A stretch of 64,000 nucleotides of DNA from assembly GCA_002205965.3 (NCBI GenBank), contig NADL03000591.1:124001-188000 (forward strand). Reading direction: 5' to 3'. Position numbers and translations under genes: made by a program. Each line of letters starts with the position of its first letter. The stretch's first letter is position 1. The notes under the pieces are model-generated. The model was not told the DNA's origin and ran no database searches. It worked only from the letters and a program-made list of their open reading frames with translations. Below, piece after piece: positions 1-64,000 of the stretch. This DNA comes from Kappaphycus alvarezii (lineage: Eukaryota; Rhodophyta; Florideophyceae; Gigartinales; Solieriaceae).

Positions 1-1064
1 TTTCCGATATTCCTGTTTATTTGTGTTTTGAGACAAGGTAGTACATAAAGGTACCTCTTTTGCCCATCTCTACACTGTTATGGGCCAAAAGTGGCGGGCT
101 GCCCGTAGAGGGTCCATAACTTTCGAAGGACATGACAGATTTCTCCTAAAGCAACCCGTTCAACAATCGTTTTTGGTCAATCATAGCGTGTATTGAAACT
201 TTTCTACAAATATGCTTAATTGTAACATTACAATTTACCGCTCCAAGGGGCACAGTTGTTGATTCAACGGACGCGCCAATAAATGCTCACGCTTCCGATT
301 TCTGATTTGTTTTCGCAATTGCCCATTTAATACTATTGAAATAATCAATGCGTGATTTCTGCTGAGCCTGCTCTCAAATGCTGTGCAATGGACTCAAAAA
401 GCTTATTTCATCACCACCGACGCATGGCTTACAGAATAAACATCCAGCTTTACAATGCAACGCCTTATCGATGAGGCAGACGTGTTTGGCAGTGTATAAA
501 GTTCCAGCAAAACCTCATTTTCTGTATATCTGCACTCAATCGACTGACAAGCGCAATGTCTACAGTTTGTGAGCATCCAAGTTTGCTGTTATGATTAGCC
601 ATCTCAAGAGAGCAAGACACCTAACCGTCACGATAAAACTTGCCAATATTAACATAAGGAGACACGTTACTGAATTTCTGAGGAACAGAGGCGCTTTAGC
701 GCATATCAAAGAATGTGTAGAGCAAGTAGAGCAAGAGGGACTCCACCTACTTTCAACTCGCGTGATTTATTCGTTACCATATTACGCCCCAAAATACAGT
801 GCTACCCAACGGGGTCATGGAGAGTGTGCACCACCGAATTATGCAACTCCTCCAGCTACGGCATTGGAATCGTCAAGGAACACCAGCCGCACTAGTTCCT
901 CTGTTACCAAGTCCATGCCCCTCTCACCACCTCTCACCGCAATTCTTCCCACATCTCAAGAAAGCCAAAAGAAAATGTACAATCCGATAACAAACATGTG
1001 CCCTAATTACCAACCTCTCACAAGTTGATGAGCCACACGCTACCTAGACAAAAATATTTTGAAG
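1..1064. other. No supported gene
   Basis: I see no gene I can support here. An open stretch at 591-1028 (+, 145 codons) has no recognisable domain and its composition is like the surrounding DNA, so I leave it uncalled. Confidence 0.5.
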
Positions 1065-2079
1065 TCATTCAGTACTTGTAGCAGCACCTTCCTTGCTCGC
1101 CTGATACACAAAGTACGGGCCAAGGAACACAACCATGTATACTAGCCCACCGTGCAAAGCGATGGGGCCTCCGAGGTTGCGACCCCCGCCCTGGCGGCTG
1201 CCAGCTGAACAACAGCGTAGTTCATGTAGGAGAGCAAGTAAACCATACCCCCAAGCAAGTAGTACACCCATGCCATGCCCATTCCACTGATTGCCAAAAA
1301 GATGCCCAGGGAAGCGAACAGAATCAATACGATACCTGTGATTATTGTCATAGCCGGAAATATCACCACATTTGGCGGGGACGGAATCGGACCATCAAGT
1401 GTACCACCCCCGACATTGGCAAGGACCAATGCGCCAGTGATTAGCGTCCAAACTCCAGCAAGACCCAAGTTGGCGTTCCAAAACACAGCACGCATGCGAT
1501 TGCCCGAGTTCTGCTTCAAGAAATCTCTTCCAGTGGCTGCACAAATGAGACGGCAGAAGAAGACAAATTGCCCGCCTTGGAGGGCCAGACAAAAGTTGAA
1601 AGAGGTCAGCACTCCAAGGGCGATCAAAAACTTCGTTTGTCCAAGGGTGAAACCTTCCATCGGTGCCTCCAGGTCACTCGCTTGAAAGCCGGGCAAGACA
1701 AACACGAACACGATGAACACAAAGTAGCCGAGAACTGTCTGTGCGATCATCGACATCAACGTGATCGTGGTGTTGTACCACCGGAAGATAAACGAGGCCA
1801 TGCCGACGAAGAGACCAATCATGCCAAAGACGACTTCTGCCACACCAGCAAGGAATATGACAACAGTGTGAGGACGTCCATCCATGAAGCCATCGCCCGG
1901 GTTGGATGCTAAAACTCGGATGGCACCTTCATTAATGACCAGGACACTCCATATGGTTAGAAGCGCCGCCGCCTCGACGAAATTTGTACTGAAGCGCCCC
2001 ACCGTCGGCCTTCCGCGGAAGTATTTTGAGCGTTTAACTTTGGGTTTTCCATGTCGGCCTGGTGCGTCTTCGTCTCCAT
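1065..2079 (-). CDS. Multi-pass membrane protein, family not recognised
   Basis: The main frame (2002 down to 1142) encodes about 286 residues with several strongly hydrophobic segments, enough for roughly seven or eight membrane spans, separated by short polar loops. I do not recognise the family. The main frame has no ATG before its upstream stop near 2110; the first ATG (2079) lies in another frame and its reading joins the main frame after a one-base shift, giving a plausible polar N-terminus. At the other end, after a G run near 1180, the main frame ends abruptly at 1142, whereas the neighbouring frame continues with one more hydrophobic span and a polar tail ending at 1065. I therefore take 2079-1065 as the likely extent, with two single-base frame breaks that may be sequence errors. 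An upstream exon supplying the start is the alternative. Confidence 0.65.
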
Positions 2080-2930
2080 TGGTGTTAGAGCGATGGATCC
2101 GAGTAAATTAGGGCGCGGGGGATGCGGAATTTAGAGCGGAGTGGGCGGTTTGTTGGTTTTGGGATCTTTCGCTCTTGTGTGCGACGTACGGAGACGATTT
2201 GCAGTTTGTTGGTTGCGGCGGTTGAGTGAGATGAGGGCTGGAGTTGGATCGGCGGGTGGTTGAGTAGATGGGGTTTTATACTGTTGTGCTGTAAAACAGA
2301 GTTTGGAAATTGGGCTGTATTGTGTAGTTTGCGAGGGACACAGTTCCTGTGACAAGGCGCTTTGATCGAGTCGTTTCGATGGCAAAGTATTAGTTTAAAA
2401 AAATTTGGAAAAAAGTTCAAGATTTGAAACGGAGCTTGTAGGACTTGCTGAAGAAACATACTGTTCGCTACAACAGAGAAAAACGGGCCTGCAGGTGAAG
2501 GAATGGGTTTTTAGTTAGCAAGCTTGTCCTTTTTCATTTTGTCAGGTGGAAAGGAGTAGAAACTCGACAATGGCGTAAATAGAAGCGGAAACGACCCGAA
2601 CGAAATAGGGGCTGAATAATATTCACAGAATACCGATTTACATCGCAAACATTAATTACAAAAAAAAAATTACATATACACAGACTTGAATTCGTCAAAT
2701 ATTGATAGATTATACAATACTAGAGACAAATTTGATCCCACTGTTTCAAGTTTCCACGAGCTTATTCTCGTTGGGTGTACGGCAATTGCAGTAGGAAAAT
2801 TTTATCCCATTGGCCAACCAACGATTGTCCCTCATTTTACCGCTACTTTACTTTTCTTTCCTCCGCCGTCGAGCGAGCTCGCGCTCGGCTTTCCTTTTTC
2901 TCCTTGCTTTTCGCTAGTTGAGTCATGCAG

Positions 2931-3430
2931 TACATTAACTACAAGCTCCTTTCAGCTCCAACCGAACCAGAGCCTTGCCGGACATGTCGATTCCATTTTC
3001 TCTTCTTCAGTTGCAATTTTACTACTGCACACAAGGGTGCATCAGGGTTGCCAATGTCTGAATTGTCCCATGGCTCTACTAGGGCACCCTCGTACTCACC
3101 CTGTAATGATGACACAAGTTTTTGCTCTTTCCAACTTTCGATATCCCAGATTGAGCCAGTGCTGTAACCCGTGCTGTAGAGCCGCTCTGACCGGTCGCAG
3201 ACGAAAACGGCTAAATCTTTTTTTATTTAATTACAAAAAACCTTTTTGTTTTTCTACTGTGCCCTCTGCATCATACGGTTTGGGCATCGGGCGGTCCAAT
3301 CTAATGTGTTGACAGAAATCCGATTTCAGAGAAACATAAACTCAAAGCCCCAAACTTTTCCACGTTGCAAAATTCCTGTTGACCATCCAAACTCTGCCAA
3401 TGCCCCTTTGGTGCCATTAATAAAAAAAGC
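2931..3430 (-). pseudogene. Coding-like remnant, WD40-like in part
   Basis: Reading the minus strand from about 3230 to 2931 gives an uninterrupted stretch of about 100 codons with natural composition, including a blade-like run ending SIWDIESW and then WNRHVRQGSG before a stop. Upstream, shorter open pieces in other frames up to about 3430 look coding too, but they do not chain by any splice sites I can find. WD40 propeller is only a resemblance (S-x-W-D at the end of a repeat). The stretch could be the 3' exon of the gene upstream, a separate small gene, or a decayed copy. The plus-strand open frame over 2686-3312 looks like its shadow. Confidence 0.3.
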
Positions 3431-3637
3431 AAAAAAACTTGTCAAATATTTTAAACTGAGAATCGACGAGGGTCAAAAAAATTTGGACAACATCATGTAT
3501 TCTTGGCGGTGACATCGCCAATGCCCACAATCTAGAGGACCACAAGCATGGTAGTGAGCCCGTTCGGTTCGGCAAGGTTTTGGCCCATTCCTGCTTCTAT
3601 GGTATCAATAATGCTCTTGGCAGTATCTATTTCACCT

Positions 3638-6208
3638 TCAGTCCCTCCCGACGACACACGCAGGGCATTCCCCCAAATCTACCTCTAAGCAATTCTGCAA
3701 ATTTAAACGTCCAATTCTAAATTTGCATGGATCTTTGCCAAGCACAAGCCCACTCCCACAACCTCCTATGAAATACATATATTTTCTGCCTATTTTTTTT
3801 GCGATAGGTCTCGCTTGGTCGCTACCAGCTGTAACTGCTGTTTGCTCTGCGCAAGGTCGCCTAGGTTTTGCAACTAGCCTACTATTCATTACAGTACTTG
3901 TACCAGTGAGATGATGTCCTGTACTTGGTCCAAATGCTACTTTCTGCGTTTCTAAACGACAAGAAATGAATGTATTTCTCCTACTCGGCATTCCTCCACT
4001 CTTCCCTAGACTCTAGCACTACTTTCAGGTCAACAAGTGGTGCCCAGCTGTACTGTACATACATGCTACAAAAGGTTCCTCTTGCAGACGATTGTGCTGT
4101 AGCACCGCTTTTGCCACCGTAGCCGGTTGTGCAGCTATGCAGTGGTCTAAAAATCTGCTTCTATACTGTACTGTACTGTACCGAACTTTACAGTACAGTA
4201 CAGTACAGTATACTGAACTCTACACTCCTGCTATATCATGTGATGCATGTAATCTGGACAGCGCGACCAGCGGTGAAATGTCGTCTCATGGTTGAGAGAG
4301 GGAGATATTTATTCATTAATTTTTTAAAAGTGCAGCCAAAGAGAATCTAAACTTTTGTTAACAGTATTGCATAGGGTCCTGTACAGTGCACTAGAGAGAC
4401 AGTGCACTAGTACAGTATCATGCAAGATGCTCTCTTGTTGCACAGCAACAAGTGGATGCTTGAACGGCCTCAATTTATAACGTCCATTCAATCAAGTTTA
4501 CACGCTTTGCTGTTACAATAGTGGGACAATTTACAGCAAAGTAATTTTTAAAAAATTATTTTTCATGTATTGCATTGTACCAACAGTATAACACTTTTTT
4601 TTTTCCCTTAAAGTGCATAATTTTTGGGCACCTCGCTGCAAACTGCATAAATTTAACCTTTCAGTAATACTGTACGGTAGCTTTGTGCCGCTGCAGTAGT
4701 CCATTTCGTCTGTATATATACTGTACTGTACTGTGGGCACCAATATGGCATCGTACAGTACAGTACAACACTGTACTGACCTGTACTGTACAGTCTCTGC
4801 AACCAGTATATCGACAATACCTGTATAATACTGTACAAGAAAACCGCCTAATACCTGAAATTTCTCTGCTAGCGGCTTAATGAGGTCATCTAAATCATGC
4901 CACATAGGATTATTCCGCTTAGCAAAGGCTGTCCCGAACGCAACCACCAAGCCCTTGAAATATGGTCCCAGTTTCCTTGAAATCTACCTTCCTTTCCCAA
5001 CCGCCCCTTACCAACTTTGTTCCAGTTGCACACTTCCTGTCCCGACTCTCATGGCTATTTTTAAACCTTTATTGTCCAAATTCCTCTCATCTTCTTTATC
5101 AAACTACGATTGACTGTCACTGTCCCTTACTTTCTCGTCCGCTTCCGTCCGGGGGCCTCGACAATAATTCCAACCCGTTCTGGGGCCTAGGGAGTTCCCT
5201 CTACCTACGCATCCAAATCACCATGCACATTTGTCCTGCACCCTTCCCACGTGCTCTCAATTTCGCCAATGAACTACCCCCCACCGTTTCCGAAAACAAC
5301 GTTGAGATGCGGACCAGATTGTTTCGTGCCAATTCCTCGAGCATGACGCATGCGAGGCCGTCACGCAATCTCGATGATGTGACCTCGACCGGTTTCTGAA
5401 GAAAACCGCAACTGTTGTCGTTTATTGAAAGCAGAGGCTGTGGTCACATGTTGTCGGGTTGGGGTCCCCAAGGGTTGACACCTTTGTCTCGGCTTCGCTT
5501 GCGCCACCCAATTTCTTGGAATTTTTACAGTTGACTCCGTCAGAGAGTAGCAGGGTAGGGGTCCGAGCCAGTTGACCTCAAGGGTTACAACACGCCTGTA
5601 ACATTTTATGATCAAGGGCTCACCATTTGTAGTAGGAATAGCGGGATTTTTGGTACCCTTACGTGCTATTGTACCATACTGTACTATATTAATTTTTATT
5701 TATTTCAGTATCGTCGATTCTGTACTTCCCATACAGTACAGTGGCCATCAACAAATCATAATCCGAGCTTCCTTGTACTGTAAGGACTAGCTCTATCAAC
5801 GATGAGACACTTTACTTGGTTGAGTATAGCAGCCGCCGGCGTTCCTTATTAATTTCATACTGTACTACACGGCTGCCGTTCTGTCCTCACAATGGGTCTT
5901 GCCTTCATACAACACTCAACCGGGTTTAACTAGCCTAATTCAATCCAATAGTGCACCTCCCCCTTACCCGCGCCAAACAATCAACCTTGTCGCGCTATTC
6001 ATACCCAATAAAACGCCACCCGCATAAACTCGTTTTCATCATTTGGCACATAACCACAGCCAATCCATACCGTAACTTCAAACAAGTCCCCGCCTATTCT
6101 ATGAAACATTTGTTCTGCACACCCACATTGCAGACAATTCGTCCACACACACGTCATGTTTTTCTCATGGTCCATAATAACCAACGCACGCAGCCCCGCC
6201 CCGCCCAT
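3638..6208 (-). CDS. Unrecognised spliced gene, five candidate exons
   Basis: Five minus-strand segments chain in phase with splice-like borders: 6208-6005 (ends TGG|GTATG), 5395-5205 (preceded by a pyrimidine-rich TTTTCTTCAG), 4975-4855 (ends CAG|GTATT), 4154-3985 (preceded by AAGCAG, followed by GTAGG) and 3716-3638 (ends in a stop). Joined, they give about 250 residues. The first exon holds close cysteines (CVWTNCLQCGC), the last holds ECPAC; paired cysteines of this kind often bind zinc. The middle exons carry segments such as LEELARNNLVRISTLF and KRNNPMWHDLDD. I do not recognise the family; a transposase of the cysteine-cluster KDZ type is one possibility to test. The ATG at 6208 may not be the true start: another coding-like piece lies at 6593-6225. 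The 700-nt third intron holds two blocks of the TACTG satellite. Exon borders are predictions from sequence only. Confidence 0.4.
4163..4215. repeat. TACTG/CAGTA pentamer satellite
   Basis: Runs of ACTGT on the left half and of ACAGT on the right half face each other, so the block is self-complementary and could fold as a hairpin. It lies in a predicted intron of the minus-strand gene here. Confidence 0.85.
4721..4795. repeat. TACTG/CAGTA pentamer satellite, second block
   Basis: Three short runs of the same pentamer in both orientations, interrupted by about 25 bp of unique sequence. It lies in the same predicted intron as the block at 4163-4215. Confidence 0.8.
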
Positions 6209-6224
6209 ATCCCCCTTTCATCCG

Positions 6225-6593
6225 TTACACTTCATAAGCAACCAGTCCCAACTGTTGTACCGACAACCAAACCACATGCTCTCTGTGCCCTCCGTTGGCA
6301 AAACGTATGATCCAAAGCTCCTTTGTCTCCCGTGTTCCAACTCGGGTCCCCGGGGCTGCTCTTGTACTTTTATATGTAAGAGACAGTGGACGCGAAAGAA
6401 ACAAGACTAGAGGGTTTTTGGTGGACAAACTCTGCGTGTGATAACAGGGCCATTGCCTTCGATGATGACACATTGTGGAGATCTGACGTTTGCGGTGCGA
6501 ATTGCAGCGTGCACACCACATGTCTTCTGCTTGTCCTGCTTCCACTTGCAACCAATGCAGCTTCCTATCAAATATGTACCTCACACTAGTCAC
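6225..6593 (-). other. Coding-like stretch, possible 5' exon
   Basis: An open minus-strand frame of 122 codons. Its downstream third (TKELWIIRFANGGHREH) has natural composition, and it holds C-x2-C and C-x-H pairs upstream. It ends 17 bp before the first exon of the gene at 6208-3638 in a different frame, so a short intron could link them, but no strong donor is visible. It may be an upstream exon or chance. Confidence 0.25.
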
Positions 6594-7943
6594 GACAGTT
6601 TCCGTTTTGTGCGCCCGTTTATTCCCATTCGAATGTGATACTGTATTGCAATACCATTCTGTGGATTTGCGTAGCGTTCAAACATCTCCGACGCTCTTTG
6701 TTGATGGGGAATCTGGTTTACATTGCGGGCAGAGGTACTCCTCGACGGTACAAGGTCAGAGGGTAAATTTTAGGGTACCTATTGTACTATTTGTAACATG
6801 TAGGGGAGATTTGCGGTGCGCAGGCAAACTGAGCTGATGTACTGTACTGTAATCACTACTACGGACTTTCTACCGTGCGTCAGTAACTGCAGACCTCCCA
6901 GAGGCCCGCCTACTTGTGTCCTTTCGGGCTTTCTGTGGGGCGCTCTGATACTGTACAGTTTTCGGTTTACGGCTTAGAGAAAATGGTCTAAAGGAGCGCT
7001 GTGTGTGGAAAGCCATATTGTTGATATCAAGATTACAATCTGCTGTCCAATTTGCATCCTTTCTGCAAGCTCCTCTATAACGCTAGATTATACAAACCTA
7101 GGGCTGACATCTTCTTTGTTGTGGGCACAGTTCAGCAATATACCATAGGTCCATTTCACATGGATTGAGCAGTGCAGAACTTGTTAAGATCTTGCATCTG
7201 AGATCTTGACATAGATCGGCCGCAATACTGTATTTGCTAGAGGTCTTCACCGCATCTATCTCTTGTGAAGAATGGTAGTGTCCCACAATTCAGTCGTATG
7301 TCATGCGCATGTCATCCATTTGGAAATAGCTGGAAATTTGCAACGACCAGGCGACGTGCGTGAACTGCGGGAAGACCCGTACTGTACGAGTCTTTACGCA
7401 GTTTGAATACGGAATTGATGAGTACGGCTCGTAGAGTTCGAGCCCGTAGAGTACGAGCCGTACTTATTAATACGGTATTTGGTTAAAGTAAAACAGAATG
7501 TTCCAGGACTTTCGAGTGCTGCTCAACTTGTTGGTTGTATGGCGAGTGGGGCTCTCGCGCCTGCCTTCTTGTTCACTCTGCTGTCCAATATTGTTAAGGA
7601 ATTCGCGCATTTGTTAGTAGCTTGACAACTTTTCTTGAATAAGAGGTGGTGCTGCCATGCCATGGGCCAGAATTAAAACCATGTACCTTGAAGGTACTGC
7701 AAGTGTGTAGAAAACCAGAGTATTCCGACGTGTCGGTTTTGGTGGATTTCTACTTCTAGCTAGCTCTCTACTTGATAAAGGTGGAAATTTGGGGTGTTTT
7801 TAATCCATGAAAAATGGTGTTAGCTTGATAAGATAGATACCCAATGAAGTAAAGTTTCACGTTTTAACGTAACATGTCTTTTATTCCGGTCGCTAATTTT
7901 TCAGGCAATATTCACTAACAGGTCTTCAGCTTACAGTTAGGAG
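6594..7943. other. Intergenic, no supported gene
   Basis: Contains short TACTG satellite copies (6838-6851 and near 6950 and 7380) and the hairpin at 7421-7464. I see no credible coding stretch. Confidence 0.5.
7421..7464. repeat. Perfect 13-bp inverted repeat, 18-nt loop
   Basis: AGTACGGCTCGTA at 7421-7433 is matched exactly by its reverse complement at 7452-7464. The loop itself contains a further half-copy of the motif. Could be a hairpin or the core of a small palindromic element; function unknown. Confidence 0.8.
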
Positions 7944-8341
7944 CTAACTTGGTGTGGTGAACACTAGGTGGTCCATGTTAGTCATGTGCACTGCAGCGTG
8001 AGCAGTTATCACCACAGCAGCAGCGGGCCAAATGACGGCGCTGAGGGGTTGGTAGGTGCGACGGCAAACAACCTCCGTGAAGGCGTAGCGTCGGCAGGGA
8101 GTAGCCGGGAAGAGTTCAGCGAGAAACCGGGCTGCTTCCGCGGAGGGGGCCCCGACGGAATCGAAAGAAAGATGTTGGAAATGGAAAGAGAGGTCGCACC
8201 GAGGGCCATCCGGGTGTTTGAGGGCGCGACTCGCCAGGTTGCCTTCGAGGTCTCTAGAGCTAGTCTCGAACAAGTTTGTAGTGCATCGCAGTTCCATTTC
8301 GGTCCGCGATTCGGTCCCAAATCCAAAATTGTAGACCACAT
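7944..8341 (-). mobile_element. LINE-like element, C-terminal domain remnant
   Basis: The minus-strand frame contains FQHLSFDSVGAPSAEAARF followed by LSAVIWPAAAVVI. The same block occurs at 38150-38230 (FQPLAFDSLGYPSPETVRF) at the end of the reverse-transcriptase element there, and at 45093-45494 (VPLAFDSLGAPSLET). This is therefore the last protein domain of that element family. I could not find the reverse-transcriptase part upstream on the minus strand, so the copy is truncated. Confidence 0.65.
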
Positions 8342-10015
8342 TTCACAGGCCCCGTGGTGGACCGATCCTAGGCCGTAATTTAAATACTGTAAAGAAGGAC
8401 CAGGTCGATCATTTCTACCTCTGACGACGGAAATCCGGATCGTCTTTGCTTGGCTTCCTGCTTTGACAAAGCGCGTTCATGGACATACGGGGTGCAGGGT
8501 CACGTTTCTACCTGCTTTACGCCCTGCATAGCTAGCCACCTTCCGAGGCTAGCTTAGCCCGTCATGCCCCCGGATACGTGTCTGACCCGAGAGGTGATTC
8601 AAGTACGATCTGAAAAGAGCCCCGTACTGCCCGACGGCCGATGCAACATATCCACGCAGGATGTGCTTGTCGTATCCCGGATACAACAAACACATCATAA
8701 TAGAAGTCGGGCGTCGATGATATAAATCATATATATTTTATACGAACTGAGCAATCCTGCCGGGTCGCTCCTGGTCATCCCATAGCCCGTCAAATCCATT
8801 CCCGCTACGATTTGGAGCGATAAAGCAGTACACGGATCATGGAATTGCAGTTGATGACATTCACCTAGTGCAGGTAGAACTTGTTTTCATCCCTGACCCT
8901 GACCCAGCGGCGAACGTCATCCTTAACTTGAGTACGAAAACAGCCGGCTCGCCGTCAACTGGTTCCCGTGCCATTTCAGACCTGCGAGCCTCCTTCCGCG
9001 TCAACCTCACCAGTGACTCAATCTCCAGATTTTCAGGGCTCCTGTGCTCTCTTCCGATTCCAAGCATCGCCAATTGTCGAATTTCTTCCTGGTCGCCAAA
9101 AGAATCGCATGGTCCCGGGTGATTTCTCGATACCTCTACTCGCCTCGATACCCTCCGCGAGATAGCGTTTTTGAAAATCCAACGCACTTTTCTGCATGGT
9201 GCAGCCGTTGCCTTCGATGCCCTCGGCGGAACGATTCCACAATTAGCAACGATGAGCAATGTCTATCTTATCGGCAGCACTCCCTCCCTGCAAGCTATTG
9301 CCCAAATAGGTCTCCCATCTGTAAAAAGGCAGACTACGACTTTGCTATCGAAACAAGAGTTGCTAGCTTTCACGCTGTGAGCTAAATCGACTGCACCGCG
9401 ATACGCATTCAACACGCTGTTGCACCTATCAAATGGGACATCAAAATGTGAGCCCCATACACAATTTTTCCCTCCCTTTGACCAGTCGCGAGATTGCAAC
9501 TTTCGACGGAACACCGAACGGTGCAACGGCCACTTCGAGCCCTCCGCATTGGCAGAACTCCCTGACGCCGCAAAAAGACAGCCAGGTCAACTATTCGACA
9601 AAGCTGTTCTGAACGTCTGCTGAAGCCCTTACAATGTGGCTCTCCGTAAGTGGCGTGCTGGTGAGCGCACCATCACAGACATCAATCCTGAAGTCTGCCC
9701 AGCCCGATCTTTTGTGCAGAAGACCCAACATTTAATATTTAAGATGAACACAGCCGTCCAGCCCCCTTTATGTTGACCATCCAGTTAGTTTCAAACTTAA
9801 TAGTCGGTCAGTAGGTGTACAGATGAGGGAATGCTGTGCAAAGCAATAAACGAACAGTTTTGTCTACCTGTCTTATGGCATCAGTCACCCCCCTTTTCAG
9901 GAACAAACCATTAATTTCTTGCATATCAAGTTAAATAAAACTTTGTCATTGTTTTTTATGTTTTGGGACCCTCTGAGTCGATTAGAACCATAGGGTTTTG
10001 ATGAAATAAAGGGGA
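8342..10015. other. Spacer with coding-like fragments of unknown origin
   Basis: Overlapping open frames exist on both strands at about 8860-9390 (up to 132 codons minus, 113 codons plus). The base composition is gene-like, but no frame is open throughout and I recognise no domain. It may be an old gene fragment or part of the neighbouring LINE-like copy. From 9630 to 10015 nothing is visible. Confidence 0.35.
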
Positions 10016-10239
10016 TGATAGGGGTAAATCGGCGGGGAAGAGATCCTCAGAACCAATTACCCGGAGAAGGAGGTGTTGCGAGCGACAAAAGTGCTACCGT
10101 GGTATTGTTGAGCGAACAAAAGGGAGTGTATATAGAAGAGAGTTGAGAAAGCTACAAGCAAGTATAAAAGGGGCAGGGTCTACCACTGACGCTCTGCGAC
10201 TAGCGTAAGAAAAAGTTTTCTTGGGTCTGAAGTTGACTC

Positions 10240-10467
10240 TCAACTTCCTACTACTCGGGACTTGGCTTGAAGTTGTCTGATAACTTGCTTGACCTCTCCA
10301 TGAGGAAGCAGTTTACTCAGCTTCCATATAATTTTGGCTACCCCTAAAGTCCGAACAAAACTACAGAAGATACCAAGAAATGCATAAAAATATTTTGTGT
10401 GGACAATATACTCTAAGCAAAAGATACTTAAGAAACTAACAATTAATTTGGTCCTCTTATTTCCCAT
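10240..10467 (-). CDS. Hydrophobic ORF2 of the 1.2-kb repeat, copy A
   Basis: 75 codons starting 11 nt inside the end of ORF1, in another frame. The first 45 residues contain a long hydrophobic stretch (LIVSFLSIFCLEYIV) compatible with one or two membrane segments. The overlap and the hydrophobic segment are kept in copy B. The copies are so alike at the DNA level that conservation alone does not prove it is a protein. Confidence 0.3.
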   Translation of the reverse strand: MGNKRTKLIVSFLSIFCLEYIVHTKYFYAFLGIFCSFVRTLGVAKIIWKLSKLLPHGEVKQVIRQLQAKSRVVGS

Positions 10468-10986
10468 TCTCTAAATCAGATCCAAACAACTCCTCTAAAA
10501 TATCCATGCTGTCCAAGCAGTCCCCACAAATATCTGCGAATGGCTCACAGCTCTCTATTTCCCCCTGGAAGATATCTAGACTACTAAAGATATCTCCACC
10601 CGGTTCCATCGTGAGCACAACTTGATCCATACTCTCCATTCCAGGCCCCACCAGTCCAACACTTTCCATGCCCCCTGTTCCCTCATCCTCCTCCTCCTCC
10701 TCATCTTCCTCCTCCTCCTTCTCCTCCTCCTGAGCCTCATACACTAGCTCAGGGGCTAACCATTCCTCAAAGGACTCCCCGCTCTCCTCCTCGACCTTCT
10801 CAGCCTCTCCCTGACTTACCTCCCTCGCTTCTTGAGGCGGCGAACGAACTCGATGATTTGCTTCTTTGTTTTCCGCCGGATGTAGTCGTCGGCATCGGTT
10901 GGCCCGTAGGCGGCGAGACGAAGGCCATTGATGGGACGGGAAGGGCGGTTTTTGGAAATAGGGACAGAGGGGCAAAGGTTGTTCAT
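10457..10986 (-). CDS. Acidic ORF1 of the 1.2-kb repeat, copy A
   Basis: The N-terminus from the ATG at 10986 matches copy B (RPSRPINGLRLAA, then TKK-x-IIEFVRRL). The C-terminal two thirds is open from 10975 and consists of a Glu/Asp-rich tract followed by a conserved tail with three cysteines (EPFADICGDCLDSMDI). No family is recognised. The whole unit is mobile, judging by its second copy inside another transposon. The frame is disturbed about once relative to copy B. Confidence 0.5.
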
Positions 10987-11352
10987 TTTGATAGACGTTG
11001 GGGAACGGGAGGCAATGTAGGGTGTTTTGGGTGTGTGGGGGGAGAGGGGTGATGAGTAAAATGATCGGGGTATTTGGAACTTAGAATAAAGGGGTTTAAA
11101 TAGGCTCCCGGGCAGGTTCTATAGATTAGGAATAGGTAAAATAAATCTGCAAGGGATTTGCAGTAGTGCATTTGCGCCCTTCTTCTCAGAAAAGGCGAAT
11201 TTGGAGGAGGAGGTAAGCTAAAAGGGAAAGGGGACTTGATTTGGGGTCGATTCAGAGGGTTAAATACAGTATAAAATATCTAGATAAAATGGCAGTAAAT
11301 TTGGAAATGACGGTGGGAGAAGTTAGGGGCGGGATCGTTGTAGGTTGCTGGA

Positions 11353-11440
11353 TTACACGAGGGGAGGACCATTTCCTGTATTACGTGAAGGGAGGACCAT
11401 TCCCTGTATTACGTGAAGGGAGGACCATTTCCTGTATTAC
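11353..11440 (+). repeat. Short tandem repeat, three units of about 28 bp
   Basis: The unit contains GGGAGGACCATTTCCTGTA and is repeated three times with one or two changes between units. It lies just outside copy A of the 1.2-kb repeat. Confidence 0.85.
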
Positions 11441-12075
11441 AGGGGACATGGAGAAATTGAACTTTTGGGGGTGTCTTATGGCAACAGTCAGGAGTGTGCA
11501 CTCCAGAAACATCATAACGTAAGACAGGCCGAGGCAAAATTATATGCCCAGGAGGCATGACTGCACCAAATTGAATTATGCCCAGGGAAAAATTGTTACG
11601 CAAAAGGGCTCATGATGGTGCCGGCGCAACATGTCTTGCTGTGACAACACAGCACCTGTGAGAGCTCAACAGGAATGCCCAGGTATTTTCTGATATTATT
11701 CCAGTACGAAATGGTACTATATCCACTGGATTTAACTTTTATGGTGGCCTAGCTTCACACTGCACTGCGCTGTACTTTTACATACAATTCAGAGGGGCTA
11801 CAAAAAGTCTATATAAGGGCTTGCGTACCGATTAGTGGAGCAATCCAAGACAAGATTCATCAGACATGAGACAGAAGAAGCAAACACTTGTTCCTACCGC
11901 AATAGCAAAAAGGGGGAAACCAACCCGTCAACCTCAACGGCCAGTAGTCGTGCTAGCCATTTTATGCTCGGCTTTTAGGGCTTACAGTAGACTTCCACCA
12001 CCAACCTTGCTGCATGCTACACGTGTCATACCTTTTGGGCTGTGATACTACAAAAATATCATATCAAAAGCCCTG
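11441..12075. other. No supported gene
   Basis: AT-rich spacer between the short tandem repeat and the Tc1/mariner remnant. Nothing recognisable. Confidence 0.5.
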
Positions 12076-13443
12076 TGAAAGCTCTTTCAATTCATTCAAA
12101 GTTTTTGGAAACAGTAAAGGACATGAGCGTAATTTATTAAAAACTGACTTAGGACTGATCAAGAATAAAAGATTGTGTATTTAAAAAGCACTACGCGTAC
12201 AATGCTATCTTCAATACTTTGCTTCCGCACCCTGAAAAGCTATAATTGCTATTCACCGGCGCTATTGCAGTACTGTATGCGGCACTGCATACTGTCAATG
12301 AGCGCTTGAAGGAAAGTTTCTTCAACCGTGTCCCATTCGCTGAAAAATGACTCTTTCAGCTTCTTGATGCCACCAAACTCGCCCTAGTTGCGATAAACAC
12401 CCGTGTCAGAAGTGCTCAAATATTTGCAATCGGACTAAAGTCTGGTAATCTGCTAGAGCAGTCGGATAGATCAACATTTCAGATCTTCAATCAACTCCTA
12501 AAATTTTGAGATACATGTATGGGGAGATTTACCTCTTCAAATTTCCATGATTTGCTGTGTGTAGTAGGTGCTCAGTGTAGTAAATGATCGTGCGGTTGCT
12601 AGGTGTACGTTTTAGAGCCTTTGTAACCATTCATTACCAGTAAAGGACTTTTTCTCAATGTAAGAGAAGCAACGCCAAAACATGATCCTTCCGAACCTAT
12701 TCTGACCCGTCAAAAAGTCGCTTTTCAGAGTCATTCTCGTGCCAATATGAACCATAACCATCAAGGACATCGAAGTTGAAGTACTTGTCATCTGAAAAAG
12801 TTACTCTACGAAATTCAGTAGGGCTCAACATTGCGGGCATTGTAGCCCATTTAAGCAATTTTTGTGATGCTGACTGGGGCAAATGTCCGCTTCATCTTCT
12901 TTTGCACAAAATAATTCTCCACCTTCAGTGCACGACAGATAGTGAAAGTTGAAAAATCCGATTTGAGATAATGTTTTAAAGCAACAGTGCTCTTTCATGT
13001 GGTTAGAGCTTACTGAAAGAGCCATAGCTCAAGATTATGATTCATCTTTTGATGTCTCCCCCTCCTTTTTTGAAATTTTGGAACTTCGGACTTTCAAGTA
13101 GTTTTGCGAATTCTCGGTGGCCCTTTTTTCACAATGCAGATGCAATATTGAGCCAATCTCCTTTTCCGTCAAATTATTCCCAAGCGGCATTCTGTGGCGA
13201 TATTTGTGTCTTCAGATGAGATGGAATGAATTTGTATTGGTGCTTTCTGCACTGTTTTTGTGGTTGTGAAGTATGAACCTGGCGGATCTATGAAAAACGC
13301 CCAGGAGTTTAATAATTCTGACTCACTGTGAAAAGCTTTTTATAGGTTTCTTTAAAAAACCTCGTAAAGTGGGCCCATTTTCAAGTGGGATCATTTTCAG
13401 GTGGGATAATTTTCAAATGGGTCAAATATTGACAGAGCTTTCA
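12076..13443 (-). mobile_element. Tc1/mariner-type DNA transposon remnant
   Basis: The minus strand keeps successive pieces of a Tc1-like transposase: VQKKMKRTFAP near 12890, VTFSDDKYFNFD and GYGSYWHEN near 12750-12800 (compare the family's FSDEKKFNLDGPDG-x2-YWHD around the second catalytic Asp), then LPDFSPIANI near 12440 (family SPDLNPIENLW, third catalytic position), then GGIKKLKESFFSEWDTVEET near 12330. The pieces are in different frames with several stops, so it is dead. Near-matching inverted ends lie at 12076-12091 and 13428-13443 (TGAAAGCTCTTTCAAT against ATTGACAGAGCTTTCA), giving 1.37 kb, the usual size of the family. Confidence 0.85.
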
Positions 13444-13934
13444 GTGAAGTACCAATGTGTCCTATTGGGTTGTACTAGTAATGATTGATGGCTGGTCTTA
13501 TAATTTTGAATCGCACTGTATGTACCCACGTAGCCTCTTCTCTCTTTGCGGTATTGTGTCTGTTGTATTTCACCTCACAGACCTTACAGATTTACAAGAA
13601 TTCACTGCATCTACTGTACTGTAGATTCAAACCACTGGTAACCTTACAACCAGGGCTACTAGGCACTTTGATGTCATTAAAATTTCCTTACAGTTCTGAA
13701 CACAGCGTTTGACCCCATTGGTACACTTGGAATAGTTACGAGCGAGTTGCACACTGGGATATTACATCATTTTTTTACCAATCAAAAGTTGCATTGTTAT
13801 CCCATGCCACCTGGACCAATATACTTCTTACATTTTGTCCGAGTATGTCAATTGTGCCGACTTCAATACTGAAAGCGCTACTTACGATAAAGTTAGGGCT
13901 ATATTACGGGAAAATCTTTGAATTTTTGGTTTTG

Positions 13935-14238
13935 TTAGACTGCATTTTCCTTTAGTATGTAGCTATCTTCAGTTCTATATAAACCCGGGTTTGGAGCTAC
14001 CGGCTTAACCCAGCCAGCCTCAACCAAATTTTCAACCACAGTTATATCTAGATCTCCTCGTGTGCGCTTAACAACCCACAGTGTCCCTCCGTCGCACCGG
14101 ATAACGGTTTCAGCATACTCGATTATCCCAACTTAAGAGACGGCTCTATCCGTTCCGGACTCTCTGTAGACCTCTCCGGAGGCTGTTACTTCTGCTCCCC
14201 TATCTTTAACTTCGTCCCTAACGATCTCTGCCGTGTCT
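13935..14238 (-). pseudogene. Coding remnant of an unrecognised protein
   Basis: The minus strand reads as one frame of about 100 codons with a single in-frame stop: pieces include EIVRDEVKDRGAEVTA, GEVYRESGTDRAVS, then ETVIRCDGGTLWVVKRTRGD and VENLVEAGWVKPVAPNPGLY, ending at 13935. The composition is much more protein-like than its AT-rich surroundings. I do not recognise the family and cannot say whether it is host-derived or part of a transposon. It lies between a Tc1 remnant and a long inverted repeat. Confidence 0.5.
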
Positions 14239-14452
14239 CACTTCAACAAAGTAAGGCCTCCGCATAGAGCAGGAAGTTAATAGATTTGAGATTTGTTTCT
14301 ATCAAACCAAAGTGAGATTCTGCTCTTATTCTCTTCATTTTTCGAATGGAGTTCAGCATAGGGTGAATACATGTACAAAATGAAAAGTTGTGCAAGGCTG
14401 AATTGTGCTGATACACGCTCTGATTTTGTTCTTGATCACTCAGTACCCAGCT

Positions 14453-14770
14453 CGATTCTTCATTCCATTGTAGTCGTCTGTGTAGATAATTAAAATCTTG
14501 ATCCCACTGCAGCTAGCTAATTACTCCTGACATTTTGAGGACATAAACAGAAAGCATTGACTAAATCTGATCAAAAGGACAGAATACTACTCTGAAATAC
14601 CCCATTCAAATGCAATAATAGGTTGAAGGTAAGAACAACAGATCCGGAGGAAAGTACTCCACAGAACAATTTACATTACGCATGTGCCCAATTAACTTGT
14701 GATATCAGATCAGTACACAACCAAATAAAAGTAATATTAATCAACTCCTAATAACATGAATACCATAGTG
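14453..14770. repeat. Left arm of a 320-bp inverted repeat
   Basis: The reverse complement of this segment matches 15892-16210 along its whole length with scattered differences (about four bases in five agree by eye). Shared runs include CTATTGCATTTGAATGGGG and TGTCCTTTTGATCAG. The arms enclose 1.1 kb of AT-rich DNA. Confidence 0.85.
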
Positions 14771-15891
14771 GAATAGTTCTACAAGTTAATAGAATATTTT
14801 GAGATCAACATCCCTCCTAAACGTGTCCGCAGCCTTCTTGAAATACTTGTTGTTAATAGCTACTCTTAAAGCTTATAAAATTGTTTATATTAAATTTATT
14901 ATAATTATAATTATATTATCTTTGTGAACAAATATGCCAACATTTACACGGCTCGGCAATGATAGACAGTAAAATTTCCTTTTACCACTCATATTTTACT
15001 AAATAATACTTTACTTTGACGTGCTTCGACATGCGTTCCGCATGTTTCCAATTAATCACACCAATATTTTAACTTAAATGCCACAGTTGGTGTAGTGCAT
15101 AATATTAGAAGATCATTAAAATGCTGCAAACCATTTTAAAAGCATTAAGGTATCAGAGTGGACGGTGGATTGTGTCGGTTGGTTGCAAGGTACCGTCAGG
15201 CTTACAATCGCGACCAGTGAAAATGCGCCTTTTGCGCGCCGCTTTGGCACTTCCACAGTGCGCCTTTGCAGGTCTTTGCGTATTAGTACTGCCTCAACTT
15301 CAGGAATAGCCTGAAGGGGGCAAGGGGGAATGAAGTAAACAGTTGACCAAGGTGTCGCTTTTATTTCGACTAGGTCGCTGCGTAGTGTCTCCAGTAGTTA
15401 CAAAAAGCTCCCAGTATTCTTTGTGGTCCTAGTCTACTTTAACCCTATCCCTACAGTAGTTGCCCTACCTCAGCCGTGTCCCCTGTTGTGGCATGGTCCG
15501 CAGTTCGACTGACAGCTCCAGTAGTGGTGTCCAGTGACATATTACGCCTCATATGACGACGAAACAACCCCTGTCTAGTTCAGTGCTCATCAACAGACGA
15601 GCGAGCCGTTAAAAATAATTATAGAACTGCTCCTATACTCTCACTTGTAGAGTTAAACAGCCCAATTAGCATCAATGCAGTCGATAACTGTAATATAAAT
15701 CATATAGTATATGAAAATAACATAAAACTCATGTTCACAGCCCCGTTATGGTCTCAACCTGGAACAATCTGTCACAGTCGTCTCACTAGCTAGGTCTTTC
15801 GAATTGATATATTGATCTAGGTGAAGCAAATTTATGACGAACTGCAGGGTTTCGATCTCAATATATGCTATAAATTTGCACAACTCGTTTG

Positions 15892-16210
15892 CCATGGTAT
15901 TAATGTTATTAGGAGGTGATTTATGATATTTTTATTTGGGCATGTACTGATCTGAAATCAAAAGTTAATTCAGCACATGCGTTATGTAAGTTGTCCTGTG
16001 GGGTACTTTCTTCCGTATCTCTGGTGGTTTTACCTTAACCTACTATTGCATTTGAATGGGGTATTTCAGATATGGATTGTGTCCTTTTGATCAGGTGGAA
16101 GCTATGGTTTCTATTTACGTCCTCAAAATATTAGTTGTAACTAGCCAGCTACAGTGGGATCAAGAGTTAAATTACCTGCACAGATGATTAGAGTGGAAAG
16201 AACAATCGAG
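15892..16210. repeat. Right arm of the 320-bp inverted repeat
   Basis: Partner of 14453-14770 in opposite orientation. The pair may be two insertions of one repeat family facing each other, or long terminal inverted repeats of a decayed DNA transposon; the 1.1-kb interior shows no transposase. Confidence 0.85.
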
Positions 16211-19200
16211 AGGGGGTACCGGATAGAAAAAAAACCCTGAAAAATCTACCAACACCATAGGCGGGATAGGTTTGGGAAGTCCCAGGGCATGTACCTATTT
16301 CCCTCTTCGAAAATTGATCGCTACTTCCTAGCAGTATCTATCCGCCTTATCTCGCCCAAGATGCAACGGAAATCCTTTTAACCCTCTTACGAAGTACTTC
16401 TCCTGCCCTTTTCGCAGCCACCTGATGTCTATGGCCTCTGAGTGCTATTTTTGTGCCGTTTCTGCTGTTTCCCTTGAATATGCTCCTCCCTAACTTTCCT
16501 CTTCTGCTCTCTCTCCACATCACTTTGCCCCTACTCTAACCATCCACTTATATATGCTTCGGATGTTCTGATTTACTTCTAGAACCTGCGTGATTGCCTG
16601 TTTTCTTCGAATTGCGAATAATATTTTTCTCTTTCACGCTACTTTACTATAACTTATTTCATTTTCAAGTACTCTGAAGTTGGGCCAGCCAAAAAAATGT
16701 ATCCAAGCATTTTTTTTGGATAAAGGACCATTTAAGCAGACTCAAAGCTTTTCCGGAACAAAATGCTTCAAAAGTTGTTTCATATGCTAAATAGTCTCGA
16801 AAACACTTGGAACTATTCATAGGCACGTTATAGAAATAATTAATCACATCAACTACAGGTGTCCAGTTTTGATGCGTTTACTTTGACCATATATCCGACA
16901 AATTCTCCTATAAATTTACTTTCACAGGCGACCCGAGTTCATTCTGGCGCTTCACCTCAATTGAAAAAAAAAGACAGGACACAGCTAGGCGCAGTAGCAA
17001 TTTTGAGTGCTGACATACAATTTTTGTTACCATAGCCAGTTTAATCTCTCTTAAGTTACAAAAGGTGAAATTTTGCCACAGTAAGGGACTTCTGGCGTTT
17101 TTAGTACGTCAATTTCACAGAAATTTCACCCAAAGTTTCGATGTTGTCGTGTTCATCTTTCAATACGCTTTATTGGGCTTCTAGGTTCCCCAGTACATCC
17201 AAAAAGCTTTACGTAATGAAAGTCTTCCGCTCGTAGCTTTTCATGTCTTAATGTACTTTTTTGTAGGTGAAATCTAATTATTCGGATGCAGTATCCTCCA
17301 AGTAGGAGAATCTTCATCCATAGTGCAGGAAATTTAGCCTCAGAAAGGTTCGAAAATCATTTTTGAGATGCCTCTATCAACCGGTTCAATATAAATTGTC
17401 CATATTCTGCCTACAGCATCTGGCATATTCCCTCGCGGAAATTCTTTTACATAATTAAAGAGGCACAGATATTATCTCGCCTGTGGATCAGGGGATTTAA
17501 AGTAGGGACTGTCAATTTTGAGCACCCGTAACGCTTGAAATTTCTCACAAAGAAATAAACCTGAAAATGGAAGGCAGCGGATCTTTTGCAATTATCGCTG
17601 TACTTTTCACCTCCATGCTTTCATTTCTTTTCCATATTCTTCAGCTGTTGAATGAAACTGGAAATATTCTTCAAGATATCACCAGTAGCAGTCGGAATAC
17701 AGGGCAGGAATCCGTTGCGACTTGAACAACAAGAGATAGAAGATTTGGCCATTTTCTATGTGGTTAATTAATTTTTCAGGCTCAAAATGTTGGTACGAAA
17801 ATTTACGGTGTTAAAACAGAACCAAAAACTAAGCCACCAGTAAAAGGTAAGAAAAGATACGGTAACAATTAACATAGAGACAATTAACATAAGAATGAGG
17901 AATAAATAGAGATCAATTTTGCAGTTCAGTACTGGATATATAACGTAGTACTGACATTATCATGTTTAGTCTCACAATTATTTGATTTATCATCTGAAAA
18001 CATTCAAATTTGGCCTCTCTCAGCTCTGCGCCAGCAAGAAAACAGGGTCAAGCTCCGGATTCCAATCTATGCCTATTTTGAGTATTGAAAGTTCACAACT
18101 ACACGGATATCATTAGGAAATCCTTGCCCAGTTACTATCTCGATCTCCTTTTCGTCCCGTGACTTCAGTGAATGTGAGAGTAATTGAAAAATGCTTTCAA
18201 GGATTACTCTCACACTCAAATGGGACTCACAAAGCACATTATAACCAGCTGATTTCAAACTTACTGTCATTGTGATAAATTGCTGGGACCTTAAATTTAC
18301 CATATATGTAGGATAAACGAAAAGCTCGCACACTCAGGGCTTCCTTTGTCGTCTTTGTATCTCTCTGTAAGCCTTCTTGTTTTTGCAAATAGCTTTCCAA
18401 GCAGTTTTTATCCTTTATTCAGACCGCGGGGTTTTATTTAAAACCTTTTTTTATTCTAATGGCCTAATAGATCAGCCTTTTCCCAGATTCAACAGGCATT
18501 GTCCTCTAATGGGAAAAAATTTGACACAATTTTTTAAGCCAAAAATTTCCTCCCTTTTTTTCTTATAGAAGCTTTCAAACCTAAGAAAAATCTACCGAAA
18601 TAAGCTTACCAATAGTTATTAAACTAATTTGAGTCCAAAGAACCTCACTAACTCCTACCATTCTATGGCAACATTTTGTTTCAGTTTCGCACAATTTATT
18701 ATTCATTACCTTAAGGTGAACAATATTTCCAAAATCGGGTAGAGCGATAAAATCGAGATTTTTTTATTTAATGGCATGGGCGCAATTAAATATATTATGA
18801 AATATTTATGGACCCAGAAAAAATATTTGTACTTTTCCACTACAATTATTTTACAGCAAGATACATATGCATCATATTTTTGTTCTCATATGAAGCCATT
18901 CGTGATTTAGGCTCTACAAGGACAAAGTATGCCTCATATTAGGACAACCAAGTGGCAGATAGAAGCTAGTTCTGTAGAGTGCAGACTACACAAAAATGAA
19001 GAAAGGCATCAATTTTTCTTTCCGGATGATGCCTAGTCCTTTTCACAAATATTGATGAGGAGGCGATTATCACAAATACAGTAGATTGTAATGATTGCTT
19101 GTGCAGTAAGCATGGAAATTCAGTGGTATCTGGATGATTTGAAAATAACTTATTCGGTTTTAATTATGCCGATTGTATCAATTATATTATTTTGGAGACT

Positions 19201-20737
19201 ACAATCGTACTGCGTTTACAGATAAAAGCGAGGACAAAAATTCTACACATTTTACGTAAAAATTTAAGCTGTTAAGAAAGATTACATCAAAATGTTTGTC
19301 TAACTCTGAAAAAAAACATGCTTCGTATACTTAAATAAATGCAATAAAGAAGCTATTTTGGGGTATCTGTACTCATAATAAAGTGGAGAAGAAATTAAAA
19401 ACAAAATCGCAAAGCTTTGTGCAAAATACGTTTCGCCAGGCCTAAAATATTTTCCCCATGAGTTGGGGAAGTAGCTACTCTACATCAATTCACGAAGTTT
19501 ACTTCTAGATTTTAATGTATTAATAAGTAGTTGCGGTTTATTCTAAGTTTGTGTCGCTCAAAATACTAAATGAGACATTGCATTCGAAATTGCAAGAGTG
19601 AAATATTTTGCATACAGGAAAGTTACGACGGCTGATTCGAAAGGATGAAACGTTAAAGAACAGTATAAAATATGAAATATAGTAAGGATTTGTCTCTGAA
19701 ATACTAAACTTTGGGCTCCAATTCTTTTGCTTGTAGAAATATTAGTCGAATTTCGTTGAAACATTAACCCAGAAAATTTTTCAGAACTTTGAATTTCATC
19801 TTTTCTAGAGAAAATACAGGTAACTTTACTGCATCAGAAATATTATTCGAGACGAATTATACCGCAACCCAGAATCAATAGCTTTGAAAAACTTCTACCT
19901 CACACATTCTGACGGAAGATCACAAAAAGTGCTGACAAAAAGGGTTGCAGACAAGAATATTTGGGCCATCATTCCTTTTAGATGTTGACTGCTAAGGAAA
20001 TAGTAGCATGTGCTAATAGATATGATTAATACATTTAAGGCGCTGCTCGGAAAATCAGGTGCCCTGTCCGTCTTCGATCCAATCAATTTAGTGGAATAAC
20101 ATCCACTGCCGCTCCTTTATGTCCGCTTCTCGAGATGAATTTGGCGCTCTTGTCCGAATAAAACGGTCACTACAAGTGATTTTAACACCTCTTAGAGTAT
20201 TCTTGGCGGCGAAAGAAATTAAACTGTGTGTCATAACTTCAATCGATCCCAATCTTGAGTATGAAAAGGTAGGCGGGTACTAAGGACTTCAAGCACTAGT
20301 AATCTACTGGTAGAAAGTTAGTATTTCTTGACTATCACACGTATTTGCCCTAATGCCAGGGATTGAGCTTTTCTCTGGTAAAAAATGTTAGTTACGAACA
20401 ATAAAAAATGACCGAGGAACTTCAAGGCTACGCACACAAAAGTGGAATTTTCAGTTTAGGTACCCCGTAAAGAGATATGAAGTATTGATACCCGCTGATT
20501 TGATTGGTGGATGCAGCCTTCACGTCAGAAGATTCAATACTGATATGACCAAGTGCTGCGTGGATGTGACTTGAGACGTGTTGTGTTTTGGACAGCAGGA
20601 TGCCTCTCCAGAACTTAGTCTTTTGGAATTTGAAGAACCTAATTTCTGCATATCATTGTTGCATTTTTCAAATGACGTTTTGGCTTCCTGCCAATGTGTC
20701 TGGTGATTTACAGAAGAGATGCAAGAAAAAAGAGGGT

Positions 20738-20947
20738 GGTATGAATTCGATGGTTCTCCTCGGATGCTTAGACCATGATGTGAGAACTTCCAGCGAGATT
20801 GGGGTTGAATCTATTTCTGTGTGGCTTGAATCCAGCCACCCCGGTATGAATTCGATGGTTCTCGTCAGATGCGTGTAGCCTGAAGTGAGAACTTCCTATG
20901 AGATTCGGATCGAATCTCCATCTGTTTGACTTGGATTGCCTCCCAAA
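20738..20947 (+). repeat. Two-unit tandem repeat, period about 105 bp
   Basis: ATGAATTCGATGGTTCTC occurs at 20741 and again at 20846, and the following about 85 bp of each unit correspond with differences (TGAGAACTTCC, GAATCT blocks). The first unit is in an open frame beginning at 20588 (+); no protein family is recognised. Confidence 0.8.
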
Positions 20948-21343
20948 ACTTCTGCGGTAATGCAGGTTGATTTGGGGACTTTGCTTGACTTTCGGTGTGT
21001 TTAAGACGCTAGGAGAAATGTAAAAATGGAATTAAGGTGCGATAAAAGCCTACGAGAGAAAAGGCAGCAACTTGTATGCTCTCAAACGGTATCTTCAAAC
21101 AAGCACTATAAACCTAACCACTAAGTCTACAATGATTTTGATACGAATGGAGCAATTAGGACTGTGCTGTTGACTGCACCGTCCTGTCAGCTTCCAATTC
21201 ACAATTGTAGCTCTAACTTTGAAACCAAACCGTGACGAGATCACGATCACAAATTTTTCTCATTTTAATGAAACAGATCTTTCATGTTCTCTATAGCCCC
21301 TTGAAAGAACCTGCAGTCTATACAGTGCTTTCCTACAATATAA

Positions 21344-21900
21344 GTGCACCTCTCCCCTCGAACTCATAGTTACTCGCCCATTTCCTCAATTCAATCCTCC
21401 AGTTCGCTTTTGTTTCAACGTAAACAGATCCATAAAACAAACTGCTGCCTCCCACCTTCCCATCAGCCATTTTCCCCATTCTCAAGTATCGTGAATTATA
21501 ACCACCCTATAGCTCTACTCACCTTCCAAATTTCAACAACCTCTCCTTCACCTCCGCCCTTGAAGGCATATCCACTGCAACCCACTCCCTCTCAACATAG
21601 ATCCCTGTCGCCACTAATACCTTCCTCATATTTCCTCCAAGCTTTTCTCACTGGCAAGCCTCTCCACCAAGACCACCAAGAAGCAATAAAATACCCCGTC
21701 GTACCCTAAACATTCTCCACCCTCATCCTCGTGACCCTTTAACTCTTTTTCCCTCTCCCTACTTAAACCAAACATCTTTCCCCCATAGAGTTACTACCAC
21801 TTCCACTCCCTCCCTACTCAATGGTCTGAAAACCCTGACCACCTCCTCTACCATAAAATCCACGCCAAAAACCTCTCCCCTTGGACCTTATTTGGACTAA
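21344..21900 (+). repeat. Pyrimidine-skewed low-complexity tract
   Basis: About 550 bp in which the plus strand is dominated by C, T and A with very few G, including many CCTCC, CTTCC and CCACC words. The 121-codon open frame inside it (21344-21709) is Ser/Pro-rich as expected from the composition and is not called as a gene. Confidence 0.6.
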
Positions 21901-22639
21901 AACTTGAATAAATGTACTATCCTTTATGAAAGTATCATCAAAAAAAAAGAATACCCTCAAACTCCATATCGAGTCATTAAAGCTCTTTCAACAATTCTGT
22001 CGTACGGGATTATGGGAACTGGTTGCATACCAGAAACAGCCTGCACGACAGTTAACAACGTCATTTATGAAGCTGCCTATTCCAATACTTCAGTAACACT
22101 GAAGCAATTATAGTCTCATCATTCATCCACAAGCGAGCCTCGTCCACTACTCTTTTTACATGAGAGAAGGTGCTTTAAATTGCAACGGAAGAGGTCTGAC
22201 AGGCTAATACATCCTTTGCGAGAAGACTAAAATTAGGATACCTGTGTTGTTCGCTCTCCACAACTGAGAAGGATCTGTGCCTCTATTAAAGCATTACGTA
22301 GCTCGAATAAACTGCCCTATCTCATCGTTTTATATATCATCAACACTGTTGTAATCCATAAAATGCTCAAAGAAAAATTATTTAGATTCAACAGCACCTC
22401 GAGCATGACCACGATTGTGCCCTCGATCAGTAATTCTTAAATTTCCACGTAATAAATCCGAGTCTGTTATCACATCTGTATAAAACGAGTATGCAAGACT
22501 TTTTTCAACCTTTCCAACGTCAGAAAAAAAATGCGGTCATATTTCTGCAGCTTACGTAACAGTGTCTGCGTAAGCAGTGAAAGTACCTGATTTTCCACGT
22601 CAATTTATTAACAATATTGAGTACCTCACAATGTTAAAC

Positions 22640-23060
22640 GCCGTCAGGGACTTGCACTATGTCACATATGAATTCCCGGACTTTATTTATGTCAGAGAGC
22701 CACTAATTTGGTTACAAAAGGAATTGAACACTCTTTCCGCTGCTAAAGAAGTTTTGATCATAACGACTTATGATCACCATCGGGTCTCAACGTCGAGTAC
22801 TGGCAATCTAACCATTTCGCCGAGTTCAACTCTGACCTTTTCAAAAAGGTCACGGCGCTTCAATGATGCCCTCATTTAGTTGATAATTATCCTAATGGAT
22901 CCATTCTCTGTCCCAATCAAACTTAAACACTCTTTCATTGCAATATTGACGACATGTACAACACACCGTACGGAGAATGACTTGATAATTGCGGAGCTAT
23001 GCCCATTAGCGATTGAATTTCCTAGCAAATGTGAACTTATTCCTCGAGTAATCTTTTTAC
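22640..23060 (-). mobile_element. hAT-type DNA transposon remnant
   Basis: The minus strand reads RCVVHVVNIAMKECL, then MRASLKRRDLFEKVR, then LPVLDVETRW followed by a degenerate continuation. This is the order of the hAT transposase core: C-x2-H-x-[VL]-N-L-A, the helical region, and the hallmark LDV-x-TRWNST block. Stops interrupt it and the 5' part and the dimerisation domain are not visible, so it is a fragment. The plus-strand open frame 22577-22879 is its shadow. Confidence 0.8.
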
Positions 23061-23531
23061 TAATTTGTAGTTGTCCACTGATGCGTAAATTGTGAATGAG
23101 AGTCCCCCTTAGTCGTTACTCGGTAATGTAGGAATAAGCAGCTCTAATCTTGTGCAAGCAAAAAGTGACGTAATATGTTCATAGGCTTAATTTGATGCTT
23201 GTGGAAACTGCTGACGCAGTATCAATAACGAAATGGTTGGTTACTACGTGGATGTATCGCTGCTGGTAACAGATAATTGCATATTACAAAGTTACGGCAG
23301 AGGGTAAGATGATCAACAGTAACTGCAGCTGTTGCAATGGTTTTGTAGCGAAAAGCTGCTCCCTCACTTGATTATGCATAGATGATATAAAAAAACCTTA
23401 ATTTTTGGTTATTTTTTTGTACTTATGACAAGGAATTTTTAGAAGTCGAATGGATTAGTTGAGTAAGCGAGGCACCCTCGATTCCAGCTCGTATACGCAC
23501 CCCTTATGCGGGAGACCCAATCTGTATGCAA

Positions 23532-23575
23532 CAACCGCGAATATGCATGAAGTGGGGATGCATATTCCGGGGGTT
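23532..23575. repeat. Imperfect palindrome, possible transposon end
   Basis: CAACCGCGAATATGCAT is followed after 9 nt by ATGCATATTC and a G-rich run ending GGTTG, an almost exact inverted copy. The outer end reads CCGGGGGTTGACTGTA, whose complement (TACAGTCAACC...) resembles ends of Tc1/pogo-type elements. The first Tc1 helix-turn-helix remnant on the same strand lies 300 bp away at 23868. Confidence 0.5.
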
Positions 23576-23867
23576 GACTGTAATATCTTATTCCATCTGG
23601 ACCACCGCAGTTTAAACTCTTCTCATTGCTGAATATTACAGCGGTCCACCATTGAATTTTTTTCGGAGTGCAGTCGCTCCCATTGAATGCAAGCAGCTTC
23701 GTGTTGTTCAGTTAGAAATGGCTGTTTTTTATCTTGTAATCTTGCAGATTTACATTGCCATTGAGATAAGATCTTGTTCTGGAAATAGATATTGGATTTT
23801 GTAGCTCATTTTACATCGCGTGTCAGCTTTTTTTGAATTAAAGGCGCCCCGGACCAACCATCCCTAA

Positions 23868-24143
23868 TCATGACGCGTCATCGTCCAGCGGATTATTTGG
23901 TTGTTGCTTGTGGAATAGAATAGCCTGCTTTATCCTAAGAAATGTTCTTATAACATCACAAGACTGCTTGAGTTGTTTCGCTATGAAATGCAGAGAATGA
24001 CCTGCAGTGTGAAGCGCTGAGGCCTTTGATGGCTCACTGGCTGATCGTTGCTTGCTTTTCGGTATTTTTTTGTTTGTTAACTCTTTGGAAAGGTGAAGAT
24101 AGTCGTTTGGCTCACATTGACGGCCATTTTTTGAAGCACGCAA
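23868..24143 (-). mobile_element. Tc1-type transposase N-terminal HTH remnant
   Basis: A 91-codon open frame holds ALHTAGHSLHFIAKQLKQS followed by VIRTFLRIKQ. This follows the pattern of the N-terminal helix-turn-helix of Tc1/mariner transposases (I-x2-L-x2-A-G-x-S-x2-E-I-A-x2-L-x-R-S-x2-V-x2-F). No catalytic domain is visible downstream, so it is a truncated copy. Confidence 0.6.
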
Positions 24144-24358
24144 TTCGAGATAACTCGAAGTCTTGCGAAGGTGGAAAAAAAGGCGGGGTCTTTTGGCTGT
24201 ATTTGCACAGGTGTGCTGTGCAAAAGTCGACCGATTTTTTCATTGGAAGCTACACTACACAGAAATAGAATTCTATAAAAAGACTGTCCTTTTAGTACAG
24301 TTTTAGGAACGGATGATTCGCTTGGTCAGAATTTAAGTTCTCCTATATTGTACCTTAC

Positions 24359-24398
24359 CATACAGTACAGTACTGTACTGTAATACAGGTACAGTGTA
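24359..24398. repeat. TACTG/CAGTA pentamer satellite
   Basis: CAGTACAGTACTGTACTGTA with its flanks forms a self-complementary block. It lies about 400 bp before the LINE-like reverse transcriptase. Confidence 0.8.
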
Positions 24399-24796
24399 GT
24401 ATGCGTAGTGTCAGCGAGGGGGAGCGGGAAAGAAAGACACAGTGAACAGGTACAAAGGTCCCCCGGGATGCAGTTGCAGTCCCGTATTTGGTTGCTGTAG
24501 TAGTGCGATTCACTAGAACGGTCAATTCTCTCTCTCTGAATCCCCAATAAACTACTTCTCTCCTCACGCCCCGATCGGGCGGGCAGTGAGGGCTTCCTTA
24601 TATAGCCGTTCGATATCTACAAAATAGCAGATACAGTGGACGATAGTCACTGTATTACCGGGAGCACAATGCAGTAGTACTGCCACTTGGCTCTTTAGGG
24701 CACAAATAATTGGATCTGCTAATTAAGATCATAGTGCGGCCAATCACAGACCGGATACCGTTCGTACAGTATACACTGTACAACATAGCCAAGGCT

Positions 24797-26161
24797 ATGC
24801 GGTCCCTCCAAAACGCACCATTGGCGGATGTCAACGACCCGCAGACCATCCAATCGCTTCGCACCCTACACCCACCGCCGAGGTGCCCTATCGCACCGCT
24901 TCTGCCTGACAGCCTCCCACCTCCTCCAGATGTCACACCGTATGCCGTCGAGTTTTCAGTCCACCGTATCTCGCGTGATACGTCTGCTGGGCCTGACCGC
25001 ACGCCGTCGCGTTGGTTTCACCTCCTGGTCAAGACACCAATCAGCCCAGAAGCTGGAATCACGGACAAAGGGGTCCTCACCCAGCTCGTCACCCGGATCG
25101 CCAAGGGCGATCTGCCGTGCCCTGTTTTGCCTCTTCTTGCTGCTGCTACGCTGCTGCCTATCCAGTCAAAGCCCGGCAAGATCCGGCCCATCGCCGTCGG
25201 GTCAGTATTCCGTCGTCTGGTCACGAAGATGCTACTCCCAGCTGCAATCGACGACACTCGCGCCTTCCTAGCCCCGTTCCAATTGGCAAAAGGGATCAGG
25301 GCTGGAATGGACGAAATCGTACATGACACGCGCACGCTGCTCCGTCGGTTCTCCCGCCGACGCGAAACCGCAACGGTCGTTGTTGACGCGCACAACGCCT
25401 TCAACCTCGTTGATCGGCAGTCAATGTTGGACCGATTGCCCTCGCTAGCACCGGGCCTTGCCCGGTTCGTCAATATGATATGCGGCCGCACGCAGCCGTA
25501 ACTGATTGTGCCAAACCGTCACAAAACCACACTGCAAAGTGCAAAAGAGACCGAACAAGGCGACCCGGCCAGCATGCTCCTGTTCTCCCTAACGATCCAG
25601 CCGCTCATCAGCCAGATCGCCACAGAGACAGGTGTAGTCATGAATCACTGGTATGCCGACGATGGGACCCTGATGGGGTCTCTCTCCGAGCTCCGAAGAG
25701 CGATCCGCTTACTCCGCGACGAGGGACCTGCATACGGCCTACACCTCAACGCCGCCAAAACTCGCGTTTTCTGGTCCACTGTCCCGCGGCCAGAACGCGA
25801 GGCGTTCCTTCGCGAGTTCCGCCTTGACGAGTGCTCCTCCGACGGGTTTGAACTACTGGGAGCTCCAATAGGCAACCGCTGGTTCACTCAATCGTTCCTG
25901 CAAGGCAAGACCGACAGTTGCCCCCGAACCCTCGAGTTACTGCTCATGGTTGACGACCCTCGGGCCCGCTTCCACATGCATCGCCTGTGCGCGTCGGCCT
26001 GCCTCGTGGAGCACGCTTTCAAGCTCGCTGACCCGACGGACGCCCGTCCAGCCGCCGACGCTTTCGACACCCAGCAACGGTCGTTCTCCTCGGAGCTTCA
26101 TGGAATCACGATGACTGATAAAGCGTGGTCCCAGGCTACCTTGCCCTTCCGACGTGGTGGT
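24797..26161 (+). mobile_element. LINE-like reverse transcriptase element, copy 1
   Basis: The plus frame encodes a reverse transcriptase: IRPIAVGSVFRRL (N-terminal motif), VVVDAHNAFN (motif A with the first catalytic Asp), EQGDPASMLLFSLT (motif B) and YADDGTLMG (motif C, two catalytic Asp). The frame is continuous from at least 24797 to 26161 apart from one in-frame stop near 25500. Sequence family by position and by the C-terminal domains of copy 2: non-LTR, probably of the type with a restriction-like endonuclease after the RT. At 26162 it is cut by the nested 1.2-kb repeat and resumes at 27452. It is rich in CpG and GC relative to the flanking AT-rich graveyard. Confidence 0.85.
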
Positions 26162-26351
26162 TGATAGGGGTAAATCGTCGGGAGAAGAGATACTTAGGAC
26201 CAAGTACCCCAAGACGGAGGTGTTGCGAGCGACAAAAGTGCTACCGTGGTATAGTTGAACGAATAAAAATGAGTGTATACGGGAGAGAGTTGAGAGGGCT
26301 ACAAGCAAATATAGAAGGGGCAGGGTCTACCACTGATGCTCTGCGACCAGC

Positions 26352-26615
26352 TTAGGAAAAAGTTTTCTTGGGTCTGAAGTTGACTCTCAACTTCCTACTA
26401 CTCGGAGCTTGACCTGAAGTTGTCTGCCAACTTGCTTTGACCTCTCCATGAAGAAGCAGTTTACTCAGCTTCCATAGACTTTTGGCTACCCCTAAAGTCC
26501 GAACAAAACTACAGAAGATACCAAGAAATGCATAAAAATACTTTGTGTGGACAATATACTCTAAGCAAAAGATACTTAAGAAACTAACAATTAATGTGGT
26601 CCTCTTATTTCCCAT
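26352..26615 (-). CDS. Hydrophobic ORF2 of the 1.2-kb repeat, copy B
   Basis: 87 codons overlapping the last 11 nt of ORF1 (ATGGGAAATAA), as in copy A. The first 45 residues, with the hydrophobic LIVSFLSIFCLEYIV and FYAFLGIFCSFV, are nearly identical to copy A; the tails differ in frame. Whether it is translated is unknown. Confidence 0.3.
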   Translation of the reverse strand: MGNKRTTLIVSFLSIFCLEYIVHTKYFYAFLGIFCSFVRTLGVAKSLWKLSKLLLHGEVKASWQTTSGQAPSSRKLRVNFRPKKTFS

Positions 26616-27207
26616 TCTCTAAATCAGATCCAAACAACTCCTCTAAAATATCCATGCTGTCCAAGCAGTCCCCACAAATATCTGCAAATGGCTCACAGCT
26701 CTCTATTTCCCCCTGGGAGATATCTAGACTACTAAAGATATCTCCATCCGGTTCCATCGTGGGCACAACTTGATCCACACATTCCCCCATTCCAACCCTT
26801 CCCATACCTTCCTGTGCATCATCTTCGTCGCCCTCATCGTCGTCCTCATCGCCTTCATCAACCCCCTCATCGCCTTCATCAACTCCCTCATCATCTTCAT
26901 CAACCCCCTCATCATCCCCATCCTGATCCTCCTCTTCCTCTTCTTCGTCCTTAACCTCGTAGACCAACTCCGGGGCTGCCCATTCCTCGAAAGACTCCCC
27001 GCTCTCCTCCTCGACTTTCTCAGCCTCATCCTCACTTACCTCCCTAGCCTCTTCTTCTATAAAGAGTCGGCGAACGAACTCGATGATCTTCTTCTTAGTT
27101 TGCCGCCGGAGGTAGTCGTCGGTATCGGTTGGCCCGCAGGCAGCGAGACGGAGGCCATTGATGGGGCGAGAGGGGCGGTTTTGGTGATGGGGGCGGAGGT
27201 TGTTCAT
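26605..27207 (-). CDS. Acidic ORF1 of the 1.2-kb repeat, copy B
   Basis: 200 codons open from an ATG, with TATA-like TATTTAAA at 27323-27316 about 110 bp upstream. Parts: a basic N-terminal segment (about residues 1-50: NRPSRPINGLRLAA, TKKKIIEFVRRLF); an acidic linker with a short repeated Gly-Val-Asp-Glu/Asp-Glu-Gly unit (about 85-135); and a conserved C-terminal tail (about 150-200) with EPFADICGDCLDSMDILEEL. The layout of a basic head and acidic, Leu/Ile/Phe-containing tail would fit a nuclear or activator-like protein, but that is only inference. A GAGGTAAGT in both copies resembles a splice donor after residue 53. No known family. Confidence 0.55.
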   Translation of the reverse strand: MNNLRPHHQNRPSRPINGLRLAACGPTDTDDYLRRQTKKKIIEFVRRLFIEEEAREVSEDEAEKVEEESGESFEEWAAPELVYEVKDEEEEEEDQDGDDEGVDEDDEGVDEGDEGVDEGDEDDDEGDEDDAQEGMGRVGMGECVDQVVPTMEPDGDIFSSLDISQGEIESCEPFADICGDCLDSMDILEELFGSDLENGK

Positions 27208-27451
27208 TTTGATAGACGTTGAGGAATGGGAGGCAATGTAGAGTGTTTTGGGTGTGTGGGGGGAGAGGGGTGATGAGTAAAATGATCGGGGACATTTGGA
27301 ACTTGGAATAAAGGGTTTAAATAGGCTCCCGGGGCAGGTTCTATAGATTAGGAATAGGTAAAATAAATCTGCAAGGGATTTTGCAGTAGTGCATTTGTGC
27401 CCTTCTTCTCAAAAAGGCGAATTTGGAGGAGGAGGTAAGCTAAAAGGGAAA

Positions 27452-27680
27452 CCACGCTCCACTGCCCTCACTGGAACCCGCTTCCGTCACCGCAAGAACT
27501 TTTTCCTCCGCCAAGCTGCCATCCCTATGCACGAGTTTGTGCTCCACATCCCCTGTCGGAGTGATCCGCAAGCGCGTGTTGAGTCGCATCATTTGCACTA
27601 TCTGGTCGTCAGTTGCGCAAGCTATTTTCTCGCGCATGTCCCTGCACGTGGACGACGTGGACCAACCTGTTAGCTCTTAG
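27452..27680 (+). mobile_element. LINE-like copy 1, segment after the nested insertion
   Basis: Resumes with STALTGTRFRHRKNFFLRQ and FVLHIP, matching copy 2 (STALTGSRY-x2-DKAFLLGQ, FLLHIP). After about 40 codons the sequence jumps to the 3' end shared with 38300-38390 and 38895-38960 (GCGCATGTC-x-CTGCACGTGG, then GTTAGCTCTTAGCTAGCA), so most of the endonuclease region has been lost from this copy. Confidence 0.75.
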
Positions 27681-27979
27681 CTAGCATTATAGATACTTAA
27701 TGCAATAAAAATTTATCATACAGTATATGAGTCGGTGCGAGGGGGTCCGAAGTCATCAGTCGCCTCTTGGACGGCCGCTGCAGGATTCGACAACGGTATC
27801 CGTAGCAAAGTGGTACACAGGTTGTCCACGCTGGCCACGTGCATCGACATGCGTGACACGATACATCGTCCGATAGACGACCATATCGGACAATACACCG
27901 TTAGCTGCACCTGCGTCGGACTCAATCTCAAGTGCCGACCTCCCCGTTGAAGCCCTTTTGTTCGGCCAATATTCTTTCC

Positions 27980-29137
27980 ATGCCCATCGACCCTTCCTTC
28001 CAGCTACCAGCTCCCTTCCTTGTTCCCTTCCCCCGCTCTCCCTTGAAATCCCCCCGCGTCTCCCGCTTCTGTGCATCAGCCACTCACATTTCAACCGCTG
28101 ATGGCGCCCGCCTACTCACCTTCACTACCCCTTCCCTGTCCCCCTCCAACTCAACCGCCATTCTCCTTCACGACTTCATGACCGACCATCGCCTATTCAC
28201 GAATCTCACCCCCTCACTTCACAAACTCTCCCCCGACACCACTTTCACCGCCTACGATCTTCGCGGTTATGGTCGCTCTTCGCTCCCCACAGCGCCTTAT
28301 TCTCGTTTCGAAGACCTGGCCACTGTTGCCAATTCCCCGCCGCACCCTTTACATTTGATCGCCGTCGGATTGTCCGGGCCCTTTGCGCTTGAGTACGCTA
28401 TCCGATATCCGCAGCGCGTGCGTTCCGTTACGTGCATTGGTAGCGGTCTTCCTGGACATCGATGGCCAGTAGGTTGCTTTTTGGATATAACTGCCGCTCG
28501 AGAGCGTGCCTTATGGGCTCGGTTTGCTTCCAACTACGAGTTCGACCGTGCACAGGAGCTTGTTAAATGGAAAAAGGCGTTTATTGAGAATAACGAGACA
28601 TGGAGTTATATGTTACGGGAGGGCGATCGTCGGATCACACGAATGCTTTTAGAAATGGCACGAGACTATCGCGGGTTTCATTTTTTTGATCGAGAGGTGG
28701 CGGAGCCGGATCACATTGTCGACATGCCGTTGCTAACACGCCTGGGTGAAGTCAGTGTCCCTGTGTTGGTGATGGTAGGGGAGAGGGATACCGATGACTT
28801 TAAGGGGATTGCAGAGGAAATCGTGGGCGGTGTGCAAAGGGGCGTCGGAGTGGTCAGGGTACAGGATGCGGGTCATTTCGCAGTGTTGGAAAAGGGAGAG
28901 GAGGTAGCTGAGGATATCGCCCGTTTTTGGCAGTCCCTGCGAAATGAACCCGATCCGTCCCCAGCTTGGCCAAGATGGTGGATGAAGGGAGTGAAAGGGC
29001 GGGAGACTAGCCGGAAATATATCTTTACCGATCGAGACCCCCAAATCACGTTTAAAGTTAGAGGATCAGGTTGGATCAGCAATTCATTTTCACTTGGTCA
29101 GTCTCCACAACTATGCAGCAATACGCTTCAACCTTAA
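27980..29137 (+). CDS. Alpha/beta hydrolase, possibly organelle-targeted
   Basis: 385 residues from the first ATG. About 40 N-terminal residues are Pro/Ser/Arg-rich without acidic residues, like a plastid or mitochondrial leader. The fold is recognisable: oxyanion-type LLHDF (62-66), YDLRGYGRSS (92-101), nucleophile elbow VGLSGPF with Ser132, VMVGERD with Asp270 and DAGHF with His299, giving the expected Ser-Asp-His order. The elbow is G-L-S-G-P rather than G-x-S-x-G, and the segment before it is short for the family. After His299 the core ends near 320; the last 65 residues resemble no family and may be read-through of an unrecognised intron. Substrate cannot be deduced. It lies 0.3 kb downstream of transposon DNA and converges on the cpn20 gene. 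Confidence 0.8.
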   Translation: MPIDPSFQLPAPFLVPFPRSPLKSPRVSRFCASATHISTADGARLLTFTTPSLSPSNSTAILLHDFMTDHRLFTNLTPSLHKLSPDTTFTAYDLRGYGRSSLPTAPYSRFEDLATVANSPPHPLHLIAVGLSGPFALEYAIRYPQRVRSVTCIGSGLPGHRWPVGCFLDITAARERALWARFASNYEFDRAQELVKWKKAFIENNETWSYMLREGDRRITRMLLEMARDYRGFHFFDREVAEPDHIVDMPLLTRLGEVSVPVLVMVGERDTDDFKGIAEEIVGGVQRGVGVVRVQDAGHFAVLEKGEEVAEDIARFWQSLRNEPDPSPAWPRWWMKGVKGRETSRKYIFTDRDPQITFKVRGSGWISNSFSLGQSPQLCSNTLQP

Positions 29138-29371
29138 TTGTTGAAACGGTGCAAAGCATTCTTGTTTACTCGTGTCCGACACCAACGAAGGTCTGCTGCA
29201 ACAAAAGGGCCACTACTCATGGGCCAATTCTAAGCTCCCCCTTGTAATGCAAACATGAAAGTCGCAAACCTAATCGCCATTCGACCCTCCCCTACCCCAT
29301 CCCTCTGAGCTCCTTCTCCGCTCCATGGTGTCATATCTGATTTTCAACTTGCCTCAAAGCACAGGCAAATG

Positions 29372-30106
29372 TCAGTACTTTGCGTATATGTCCGCCATGC
29401 GAACAAGAATGTACGGGACGCCATCAAAATCGATTTCTGTACCAGCGTACTGGCCATACAAGACGGTGTCACCGACTTGAAACGATAGCGGCTCCATCTC
29501 TCCATTTTCCATGAACCTGCCAGGCCCCATGGCGACGATTTTGCCGATAGTACTCTTCTTGGAGGCGGTTTTAGCCACATAAATACCACCAACCGACTCC
29601 TCCGCGGCCTTGTTCACTTGAATAAGGGCGCGATCGAAGATAGGCTCCACGGCCTCTGGTTTGTAAGCACCAGCTTTCAACTTGCACAAGATATCATCCT
29701 GTGTGACAATAGTATGTTTGTCATCATCATATTCAAGATCGGTGCCGCCATACTTGCCATACAAAACGAAATCGCCCTTTTCAATAACCATTGGAATCAT
29801 GATTCCATTGCCATAACGTTTGCCAGGGCCTGCTTCAACAGCCTCACCATAAGTGGGCTTTTCCTTTGCATTTGAAGAGAGCAACAAACCACCCGAGGTT
29901 GCATCCGGGGCGTCGGCGACCTTGACCAGAATATGATTGGCGGTAGGCTGAAGGGGACCGGAGATGGAACGGCCGTTGACGGTATGCGAGGCGGCGGCGG
30001 CGGTCATGCAGTACGAAGGACGGGTGGGACAGAGTTGAGGACGGACGGAGACGGAGCGATGAGGGAGGGCGGTGGATGTGGTGAAAGCGAGGTTTGGTTG
30101 ATGCAT
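29372..30106 (-). CDS. CPN20: Plastid co-chaperonin Cpn20/Cpn21 (tandem GroES)
   Basis: 244 residues from an ATG with two GroES domains in tandem (about 51-146 and 150-244). This arrangement is the known form of the plastid co-chaperonin that caps the Cpn60 folding chamber. Visible features: mobile-loop equivalents ATSGGLLLSS and ESVGGIYVA; domain cores GDFVLYGKYGGTDL and GDTVLYGQYAGTEI; and a Ser/Thr/Arg/Pro-rich leader of about 45 residues expected to direct plastid import. The length fits the family (about 250). The frame is intact with no introns. It converges with the hydrolase gene, with about 230 bp between the two stops. The plus-strand frames opposite are shadows. Confidence 0.95.
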   Translation of the reverse strand: MHQPNLAFTTSTALPHRSVSVRPQLCPTRPSYCMTAAAASHTVNGRSISGPLQPTANHILVKVADAPDATSGGLLLSSNAKEKPTYGEAVEAGPGKRYGNGIMIPMVIEKGDFVLYGKYGGTDLEYDDDKHTIVTQDDILCKLKAGAYKPEAVEPIFDRALIQVNKAAEESVGGIYVAKTASKKSTIGKIVAMGPGRFMENGEMEPLSFQVGDTVLYGQYAGTEIDFDGVPYILVRMADIYAKY

Positions 30107-31223
30107 GATGGGTGCGGAGTTTGTTTGGGTGTGTGGTAAGGTGGGAGGATGGAGGAGGGAGGGCGATTGGATAGGAGTTATCGACGTGGAGATCGATGAA
30201 TGGTGTTGGGGGATGGTGGGGGAAGGCTTGATCAGTGCTGATGATCAGTATGGCAGAACTGCAGTTGGTAGGCGTGGACGGCGGGATGTTCAATCTCCCG
30301 GGTGCTGTGCTGCGGATAATGTTTGTGTCACGTCGCAATTTGAACCGGCCAACAGGGAATGGATTGCTCCACCTCTGTCAAAATTAAACGTAGTTGCTGT
30401 GATCTGAGATGTGGATCAAGAGAATGCTTCTAAGAATTTTCCATTTCTCGAAACGTGGACAGGTGTGCATTATGGACTGTAAACAAGTACATGTCTCAAT
30501 ATACAGTAAGCAAGATACAGCTGACGATATTTTTCATGAATCAAAAACACCCCAAATTCCCCAGATACGTACAATAGAACTGTATTTTTATAACTGTAGG
30601 CGCCTTGCTTGTACCCCTTGGTGCTGGCTTGAAATGAAGAACTGTAAGTTACATTCCTTTTTTGAGCATTACAGAAATGATGGTTGTCGTCACTATTGGG
30701 CAGTACTGTACTGTACTGTACAACAGATATTTACAGCATTGTATGTAAGCGCTGAATATGCGCTTGGAGATTGAGATATACTGTATTGTACATACTCCAT
30801 GAACGGTTCAGTATATCGCAAGGAAATTTGGACATCTGCAATGCTGCTTGGATTTACTGAATGAATTTTTCGCAACCAATGCATGCGATTACACTTGTTC
30901 ACTGTGCAATAGTAGTGCAGTCCAACAGCAACTCAACTCTATATAATGTACTGTACTGTATTGTACTTGTTCTGTGTACAGTACAAGTACAGTAGCTTGG
31001 CAATGCTCTTCTTTTTTCTCATATCGTACTGCACCAATTCAAGTCGGTCATCATCTGCAATCGCGTCGCTCATGTGACCCGCTAACAACAAAGTCCAAGT
31101 CGGCTGCCTTTTCTCTCTCCTCAAGCTTCGCAAGGTCCAGGGCACCGCACCCATTCGCCACGGTACCGACCCCCCCTCAATGACTACCTCCCCTACTATC
31201 AGTTCCCTTTCAACAATCTCTTC
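30107..31223. other. Intergenic with TACTG satellite
   Basis: Spacer between the divergent cpn20 and membrane-protein genes. Satellite blocks of TACTG/CAGTA lie at about 30703-30722, 30780-30790 and 30945-30995. An open frame read-in upstream of 31224 (31080-31223) has coding-like composition but lacks an ATG. Confidence 0.55.
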
Positions 31224-32568
31224 ATGAACCGTCGCAAGCGTGTCGCCCTTCAAATCCTCATCACCCTTGCCCTCTTTGCCCTGTTCGAACGTGTTCCTCC
31301 ATATGGTGCCGCCCGCTCTCGTTTTCTCTCTCCCTCCTCCCATGTGCCTCATGTCTGCACCCTAACTCGAGTCCAGTCCCTTCCTTTCCGCCTGCAACCT
31401 TCCCGGCTTTCTCCCCGATCCGTTCCTTCCCCTCACTACTCCTTGCCGTTGGCATCTCACTACTGTTACCGATCACGCTCCAACTTACCCTCACCTCCGT
31501 CTCCTTTCACCCGCCACTCATGTCTTTTCTTCTCAGCAACTCATCCTACTCAACCAACTTGACGGCTGTAACTCAACCGTCACCTGCAAAAACCATACCG
31601 TCCAATGCGCTTTCACCACCAAACTTCCTTCAGACGTTCTCTGGCTTCACAACTACAACAACGGCAGCAAATTTGTATCCTTTTCCGCATAACCCTCATC
31701 TCCCTTTTCCTCTATCTTTTCGCCATCATTTGCGAGGGTTCCATCTTCTTTCCACATCGTCCCGGCTCTATCTCCACTTCCGCCGCCTACATCCTTGCCA
31801 TCATCGCTTGCGCAGCTCTTCTCTACCTTCTTGTTATCCCTCGCAAATGGCAACTCTCCCTCTACGGCGCAGGTCTCTTGCAAACCGTTGCTTATCTCCT
31901 TCTTATTCTTACCATAGCCGGCGCACTACCTGGCCTCACCATAACCTGGGTTAGTTTCTGCTCTTCGCCATCTATTTTCTCGGCTTTGCCCTAGAGCAAC
32001 TTTTGTGTATGGCCGCAGGTATACTCCACTATCTTGGCGCTCTCAGTTTGTATCAAGCTGAAAACACCTTCTTCCATTTGCGTCTTATGTATTTCGCGAA
32101 GTTGTCGACGAGGTCGAATTGGATCGCCGTCTGCTGGCAATGAGCGAACGTTTCTTGGAGCGCGTGCGTGGTAATGTGTTTTTGTATCGCATCCCTACCG
32201 CCCTGGAACAGGACGGCCTGCAAGTCGTCGAGAGTACCTTGCCTGATCATTTATTCGAGGACATGGTCGCTGACAGTATTCCGCAGGTCGATTTTGAAAG
32301 CATTGCTACTCATAGTGAGGAACCATCCTCGTTGTCGGATTCTCCCGCGGAGCCAATGCCGAATGCAACTACACCGTTGTTGCAGAGGGGGGCATCGCCG
32401 ACGTAGGCTTTTCGAATAATGCGTCTGAAGAGGACTATTCCAGGGGAGGATTCATACTACTCTTTTTCGGATTATTCTGCTATGAGGGGCACAATGTCAA
32501 CGATACGCGGGAGATATATCGAGGTGAGAAGCCTGGGAACGGACGTGCCATTGCCGTTGGATCGGTAA
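31224..32568 (+). CDS. Membrane protein with glycosylated-type ectodomain
   Basis: Coding signal runs through this interval but changes frame. It begins MNRRKRVALQILITLALFAL (signal anchor), continues with a segment carrying three N-x-S/T sites (CNSTVTCKNHTVQC, NNGSK) around 31560-31680, then several hydrophobic spans (SISTSAAYILAIIACAALL, GLLQTVAYLLLILTIAG, LLFAIYFLGFALEQLL), then a soluble tail (VVDEVELDRRLLAMSERF) and an ending DVPLPLDR at 32568. Some changes could be tiny introns (GTATCC...GCGAG, 62 nt at 31683; GTTAGT...CTAGAG near 31950), but the change near 32100 has no splice sites and another is at a G6 run (32387). Either a gene with sequence errors and short introns or a young pseudogene. 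Family unknown. Confidence 0.5.
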
Positions 32569-33089
32569 CGAGACTGCTCGCTCTCATTGTGGTTACTTTA
32601 TGACAGTTGCAGAATTTCGGGATTGGCGACGTGGTAGAATGACGTCCTGAGCTGATCTAGTCGACAAAGCCACGTGGAGTGCATCAAAGTGCCGGACACG
32701 ACCGCTTATCAAGCCGCCAATGCAATATTCGTTTCACCAAATATGAACTATGGGAGGTCACTGGCCATTGCCACCGGTCTCAAAAAAGACAATCCTGGAA
32801 AGGAGTGGTCGGATTCGCAACCCCTAAAAAGCCCGAGCACCCGAAATGGTACATGTCGATAACGTCAGAGCAGGTAGAATAAAGCTAACAACCTTTGCTG
32901 GATAATATTAACGACTTCAACCACAAACCTTTCATCTCGAGGAGAGACTCTATCCTTGTTACCGCCTTGACCCTCGCCAAAATTTTTGTTTGCTCGCAAC
33001 GATACTAACGCACCAATGATCTTCCTGCTATTTTCCCATTTTGCCAAGAAGCTGCTTGTTCGAAAGCTCTCAAGAAAACTGAGAAAAAA

Positions 33090-34012
33090 GTGTTCAGGGA
33101 AAAAACAAATACCGATACCAAAACAGATGAAGACGATGAGAGGCCAGACTATGCTGTGCACCTCATCTTCGCAGTTATTCTGTTCTGTATCGCCGCGATC
33201 ATTTTCTCTTATGCCGTCATTTTCGTTCACATGCCGAGTCGAGAATTTGTAAGTTATAGACCATTTCATTTTGCGAGGCGCTTTTGGAACAACCCACGCG
33301 AACTGAACACTTGCTTCAAAGATGCTAACCACCTTTCACACCCCATCAAAACCAAAATTATTTCTGCAGATGAACAAGGAAAATGACCAATGCACCATCG
33401 AGAAGGCAAATCTTTGGTGCTGGCGGAGAAAGCTCTTAAGCTTTGCTGACATAGAAGAAGGAAGGTAAGTTAACAGTCACAGTCAAAATATTTACGCGAG
33501 AACCACAAAACCATTGAATCGCTTGTCGCTAACCGGACTTTGCTCGTTCTCCTCATCTTTCTTACAGGTATACCTGCTGGCTTTTCGTAGTAACGCATGG
33601 AAACATCTCTACTGAAACACAGTACAAAGATGTAGACGAATTTCCGACTGATATGAACGGATGCAGTTCTATCGAAGAATGCGGTGAACAGACCTGGGAC
33701 TGTCGGGTTGGGCACAATCCTCGTGTAGTCCGTCTGAACTGGCATTACCCGGTCCGGAATATGTTCTGCAGCGCAGTGACCATATTGTTTTTCACCTTGT
33801 TCGGTATCTCTGCCCTGATAAGTTTCTTCCGTGAACGCAAACTGCAAATGACCAAGTGGAACAGCAGGGGTCACACCGGCGGCAACATTGACAATCTGGA
33901 ATCGGGTGGCAAAAATCAAGATATTCCATTTTTCTCATCACCACCACCACGCAACAGTCGTAAGACAACAGGCACAGAAATAGCAACACCGCCGAACATT
34001 TACCGGCTCTAA
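33090..34012 (+). CDS. Spliced two-TM protein with Cys-rich loop
   Basis: Three exons chain in phase with textbook borders: up to 33248 (TTT|GTAAGT), intron of 121 nt ending TCTGCAG at 33369, exon 33370-33464 (AG|GTAAGT), intron of 103 nt ending CTTACAG at 33567, last exon 33568-34012 ending in TAA. The product has an acidic cytosolic-type N-terminus, TM1 (HLIFAVILFCIAAIIF), a loop of about 105 residues with six cysteines and one N-glycosylation site (NIST), TM2 (AVTILFFTLFGISALI) and a polar tail. This topology resembles BK-channel beta subunits (KCNMB), but I see no signature beyond layout. No in-frame ATG lies near 33090, so an upstream exon is missing; the open piece at 32679-32876, ending SITSEQ before GTAGAA, is a candidate. 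Confidence 0.75.
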
Positions 34013-34140
34013 ATCCCTCCTAATCCCCCCGTCACCCTGTTAACATCGAAACGCCGCCTGCCAACCTACCAACATCCTGATCTCCACCTTCCTAGAAACA
34101 AAAAATAAAAGTGCAACCCACCACTTAACTTAAACCTCGC

Positions 34141-34985
34141 CTATGAAACTGATCCCACCAACCCCTGCGGCGACACGCACGGACCCATAATCGTTGTAAA
34201 GGGGACATCCTTATACATGGCGACACCTGCGTGATCTGTCTTCAAATCGCCGCAAATGCGATCAAATGCTTTGGTAGCGCGGTTTCCAGGGTCAATTGGG
34301 GCGACGGGATGGCCTTCAAAGGTGATCAACTCACCGACAGGAGTTCCCTCCGGCGGGGCCAAGGGATCAACCTGGGTATGAGTCTCATTCGACGCACACA
34401 GCAGCATCCCTTGACTAGTGACTCCTCTCATGGCCCTTGGCTTAAGGTTGCACAATACAACAACGTCACGGCCTACCAAATCTTGCAACGGAACAAACTT
34501 GACCAAACCGGACACAATCACACGCGGCTCATCCTCCCCCACATCCACCTTTTCAACATACAAGGAATCCGCATCCGGATGCGTCTCGCACTCCAAAATC
34601 CTCCCAACTCGAATCTCCAATCTCGACAACTCCGTGACAGGCAACTGCTCCCCGTCCTCCACCCCCGCCCCGCCGACGCCACAGTAGTGAACTTGGTAGT
34701 CGCGGCGAACGCAGGCGATGCCGCCACATGTACGGAATATGTGACGGCGGGCCGGAGGTTGGCAAGGGTGACGCGAGGATGTGCGACGAGGCGACGCGAA
34801 GGAACCGGCGCGCCTTCCGCGGAATAGAGCACCGTGGCGCGTGAAGGTCCCGACCAGGAAAGTTGGGCCGCTCGGTCGGTCAGAGTGTCGATGGAGATTT
34901 TTGGGGCAGAGGCTGAAGCAGGGCTGCTCGCAGTTCCGCGTAGGGTGGCGGCGGTCGGGGTGAGGAAGGCGAGTGGGCGGCGCAT
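34141..34985 (-). CDS. EMAPII-type tRNA-binding protein
   Basis: From the ATG at 34985: a leader of about 30 residues without acidic residues (MRRPLAFLTPTAATLRGTAS), a fibronectin-III-like stretch (LSWSGPSRATVLYS, LRPAVTYSVHVAA), then the EMAPII tRNA-binding domain to 34141. The domain carries LEIRVGRILECETHPDADSL, VIVSGL, CNLKPRAMRGVTSQGML and the C-terminal EMAPII extension. Relatives are the C-terminus of methionyl- and tyrosyl-tRNA synthetases, yeast Arc1p and human AIMP1, which bind tRNA and help synthetases. The two halves are in different frames; they join after one base at a G-rich run near 34670. A splice is impossible in so short a gap, so this is a sequence error or a recent mutation. 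Organelle targeting is inferred from the leader. Confidence 0.85.
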
Positions 34986-35191
34986 GGTGGGATGCGGTTG
35001 GGAAGGCGGGGGCGGTGAGATAACGAATTTAGTAGTATGGATGGTGGATGTGGATATGAGAGTGAAGCGGGTAGGTGGGATCTGGTAGTACCGCACCATA
35101 CATCTCTCTGGACTGCTTCTCAGTATTGTACATGAGCTCTCAATGCTTAGATCTCTTCAGAACTGAGATCAGTTCAACAGACTTTCTCACT

Positions 35192-35356
35192 ACTGTACAG
35201 CACAGTACTGTACTGTACAGTACAGTACAGTACAGTACAGTACTGAACACGGAATCGCTTAATGGAGAACTGTGAGAGGGCAGTTTCGATTTTCGTTGAA
35301 ACATGAAAGTAGGGCAAGTCTTGCCCATGTGTAGGACAGTACTGTACAGTACTGTG
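35192..35356. repeat. TACTG/CAGTA satellite, two blocks
   Basis: The first block (35192-35245) is the longest in the window, with alternating ACTGT and ACAGT runs; the second (35335-35356) abuts the end of the reverse-transcriptase fragment at 35354. The open minus-strand frame runs on through both, giving an artificial Tyr/Val/Cys-rich tail. Confidence 0.85.
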
Positions 35357-36812
35357 TGGGTCCGGGTTCGGAGATCTGGCCCAGTGGTCGTCGCGCCAGT
35401 GAACCTTGGCCAGCGCCTCCTGCTGCACACGTTGGAGGTAGGTTTGGACGTGTGTGTGTGCAGCAGCGAGAGGGAGCGGGTCGAAGGAACCCAGGTCGAC
35501 GGGGTAGGCCATTCCAGGGATGTGCAGCAGGAAGTCTCGCATGTGACGGGCGGCTTGACCGAGAAGGAAAGCCTTGTCACGGCTGTAGCGGGAGCCGGTG
35601 AGCGCGGTGGAGCGGGGCCCGATATGGGATGGGGACCTCAGTCGTGCCGATGCTGCATCCATGATACTCGAGGCAGCGGTGCCATCTAGGAACGGTGAGA
35701 TGAGGGTGAACCCAAGACCGCCCTGATGGATGGGCAAGGTGGCCTGCGACCACGCTTTGTCACTGAGTTGAACGCCATGAAGCTCGGTGAAGGACTTTTG
35801 TAGCAGAGTATCAAAAGCCTCGGCAGCATTACGGGCGTCCCGTGGGTCAGCGAGCTTGAAGGCGTGGTCCACCAGACAGGTCGACGCGCAGAGGCGGTGC
35901 ATGTGAAACCGCGCGCGCGGGTCATCAACCATGGGCATAAGCTGGAGAGGTCGGCGGCACCCCTCAATCTTTTCTCGTAGGAAGGCATCGGTGAAATGTC
36001 GGTTTCCGAGCGGAGCCCCGAGGAGCTCGAATCCGTCCAGGGAGCATTCGGCGAGGCGAAATTCTTGGAGAAAAGCTTCGCGCTGTGGCCGTGGGACCGT
36101 TGGCCAATGAATGCGGGGTTTCTCCGGGTTGAGATGTAGGGCGTAGGTAGGTCCCTCGTCGCGGAGGATGCGGAGGGCTTGTTGGAGGTCAGGGAGGGGC
36201 CCCATCAATGTACCATCGTCGGCGTACCATTGGTTTAGGACGATGCCCGTGTTTTCTGCAAGCCGGCGGATGAGGAGCTGGATCGTCAGCGAGAACAGGA
36301 GCATGCTGTCGGGGTCGCCTTGCTGTGTGCCTTGAGCACTCGCAATGGTCGTTTTGTCACGATTCGGCACGATCAACGGTGGTTGCGTGCGTGTGTAAAT
36401 CATGTTGACAAACCGGGCGAGACTTCGGGCGCGCGTGGGCAGCTGGTCGAGCATTGACTGGCGATCAACGCGGTTGAAGGCGTTATTCGCGTCAACGAGA
36501 ACTGTGGCGGTGTCCATGCGATTAGAGAAGCGACGGAGCAGCATGCGCGTGCCATGTATGATGGCGTCAATCCCAGCCCTGAAGCCGTTAGCCAATTGGA
36601 AGGGGGGAGAAAGTGATGAGAATAATCAATGGCGGGTGGGATGAAAGTCTTCGTTACCACTCTGCGGAGGATCGAAGATACGGCGATGGGTCGTATCTTA
36701 CTGGGTTTGGGCCGCAGAGGTAGCAGGGTTGCTGCAGCCAGGAGCGGCAGGAATGAGGTTGGCAGGTCACCTCTCGCGATCCGAGAAACGAGTTGCGTGA
36801 GCACAGTGGCCA
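35354..36812 (-). mobile_element. LINE-like reverse transcriptase, copy 2 minus arm
   Basis: Reads on the minus strand from VLTQLVSRIARGDLP to HWARSPNPD. Motifs: KIRPIAVSSILRRV, VLVDANNAFN (A), QQGDPDSMLLFSLT (B), YADDGTLMG (C), then the thumb and the start of the C-terminal region (HMHRLCASTCLVDHAFKLAD). The RT proper is open for over 400 codons; only near the 5' end does one frame change occur, at a C6 run (about 36605). It is cut at both ends: 5' at TGGCCA (36807-36812), 3' at a TACTG satellite block. It is the larger half of the inverted duplication. Confidence 0.9.
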
Positions 36813-37561
36813 AAGGTCACACGGCCACAGCGCGAAGCTTTTCTCCAAGAATTTCGCCTCGCCGAATGCTCCCTGGACGGATTCGAGCTCCTCGGGGCTC
36901 CGCTCGGAAACCGACATTTCACCGATGCCTTCCTACGAGAAAAGATTGAGGGGTGCCGCCGACCTCTCCAGCTTATGCCCATGGTTGATGACCCGCGCGC
37001 GCGATTTCACATGCACCGCCTCTGCGCGTCGGCCTGTCTGGTGGACCACGCCTTCAAGCTCGCTGACCCACGGGACGCCCGTAATGCTGCCGAGGCTTTT
37101 GATACTCTGCTACAAAAGTCCTTCACCGAGCTTCATGGCGTTCAACTCAGTGACAAAGCGTGGTCGCAGGCCACCTTGCCCATCCATCAGGGCGGTCTTG
37201 GGTTCACCCTCATCTCACCGTTCCTAGATGGCACCGCTGCCTCGAGTATCATGGATGCAGCATCGGCACGACTGAGGTCCCCATCCCATATCGGGCCCCG
37301 CTCCACCGCGCTCACCGGCTCCCGCTACCGCCGTGACAAGGCTTTCCTTCTCGGTCAAGCCGCCCGTCACATGCGAGACTTCCTGCTGCACATCCCTGGA
37401 ATGGCCTACCCCGTCGACCTGGGTTCCTTCGACCCGCTCCCTCTCGCTGCTGCACACACACACGTCCAAACCTACCTCCAACGTGTGCAGCAGGAGGCGC
37501 TGGTCAAGGTTCACTGGCGCGACGACCACTGGGCCAGATCTCCGAACCCGGACCTACACAC
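35354..37561. repeat. Inverted duplication, arms about 755 bp
   Basis: 35354-36106 and 36807-37561 are reverse complements with only a handful of differences by eye (for example Thr/Ala, Ser/Arg and Ala/Val among about 240 codons). The 700-bp spacer belongs to the minus arm only. Both arms meet the asymmetry at TGGCCA, itself a palindrome. Confidence 0.9.
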
Positions 37562-38434
37562 GAACGCCGATGTACGGCTACGCATACGCGGTCTAGCGCT
37601 CCGCAAAGGCACCGGTGCTGCTTTTCTTTACGCACATCCCTCGGCTGACACGGAAGTATCCGCGGTACACTGGAAAACAGTGCTTCGCCGCTACTTGGGA
37701 CTGCCCGTTTATGATGACTCGCTTCCTCTGAACTGCGAGCATTGAAAACGCCAAATGGACAGGTTAGGAGACCACGCTGTAGACTTGTGCCCGTCTGGGT
37801 TCGGTCGTAAACACCGACATGAATCGCTTCGCAACGTCATATCCGGCCGTATCGCCCGCGTCGCTGGCCTGGATTGCCAGCTCGAGGTCCCACTCCTCGT
37901 GCCCGGTACTGACCTGCGACCTGCCGACATACTGGTTCTCCCACCAGCAGCTCCTGAAGGCACTGTGGCCCGCCCGATCGCCTGCGATGTCACCGTAGTC
38001 TCGATTTAAGGACGTTGTAAGAACAAGAGCTACAAGGGAAGTGGGCGGTGCTGCTGCAATTGCTCACCGCAACAAAGTGACGGACCTGAGGCCAAAACAA
38101 AACTGTCGCGTCGACTCCTCCCGCCCTCCGATAACCCTACGCAGGCCCCCGATTTCGAATTTCAACCGCTGGCCTTTGATTCCTTGGGTTACCCTTCCCC
38201 CGAAACCGTCCGCTTCATAGAGGGACTGTTGCCTCGTATTGCGGAATAATTCCACGTCAACAGGAGTGTATCCGTACACGGATTTTTAGGCGCATTTGTA
38301 GCACAATCTGGTCGTCGAGTGAATCTATTCTGCCGCGCATGTCGCTGCACGTGGGCAACGTGGACCACCCGGTTAGCTCTTAGCTAGCAATTTCGTCGGA
38401 TCATGCAGCGAACACCCGTTTACTGATGCCATGA
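36807..38434 (+). mobile_element. LINE-like element, copy 2 plus arm with 3' end
   Basis: Starts at the shared TGGCCA and runs from the region after the YADD motif to the 3' end. After the part shared with the minus arm come C-terminal domains: LGDHAVDLCPSGFGRKHRHE (His/Cys cluster), then LRPADILV and ARPIACDVTVV, which fit a restriction-like nuclease fold (Asp...Asp), then FQPLAFDSLGYPSPETVRF, and finally a 3' segment shared with 27.6 and 38.9 kb (GTTAGCTCTTAGCTAGCA). There are stops and frame changes in the C-terminal part, so this arm is not functional. It gives the best view of the family's 3' half. Confidence 0.85.
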
Positions 38435-38894
38435 AGTTGCAGCAGTAGTTCTAAAGGAGAAATTGTCATAAGAAAAGGATGAACGACAGAAAAAGAAACA
38501 CTATATGATACCGTGTCGCTGTCACCTTCTACCTATTGTCAGAGATATCATCCACGGACAGATCGGATGAATCAGACTTTAGGTTCGTCATGATCTTAGC
38601 AACGTTACAGCTGCTCGCCGACGGAATCACTCCCTCTCTGAACTCCGGACTCTCGAGACACGTTTCCCGGCCCTTGCCTTAAGTTCAGCGCTGTCATGCT
38701 GAATCACCGAAAAATACGTACATTCTGTCGCGAAAATTCAAGGTTTAAAGTAGTAAAACCAAACAGGCAGCGCTAACGGCGAGTGTGAAAAAATGTTGGC
38801 AATTTTGCTTCGGGTAGATGATTAGAATAGGTTGAAACAAATTGTTGAGTGTGGGTTGACTTCGATGCCCAAGGCGGCGAGGCCGTTTGTAGGC

Positions 38895-39030
38895 AAGTAC
38901 GTGTCGTATTTCTGTCTCTCGCGGGTCGCTGCATGTGGCCGACGTGGACAACCTGTTTAGTTATTAGTTAGCAATTAAGTCGGATCCTGCACCGGAAACC
39001 CGCTTTACTGATGGCATAAAGTTCTCTATT
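38895..39030 (+). repeat. 3'-terminal fragment of the LINE-like element
   Basis: Matches 38310-38434 with differences: GTCGCTGCA-x-GTGG, GTGGAC, then GTTAG-TTAG-TAGCAATT, GTCGGATC, and GTTTACTGATG/CTTTACTGATG before ATAAAGTT. Only the last 130 bp of the element are present, typical of 5'-truncated LINE copies. Confidence 0.7.
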
Positions 39031-39320
39031 TTGCTGTTGCAAAGTCAGGGCAAAAGTATTCCGTGGATTGATCAAATGATGATATCATTTGCTGGATGTA
39101 TTGCGCCAGCTTTAAGTAGCGCTTTGCGCGCCACTTACACAGCTTTGTGTTAATTGTGCACCCATATCATAAAATGACCCGAAGTGGTAAGTGCTAATAT
39201 ATATTCATGCGTCACAAGGTGAAAATGGTAACACCTATCCACTTTCAAAACATGCTATGATTTTGAAACATGCTATGATTTTGAAACTTCCGTTTCCATA
39301 ATGGGCCTGTTATGCACATA

Positions 39321-39371
39321 CATTAATATACAGATAACTAGCCAAAAGCGGTAGTTATCTGTATATTAATG
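39321..39371. repeat. Perfect 20-bp inverted repeat, 11-nt loop
   Basis: CATTAATATACAGATAACTA at 39321-39340 is exactly mirrored at 39352-39371. Degenerate copies of GAA(A/G)TGG(A/T)AAGTG and AATATATATTCA lie on both sides (39180-39215 and 39376-39415), so the hairpin may be the centre of a small transposable unit. Confidence 0.85.
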
Positions 39372-41199
39372 GTCACCAGAAATGGAAAGTGACACCAAAT
39401 ATATATTCACCATTTAGTAAAGAACGAGTGATGATCAGTCTGTTCGAGCTCGAGGCAATAATACCTTGCTACATCAGCACACCTACTTTTCTATAAGTCA
39501 TGGTCCCTAGCGGCAGTTCTAGAGCAACCTTCTTTAAAACAAACACTAAAAAGTACCTCTGGACTAGTGCAAATAGATGTCCGTGAAAGAGAAAATGTAG
39601 ACTGCGTAGACTAAAGTAAAGATAAGACCAAAATAGCTATCCTACAGTACTGTAAATAGAACATATATAAAACGTATTTATCTATATAAAGGGGCCCATC
39701 CCTTATAAGTTTTACACCTTCTTTACTTACCCTGGCCTATTATTGCCTCTATTCCCAATTTCAAAGTATCTATTGCTGAAAAGCCAGATCAAACTTCTAA
39801 TTCGCAAGAATAAGGAGGAACACATCACATTTTCCAACTTTTTATGAATACTTCAGTGCATTTATCTGAAACATGTACAAATACAAATTCGTATATCTCT
39901 TTACTCGTCTTTACATCACGCGTTGAGTTTATATCATTCATCAGGCTTTTTTTCAAAAAGCATAGTTTATGAACAAATATTGATGAAATCAAATAGATTT
40001 TTCGAGTCTGTAAGCATCAAGAGTGGAATCTTAATTTTAAGCAAAAGGTTGAGTTTATACTTAATTATCTATCCAATATCGAGTGCAACACATAAGTGTA
40101 ATACAGTATTCGGCTATTAACAGATCTAGGTGCTCTTAAGCTTGCTTGACTGAGATATCGCAGAAAATTTCAAGCTATTGCTCCGTCAGTGGGCAAGATA
40201 ATTGATTTTTGTTTAGAAATATTGTTGTTTTTGTTTAGGAATGACGATTTATATTGTAATCTAAGCCTAAATGAACGCTTTCAGCTTTTTATACATAAAA
40301 CAAAGACTATGGTTGTTCTGTAGATGCTTTAAAGCTTTGTTCAACTGTTTGAATGCCGGTAAGAACTTTTTCTATGAATTGCGTGGCTACGTTTACAGTA
40401 CGGTATATTTCAAGCTTCTTTTGTTTTAAACATTTAAACATATGTCTTCAAGGTGTAAACTCGCAAACGGAGGCGTACGTTGGCAGAATGCCTAAGCTTC
40501 TTACCCCCTTTTCTTGAGTTGGCGCGATTTCACAGTTTTTTCCCCACTTTTACACCTGAAAATATAGTACCATCAAATTCCTTCTCTCTAGATTTTAAAT
40601 TATCAAGGGCTTTTTTGGTTGACTAGATTAAATCATTACTTCCACATAGAAATGAAATTTCTCGGTTCCGATTAGTGTCAAAAGATTTGAGCCCACTTTT
40701 TTCGAAAATAATGCAAGATTTCCTTTAACACATTTTACACCTGGATCATCTTCGAGGTTTGAATTCATGCTTCGATTAGAATAAAAATATGAATCATGTA
40801 AATCTTAAAGGAATCTCACCGACTCTATTAATATATTCTCCGATAATCCAAATTACTTGGTTCATCTAAGGTGTACTATTCGCATCAGCTTCTGATATGA
40901 TTGTAAGTATTTTAATTTAACAGGTTGAGACTGCAGTCAATTATTGCGACAATTAAAGCAAACAATCGAGTGGAACGCTAGAGGATAGTCTTAGTTACAC
41001 GTATAAGACAGTTCCTTTTTTTATCTTTGTCATCGTTCTGATATTTAATAGATGTAACAAGTCTCTCAGATAGAAAATTAAAATTTCAGTATTTCGTCTC
41101 TAGCGACATTTTCAGGTATATTTCTGAACATGCCCATCTTTCCCTTTCTATTCTGCTTTCAGAAAAATTAAAACAATTTGATCTGGAACTCGTCAGTCT

Positions 41200-42000
41200 A
41201 GAAATTCATTGAGATTGACCTTAATGATTTGAAACTTTTGGAGCATTCCCCTCTATTTGATGTATGAAATGCTCCGACTAGTGTCTCGATTGGATCATCT
41301 AAATACCGGTTTACTAGAAGGCGTGAGTTCTGCACTTCTTCAACCTTTATGTCAACGAAGACTTGTCTATCATTAATTACTGTGGTTTTATATTGTGGTT
41401 TTGTAGGGACCTGTCCATGTAGGTTTGGACATTTCACAATATACTGCAACTTTACCTCTAATATCAATTTAATGATGAGCGGGGTTTGGAAGCGGTAAAT
41501 TCAGAGCGATTCAAAGTCTAAGTTCTGAAGTGATAGTTTCTATCTCAGCTCTTGGCATGTGAAGCGTTCTCAATCGTTCTATTTGATTTGAAAGCTCATA
41601 AATCATGGCGTAAAACCTTGATAAAACTTCACAGTAGAGTAACGATGGAACAAGTCCTTCTGGGTTCATATGATCATTCTTGGCCTTAACCGCGAGATAT
41701 AGAGACATTTATATTTCAACCTTACGCTCTGAATAGCTAGTCTTGTGATAACTGATGCTTATAGTATCATGGGAATGTTCCAAAAATTGGAAACGTATTG
41801 GCTGCCTTGGTCTGCTTCTATAATGTCAGGAAATTTGTTGCAAATTCTAGCCCAGTATTCAAAAATGGGGTTAAATAGACTGCATTTCCTGAAAGTGTAG
41901 GAATATAGCATTACCGAAATGTTTTTTTTAAATCAACGATATGAAGTACAGAATTTAACTAAAGAAACATAATACAAGAAAAAAATTCTTGTTAAAGAAT
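41200..42000 (-). mobile_element. LTR-retrotransposon fossil, integrase region
   Basis: The minus strand keeps pieces of a pol integrase region: a D-x-G-S-Q-Y-type catalytic segment near 41830, then LAVKAKNDHMNPEGLVPSLL near 41640-41700 and a helical tail, followed by a poorly preserved C-terminal part. The order matches integrase core and the downstream segment in LTR elements of fungi and algae. Broken in several places; other parts and the LTRs are not recognised. Old by its decay. Confidence 0.55.
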
Positions 42001-42903
42001 GATTCTATTGGACATAGTAACCTGGAATGATCTGGATTTTGGTTAGGTGTTCACATATCCAGAATTTCTTGGATGTTTCTGTAATACATTCTCGTATCTG
42101 AGGCATTGCGTTATATTGTCTTTCTCTGCTAATCAGTTTGTATAGCTTTGAGACAGGCGAATGCAAAAATATAAATTGAGCGCTTTCATTGATACTTTGT
42201 CAAAAGCATTTCAGAAAAAATCTACCACACGTAAAGATGACCACCTGTGTAGGTGATTGAAATAGTCTATCCAAGACTTATAGCGGAATAAAAGCACAAT
42301 CAGATGTTGGCGTACGAATTGGAATTTGGACTATACTTGCAAAAGTTCTATTACAAATATTTTAAGCAGTTGTCTCTTTTCATGTTTAATTTTAGACTTA
42401 GATAAGTCACAATAAAGCTTTTCTTATAGACCTTTCACAAATTTGTAGAGTGAATACGAGAAGAGTTATATTACCATCAAATAAAAGAGTTATATCGGTA
42501 TCATAAAAGTAAAAGGGAACATACTCTGAAAGTAAATATAATCTGAGGTTCTCAAAGGCATTAAAAATTTTCATTTTAGTTTACTACAACGAAGTAAGAG
42601 GCCGTCGATTACAGCTTACAGAAAAAAGATGTCATGTTTACGACTCTGACATTGCGAAAGTATAAGTGAGCTTGCGAATTTATTCGAAATGCGTTCCACA
42701 TAAGTGGGCCCACATTCGAGCGTACAGCATCTGCATTATTTTCTTTTCTCTAAGCGGAGATTTCCTGTTTTTGCTTCAGTGGCCTTGGTGACCACTGAAC
42801 TTTCGGTAAATTAGGAAGCAGTAAAAGGCAACTTTAAATCTTTTCTTGTGCTCAATAAGCTACGGATATTACCTTTAAGAACTACGACCGGTCCAGTAGA
42901 AGT

Positions 42904-43470
42904 TTGCAAGAGCTGGAGAAGTATTTCTCTGAAAATCACAATCTACATGGTTTGAAAGTAGAGGTTTCTTTGCATCCAGCTGTTGGTGAAATTTTCTTTA
43001 CGTCGCAATACCCAAGGTACGTCTCTGACATGGATATTTTTCCTAAGAACATGGAATATCATGGCGAGCAGCTAGCCAAAACGGACATTTATGTATGTGA
43101 GCCTGATGGAGGGGTTGATGCCTCTTCTTTCGAGAACTGTTGGGTTGCTCTTGGTGATAGGGGTTACCACTGGGCTATGGAATTTAATATTATTTTGCAC
43201 CTCAATAATAAAACTCGTAAACGCGAACCAACCAGGAAATAACACTCACTTCATATGACCTTTCGTGCGCGAAAATATAATTGTTGAGAATTTTTTCGGT
43301 CGTCTTGTAGCATATGGTGTGTTTTATCGCACAAGTTTAGTTGGAATGTGAATTTTTATGATGCTTTGTTTCTTTTTTGTAGGAGTGACGAATATGCCTG
43401 TAAGTTGGTACCCATTGCGCTATAGCGACCAGTTTTCTATGCGAAAGCGAAAAATTGCCTGGTCAAGATA
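42904..43470 (+). mobile_element. DDE_Tnp_4-type DNA transposon remnant
   Basis: A 112-codon plus frame carries VSDMDIFPKNMEYHGEQLAK, then FENCWVALGDRGYHWAMEF. The pattern matches the second half of DDE superfamily-4 transposases known from oomycetes and algae (P-G-S-x2-D-I-x-I-F...; W-x-[VA]-L-x-D-K-G-Y-Q-G-A-x-E-F). After a stop at 43242, further matching pieces follow in other frames, including NFFGRL (family ENYFGR). The copy is dead and the first catalytic Asp and the ends are not seen. Confidence 0.7.
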
Positions 43471-45092
43471 AGTAAGGAGACCAAATTGAAGAGGGCAATT
43501 GCTCGGCCGAGTACAGTAACAAGCCTTGGAGGCAAATAAAGATACAATTGAAGGCTCGCACAACGTCATACTTCCCATTTGATGACGAAAATCAGTAAGA
43601 ATGAGTTTTCAGTAAACACTCTCTTCATCTGTGGGGAGTATGTTTTTTCATTAAATTTGAAAGCATTTGAATTCCTAGAAATCATTTCCTATTGCTGCTC
43701 TCACTTTATTATATGTGGACGAAAATAGCGGGAATGTTACAGTTGTGTGTATGTACCAGGAAATTCCGGATTTAATCAGCAATTGAGATAGAGATCCTAT
43801 TGTTTTCTAATCACTGATTTCTGAGCACCATTGTCGAGAAAAATGCTGTCCAATTTCTCTGAATTGGAATACTAAAGTTCCCAAACAAAAGAACTCTTAC
43901 TTAGTCACCTGAGATAGAACTATTCCCACTGTACCCTTTGACAAAGTCCACTGTAGACTGTTAAAATTCGGTGGTCCACTTCATATACTGACCGGAAACC
44001 ATCTTAAATGTACTCTTTTGCAAGTCAAAAGTAATTTCCATTTAATCTTTCTAACGACATGGCCATTTATATGTATTTTCCACTTGGTAACCGAAATATT
44101 GCTTTTTTCAAGCAATAATCGCAAATAATTGAAAATTTCAGATTTACATTCACTCAGAACGAGAGGAGAGATCCAGATCTAAAATTAATTTAGTTCTAGC
44201 ATACTGCTGAAAACTTTGAGATGATTTTTGCCAAATAGATGCTGCCGTAGATGCTAAATGCTTTCAAACTTTGCGCTTTCACTAGATACAGTAAACAAAG
44301 TCCTTTTTGCCCTGTATGCGGTTGATGTTATGCTTCTATCGTGCTCAAACATGTTTTTCACCCATAGCCCGCCACACAATGACAATTAAGGTTTTTTGCT
44401 GGTACGCGTGTTTTTTGGCCTTAAAGACTCCTGCATGAACCATCTTTCTTGTCTCTTTGCAAAAGATTGCCCTATCCACTGGCATCGGAAGTTTGGAAAA
44501 ATACACTACTTGTCCTTCCAACTCGGGGATATTTCGTATTTCGTTGTTATTCTGTCATAGTACTGTTGGGCCTCGCGACGGGATTGCTACGGTCGTTTTC
44601 TTTTTTGAAATAGCCAGCTACCTAGAGACCCGAATTTTCCTTGGACAGTCTGTCCCTATTTCGCAATCTAGAACTTGGGATCTCGCTTCTTCCAATTTTC
44701 GCCACTACATCCCTGACTCCCTACACTGCTCCTCTGATCTTCGCTCCCTCTTCTCACTTCATTCCATCTACAATAACTCCCGCCTCCAACTAATAAATAA
44801 GCACCAGGGAAAATTGCTCCCCTTTTTCCGCACCACGTCACGTCTACATTACAACCTCAAGAACAACGCCGGGGAGGGATATTTAAATTCTTATCGTGAA
44901 TGAAAACTTCAGTGAGTCCGACAGGTATGAGGGAGTAGTAGGTCAACATATCGCTTTTCGACCATTTTTTCGGTGCTTGAGGAAATCTGAATACAGCATA
45001 GCAAGTATCTACTTTCTGGGCTGAACGCGCGACCCGCAGAAATTCTGGTGTAACCAAGTTCTGATGCCACAAACACCCAGTCCCCTCTCCCA
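43471..45092. other. Spacer; one open frame of doubtful status
   Basis: An open plus frame at 44457-44903 (148 codons, no ATG at its start) has mixed composition and no recognisable domain. The rest is AT-rich and empty to my reading. Confidence 0.4.
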
Positions 45093-45494
45093 GTGGTGCA
45101 TGACGTGACTGTATCATCCCCGTTCCAAGAGAGCTATAAGTCAATGGCAGCACGAAAAGCGCGAGCTGTTGCAAACACAGCAGGAAAGCGGAGGAAGAGA
45201 GACTTAGCTACGAAATCGGCAGCGATTCCAGTCGAAGCAATGCCGGGACAATCAATGCTAGGATGGTATTTTGTACCACTAGCCTTCGACTCGTTAGGAG
45301 CACCCTCTTTAGAAACATCCAAGGTTATAGAGACATACGCGGCACCAGTAGCGTCTCGTAGCGGATGTTCGACTGGAGGAGTGAAGACTCGCCTATATCA
45401 GAAGCTTAGCTACTCAATCTGGTCAAAATGTGCAGCATCCGTAATTTGCCGCGCACTGCAACACGCAGAGCTTAGTCTCCCAATTCCAACTTAA
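45093..45494 (+). mobile_element. LINE-like element, C-terminal domain remnant
   Basis: 133 codons begin HDVTVSSPFQESYKSMA, go through VPLAFDSLGAPSLETSKVI and end with KLSYSIWSKCAASVICRAL. These match, in order, the nuclease-type end (CDVTVVS) and terminal domain (PLAFDSLGYPSPET) of copy 2 at 37.9-38.2 kb and the remnant at 8 kb, but the sequence is clearly a different subfamily. The RT is absent, so this is a 5'-truncated copy. Confidence 0.75.
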
Positions 45495-48400
45495 TTTAAA
45501 GTACTTTCCAAAGTTGCGCAATTGGACTGTACACCGGCGAAAAAGATGAATATGTAATTGTACATCACTTACTAAACCCCCTGGAGGTCTGCTTCGACAT
45601 CGCTTCGTGTGAACGAGGATGAGGTCTGGTTTTTCCCTCCCATTTTTAATGATAATTAAAGAAAATGTTGCCGGCTTCGAGACTAAAGGGCGCAACTCGT
45701 AGTGTCCGTAGATTAGCGGTACTGTAGATCATTCTGGAGGCGTTCCTTTGTTCGGGCCTCCGCCATTTAAATCGTGCTATGGCCTTCGGGCCTAGGATAG
45801 TAGCCAGGTGCAGCCGAAGTGTAGGTTCGCTTTCCGAGTTAATGCCATGAATGGGACGAATTTGGCTTCTGGGCAACGATTGTATCGCGCTAAAAGCTGT
45901 AGTGAAATGCACGCGAACCAACCGGGAAAAGTTTGAGCAACTTTTTTTTCCACCTTGATTGACGTTTTGTGGGGATTTTTGGAAAGGGTCAAAATGGCAC
46001 TGGTTTGGAAAGACATGCTGAGAAACTTTTTTTCTCCGCAAGTGACAGTGTTTTCGCCGTTTTTGACACTGCGCGAAAATGACACGTTTTGCGCGGAACT
46101 TATTTAGCAGCAAATGATGTTTTCAGGGTGTTTTGAAAAAATGTTGGAAATTGGCAAGGTTGTGCAGAAAGAATGGTTTTTTTGTTACAGATGATGTTGT
46201 TGGGATCGTTCTTGAAAATCTTCGAATCTAGGGTGTTTTGTGTAGTAAAAAAGAATCATTTCAAATGACATTGTTCTGGCCGTTTTTGAAAGGGCCCCAG
46301 AACCGATCAGGACGGGGTGTAGTTTTTTCAAGAGATTTGAAAAAACAGCGTTTCTGACCCAGTTAGCGAGTTTTTGGGTCGGGAATAATATATGGCTTCT
46401 AATCGCAAGTGATTTTAAGGGCATTCGAGGCCTCGAAGTTGAGGGATCTGGGGTCGAGCGCGAATAGCATACGAAATGAATCGATAATTTTCGCAAACTT
46501 TTTAGACCAATCAGAATCGAGTATTTTCAGTTGATGGTACTAAGGGTATGCAACTGTTATATAAGGGGGCGTGCGGTTGTGTGGGGATGATACCGCGTGG
46601 GTCAGTTTTCATCTTTATAAATGATTATTTTATTTTACTTATGTTCTTTGCGCGATGTGAAAACCTTTTTTGAGCTGCCAGGGCCCCATTCCGCTGTACC
46701 TAGACTCATTTCGTAAAATACCTCATTTCGACGATTTTCAGCATGCTCCAGGAACTATATGGGCCCTAGTTTGCTTCTATAATTCTTCAGAAAAGATTGC
46801 GTTTCATCTGGACAGTGGCCCCTAAAACGAATGCGGCAAGACTGAAATGGGCAGTTTTTCTGCATTTTCACGATTGTTATATTGGCGACATGAAAATTGT
46901 TTGCAATGCAGCTGCGAAGCTCTGAATACACCATTTTCACCAGAAATCCGTCCCCGGTATTAATTCATAAGATTCAGTGGACGCAATGCGGAAAGCGTCG
47001 TTTGAGACTCCTAGGGCCCTGTTTCGCTTCACTTAGACTCAAACCGTACAGCAAATACCTTTCGGCGGATTCTAGCGTGCTCTCGGAAGCAATTGTCGCC
47101 TGTTTCTCATTTCCAAGTCGCCGAAATAGATTGCAGTCCATCCTAAATGTAGACCCCTAAGAGTGCAAATACGTCCTAAGCAAAGTAACAAGCACGCGAT
47201 AAGCGTAATTTCGACGAAATACTGGTTAAAATGCTGTCTAGCGACCTGAGGCATGTGTCCAAAACTCTGGTGACCTGTCTATTGATCCACCGGTTTAACG
47301 AGTGTATCTCCCTCAGCTATATAATACCGCGGCTACGTGGTGTTCATTGCATAATTATCCGTACGTGAATTTAAACGTGGGCTGTTTCTGTCCAGGACAG
47401 TAATTGTTCAAACTTTTTGCGTATGGAGTGTGGCATCGTTGTGGCAAGTCCCTTTTCGTATATCAGTCCTCATGCGCACCAGTTGAAAAGGTCCCAGCTA
47501 CTCGCTCTCCGAGACACATCGGAACCCAACCCCACTTGAACTACAAGACTACAGCGTGCCTGCTTACCTCGAGAGATCCTGGACTTCAAAGTTATTCCTA
47601 GACCCAAACTTCCCTTTGCTTTTTTCACATATTGCGCTATGAAAATACCATGGCAAACATCCGTGCGGGCCCCTGCTAATTTCAAAAACTCAAACCCTGA
47701 CAGATCGGAAGCTTGGCCCGTGAATAGGGTCGACGACGGTGACGAAACGTCACCGTCGAATGAAATTGCGGGTTGGCGAATGAAGTGGGGACGGCTATCG
47801 ACTCCAGGTCGAGGACACTCTCCTTTGGCACAGAGGGGAAGAGAAGGACTGAAAAAGATGATCTCGAAGAAGCTCAAAAAGTCTAGAGACGGGTGAATAT
47901 TGCAGCTTCGCAGACGAAACCGCCGAGGACATTGTTGCGATATTATGACTCTAACATCCTTGATGTCATCAGAAGTGTTCTCGCTACAGCCGGTCATGCC
48001 GATGCCATTGGTAGTAGCGCTGGCGCTGGCCAGGGCTCCAACCATGTTCCTGCAGAAGAGCCGAACAATTTAAGTTGTTGGAAGCATTTGCTGTTCGTCG
48101 TGTACGGCCGTACATGTGGTATTGGTATTGAATGGCAAGAAGAATCTGGATTGCCTCGAGGAGGACGGGCGGGAGAAGTTCTGTTGCCGTCTTTCTGCAG
48201 AGCCTGGAAGGTGCCCGGAACGAAGCACTTCCAGAGAGGCGCCAGTCTACGGGCAGATCAAGAGCCGTTGCAGATGTTGAGTAAATGATCGAAGTGTGTC
48301 GTATTGACTCGGTGCACGACTGGAGCACGCGGCTCATATCGAAAATCTCTTGTCGCCAATATGTGATGAAGCGAGTTGTAGATGCGCGAGAGGATGTAGA

Positions 48401-49500
48401 TGTATCAGCAGTATGCCAGGAGAATTTCCAGGTAGCAAAGGATGCCTGAAGTCAGTTTGTAAAGCTGCGGATGTATTTTTCGATCCCGTTCACTTTGAAA
48501 TGTGATCGCTTTTTTTGCAGGACTGCAACTGAGGCCTACTATCTGACAGCTTTGGACCATGTACTGAACTCGAACGAGCCTATCGTTGCCAAGGATACAC
48601 CATTGCTGCAATACAGTTTGCTTGGGAGATGCGGGAACAGATTCGGTGACAGATCGCAGTTCTACTTTGTGCATTCTGGCGAGTGATGTTGGGTGTTCTA
48701 TACCAAGCTGATACACACAAAGCCTCCTATTTAGCCGTTAGTATGGTAAGGGAGACATTTCGTGCTACTCCAAAGTGCCTTCTAGACTTGAAACTACCGT
48801 TTCATTTCCATTTACCACTTGTCGCTGTAGCGTTCTACAATCACAAGGCCATGGCAACGGGTAGACACCCGAAGAAAAAGCGTATGAAAGAGATGCACTA
48901 CCTTGAAACCCTTGCCCTCATCACCGGTGTATGGTGGAATGAGGCAATGGAGGGCAAAAGTTTATGAATCTTGACAGACCTTACCATTAAAACACTCCTC
49001 GAGACTTGCTTAACAATGATTATTGACTCAAGCGTGACGGTTCACAAAATAATTTACTGTATAGGCGCGGCGACCGCCGTTGATCCTGCGTTTCGGAATG
49101 GATATACGAGTGAAATACATTGGTTCGAGATGTCATACTGGGCTGCTGGTGGGCTGACTGGGCTATCTTTTCAGAGTTCTGAGCGCGGGACTGTAACTTA
49201 TGTCGACCCAAAGTCGCGTCGCTTGCCCTTGTTCTGTGTCAGAATCGCCGGGATGAGATATAGCGTGCAACGCCCCTGAAGGTCAAGCTGACAAAGGAGG
49301 ACTTGATGGGTGTACCAGGAAGGGTTGACTTACTTTGTTACTCAAAGGAAATGATTAGAAGGTGGGGAGGGCATTGAGAACAAGATCCAGCTTGACCAGT
49401 TACTACGGATCGAAGGCGACGCAACGCATAAATTGAATTCAGCAACAAAGTAACTAGCAGCGATGACAGACCAGCGCAACATGTAATGGGAATGGGTACT
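45495..49500. other. No supported gene; scattered coding-like pieces
   Basis: Open frames up to 191 codons exist (for example 47470-48045 minus and 47893-48288 plus), overlapping each other on opposite strands. Pieces of both have natural composition, for instance the plus-strand stretch 48290-48480 (MIEVCRIDSVHDWSTRLIS) and 48530-48690 (YYLTALDHVLNSNEPIVAK), but no chain or family emerges. Probably decayed genes or transposon remains. Confidence 0.4.
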
Positions 49501-49908
49501 CGCACCGCGTGATAATATGGCTGTGCAACCCCCACTTCGCCCCCGCCTGCCTTCTATCCACATAATGATCGTCCTAATCAGTGGCCGCGGCCACGTACCC
49601 TACCATTCCCATCATTTGAACCACCTGAGACAAAATTCCAGTCCGACATTAACGGATTTGGAGCCAGGGAATACCCCAACATGTTCGTCGAATCCCGCCA
49701 CGATTGGTGGGATCATGCTGGCCAGCGTGATGGATCTGCTTTCCATGAGGGACGTTACTTCTATGGTCGAAGCGGTTACAGTGGGAATCGTGGAATGGGG
49801 AATGATCCTTGACGTGGTGGTAATCAGGGCGGAAATTGGTCTCACTCACGAAGATATTCCAGCATGATGCCATCTCATAGAAACCCGTTCACATGCGGTC
49901 GCTGTTAG
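49501..49908 (+). pseudogene. Gly/Tyr/Arg-rich protein fragment
   Basis: One plus frame, closed by stops before and after and with one internal TGA, reads FYPHNDRPNQWPRPRTLPFP, FVESRHDWWDHAGQRDG, then YFYGRSGYSGNRGMG and GNWSHSRRYSSMM. It looks like the Gly/Arg/Tyr-rich tail of an RNA-binding-type protein. No start or splice borders are visible. The longer-listed frames over the same bases are less protein-like. Probably a pseudogene fragment. Confidence 0.4.
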
Positions 49909-50029
49909 GATCTTTCCAGTATGTGTACTGAACATGCATGTTACGCTTGTTTCTGAACCTCTCCGTGCAGTAGTGCGGAATATTGTTCGATGTAGTTGAG
50001 TAAATACGCGTTTTTTTGTGAACAGGCCG

Positions 50030-51250
50030 TTGATTGTTGGCTATTAGCATGTTAGTGGCTGGGAAGGGGTCGCTTGTGGGTATGGGAGCTCTCACACAGC
50101 TCTTGCTTTGCGAGGTGATGGTGGTTGCGGCAAGACGGGGGTTGAAGGGGATCTGGCACCACAGGCTTTGTTGCAGTTGCAGTTGGTGTCTTGGTTGCAG
50201 TTTTCGCATGCTGCAGCATGGGTTGAGGGTGTTTGCCGGAGGTTAGTACTGTTAGTGGAAGCGGAGCGTTGTCGTTGCAGTAGTTGTAAGGGACCTCGGG
50301 AGAGGAGGGTAAGGGTTGCGAGTGGATGGACGGGACTTCGAAAGGGGAGGGTGAACAGGAATTTGACACGGGTATACCTGTGTATGGTTTGCGGGTGTCT
50401 GACTGTGTGCCGGTTTGGTTCAGGATCTGGTCGCTGGACGGCTTGGGTGATATGGATGCGTTAGATGTTGGGTGAGGGTGCGGAACGGGTGGCGGTTGTG
50501 ATTAATGGAATTTGGTTGGTATAGTTGCAGAGGCGGGGTTTGTTTCAGTTGGAGGTATGGGGCGCGTCGGCTACTGGTTTTTTGTTGCCCTAGGGAAAAA
50601 CAATTCCAGTCAAGTTTGAGGATGTAGGATGAGGGTGCGCAGGGGGTGAAGTTGAGGTTGTTGGACGGATGAGATTGAAGTTGAGATTGTGGGACCGGGG
50701 GATGTTGCAGTTGAGCGAGTGGTTGAGAATATTTTTTTGCGTTTGGGGCGTGTTGCACTGCACTTCTGTTGCGGGACGGAGTGTATTGCTGTTGAGCGTG
50801 TGATGGGGCGAGCTATGGTTGAGGTTGCGGGATTGGGCTGTGTTGTTGTTGAAGTTGCAGTAGGAGGGTTGTTAAAACGTTTCATTCAAGGTCGTGGGAC
50901 AGATGGGTAGGTGCAGTTGTAGGACAGACGGGGCTTGCGGTTGAAATTTTGGGACATGGGGCCGGTTTTGATTGAAGTTTTGCGACGGGTGTGTTGCATT
51001 TCAGGTTATAGGACAGGGATTGTTTTAGTACTGCATCGTTGAATTTTTAGGACTGTAATGGGACAGGAGATGATTTTGCAGAGGGACCAGGGACGAGGAA
51101 GTGTTGTGCAGGGGGGCCAGGGACAGTGAATTGTTGCGCATGTGGATGATACGGGGCTTTGTTATGTCGGGGGTTTTGCGATTGTGGTGACGCATCGTAT
51201 TGGTACAGGGTAGTGTGGTATGTTGCTCGAGCGATGTAAGGATGTTTAAA
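50030..51250. repeat. G+T-skewed low-complexity tract
   Basis: About 1.2 kb where the plus strand is rich in GTTG, GGTTG and GTTGCAG words and poor in C. The minus strand therefore reads as Gln/Pro/Ser/Thr-rich protein in several frames (for example QLQHPPVPQSQLQSH). I cannot tell whether a real Gln-rich coding region once existed here; no frame is open for more than 112 codons. Confidence 0.6.
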
Positions 51251-52157
51251 TTACGTGTGATTGAGCTCACGTAGGTGATCTGGGGGAACCCACGGATACC
51301 AGCAGCACTTGACAAACGTGGACAGTTGAATTGCCAATGGCCAAACCCCAGTGATTCAATACGAGACTATGTGTACAGTATAAAGTATAACCTGTTGTAT
51401 GGTCGCAATGGCAGCAAATAGAATTGTGACTAGCAATTATCATGATGAGATATGTGTTATTTGGCGTGTTCTTATTAGTGCATGAGATATTTTCAATGCA
51501 ATGAAGCTCGAGTTACTTGTCTATTTACCAAACTCTACCATAAATTTATGGTTTAACAATTGTCAATACGCCACCAGCTTAAGCCTGAGGCGCATTGACC
51601 CATCCATATCACTTATGAATATCGCATTGACTTCATCTATGATACAGGAGCCAAATGTAGCATTCATATCAAAGGACAAGATTTTGCTTTGACTGAATCA
51701 GAAAACGTAAATTCATAAGCTTTTTAAGATATAAGTTACCATGAATGCCTAACGTGTAGAGTTAATGGCCATGTCCACTTTTTCACAAGTTAGGGTAGAA
51801 TAATCCTCCATGATGATGCAGGTCTGCATCTTGGATAGAGAACTATGTTTTCAATTAGATATTGGCAGTTTTTTCACAAATGTCGGACAAAAAACCATAA
51901 TTATTACCGAACAGCTAGTGAACTAACATTCAAAATCTGTAAAAATAACCGAACGCACCCAAATCAGACTTCTGTTGGGGTCATTCATTGCTTTGCTGTG
52001 AAAATTGCTGTCAGGCTACTCCTGTTGTGACTCTGATAATGTACTTCAAAAATTACGACTCTTACATTCTTAGAAAACGACTTGCTAAGCTTCTCTTTCT
52101 GTCGCAAGCGCCAGGCATTATACTCTCCAGAGATAAGTCAAAAATTTGGAATTCCGT

Positions 52158-54076
52158 CTATTGTGTATCAATCAAAAGTTGAAGTGTATTCCTAACCTCA
52201 AAAGTTTCTGTAAATTTCCTTGCGAGGCCTCGCAATACGATCATAATTACGCAGATACTGTGAAGGTCCATCGAATGATTTCGGAGAAACGAAATAATGT
52301 TATATTGCTTTTTATTGTCACGAGTAAACGCAGGCAAGAACTGCCCAGTAACATCGATCAAATTATGAGCTCTACTTAGTACTTTCTGCTCACTGCCTTT
52401 GTGCTTCCGAAAAGAACCTGTTGCTGGAACAACTTTCACTATATTTGTTACAAGCAAAACAATTGATGATAACTCCTTTAGCAGCTTCGACATTATTTCA
52501 TTATTGTGCTGGTCAGCGGTTTCCATCCCAATATCTTTTTCAGACGTCAGAAGGACTTCTTCGACATCATGGAGGTCATTTTGGCCGGGCTTAGCCACTT
52601 AAATCTCACCCCAGCCGGAACAGCTTCCGGTGAAGATTCAGAAAACTTGTTACATGGCGCGAATAAATAGAAGAGTTCCTCAAATAGAACTATCTTTGCC
52701 GCCTTTCACCGCTCATGCATAAAACCTATGACAACACTGATTACACGCCAAGTGCCATATTTTGAAATATCAGCTCGATTCGTAACGTCTTTGATTTTGT
52801 ACCATGACTTGGAAGATCCAACTTCTCGAGACTATGTCCCCTCTCTGTCCTTTTCCTTTGCATTAGAAGCCTCCTCTTGAAGACTATGGGCAGATTCAAT
52901 ATGATCCATTGTCATTAATCTTGGCCGCAACCACTTAGGATGTTCAATTCTGCAGCACGAGTCCTTATCAGTCAGATTTTCAGCTGATCTGCTCTCCTTC
53001 GTGGAATTAGACAAGAATCGGTCTCTTCCTGGTGAGTAACTTTGAGTAGCCGCAGAACTTTTGTCGAACACAGGTTCATTAGAGGCGTGATTTGAATCTG
53101 CCTCTTCTGAATATGGAATGAACTTGTTGAATGAGTTCATCTAGGTATTGAACATTTCATTGAGAACCACTTGCCGACGAAGTCAACTCTGTATACTTGG
53201 AATCTTTTGTCTCCATATCAAACGAGCCTGTCCAGGCAACAGCGCAAACATGAGGGTCCTCATTGCATCAGCTGATTGTTGTTCTGTATTTCCTTCTTCT
53301 TCTCCAAATTTCTTGTTCAACGTATCCGTAACAACACAACAAAGAAGAAAGATAGTTCTCATCAAAAACCCATATGGCGTGGTGGGTCTCTTTTTGAGCT
53401 TGTTGATAAACTCCGTCAGTAGATATTCCATCGAGCGGAACTGGTGGTCGCCAGTACCCGTTGCTTTAATCTCCTGTACATCTTTCATCACCATAGATAA
53501 GTCAGAAAAGAGTCGCGTCAATTTCTGACCAATATCTTCAACGACTCCAAAAAATAAATGTTTCATACCCACTTCCATCTTCCGCAGATACTGACGCAAA
53601 GCCTCCTCTGAAACTGTGGAACATCTCCATCCAGTGGCTCCAGTGTCTTGTGACAACAAATTACCTTTGTCGATATCCTATCTTTCGTCAAATTCAATAT
53701 CTTGACAAGACTGGTCAGCCCTGGTTTCGTCGCGATTAAAGTCCGTACGAGCTCCTTCATCTTCTCCATGTAAATTGCTCGTCATCTTTCATCTCGGTAT
53801 TTTCACCCCTGGTGGGTTGGTTATCCCGTCTTTCTCAAGCATATTGGATTCCATGAGGCGATGGTCTTCAGCCTGAGAATTGATTTCGCGCGCTCGTTCT
53901 TCCTCTAAAGATACTCTGATAACTGCATTCCTTATGCCTTCCAATTCACGCTCAGGGGAGCACTCAACTTCGCCTTCATCATCAAAATCAAGCAGAAATT
54001 TACTGCGAGGGATCGGCTTCGTTTCACGAACCTCTTCCTCCCGGGGGCATTCGTGACAACTCGCTTCGAAAATCAT
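52158..54076 (-). pseudogene. Decayed coding region, family unknown
   Basis: Four minus-strand open pieces follow one another: 54076-53789 (acidic, FLLDFDDEGEVECSPEREL), 53659-53183 (158 codons, helical, with YLRKMEVGMKHLFFGVVEDI and one hydrophobic segment IFLLCCVV), 53140-52832, and 52598-52158 (146 codons, KLLKELSSIVLLVTNIVKVV). Composition is protein-like and the strand is consistent, so this was probably one long gene of coiled, helical character. I do not recognise it; it may be host or belong to a mobile element. It is broken in several places. Confidence 0.4.
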
Positions 54077-54680
54077 GTGTATTTGACTTCTCCTGCGGCC
54101 GCGGAAGCCATGAAACGCTTCAGTTGTTCAACTTTTCGATACTTGATAGCACCGTTCAGGGTGCGTTTCCTGGGAACTTCCATTCTCAACCATTTAGCTG
54201 AGTGTGGCTGTGAATTTATCAAGATTTCACAGAATGGAAGACGTTTAGATTCAAAAAAAGTAGGATGTGGACAACTCTGGTAATGTAGGTTTAACGTTGT
54301 GACCCTTCAAAAGTTTTACTGTACTAAGATAGTACCGTCATCGCAGTCTTGCAAAACAAAATATCTTTATTTCCCCGAAATTTTATGGCAATTAAAGCTG
54401 AATCTGATACGGCATAACTTTTCATTTCATGCTGCATTTTGTTAGGCCTGTCAGTGGTTACGCTCTTCCCGCCATTATTTCCTGTCAATCACACTGCTTC
54501 TGAGATTTCAGTAGGCATGTCAACTCGGACAACATGAGGTAACGCTTTTCTCTAAGCCCTTGCAATTTCTTCCCCTATTTTGGCCCCTTGTAGGTCCATT
54601 CCTGTTTCTAGACCCTCGGTACGTAACTTTTGCTTTCTCCAGGCCTAGAGAGCCCGGGATAATCCTGACTTTTCATTCCA

Positions 54681-55318
54681 ATGAGAAAGTCTCGCTTGTG
54701 CCAAGTCTATTTGTCATTACTAGGATCGAGAGATGATGTGGAGGTCTTGTGGGAGCTTGATGATGGTTCCACGAATTGGTGGAAAGCTTCTTTTAGGGTA
54801 TTCAATACAATTGAAGGCTATTTAGAAAACTCTGGACAGAGAATACTCGCCACTGCAGTCCTGCAGTACGAGTCTTTGAGAGATGGAGGTGTCGTTTACA
54901 AGGGATCGGAAGACGAAGTTAGTTACTTCCAGGCCACATATTAAGAATCAAAGAAGTCGATATCTACATCAACAACCACCTTTGTCTACAGTGGCGAAAG
55001 TTTGTTGAGAAACCGACGTTCAGGGCGGATGACAACTCCTCGTTCTCATCTGAAAGCGAGTGCCAGAGGTGAGTGCCAGATGGAAAGCGAGTTAATGGCG
55101 TTGTGGAAGAGAAGCGATTGCTATATTCATTCACAGAGATGGAAAGGAATGTGAAGAGGTTATGCGAGTGCCATGCAAATCTCAGTGCAAAACTTGTGTG
55201 CATGGAACGGCGCACTGATGTGAATTCTGAACTCGTATCTAGAGGTAGGCCTGCCTCTAATGATACTGTGGAATGTCTCGAAACCTTACTACGTCACAAG
55301 TTGTGGGTCTTTGTGTAA
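54681..55318 (+). pseudogene. Coding remnant divergent from 52-54 kb region
   Basis: Two open plus pieces: 54681-54944 (VEVLWELDDGSTNWWKASFR, a Tudor/PWWP-like opening) and 55073-55318 (coiled-coil-like, SFTEMERNVKRLCECHANLS). They are separated by a short stretch in another frame. The pair faces away from the minus-strand remnant at 54076-52158. Start at the ATG 54681. Family not recognised. Confidence 0.35.
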
Positions 55319-55329
55319 CGAACTCTAAG

Positions 55330-57310
55330 AACACCAGCAAGACAGAAGATATTCGATGGTTCGAACGATTACTTACCAGCAAGGGAAGTCCTCCCACATG
55401 TTTTTCGGATCTCGTTCGATTGTCTGCTAGGGCACTTCAGTATCTTAGCTAAATAAATCTTTGCTTGGGAAAATGGAAGGGGTAAGGGAGAAGTGATTTT
55501 TTTTCCCTGCCTTTCACTACACTCAAGATCCAGCGGACAGTGTGTGGGAATTTTGCATATCGTTCTCATCGCTTGGCGTTTTATGTGCTCAAATTGGAAG
55601 ATGCTCTGTCGCAGACTGCATTCATATATTTCAGTGCCAAATCGCCAGCTGTCCATCTGCTCCGTGTGGTAGATTCCTATATATAACGACGTCGTCGACA
55701 TGTACCTTCGCAAATGGAAGCCACCGAAGCACTTCTTCTATTATTATTTGAAAACATTCGGTTGATTCCTTAATCCAAACTGAAGGGCAGCAAATTTGTG
55801 AGTAGAATACCCATAAAAAGAGGTGATTCTATCCTTTCAGGCATCTAACACGGGCACTATCCATACACAGTGTAGAGATCCAGCGTCTTGAATAACTTCG
55901 CACTTGCCAGATCGCCTAACAGTGTCTTTAACTTCGGTACCAGCCGGCGTATAACCTTTTTGAGCTTATGTTAGTCAAAGCCGAGGCTAGGACTGCCATT
56001 TTTCTTCGTCGCTTTACCCACCGGCGAACTCTAGTGCTTCACGATCCCTGATTCTAAAATACCACTAACTTCCTTCTACATTATCTATTCATGCCTTGGA
56101 GTCATACGGCAAGCCATTGACTGCATCGAATAATCCTCATCAACTCAAAGGAATGTACCACTGGAACCTAAGATGGCTCGAGATCATGAATTTACCAGTC
56201 GATCACGGCCATACCCCTAAATGAATTCGCTAGAATCTTCTGGTCTTCCTCCTTTATATTTTTGACCTTAGAGGCGGGGGCAGCTGCTCGATCTGCTTCC
56301 CCTTTTTCCCTGGCGATTCTTTTTCATCCAAAATTTCCCTTAATTCATGCTTATACGGCCCATTGTTTAGGATCTCCCACATTAACTCCTTCTCTGTATC
56401 TTCTTCACCGTCACTACCCCTCACCTTTGATGAATATGAAGCGGCAAAATGGTCACTCCCAGAATCCCTAGGGGACTTAAAATCTTCCCTACCAGTGGGA
56501 GCCCGTCAATCACGGTAGATTCACTGAAGAGATTTAGAAAACCTCCTTTCCAACCGCTAGGGTCGCCTGCTGTGGATTTTGATTCAATTTTGGCTGAAGA
56601 TATTCCAAATTCTGGATGCTAATAATATCATTTAATGTATCATTGCGTACCATAATAAAATATCTAATGGCATGACCAACTATCCGCAGGATAATATAAC
56701 CTCATTCACGAAACCGAGGACTTGATGAACTTTTTAATCGATGACCGTCACTCCAATATCCTCGGTCTTCGATGGTAGAGCCATTTTCTTGCAAATTCCA
56801 TATAAATAAAGATTCAGAACGACACTCGTGTCCTGCAGATCATTAAAACTCCGTCCTGCACGCCTTCATAGCGTCGAACTTCAACCGAAGAGTGCCCCCT
56901 AAAAGTATTATCCATTCAGAACTGAGTAATCGGCACAGTCTTCGAGACCATCCTCTTGAGCCGCTTCCCATCCTCAGCCGGGTCCCCACGGAGAGCCTAC
57001 CCGATTTCTATTACCGAAGAAGCCAATACTAAGTCCGCGAAAAGTATATACTTCCCAATTTGATCCTGCGAGCCACTCGAATCCTTGATCTTTCAATTCA
57101 TGTTCTTCTTCTTACTAGGCGCTGGAAGAGGCCACGGCAAACGAGCCACCAAAATATCGTTCAAGATAGCATCTATGTCCACATGTTTTACTTCCTCTGC
57201 TTTGAAAGGGCCTGACCGTTACCATTCCTCTTCTAGAGGCCATAACGTTCCCTTCGGGGGCTGCAAGAAATACTGACACCGGCTCACCATCTTTTTGTAG
57301 CTTCAATCGA
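55330..57310 (-). mobile_element. Ty3/Gypsy-type LTR-retrotransposon fossil
   Basis: On the minus strand around 56060-55850 a reverse-transcriptase opening is recognisable by its order of elements (GILESGIVKHSSSP, a K-K-N-G-S segment, LKKV, and LLGDLASAKLFKTLDL), which matches the Ty3/Gypsy pattern. Weaker pol-like pieces continue to 55330 and upstream to about 57310. Broken in many places; gag, integrase and LTRs are not identified. Old. Confidence 0.6.
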
Positions 57311-60300
57311 AGTTACCCATACTTCTTCCTCCTTGAATTTGCGATTCTGACTTTAAGAACTCCATCTAGCTGCCCTTTGGACAAAGAAATGCCTTTTGGC
57401 CAGCAAGTGGCTTCTGGGTAGAGCTCGTTCATGGAGAGTTGCTATCAGACCGTGCCGAACATTTCGATGTTCTCAAAGTCCGAGACTTGCCCATACTCGT
57501 CCAAAAATCACAAAAAAATTATCATTCATGCTGTTACAACCAAGCTGATTGAGCCTGATTGCGCAACGCCGCATGGCTAAACGCTAACGGTACGAGCGAT
57601 CAGACCGGCCCACCATCGAGTTCTATCAGTTCTTTGGAGCGGAAGGGTCTACTCGTACGAGTTACTCAGCTCTAAAAATGCCCGTTTGAAGTTTCAATGA
57701 ACCAGGTGAGCAGCCATCACCGAACTGAAGGAGTCATTAATACCTAACCGACCGTAAACTCCCCTTTTAATATTTAAGGCGATTAATAACGGGCGTAATT
57801 GTTTTTTATATACCAGCAGCAACATCAACTGTGTTTTCTGTCGCTTCTGGTGCAGTGGCGCGCAATAGCAAGAGCTACAGTCATAAATATTTTTACTTCT
57901 CTTATGTGCAACACATAACTGTGAGAAGGAGAATACGTGTAGTCTGTACTGTTTAAAAGGTATGTTTGTCTGTAACCTGAGAGATATCAGCTTGTGGCTA
58001 CAACTAATAATACATGCAAAAAGAATTTTCTCATCAATGGCTTTCCCAACGCATCTACTTTCTCACGAAGCCCTCAGTTGTCATCAGAATCAACGCAGGC
58101 CTCTTACAGGGAGTATTTTAATACACCAAGATCTTCTAAACTGGCTGCGCTCATGCTAGCCCTTTCCGGAGTGAAAAAGCCCTTAATGATTGAAAATACC
58201 CCTTCACTTGCACAAGATAACACTGAAGTGGCATGTATTCTACAAGCAATTCAAAAATGGCACATAAAATTTTACTTGTGTTTGATCCAAAATGTAACGG
58301 AAGCAAAGCTTTCTTCCATAATTTATTCCTTCTCAAGCCATAGTAAAAGGAATATCAAGATCAAAATAATGATCTAGCTCATCATTTCTCGATTTCACGG
58401 GCTTCTCAAAATGATGATCGGTACACAGGAAGAGCTTAAATTTCCAATGACTGATGAGACTGCTTTTTGCAGACCGTGCATTAAAGTAATAACCCTGGGA
58501 TTTTGAAGGACTTCGCCTGTTCCGTTAAAGTCAATTACTTGATCTAAACCCTGCTTATTGTCGTTCCAGCTCAGTTCCTGTGGATAAATACTCCCAATCA
58601 ATTCATAAAGTGAGCGAACCATACGCTCTCCCTATATTTTTACTGGGATCTCTTCCTCAAATTGCCTATAAACTTAAATTATTTGATATTACGATCCGAA
58701 ACGTAGTCTGCTAACCACTTATCAAGGATAAAGACCTTCTCAGCCATTATAGTACTCATCAGCACACAATTTTTTGTCATATTATATGCGGCCTAGCTAT
58801 CCCTCTTGATGCTTCTCTGAAAAAAATACCCCATCAGCTACTCTTCGTATTATTCGTAGCTCTTCCGTGCAACTGTGCAGCATAGGAAGCATAATATGCA
58901 TTGTAGGATAATTATACCTTCAAGTGAATAATTTATGTCGATGATTTCACTGAAAGCATCCACTACAGCCTTCAAAGCAAGGAAATTCATGAGGGTAGAC
59001 TGGGTTAAATTCTCTTGCAAAATGGATTTATTAGACTTGAAAACGTGTTCTGATGAATATCGGTAATCATTGTAACAACGAACTCGATCAAAAACAAAAA
59101 TAATTTCTAAACAGCAAAGATAGTTCCAAATCAAGTGTCTATTTCTTGCGAAAGTCTTTTTCCTCGAGGTGATTGTTTCAATCCGTTTTACTTGAAATTT
59201 TGGACGATATTCTTAACTTCCTTCACGTCCGATGCCATCTGATAAATCAACTCATCTCTATCATGTTTTGACACGCAGGTTTTCAACTTATAAGGCACGC
59301 AACCTATCCTTTTCTTATTTAGAGGCGCAAAATTTGGCCTCACCGATCCTCCAACTACACAGGGCATAGCTACACACTAGTCTTTAACGAATGTAATAAT
59401 ATTTTCTAAAGTGCTAAATTCAAGTTTATGTCAGCGACTAAACTCATAATTCAACAAACAACGTATATCAAAAGCAAGCCACCTTTCGCTTCCAGTAGCA
59501 ATAAGGTTCGAAAAAACATATTCTCCCCAGTGGAAAACAAATTGTTGAAGAAGTGCAGAGTCAGATCAAAGAAGTGCTTCTATCGTACATTGAGTGTTAC
59601 ACCATCACATGTCATCCACCTACCACATGATGTAACGTTCTTGAGTAGAGTATTCGAAACTTTCTTGCAATCATGACCAGAAATCTCTGTAACTCGATTA
59701 TGAACAGCTCTTGCTGGTGATATTAGATCTACCATATCAATACGATTATGGACCTGAGTTGCGTGCCCAGTCAAAAACACAGCTTCGACAAGTTCACTCC
59801 TTTCAGGGCTTTCTTCAGAAAAATAAAAAAGATCTTGTCTCGAGTAAATGCGTATGAAGCTGCTTTCGAGATCTTATAACTTTGCATCTAGTCCGATCTT
59901 GCGAGTAATGCAATGAACCTCATGCTTTGTCACCTGATGAAGCTCTGCATATGTACACATCGCACTCGTTCTGTTCTCTAAGTCAAGCTTTCAAGCAGGG
60001 CTTTCTGAAAAGGATAACTTCCTTTTTTGAAGTACTTTCAAACAAGCCAAACTGAGTGAAAAAACTTGATAATACGGTAAATTATATCATAAATGGCATA
60101 GTTCAAAAATCTTAATTTGGAAGTCCAAGCATTGAATCTTTCAAATGATAAAGGCGTGTAGCTGCGTAAAATTTCAGCAACAATTATAGTTACGGAACAC
60201 ATCTCACGGTGTAAACCTGAGAAAATATTCTCTTGGTTCGGAAAAACCCGCGTTGCTTCTGTTTGGTTGGCTCTGTTGTGTTGTGGCTGATGTGAGTATC

Positions 60301-61139
60301 ACCCGGTTTTTTCGTAAGGTTTAGCAGAAGATTGAACATGTTACCGTACATTTACGCCTTGTATTAAGTTGTAGGAAGTCTCCGATATGATTTGATTTAA
60401 GAAGAATTTTGAATGAGATTGAAATATATGCATAGATTTAGGAGAAAAGTCAATGATCTGCTTTTATTAGCCTTGTTAAGCGTTATATTCAATAATTCCT
60501 GCGAAATTCATCCTCATTACACAGTAATCAGGTACTTGAATGCTACTAATATTGACACCCCAACGGTTTCATAAACAGCAGGTTGGTATAAATATAAATA
60601 GTGGTGCATGTCAGTTTTTTACGGTGAAAAACATGCTGTCGCCTATATTCGTTGAATAATTCCTTGGATGGGGAATAATATGTTTTTTCACTGTCAAAAT
60701 AGGCTACGGTTGATTTCCTGTGGGTGGTGCTGCCACACTTTAATATTGATTAGAACCGTGCAGATCTAATTATTGATGGCACTGCAATGCTTGGATTGGC
60801 ATTGTTCTATTCAAAAATATCAGAAATGTTTGAATCTGAACGGTGCACGGTATGGCACCACGTGACTACTGCTATTTTCATGCATGTAACGAAGCTCTGT
60901 AGCTCCGCTAATACAGGAGAAAGTTGCAGACAGTCAGCCAGAGAACACGAATCATTTCAGGATACTACCAACTCTTCGTGTCAACTCTGAGTTTCTCTGG
61001 AGGAGAAGTCCTCTTGAAAGCGAAGTTGAGATCACCTTTGAGTACTGCTCCGAATTTTTTATCAATAGCATTCTTTAATAATCGCGTATTGTGCTTTTAA
61101 ACAGAGAGAGGTTAGCTCAATAGATACTTCACAGTAGCG
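57311..61139. other. AT-rich spacer with short coding-like pieces
   Basis: Minus-strand pieces at 58622-58395 (YELIGSIYPQELSWNDNKQG) and 59134-58850 have natural composition, but nothing links them or names a family. They may extend the decayed elements to their left. No gene is supported. Confidence 0.4.
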
Positions 61140-61409
61140 GAACCGCAACGCTATGGTACATGCACAGCAGTGGATGTAGAAATTGGTCAATGCTTAGATT
61201 TGAACGGTACAGTAATTTATGCCCGAGAAGTAAATCTAAATGTACGAAAAGATGGAGAGAAGTATGTAGTTAATTTTCTGGGACTACATTATATGCTTGA
61301 GTACTATCAACTTCCATCTGTCGAGTATTTTAATCTACTAGCGACGGACCATAACCCAAAAATTGCTGAAAGTCCAGTCAATGACAGGCGGCGTTGTAAG
61401 TACCAATAA
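61140..61409 (+). pseudogene. Short coding-like remnant
   Basis: An open plus frame of about 85 codons (VDVEIGQCLDLNGTVIYARE, then FLGLHYMLEYYQLPSVEYF) with protein-like composition, in an AT-rich desert. No family recognised; no splice sites that extend it. May be a piece of a mobile element. Confidence 0.3.
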
Positions 61410-62451
61410 CGTGTCCTTGTAGGAGGATTTCCCTCACCGCGGCGTATTGGTCAAAGGATTGGTTGGAGACATATATTTCCATCTCCGTGACAACAGGGAA
61501 TGCTTTTTAATGCCATCCTACCAAGTTTGGATATTAGAACTGGAACGAGATTGCTCCTGTAGGGTAGCCCAGCTATAATTCCCTTTTATGTTATCTTCGT
61601 TGATTTTTGGTGTTGTAGGCGTAAATACTTATCAACGGGCTAAACTAATTCTGTCACGATCTCGAGAGGCCATCATATGGTGAACTGATGAGAATTATAA
61701 GCTCCGCTTTGTCTGTAGTAACAGAAATTATATTGGGCCGCCCATGTTCCACAGGCTATGTCCTGTCGAGTTGCTTTTTATCCAATCGTACTAGATGTAG
61801 TAACTGCCTTGCATTCTGATCCATCTTATATTCCAGCTACTCGAGGTTCCCGTTACAAGCCTCGATCTTCTGCAGAATCCTCCTCGGGTATTATAGCGGT
61901 GACTTACTCTCATTTTCGTCGCTTAAAAAGCCTTTTCAGCAATTTGAATGCCTTCGATCGACTTCTTAAGTAGTTTGTAGTTCTACAGGGCCCTACTATG
62001 ATGAACTGTGCCAACTCTGAATACACCGTCACTGCTTTACGAAGAAGCCTCAAGGGAGCATTATTGTTGAAGCCAACTCTCTTTTATTGGGTTCCATCCT
62101 TACCACAGAACCACGAATATCGCTGGATCCAATCCGACGGCAACGGCCTCATTTATCTCTTATCTCGGCTTCGTCGAAGCCCCGATGAAAGCTTTCCCCT
62201 GACAAATTCGTACTTTTCAGCAAAAAGATAATAAAAAGAACCCAGAAGCGACTTGTGCTGCGTACGAGCCAGTATGGCAAAGAACGGGGATCTGGCTTCA
62301 ACGGTCAGGACCACCCTCCCTGAACAGCAAGTATACTGCATTACAGTGCTTACCGTAATACTTTACAATAATGCCTTAGTCCGGTTCTCCATCCTTTTTG
62401 TCATTGTCATTCCAAATGTACACGTGTGTTTGAATATACCACTGTCTAATA
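61410..62451. other. No supported gene
   Basis: Two open plus frames (61758-61973 and 61998-62231, about 75 codons each) have mixed composition and no recognisable domain. Nothing else is visible. Confidence 0.4.
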
Positions 62452-62490
62452 CTACAGTACTGTACAGTATACCGTACAGTACAGTACAAT
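62452..62490. repeat. TACTG/CAGTA pentamer satellite
   Basis: CAGTACTGTACAGTATACC followed by GTACAGTACAGTACAA; about 240 bp upstream of the AMMECR1-type gene. Confidence 0.8.
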
Positions 62491-62732
62491 TGCCCTAATG
62501 TCCGCTTGGTCGTTAGCGACGCCGAAAGTGCTGTATTGCTCGTGATGCCGCTCTCCTCGGACAAAAACCTAAGTCCCGAACACATCAAATTTCCTGCTTT
62601 ATAGAAATCCTAAGCTTACATTTGGGTCTTGCTATCAGCGCTGCAATCCTGGTCGAAGACCCTACCCCCTGCCTTGGGTCGTCGTACCATCCTCGTACCG
62701 ACCATCATCCTCCACAGGATCTCCTTAGAACA

Positions 62733-63375
62733 ATGCAACAAGAAGCAACCTCGCCCCCCCTCCCCCGTCATATCTTCCACAGAACCGCTCTGTCTTCGCG
62801 CCTTTGAAATCCTCTGCTCAACTCTACGTCCCTCAATCCCTCCTGCACCCCCGCTTGATCTGCCGTCTACCGACGGCGGCCTCTTCGTGACCTGGTCCGT
62901 ACCTCGCGGTCGTCCCCCACAGTATGCCCTTCGTGGATGTATCGGTACCCTAACTCCAGCCCCATTGGACATTGCTGTGGATCGGTACGCAATGCATGCC
63001 GCATTTCGGGATTCTAGATTTGATCCCATTTCAGAGACAGAATTAGAGGGCCTCAAAGTCGGCGTCAGTGTTTTGTGGGGGTTTGAAAAAGTATCGGATA
63101 TCTACGACTGGGATATTGGGATACATGGTATCGTCTTAGAGTTGGAAGGCGGCAAGTATTCCGCAACCTATTTGCCCGAGGTATGCCGCGAACAAGGATG
63201 GACAAAGGCCGTTTGTTTGAGGAGTCTCGCAGACAAGGCCGGTTGTCGGGGCCGCGGATTGGAAGGCGCCGTCGTCACAAGGTACCGCTCTACAAAGGGT
63301 GAACTGAGATTTGACCAATATTTGACAATCGTCAATGATCACCGTAATCATCTTGAAAGAGAGGCCGACGACTAG
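62733..63375 (+). CDS. AMMECR1: AMMECR1 family protein
   Basis: The main frame encodes the AMMECR1 domain almost to its end: FEILCSTL, GGLFVTWSV, the signature LRGCIGT (62929-62949), YAMHAAFRDSRFDPIS, then GVSVLWGFEKVSDIYDWDIG and GIVLELEGGKYSATYLPEV. The family is found in all domains of life; its biochemical role is not established, though human AMMECR1 is linked to disease and bacterial relatives sit next to MEMO-type or radical enzymes. The main frame has no ATG; the nearest ATG (62733) is one base out and joins the main frame across the C7 run at 62754-62760. From it the protein is about 214 residues, a normal length. So the start probably lies there and the run is one base wrong, or an upstream exon exists. 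Confidence 0.9.
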
Positions 63376-63419
63376 GACTTTTTTCCACTACTGAGAATAG
63401 CGCTCCCAAATCTGCGTAT

Positions 63420-63656
63420 CTAGGCTCTTATCTGTTCTGATTTTGAACACCTCGAACAGGTCTGTTGGATTGGGCAACGCTCAATGGCAATTACTCCGCT
63501 TTGTGTATCATATTCATTTTCACAATGGCCCACCCTCACGGAAAGCCTGGACGCGAAGTCTTCTTTAGCAAACATGGCGGTAATTGGCAAGTTTACCACT
63601 TCGGCAGTCACACCCAAACTCTTACTACGTATTGACCTAATTACACAGATCCACAT
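63420..63656 (-). CDS. Possible C-terminal exon, unrecognised gene
   Basis: A minus frame of 78 codons starting with an ATG reads VTAEVVNLPITAMFAKEDFA, RVGHCENEYDTQSGVIAIER and ends with C-x6-C-x2-C spacing (CPIQQTCSRCSK). Composition is natural and better than the opposite strand. It converges on the AMMECR1 gene with 44 bp between the stops. It could be a terminal exon (an AG lies near 63607) of a gene extending past the window's right part, or a small ORF by chance. Confidence 0.35.
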   Translation of the reverse strand: MWICVIRSIRSKSLGVTAEVVNLPITAMFAKEDFASRLSVRVGHCENEYDTQSGVIAIERCPIQQTCSRCSKSEQIRA

Positions 63657-64000
63657 TTTTGTATTCTACTTCGGAAAAGATTCATTTTGCAGGTGAACTC
63701 GGCCAATACCATTGTCCTCAACCTACCAACCTTACACTACCCGATGCATATTCTGGTATCGAGTCAGATACACCAGTATATTCACCATGTGTTCGCTTTT
63801 TTGGGCCGTGAAGGAGGGCAGTCGCCCAGTCCGCCCTCATTGCGTCAATCAGCTGGATCTAAACGCTGCATGATTGCATTCGCAAAAAAAGACTGTCGCA
63901 GCCGAAGCTGCGCAATTCAACAACCACCACGGAGTTTTGCAATTTGCACCACTCACAACTAGGCCCCCAATCAAATGGTACCTTCCATACATTCAAAAGG
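63657..64000. other. Window end, nothing supported
   Basis: The 91-codon plus frame at 63687-63962 has no recognisable feature. If the minus-strand exon at 63656 is real, its upstream exons or introns could lie here and beyond. Confidence 0.35.

Follow-up and report, generated by a model that had tools for sequence, protein, structure and literature searches.

Within the 64-kb stretch of Kappaphycus alvarezii DNA analysed here (the window, to which all coordinates refer), a unit of 1.2 to 1.3 kb occurs twice, each time with an acidic reading frame on the minus strand. The question raised by this locus is whether the unit is a mobile element with a gene of its own or a host gene duplicated together with its flanks, and what its gene may do. 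The two copies, c1 and c2, are as follows:

10016 to 11229, minus strand: unit copy c1, 1214 bp, between GGGGA direct repeats
26162 to 27451, minus strand (the gene strand): unit copy c2, 1290 bp, within a LINE-like relic

Ends and insertion sites of the two copies

Self-comparison of the window recovers both copies at the positions given by an earlier note on this DNA, on the same strand and with 84.5% identity over 1304 columns (10013-11229 versus 26159-27451). No third copy is present in the window at an E-value of 1e-8, and at an E-value of 1 the unit finds, beyond c1 and c2, only matches of 30 bp or less. The sharp ends attributed to the two copies are real: the terminal 21 bases at one end and the terminal 16 at the other are found in the window solely at c1 and c2 with up to three mismatches, the number of chance matches expected in this search being ~0.5 for the 16-mer and 0.01 for the 21-mer. 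Both ends agree in two of two copies, at independent insertion sites, the sample being these two copies only. On the gene strand, the termini read TTTCCC...TATCA (TGATAG...GGGAAA on the forward strand). No terminal inverted repeat of at least 10 bp is found between the ends of c2 (search seed 7), and no autonomous partner with the same ends is found in the 64-kb window.

The flanks of c1 harbor a short direct repeat:

10011 to 10015, no strand: GGGGA, putative left target-site duplication of c1; with the unit's right end placed 3 bp inward, up to AAAGGGGA can be read
11230 to 11234, no strand: GGGGA, putative right target-site duplication of c1, abutting the shared end

The repeat adjoins both ends of c1 with zero offset, as claimed earlier, and moving the right end inward by up to 3 bp lengthens its reading to up to 8 bp. 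Of 62776 window positions, 77 (0.12%) show a 5-mer repeated at the c1 spacing, and the chance of a repeat around c1 is similar when position and length are varied together (1417 of 1250000 pairs, 0.11%). Since the ends of c1 were set by comparison with c2, the GGGGA repeat provides the chief argument for movement as a discrete unit, and we infer that it is a true target-site duplication. Such a putative duplication is seen at one of the two copies, 5 bp at c1 and none at c2, where no repeat of at least 5 bp is found within 12 bp of the ends.

Copy c2 interrupts a LINE-like element:

25073 to 26161, plus strand: LINE-like reverse transcriptase relic on the 5' side of c2, homologous to a second relic from 25073 onwards, with open frames beginning at 24710
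27452 to 27686, plus strand: continuation of the relic after c2, lacking ~99 bp at the junction and, near 27552-27558, another internal stretch

The frame ahead of c2 matches the Pfam family RVT_1 (E-value 2.7e-08) and LINE homology is found on both sides, in line with the claim that one copy splits a reverse transcriptase. A relative of this LINE-like element, located at 36801-38389 of the window, reveals the junctions. At the right end of c2, homology restarts at 27452, the first base past the unit, which confirms this end to the base. At the left end, the BLAST alignment stops at 26150, which confirms the end to within 11 bases; extending it ungapped as far as 26161 adds 11 bases, of which 6 match by eye, and the reading frame continues into the shared GG. 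If the left homology is taken to 26161, ~99 bp of the LINE (37197-37295 of the relative) are missing at c2. The relic has also lost a longer internal stretch near 27555 (37396 to 38263 of the relative) and is thus a decayed copy in any case. Just past it, at 27776-27866, lies an inverted piece of the 3' tail of the LINE-like element, 66 of 91 columns being identical to the reverse of 38323-38410. Farther away, the LINE-like reverse transcriptase forms an inverted duplication (35353-36109 and 36804-37560, 757 bp, 98.9% identical, ~0.7 kb apart).

The rest of the window contains several genes present as single open frames: a Cpn20-like protein, AMMECR1, and an alpha/beta hydrolase. The first is a two-domain co-chaperonin that we take to be plastid-type, which by itself makes an alga the most likely host; this double-domain Cpn10 protein has its best PDB matches in entry 7ekq (chaperonin 23 and Cpn20). 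The single open frames would suit an intron-poor red alga, although this is a guess. At 34141-35099, a tRNA-binding-domain frame (34141-34662) is overlapped by a fibronectin-type-III-like one (34518-35099, at the Pfam cut-off) in a different frame of the same strand; they belong either to a single gene, interrupted by an intron or shifted in frame, or to separate genes. An inverted repeat with arms of ~357 bp, 80.7% alike and ~1 kb apart (14451-14806 and 15854-16210), is possibly an old inverted-repeat transposon. Two direct copies of 94 bp, 79% alike and starting 105 bp apart, occupy 20738-20936, and the segment 50001-52000 displays a strong GC skew (+0.37 over 2 kb), unlike the rest of the window. 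ARAGORN finds no tRNA in the window.

The gene of the unit and its divergence

The features recognized within the unit are the following:

27208 to 27451, minus strand: conserved 5' block of c2, comprising terminus, promoter region, and leader, with 6 differences from c1 in 241 aligned bases
27316 to 27323, minus strand: TATA-like TATTTAAA of c2 (counterpart in c1 at 11095-11102)
26605 to 27207, minus strand: ORF1 of c2, 200 amino acids, basic N-terminus and acidic remainder
10816 to 10986, minus strand: c1 counterpart of ORF1, read from the homologous ATG and stopping after 56 codons because a 10-bp length difference shifts the frame
10457 to 10815, minus strand: remainder of the ORF1 frame of c1, with the acidic stretch and the conserved tail, out of frame with the ATG
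26352 to 26615, minus strand: ORF2 of c2, 87 amino acids, overlapping ORF1 by 11 nt, its coding status unsupported
26374 to 26436, no strand: two inverted-repeat motifs, CTGAAGTTGACTCTCAACTTCCT and a second one 83% alike; the segment is not clearly better folded than shuffles

In both copies, the TATA-like box (TTTAAATA on the forward strand, TATTTAAA on the gene strand) starts 109 bases from the ATG, close to the 110 bp estimated previously. Another such box, TATAAA at 10163 at the opposite end of c1, was discarded, as it is absent from c2.

In c2, residues 1-48 of the ORF1 product are basic (pI 11.3), and the whole protein has a pI of 4.05 and a net charge of -55. The earlier note had described an acidic ORF with a conserved tail in both copies. 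This stands for the intact ORF of c2 and for the conservation of the tail, but ORF1 is open in c2 only: in c1 it is frameshifted after ~50 codons, and the conserved tail lies in a frame whose first ATG comes after the acidic stretch. An intron starting at the shared GTAAGT beyond the indel was set aside, since downstream of this site selection still acts on the c2 frame. The small hydrophobic ORF of the note fares less well. Its 11-nt overlap with ORF1 is there, but ORF2 is weakly hydrophobic (mean 0.15, best 19-residue window 1.56), its end is frameshifted in c1, and its codons give no selection signal (5 changes in 59 codons, dN/dS 1.06).

Neither ORF matches a family above the cut-off or a mobility enzyme in Pfam or PHROGs, nor does ORF1 in a PDB sequence search (best E-value 0.13), which agrees with what had been stated from the sequence. 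Sub-cut-off matches were set aside, namely Rpc31 for the c1 acidic ORF and HEATR1 and DUF5381 for ORF2 in Pfam, and three PHROGs on ORF1 (E-values 0.065-0.72). A single-sequence structure prediction of ORF1 yields a mean pLDDT of 47, a very low confidence that fits a disordered protein but may also reflect the mere lack of an alignment.

Codon comparison between c1 and c2 indicates that selection has acted on part of ORF1. The N-terminal part (36 codons) exhibits a dS of 0.31 and a dN of 0.065 (dN/dS 0.21, permutation p 0.013); this block omits the first 12 codons, which lie near an alignment gap, and the ratio is 0.32 when the alignable ones are included (47 codons). After the indel, 30 codons yield a dS of 0.84 and a dN of 0.064 (dN/dS 0.076, p 0.0008). 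With both blocks joined, p is 0.0002, as few amino-acid changes being obtained in 1 of 5000 random placements, and the other two frames give dN/dS values of 1.4 and 2.8. The last 63 codons behave differently (dN/dS 1.07, few changes, p 0.90) and the signal over all 129 unambiguous codons is weaker (dN/dS 0.25, p=0.0046). The check proposed for the acidic ORF, an excess of synonymous changes, therefore succeeds in its first half and fails for the last 63 codons taken alone, where, to judge from the codon changes, conservation is at the DNA level with no constraint on the protein. The minus-strand ORF1 gene is probably real. As silent changes prevail in its first half, ORF1 appears to have coded for a working protein during much of the time since the copies split, and the c1 frameshift is probably younger.

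The divergence between the copies is patchy. The 5' terminus, promoter, and leader differ by 2.5%, against 12-15% in the coding first half of ORF1 (17 of 142 bases in the N-terminal part, 14 of 93 after the indel). The acidic repeat differs at 11 of 84 bases; it aligns poorly in both alignments, with 13 indel events in the segment comparison. Divergence falls again in the ORF1 tail (8 of 192, 4.2%) and the ORF2 body (5 of 164), and rises to 9-12% in the remaining segments to the far end (10 of 109, then 20 of 168). These counts come from a separate segment comparison, the codon analysis being based on a MAFFT alignment that sets gaps wrongly near the TATA box and overstates divergence there. 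Heterogeneity over four blocks is marked (chi-square 34.9, 3 d.f., p ~1e-7), with a p-value that is optimistic as the blocks were picked after seeing the data. Two readings are available, between which two sequences cannot decide: a strong constraint on promoter and 3' DNA, or a mosaic in which segments were exchanged among diverged members of a family. The latter is favored in that the synonymous sites of the first half of ORF1 (dS 0.31-0.84) are far more diverged than the non-coding promoter region. A mosaic, if true, would imply more copies of the unit in the genome.

A structured RNA behind the conserved 3' block was also considered and rejected, as Rfam reports nothing in the window at gathering thresholds and folding is comparable to that of shuffled sequences. 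For the 3' stretch of c2, z-scores are 0.82 on the gene strand and -0.49 on the other, no better than shuffles; that of c1 folds slightly better (z -1.38), as does the 5' terminal block of c2 (z -1.63). To note, the hairpin-like repeats of one motif at 26374-26436 (GAAGTTGA...TCAACTTC, 40 bp apart) are visible in c1 too.

Mobile unit or duplicated gene

Because its ends are alike at two unrelated sites and a 5-bp direct repeat lies precisely at the ends of c1, a mobile unit is the better reading of this locus: with a probability of about 0.5, it is a short non-autonomous gene-carrying mobile element with fixed ends, inserted in trans. Such an element would carry its own Pol II-type gene on one strand, with promoter, ORF1, and 3' region, and would depend on an enzyme supplied in trans for its insertion. 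An integrase- or transposase-type enzyme may have made the c1 duplication, whose 5-bp size is compatible with an LTR-type integrase, among others. The loss of ~99 bp at c2 may reflect an aberrant insertion, or recombination between neighboring insertions at a later time. The ORF1 product, whose long acidic part is probably disordered, might be a nuclear regulator with a nucleic-acid binding basic N-terminus and an acidic activating or chaperone-like tail, a guess drawn from its charge layout only; it might serve the element's own expression or its escape from silencing. The earlier assertion that the unit moves gains from the common ends and from the low chance (~0.1%) of the c1 repeat. It is weakened by the number of copies, by the absence of duplication and the loss of target DNA at c2, by the lack of inverted repeats or any other hallmark of a mover, and by the frameshift in c1.

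In the main rival account, possible although somewhat unlikely, a host gene was dispersed by duplication: promoter, gene, and 3' region were captured during double-strand-break repair in the LINE relic, c1 marks the source or its vicinity, and the GGGGA flanking it is a chance occurrence. The fragment resembles a complete transcription unit whose protein is under selection, and with two copies sharp ends alone prove nothing. Break-repair dispersed gene duplicates likewise comprise a complete gene with its flanks, and the missing target DNA and absent duplication at c2 are those of filler DNA at a repaired break. Break-repair duplication accounts for c2 better than for c1, where it leaves unexplained a GGGGA repeat located exactly at the shared ends; moreover, the several repeat relics of the window raise the prior for a mobile element. 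If the unit is a gene duplicate, the case is ordinary.

Retrotransposition offers two further origins. The unit may be a solo LTR, with a long U3 holding an accessory gene, which lost its internal part by LTR-LTR recombination and, at c2, its duplication through recombination between two nearby insertions. A duplication of ~5 bp is typical of LTR integrases, and the length of ~1.2 kb, the CA at the end of the gene strand, the promoter-like box within the unit, and the absence of inverted terminal repeats would all suit an LTR. This origin is nonetheless decidedly unlikely: the gene strand starts with TTTCCC instead of TG, no retrotransposon internal part was noticed beside either copy (LINE on both sides of c2; c1 flanks inspected by eye), selection on ORF1 is unusual for an LTR, and c2 has no duplication. 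Highly improbable is a SINE-like unit copied from RNA by the LINE machinery through target-primed reverse transcription. LINE relics of one family are present in the window, and LINE-type insertion is known to produce short target duplications as well as target deletions, matching c1 and c2, respectively. Yet no poly-A or simple-repeat tail is seen by eye, and the unit and the LINE relics have no match at an E-value of 1, although a very short shared tail would escape such a search. Furthermore, the visible promoter lies inside the unit and would yield a transcript without the conserved terminus, so that a start upstream would be needed, and neither copy is truncated relative to the other.

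Three other classes were rejected. The two copies are not the LTR pair of one 17-kb element, as c1 has its own duplication and c2 has a single LINE on both sides. Helitrons start with 5' TC, end with 3' CTRR, insert between A and T, and make no target duplication; the unit ends, read by eye, do not fit in either orientation, and c1 has its 5-bp repeat. A cut-and-paste DNA transposon or MITE was set aside, no terminal inverted repeats pairing the ends of c2.

A minimal unit among gene-carrying elements

Comparison of c2 with plasmids by blastn yields no relative, and neither do two DNA patterns of the unit, ORF1, ORF2, and the LINE-like reverse transcriptase when compared with viral contigs. 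Nor does one DNA pattern of the unit or ORF1 have a relative among bacterial and archaeal genome contigs, collections devoid of eukaryotic genomes in which absence says little. Among the literature matches listed, as far as their available text goes, none describes such a unit.

Mobile elements with extra genes are already known in several classes, according to the available parts of the sources. LTR retrotransposons of bdelloid rotifers harbor additional ORFs (PMC5408684). The likeness lies in an extra gene beyond those for mobility. The ~5-bp duplication typical of LTR integrases would also agree with c1; however, the unit has no attached retrotransposon core, and TG is missing from the start of its gene strand. 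Retroviral antisense genes are driven from the 3' LTR (PMC10186651) and would offer, if the unit is an LTR read in the opposite sense, a parallel for a terminal repeat whose internal promoter drives a gene; this resemblance is one of layout only, as the unit is without a provirus. Plant Helitrons of the Mothra family carry an additional gene for a single-strand binding protein (PMC4683698), again an extra gene on a mobile element, whereas the unit has a 5-bp repeat at c1 and lacks a CTRR end.

Beyond the mobile-element reading itself, the unit could represent a previously undescribed family of minimal algal mobile units, consisting of little beyond one selfish regulatory gene and moved by the enzyme of another element. 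This wider proposal, in which selection maintains the acidic protein, the terminal and 3' DNA is strongly conserved, and copies swap segments, is unlikely. If true, it would provide a compact transposable element whose sole gene is no mobility enzyme and is yet kept by selection. The question would then be what this protein does for a parasite unable to move itself: support of its own expression, avoidance of silencing, or a service to the alga.
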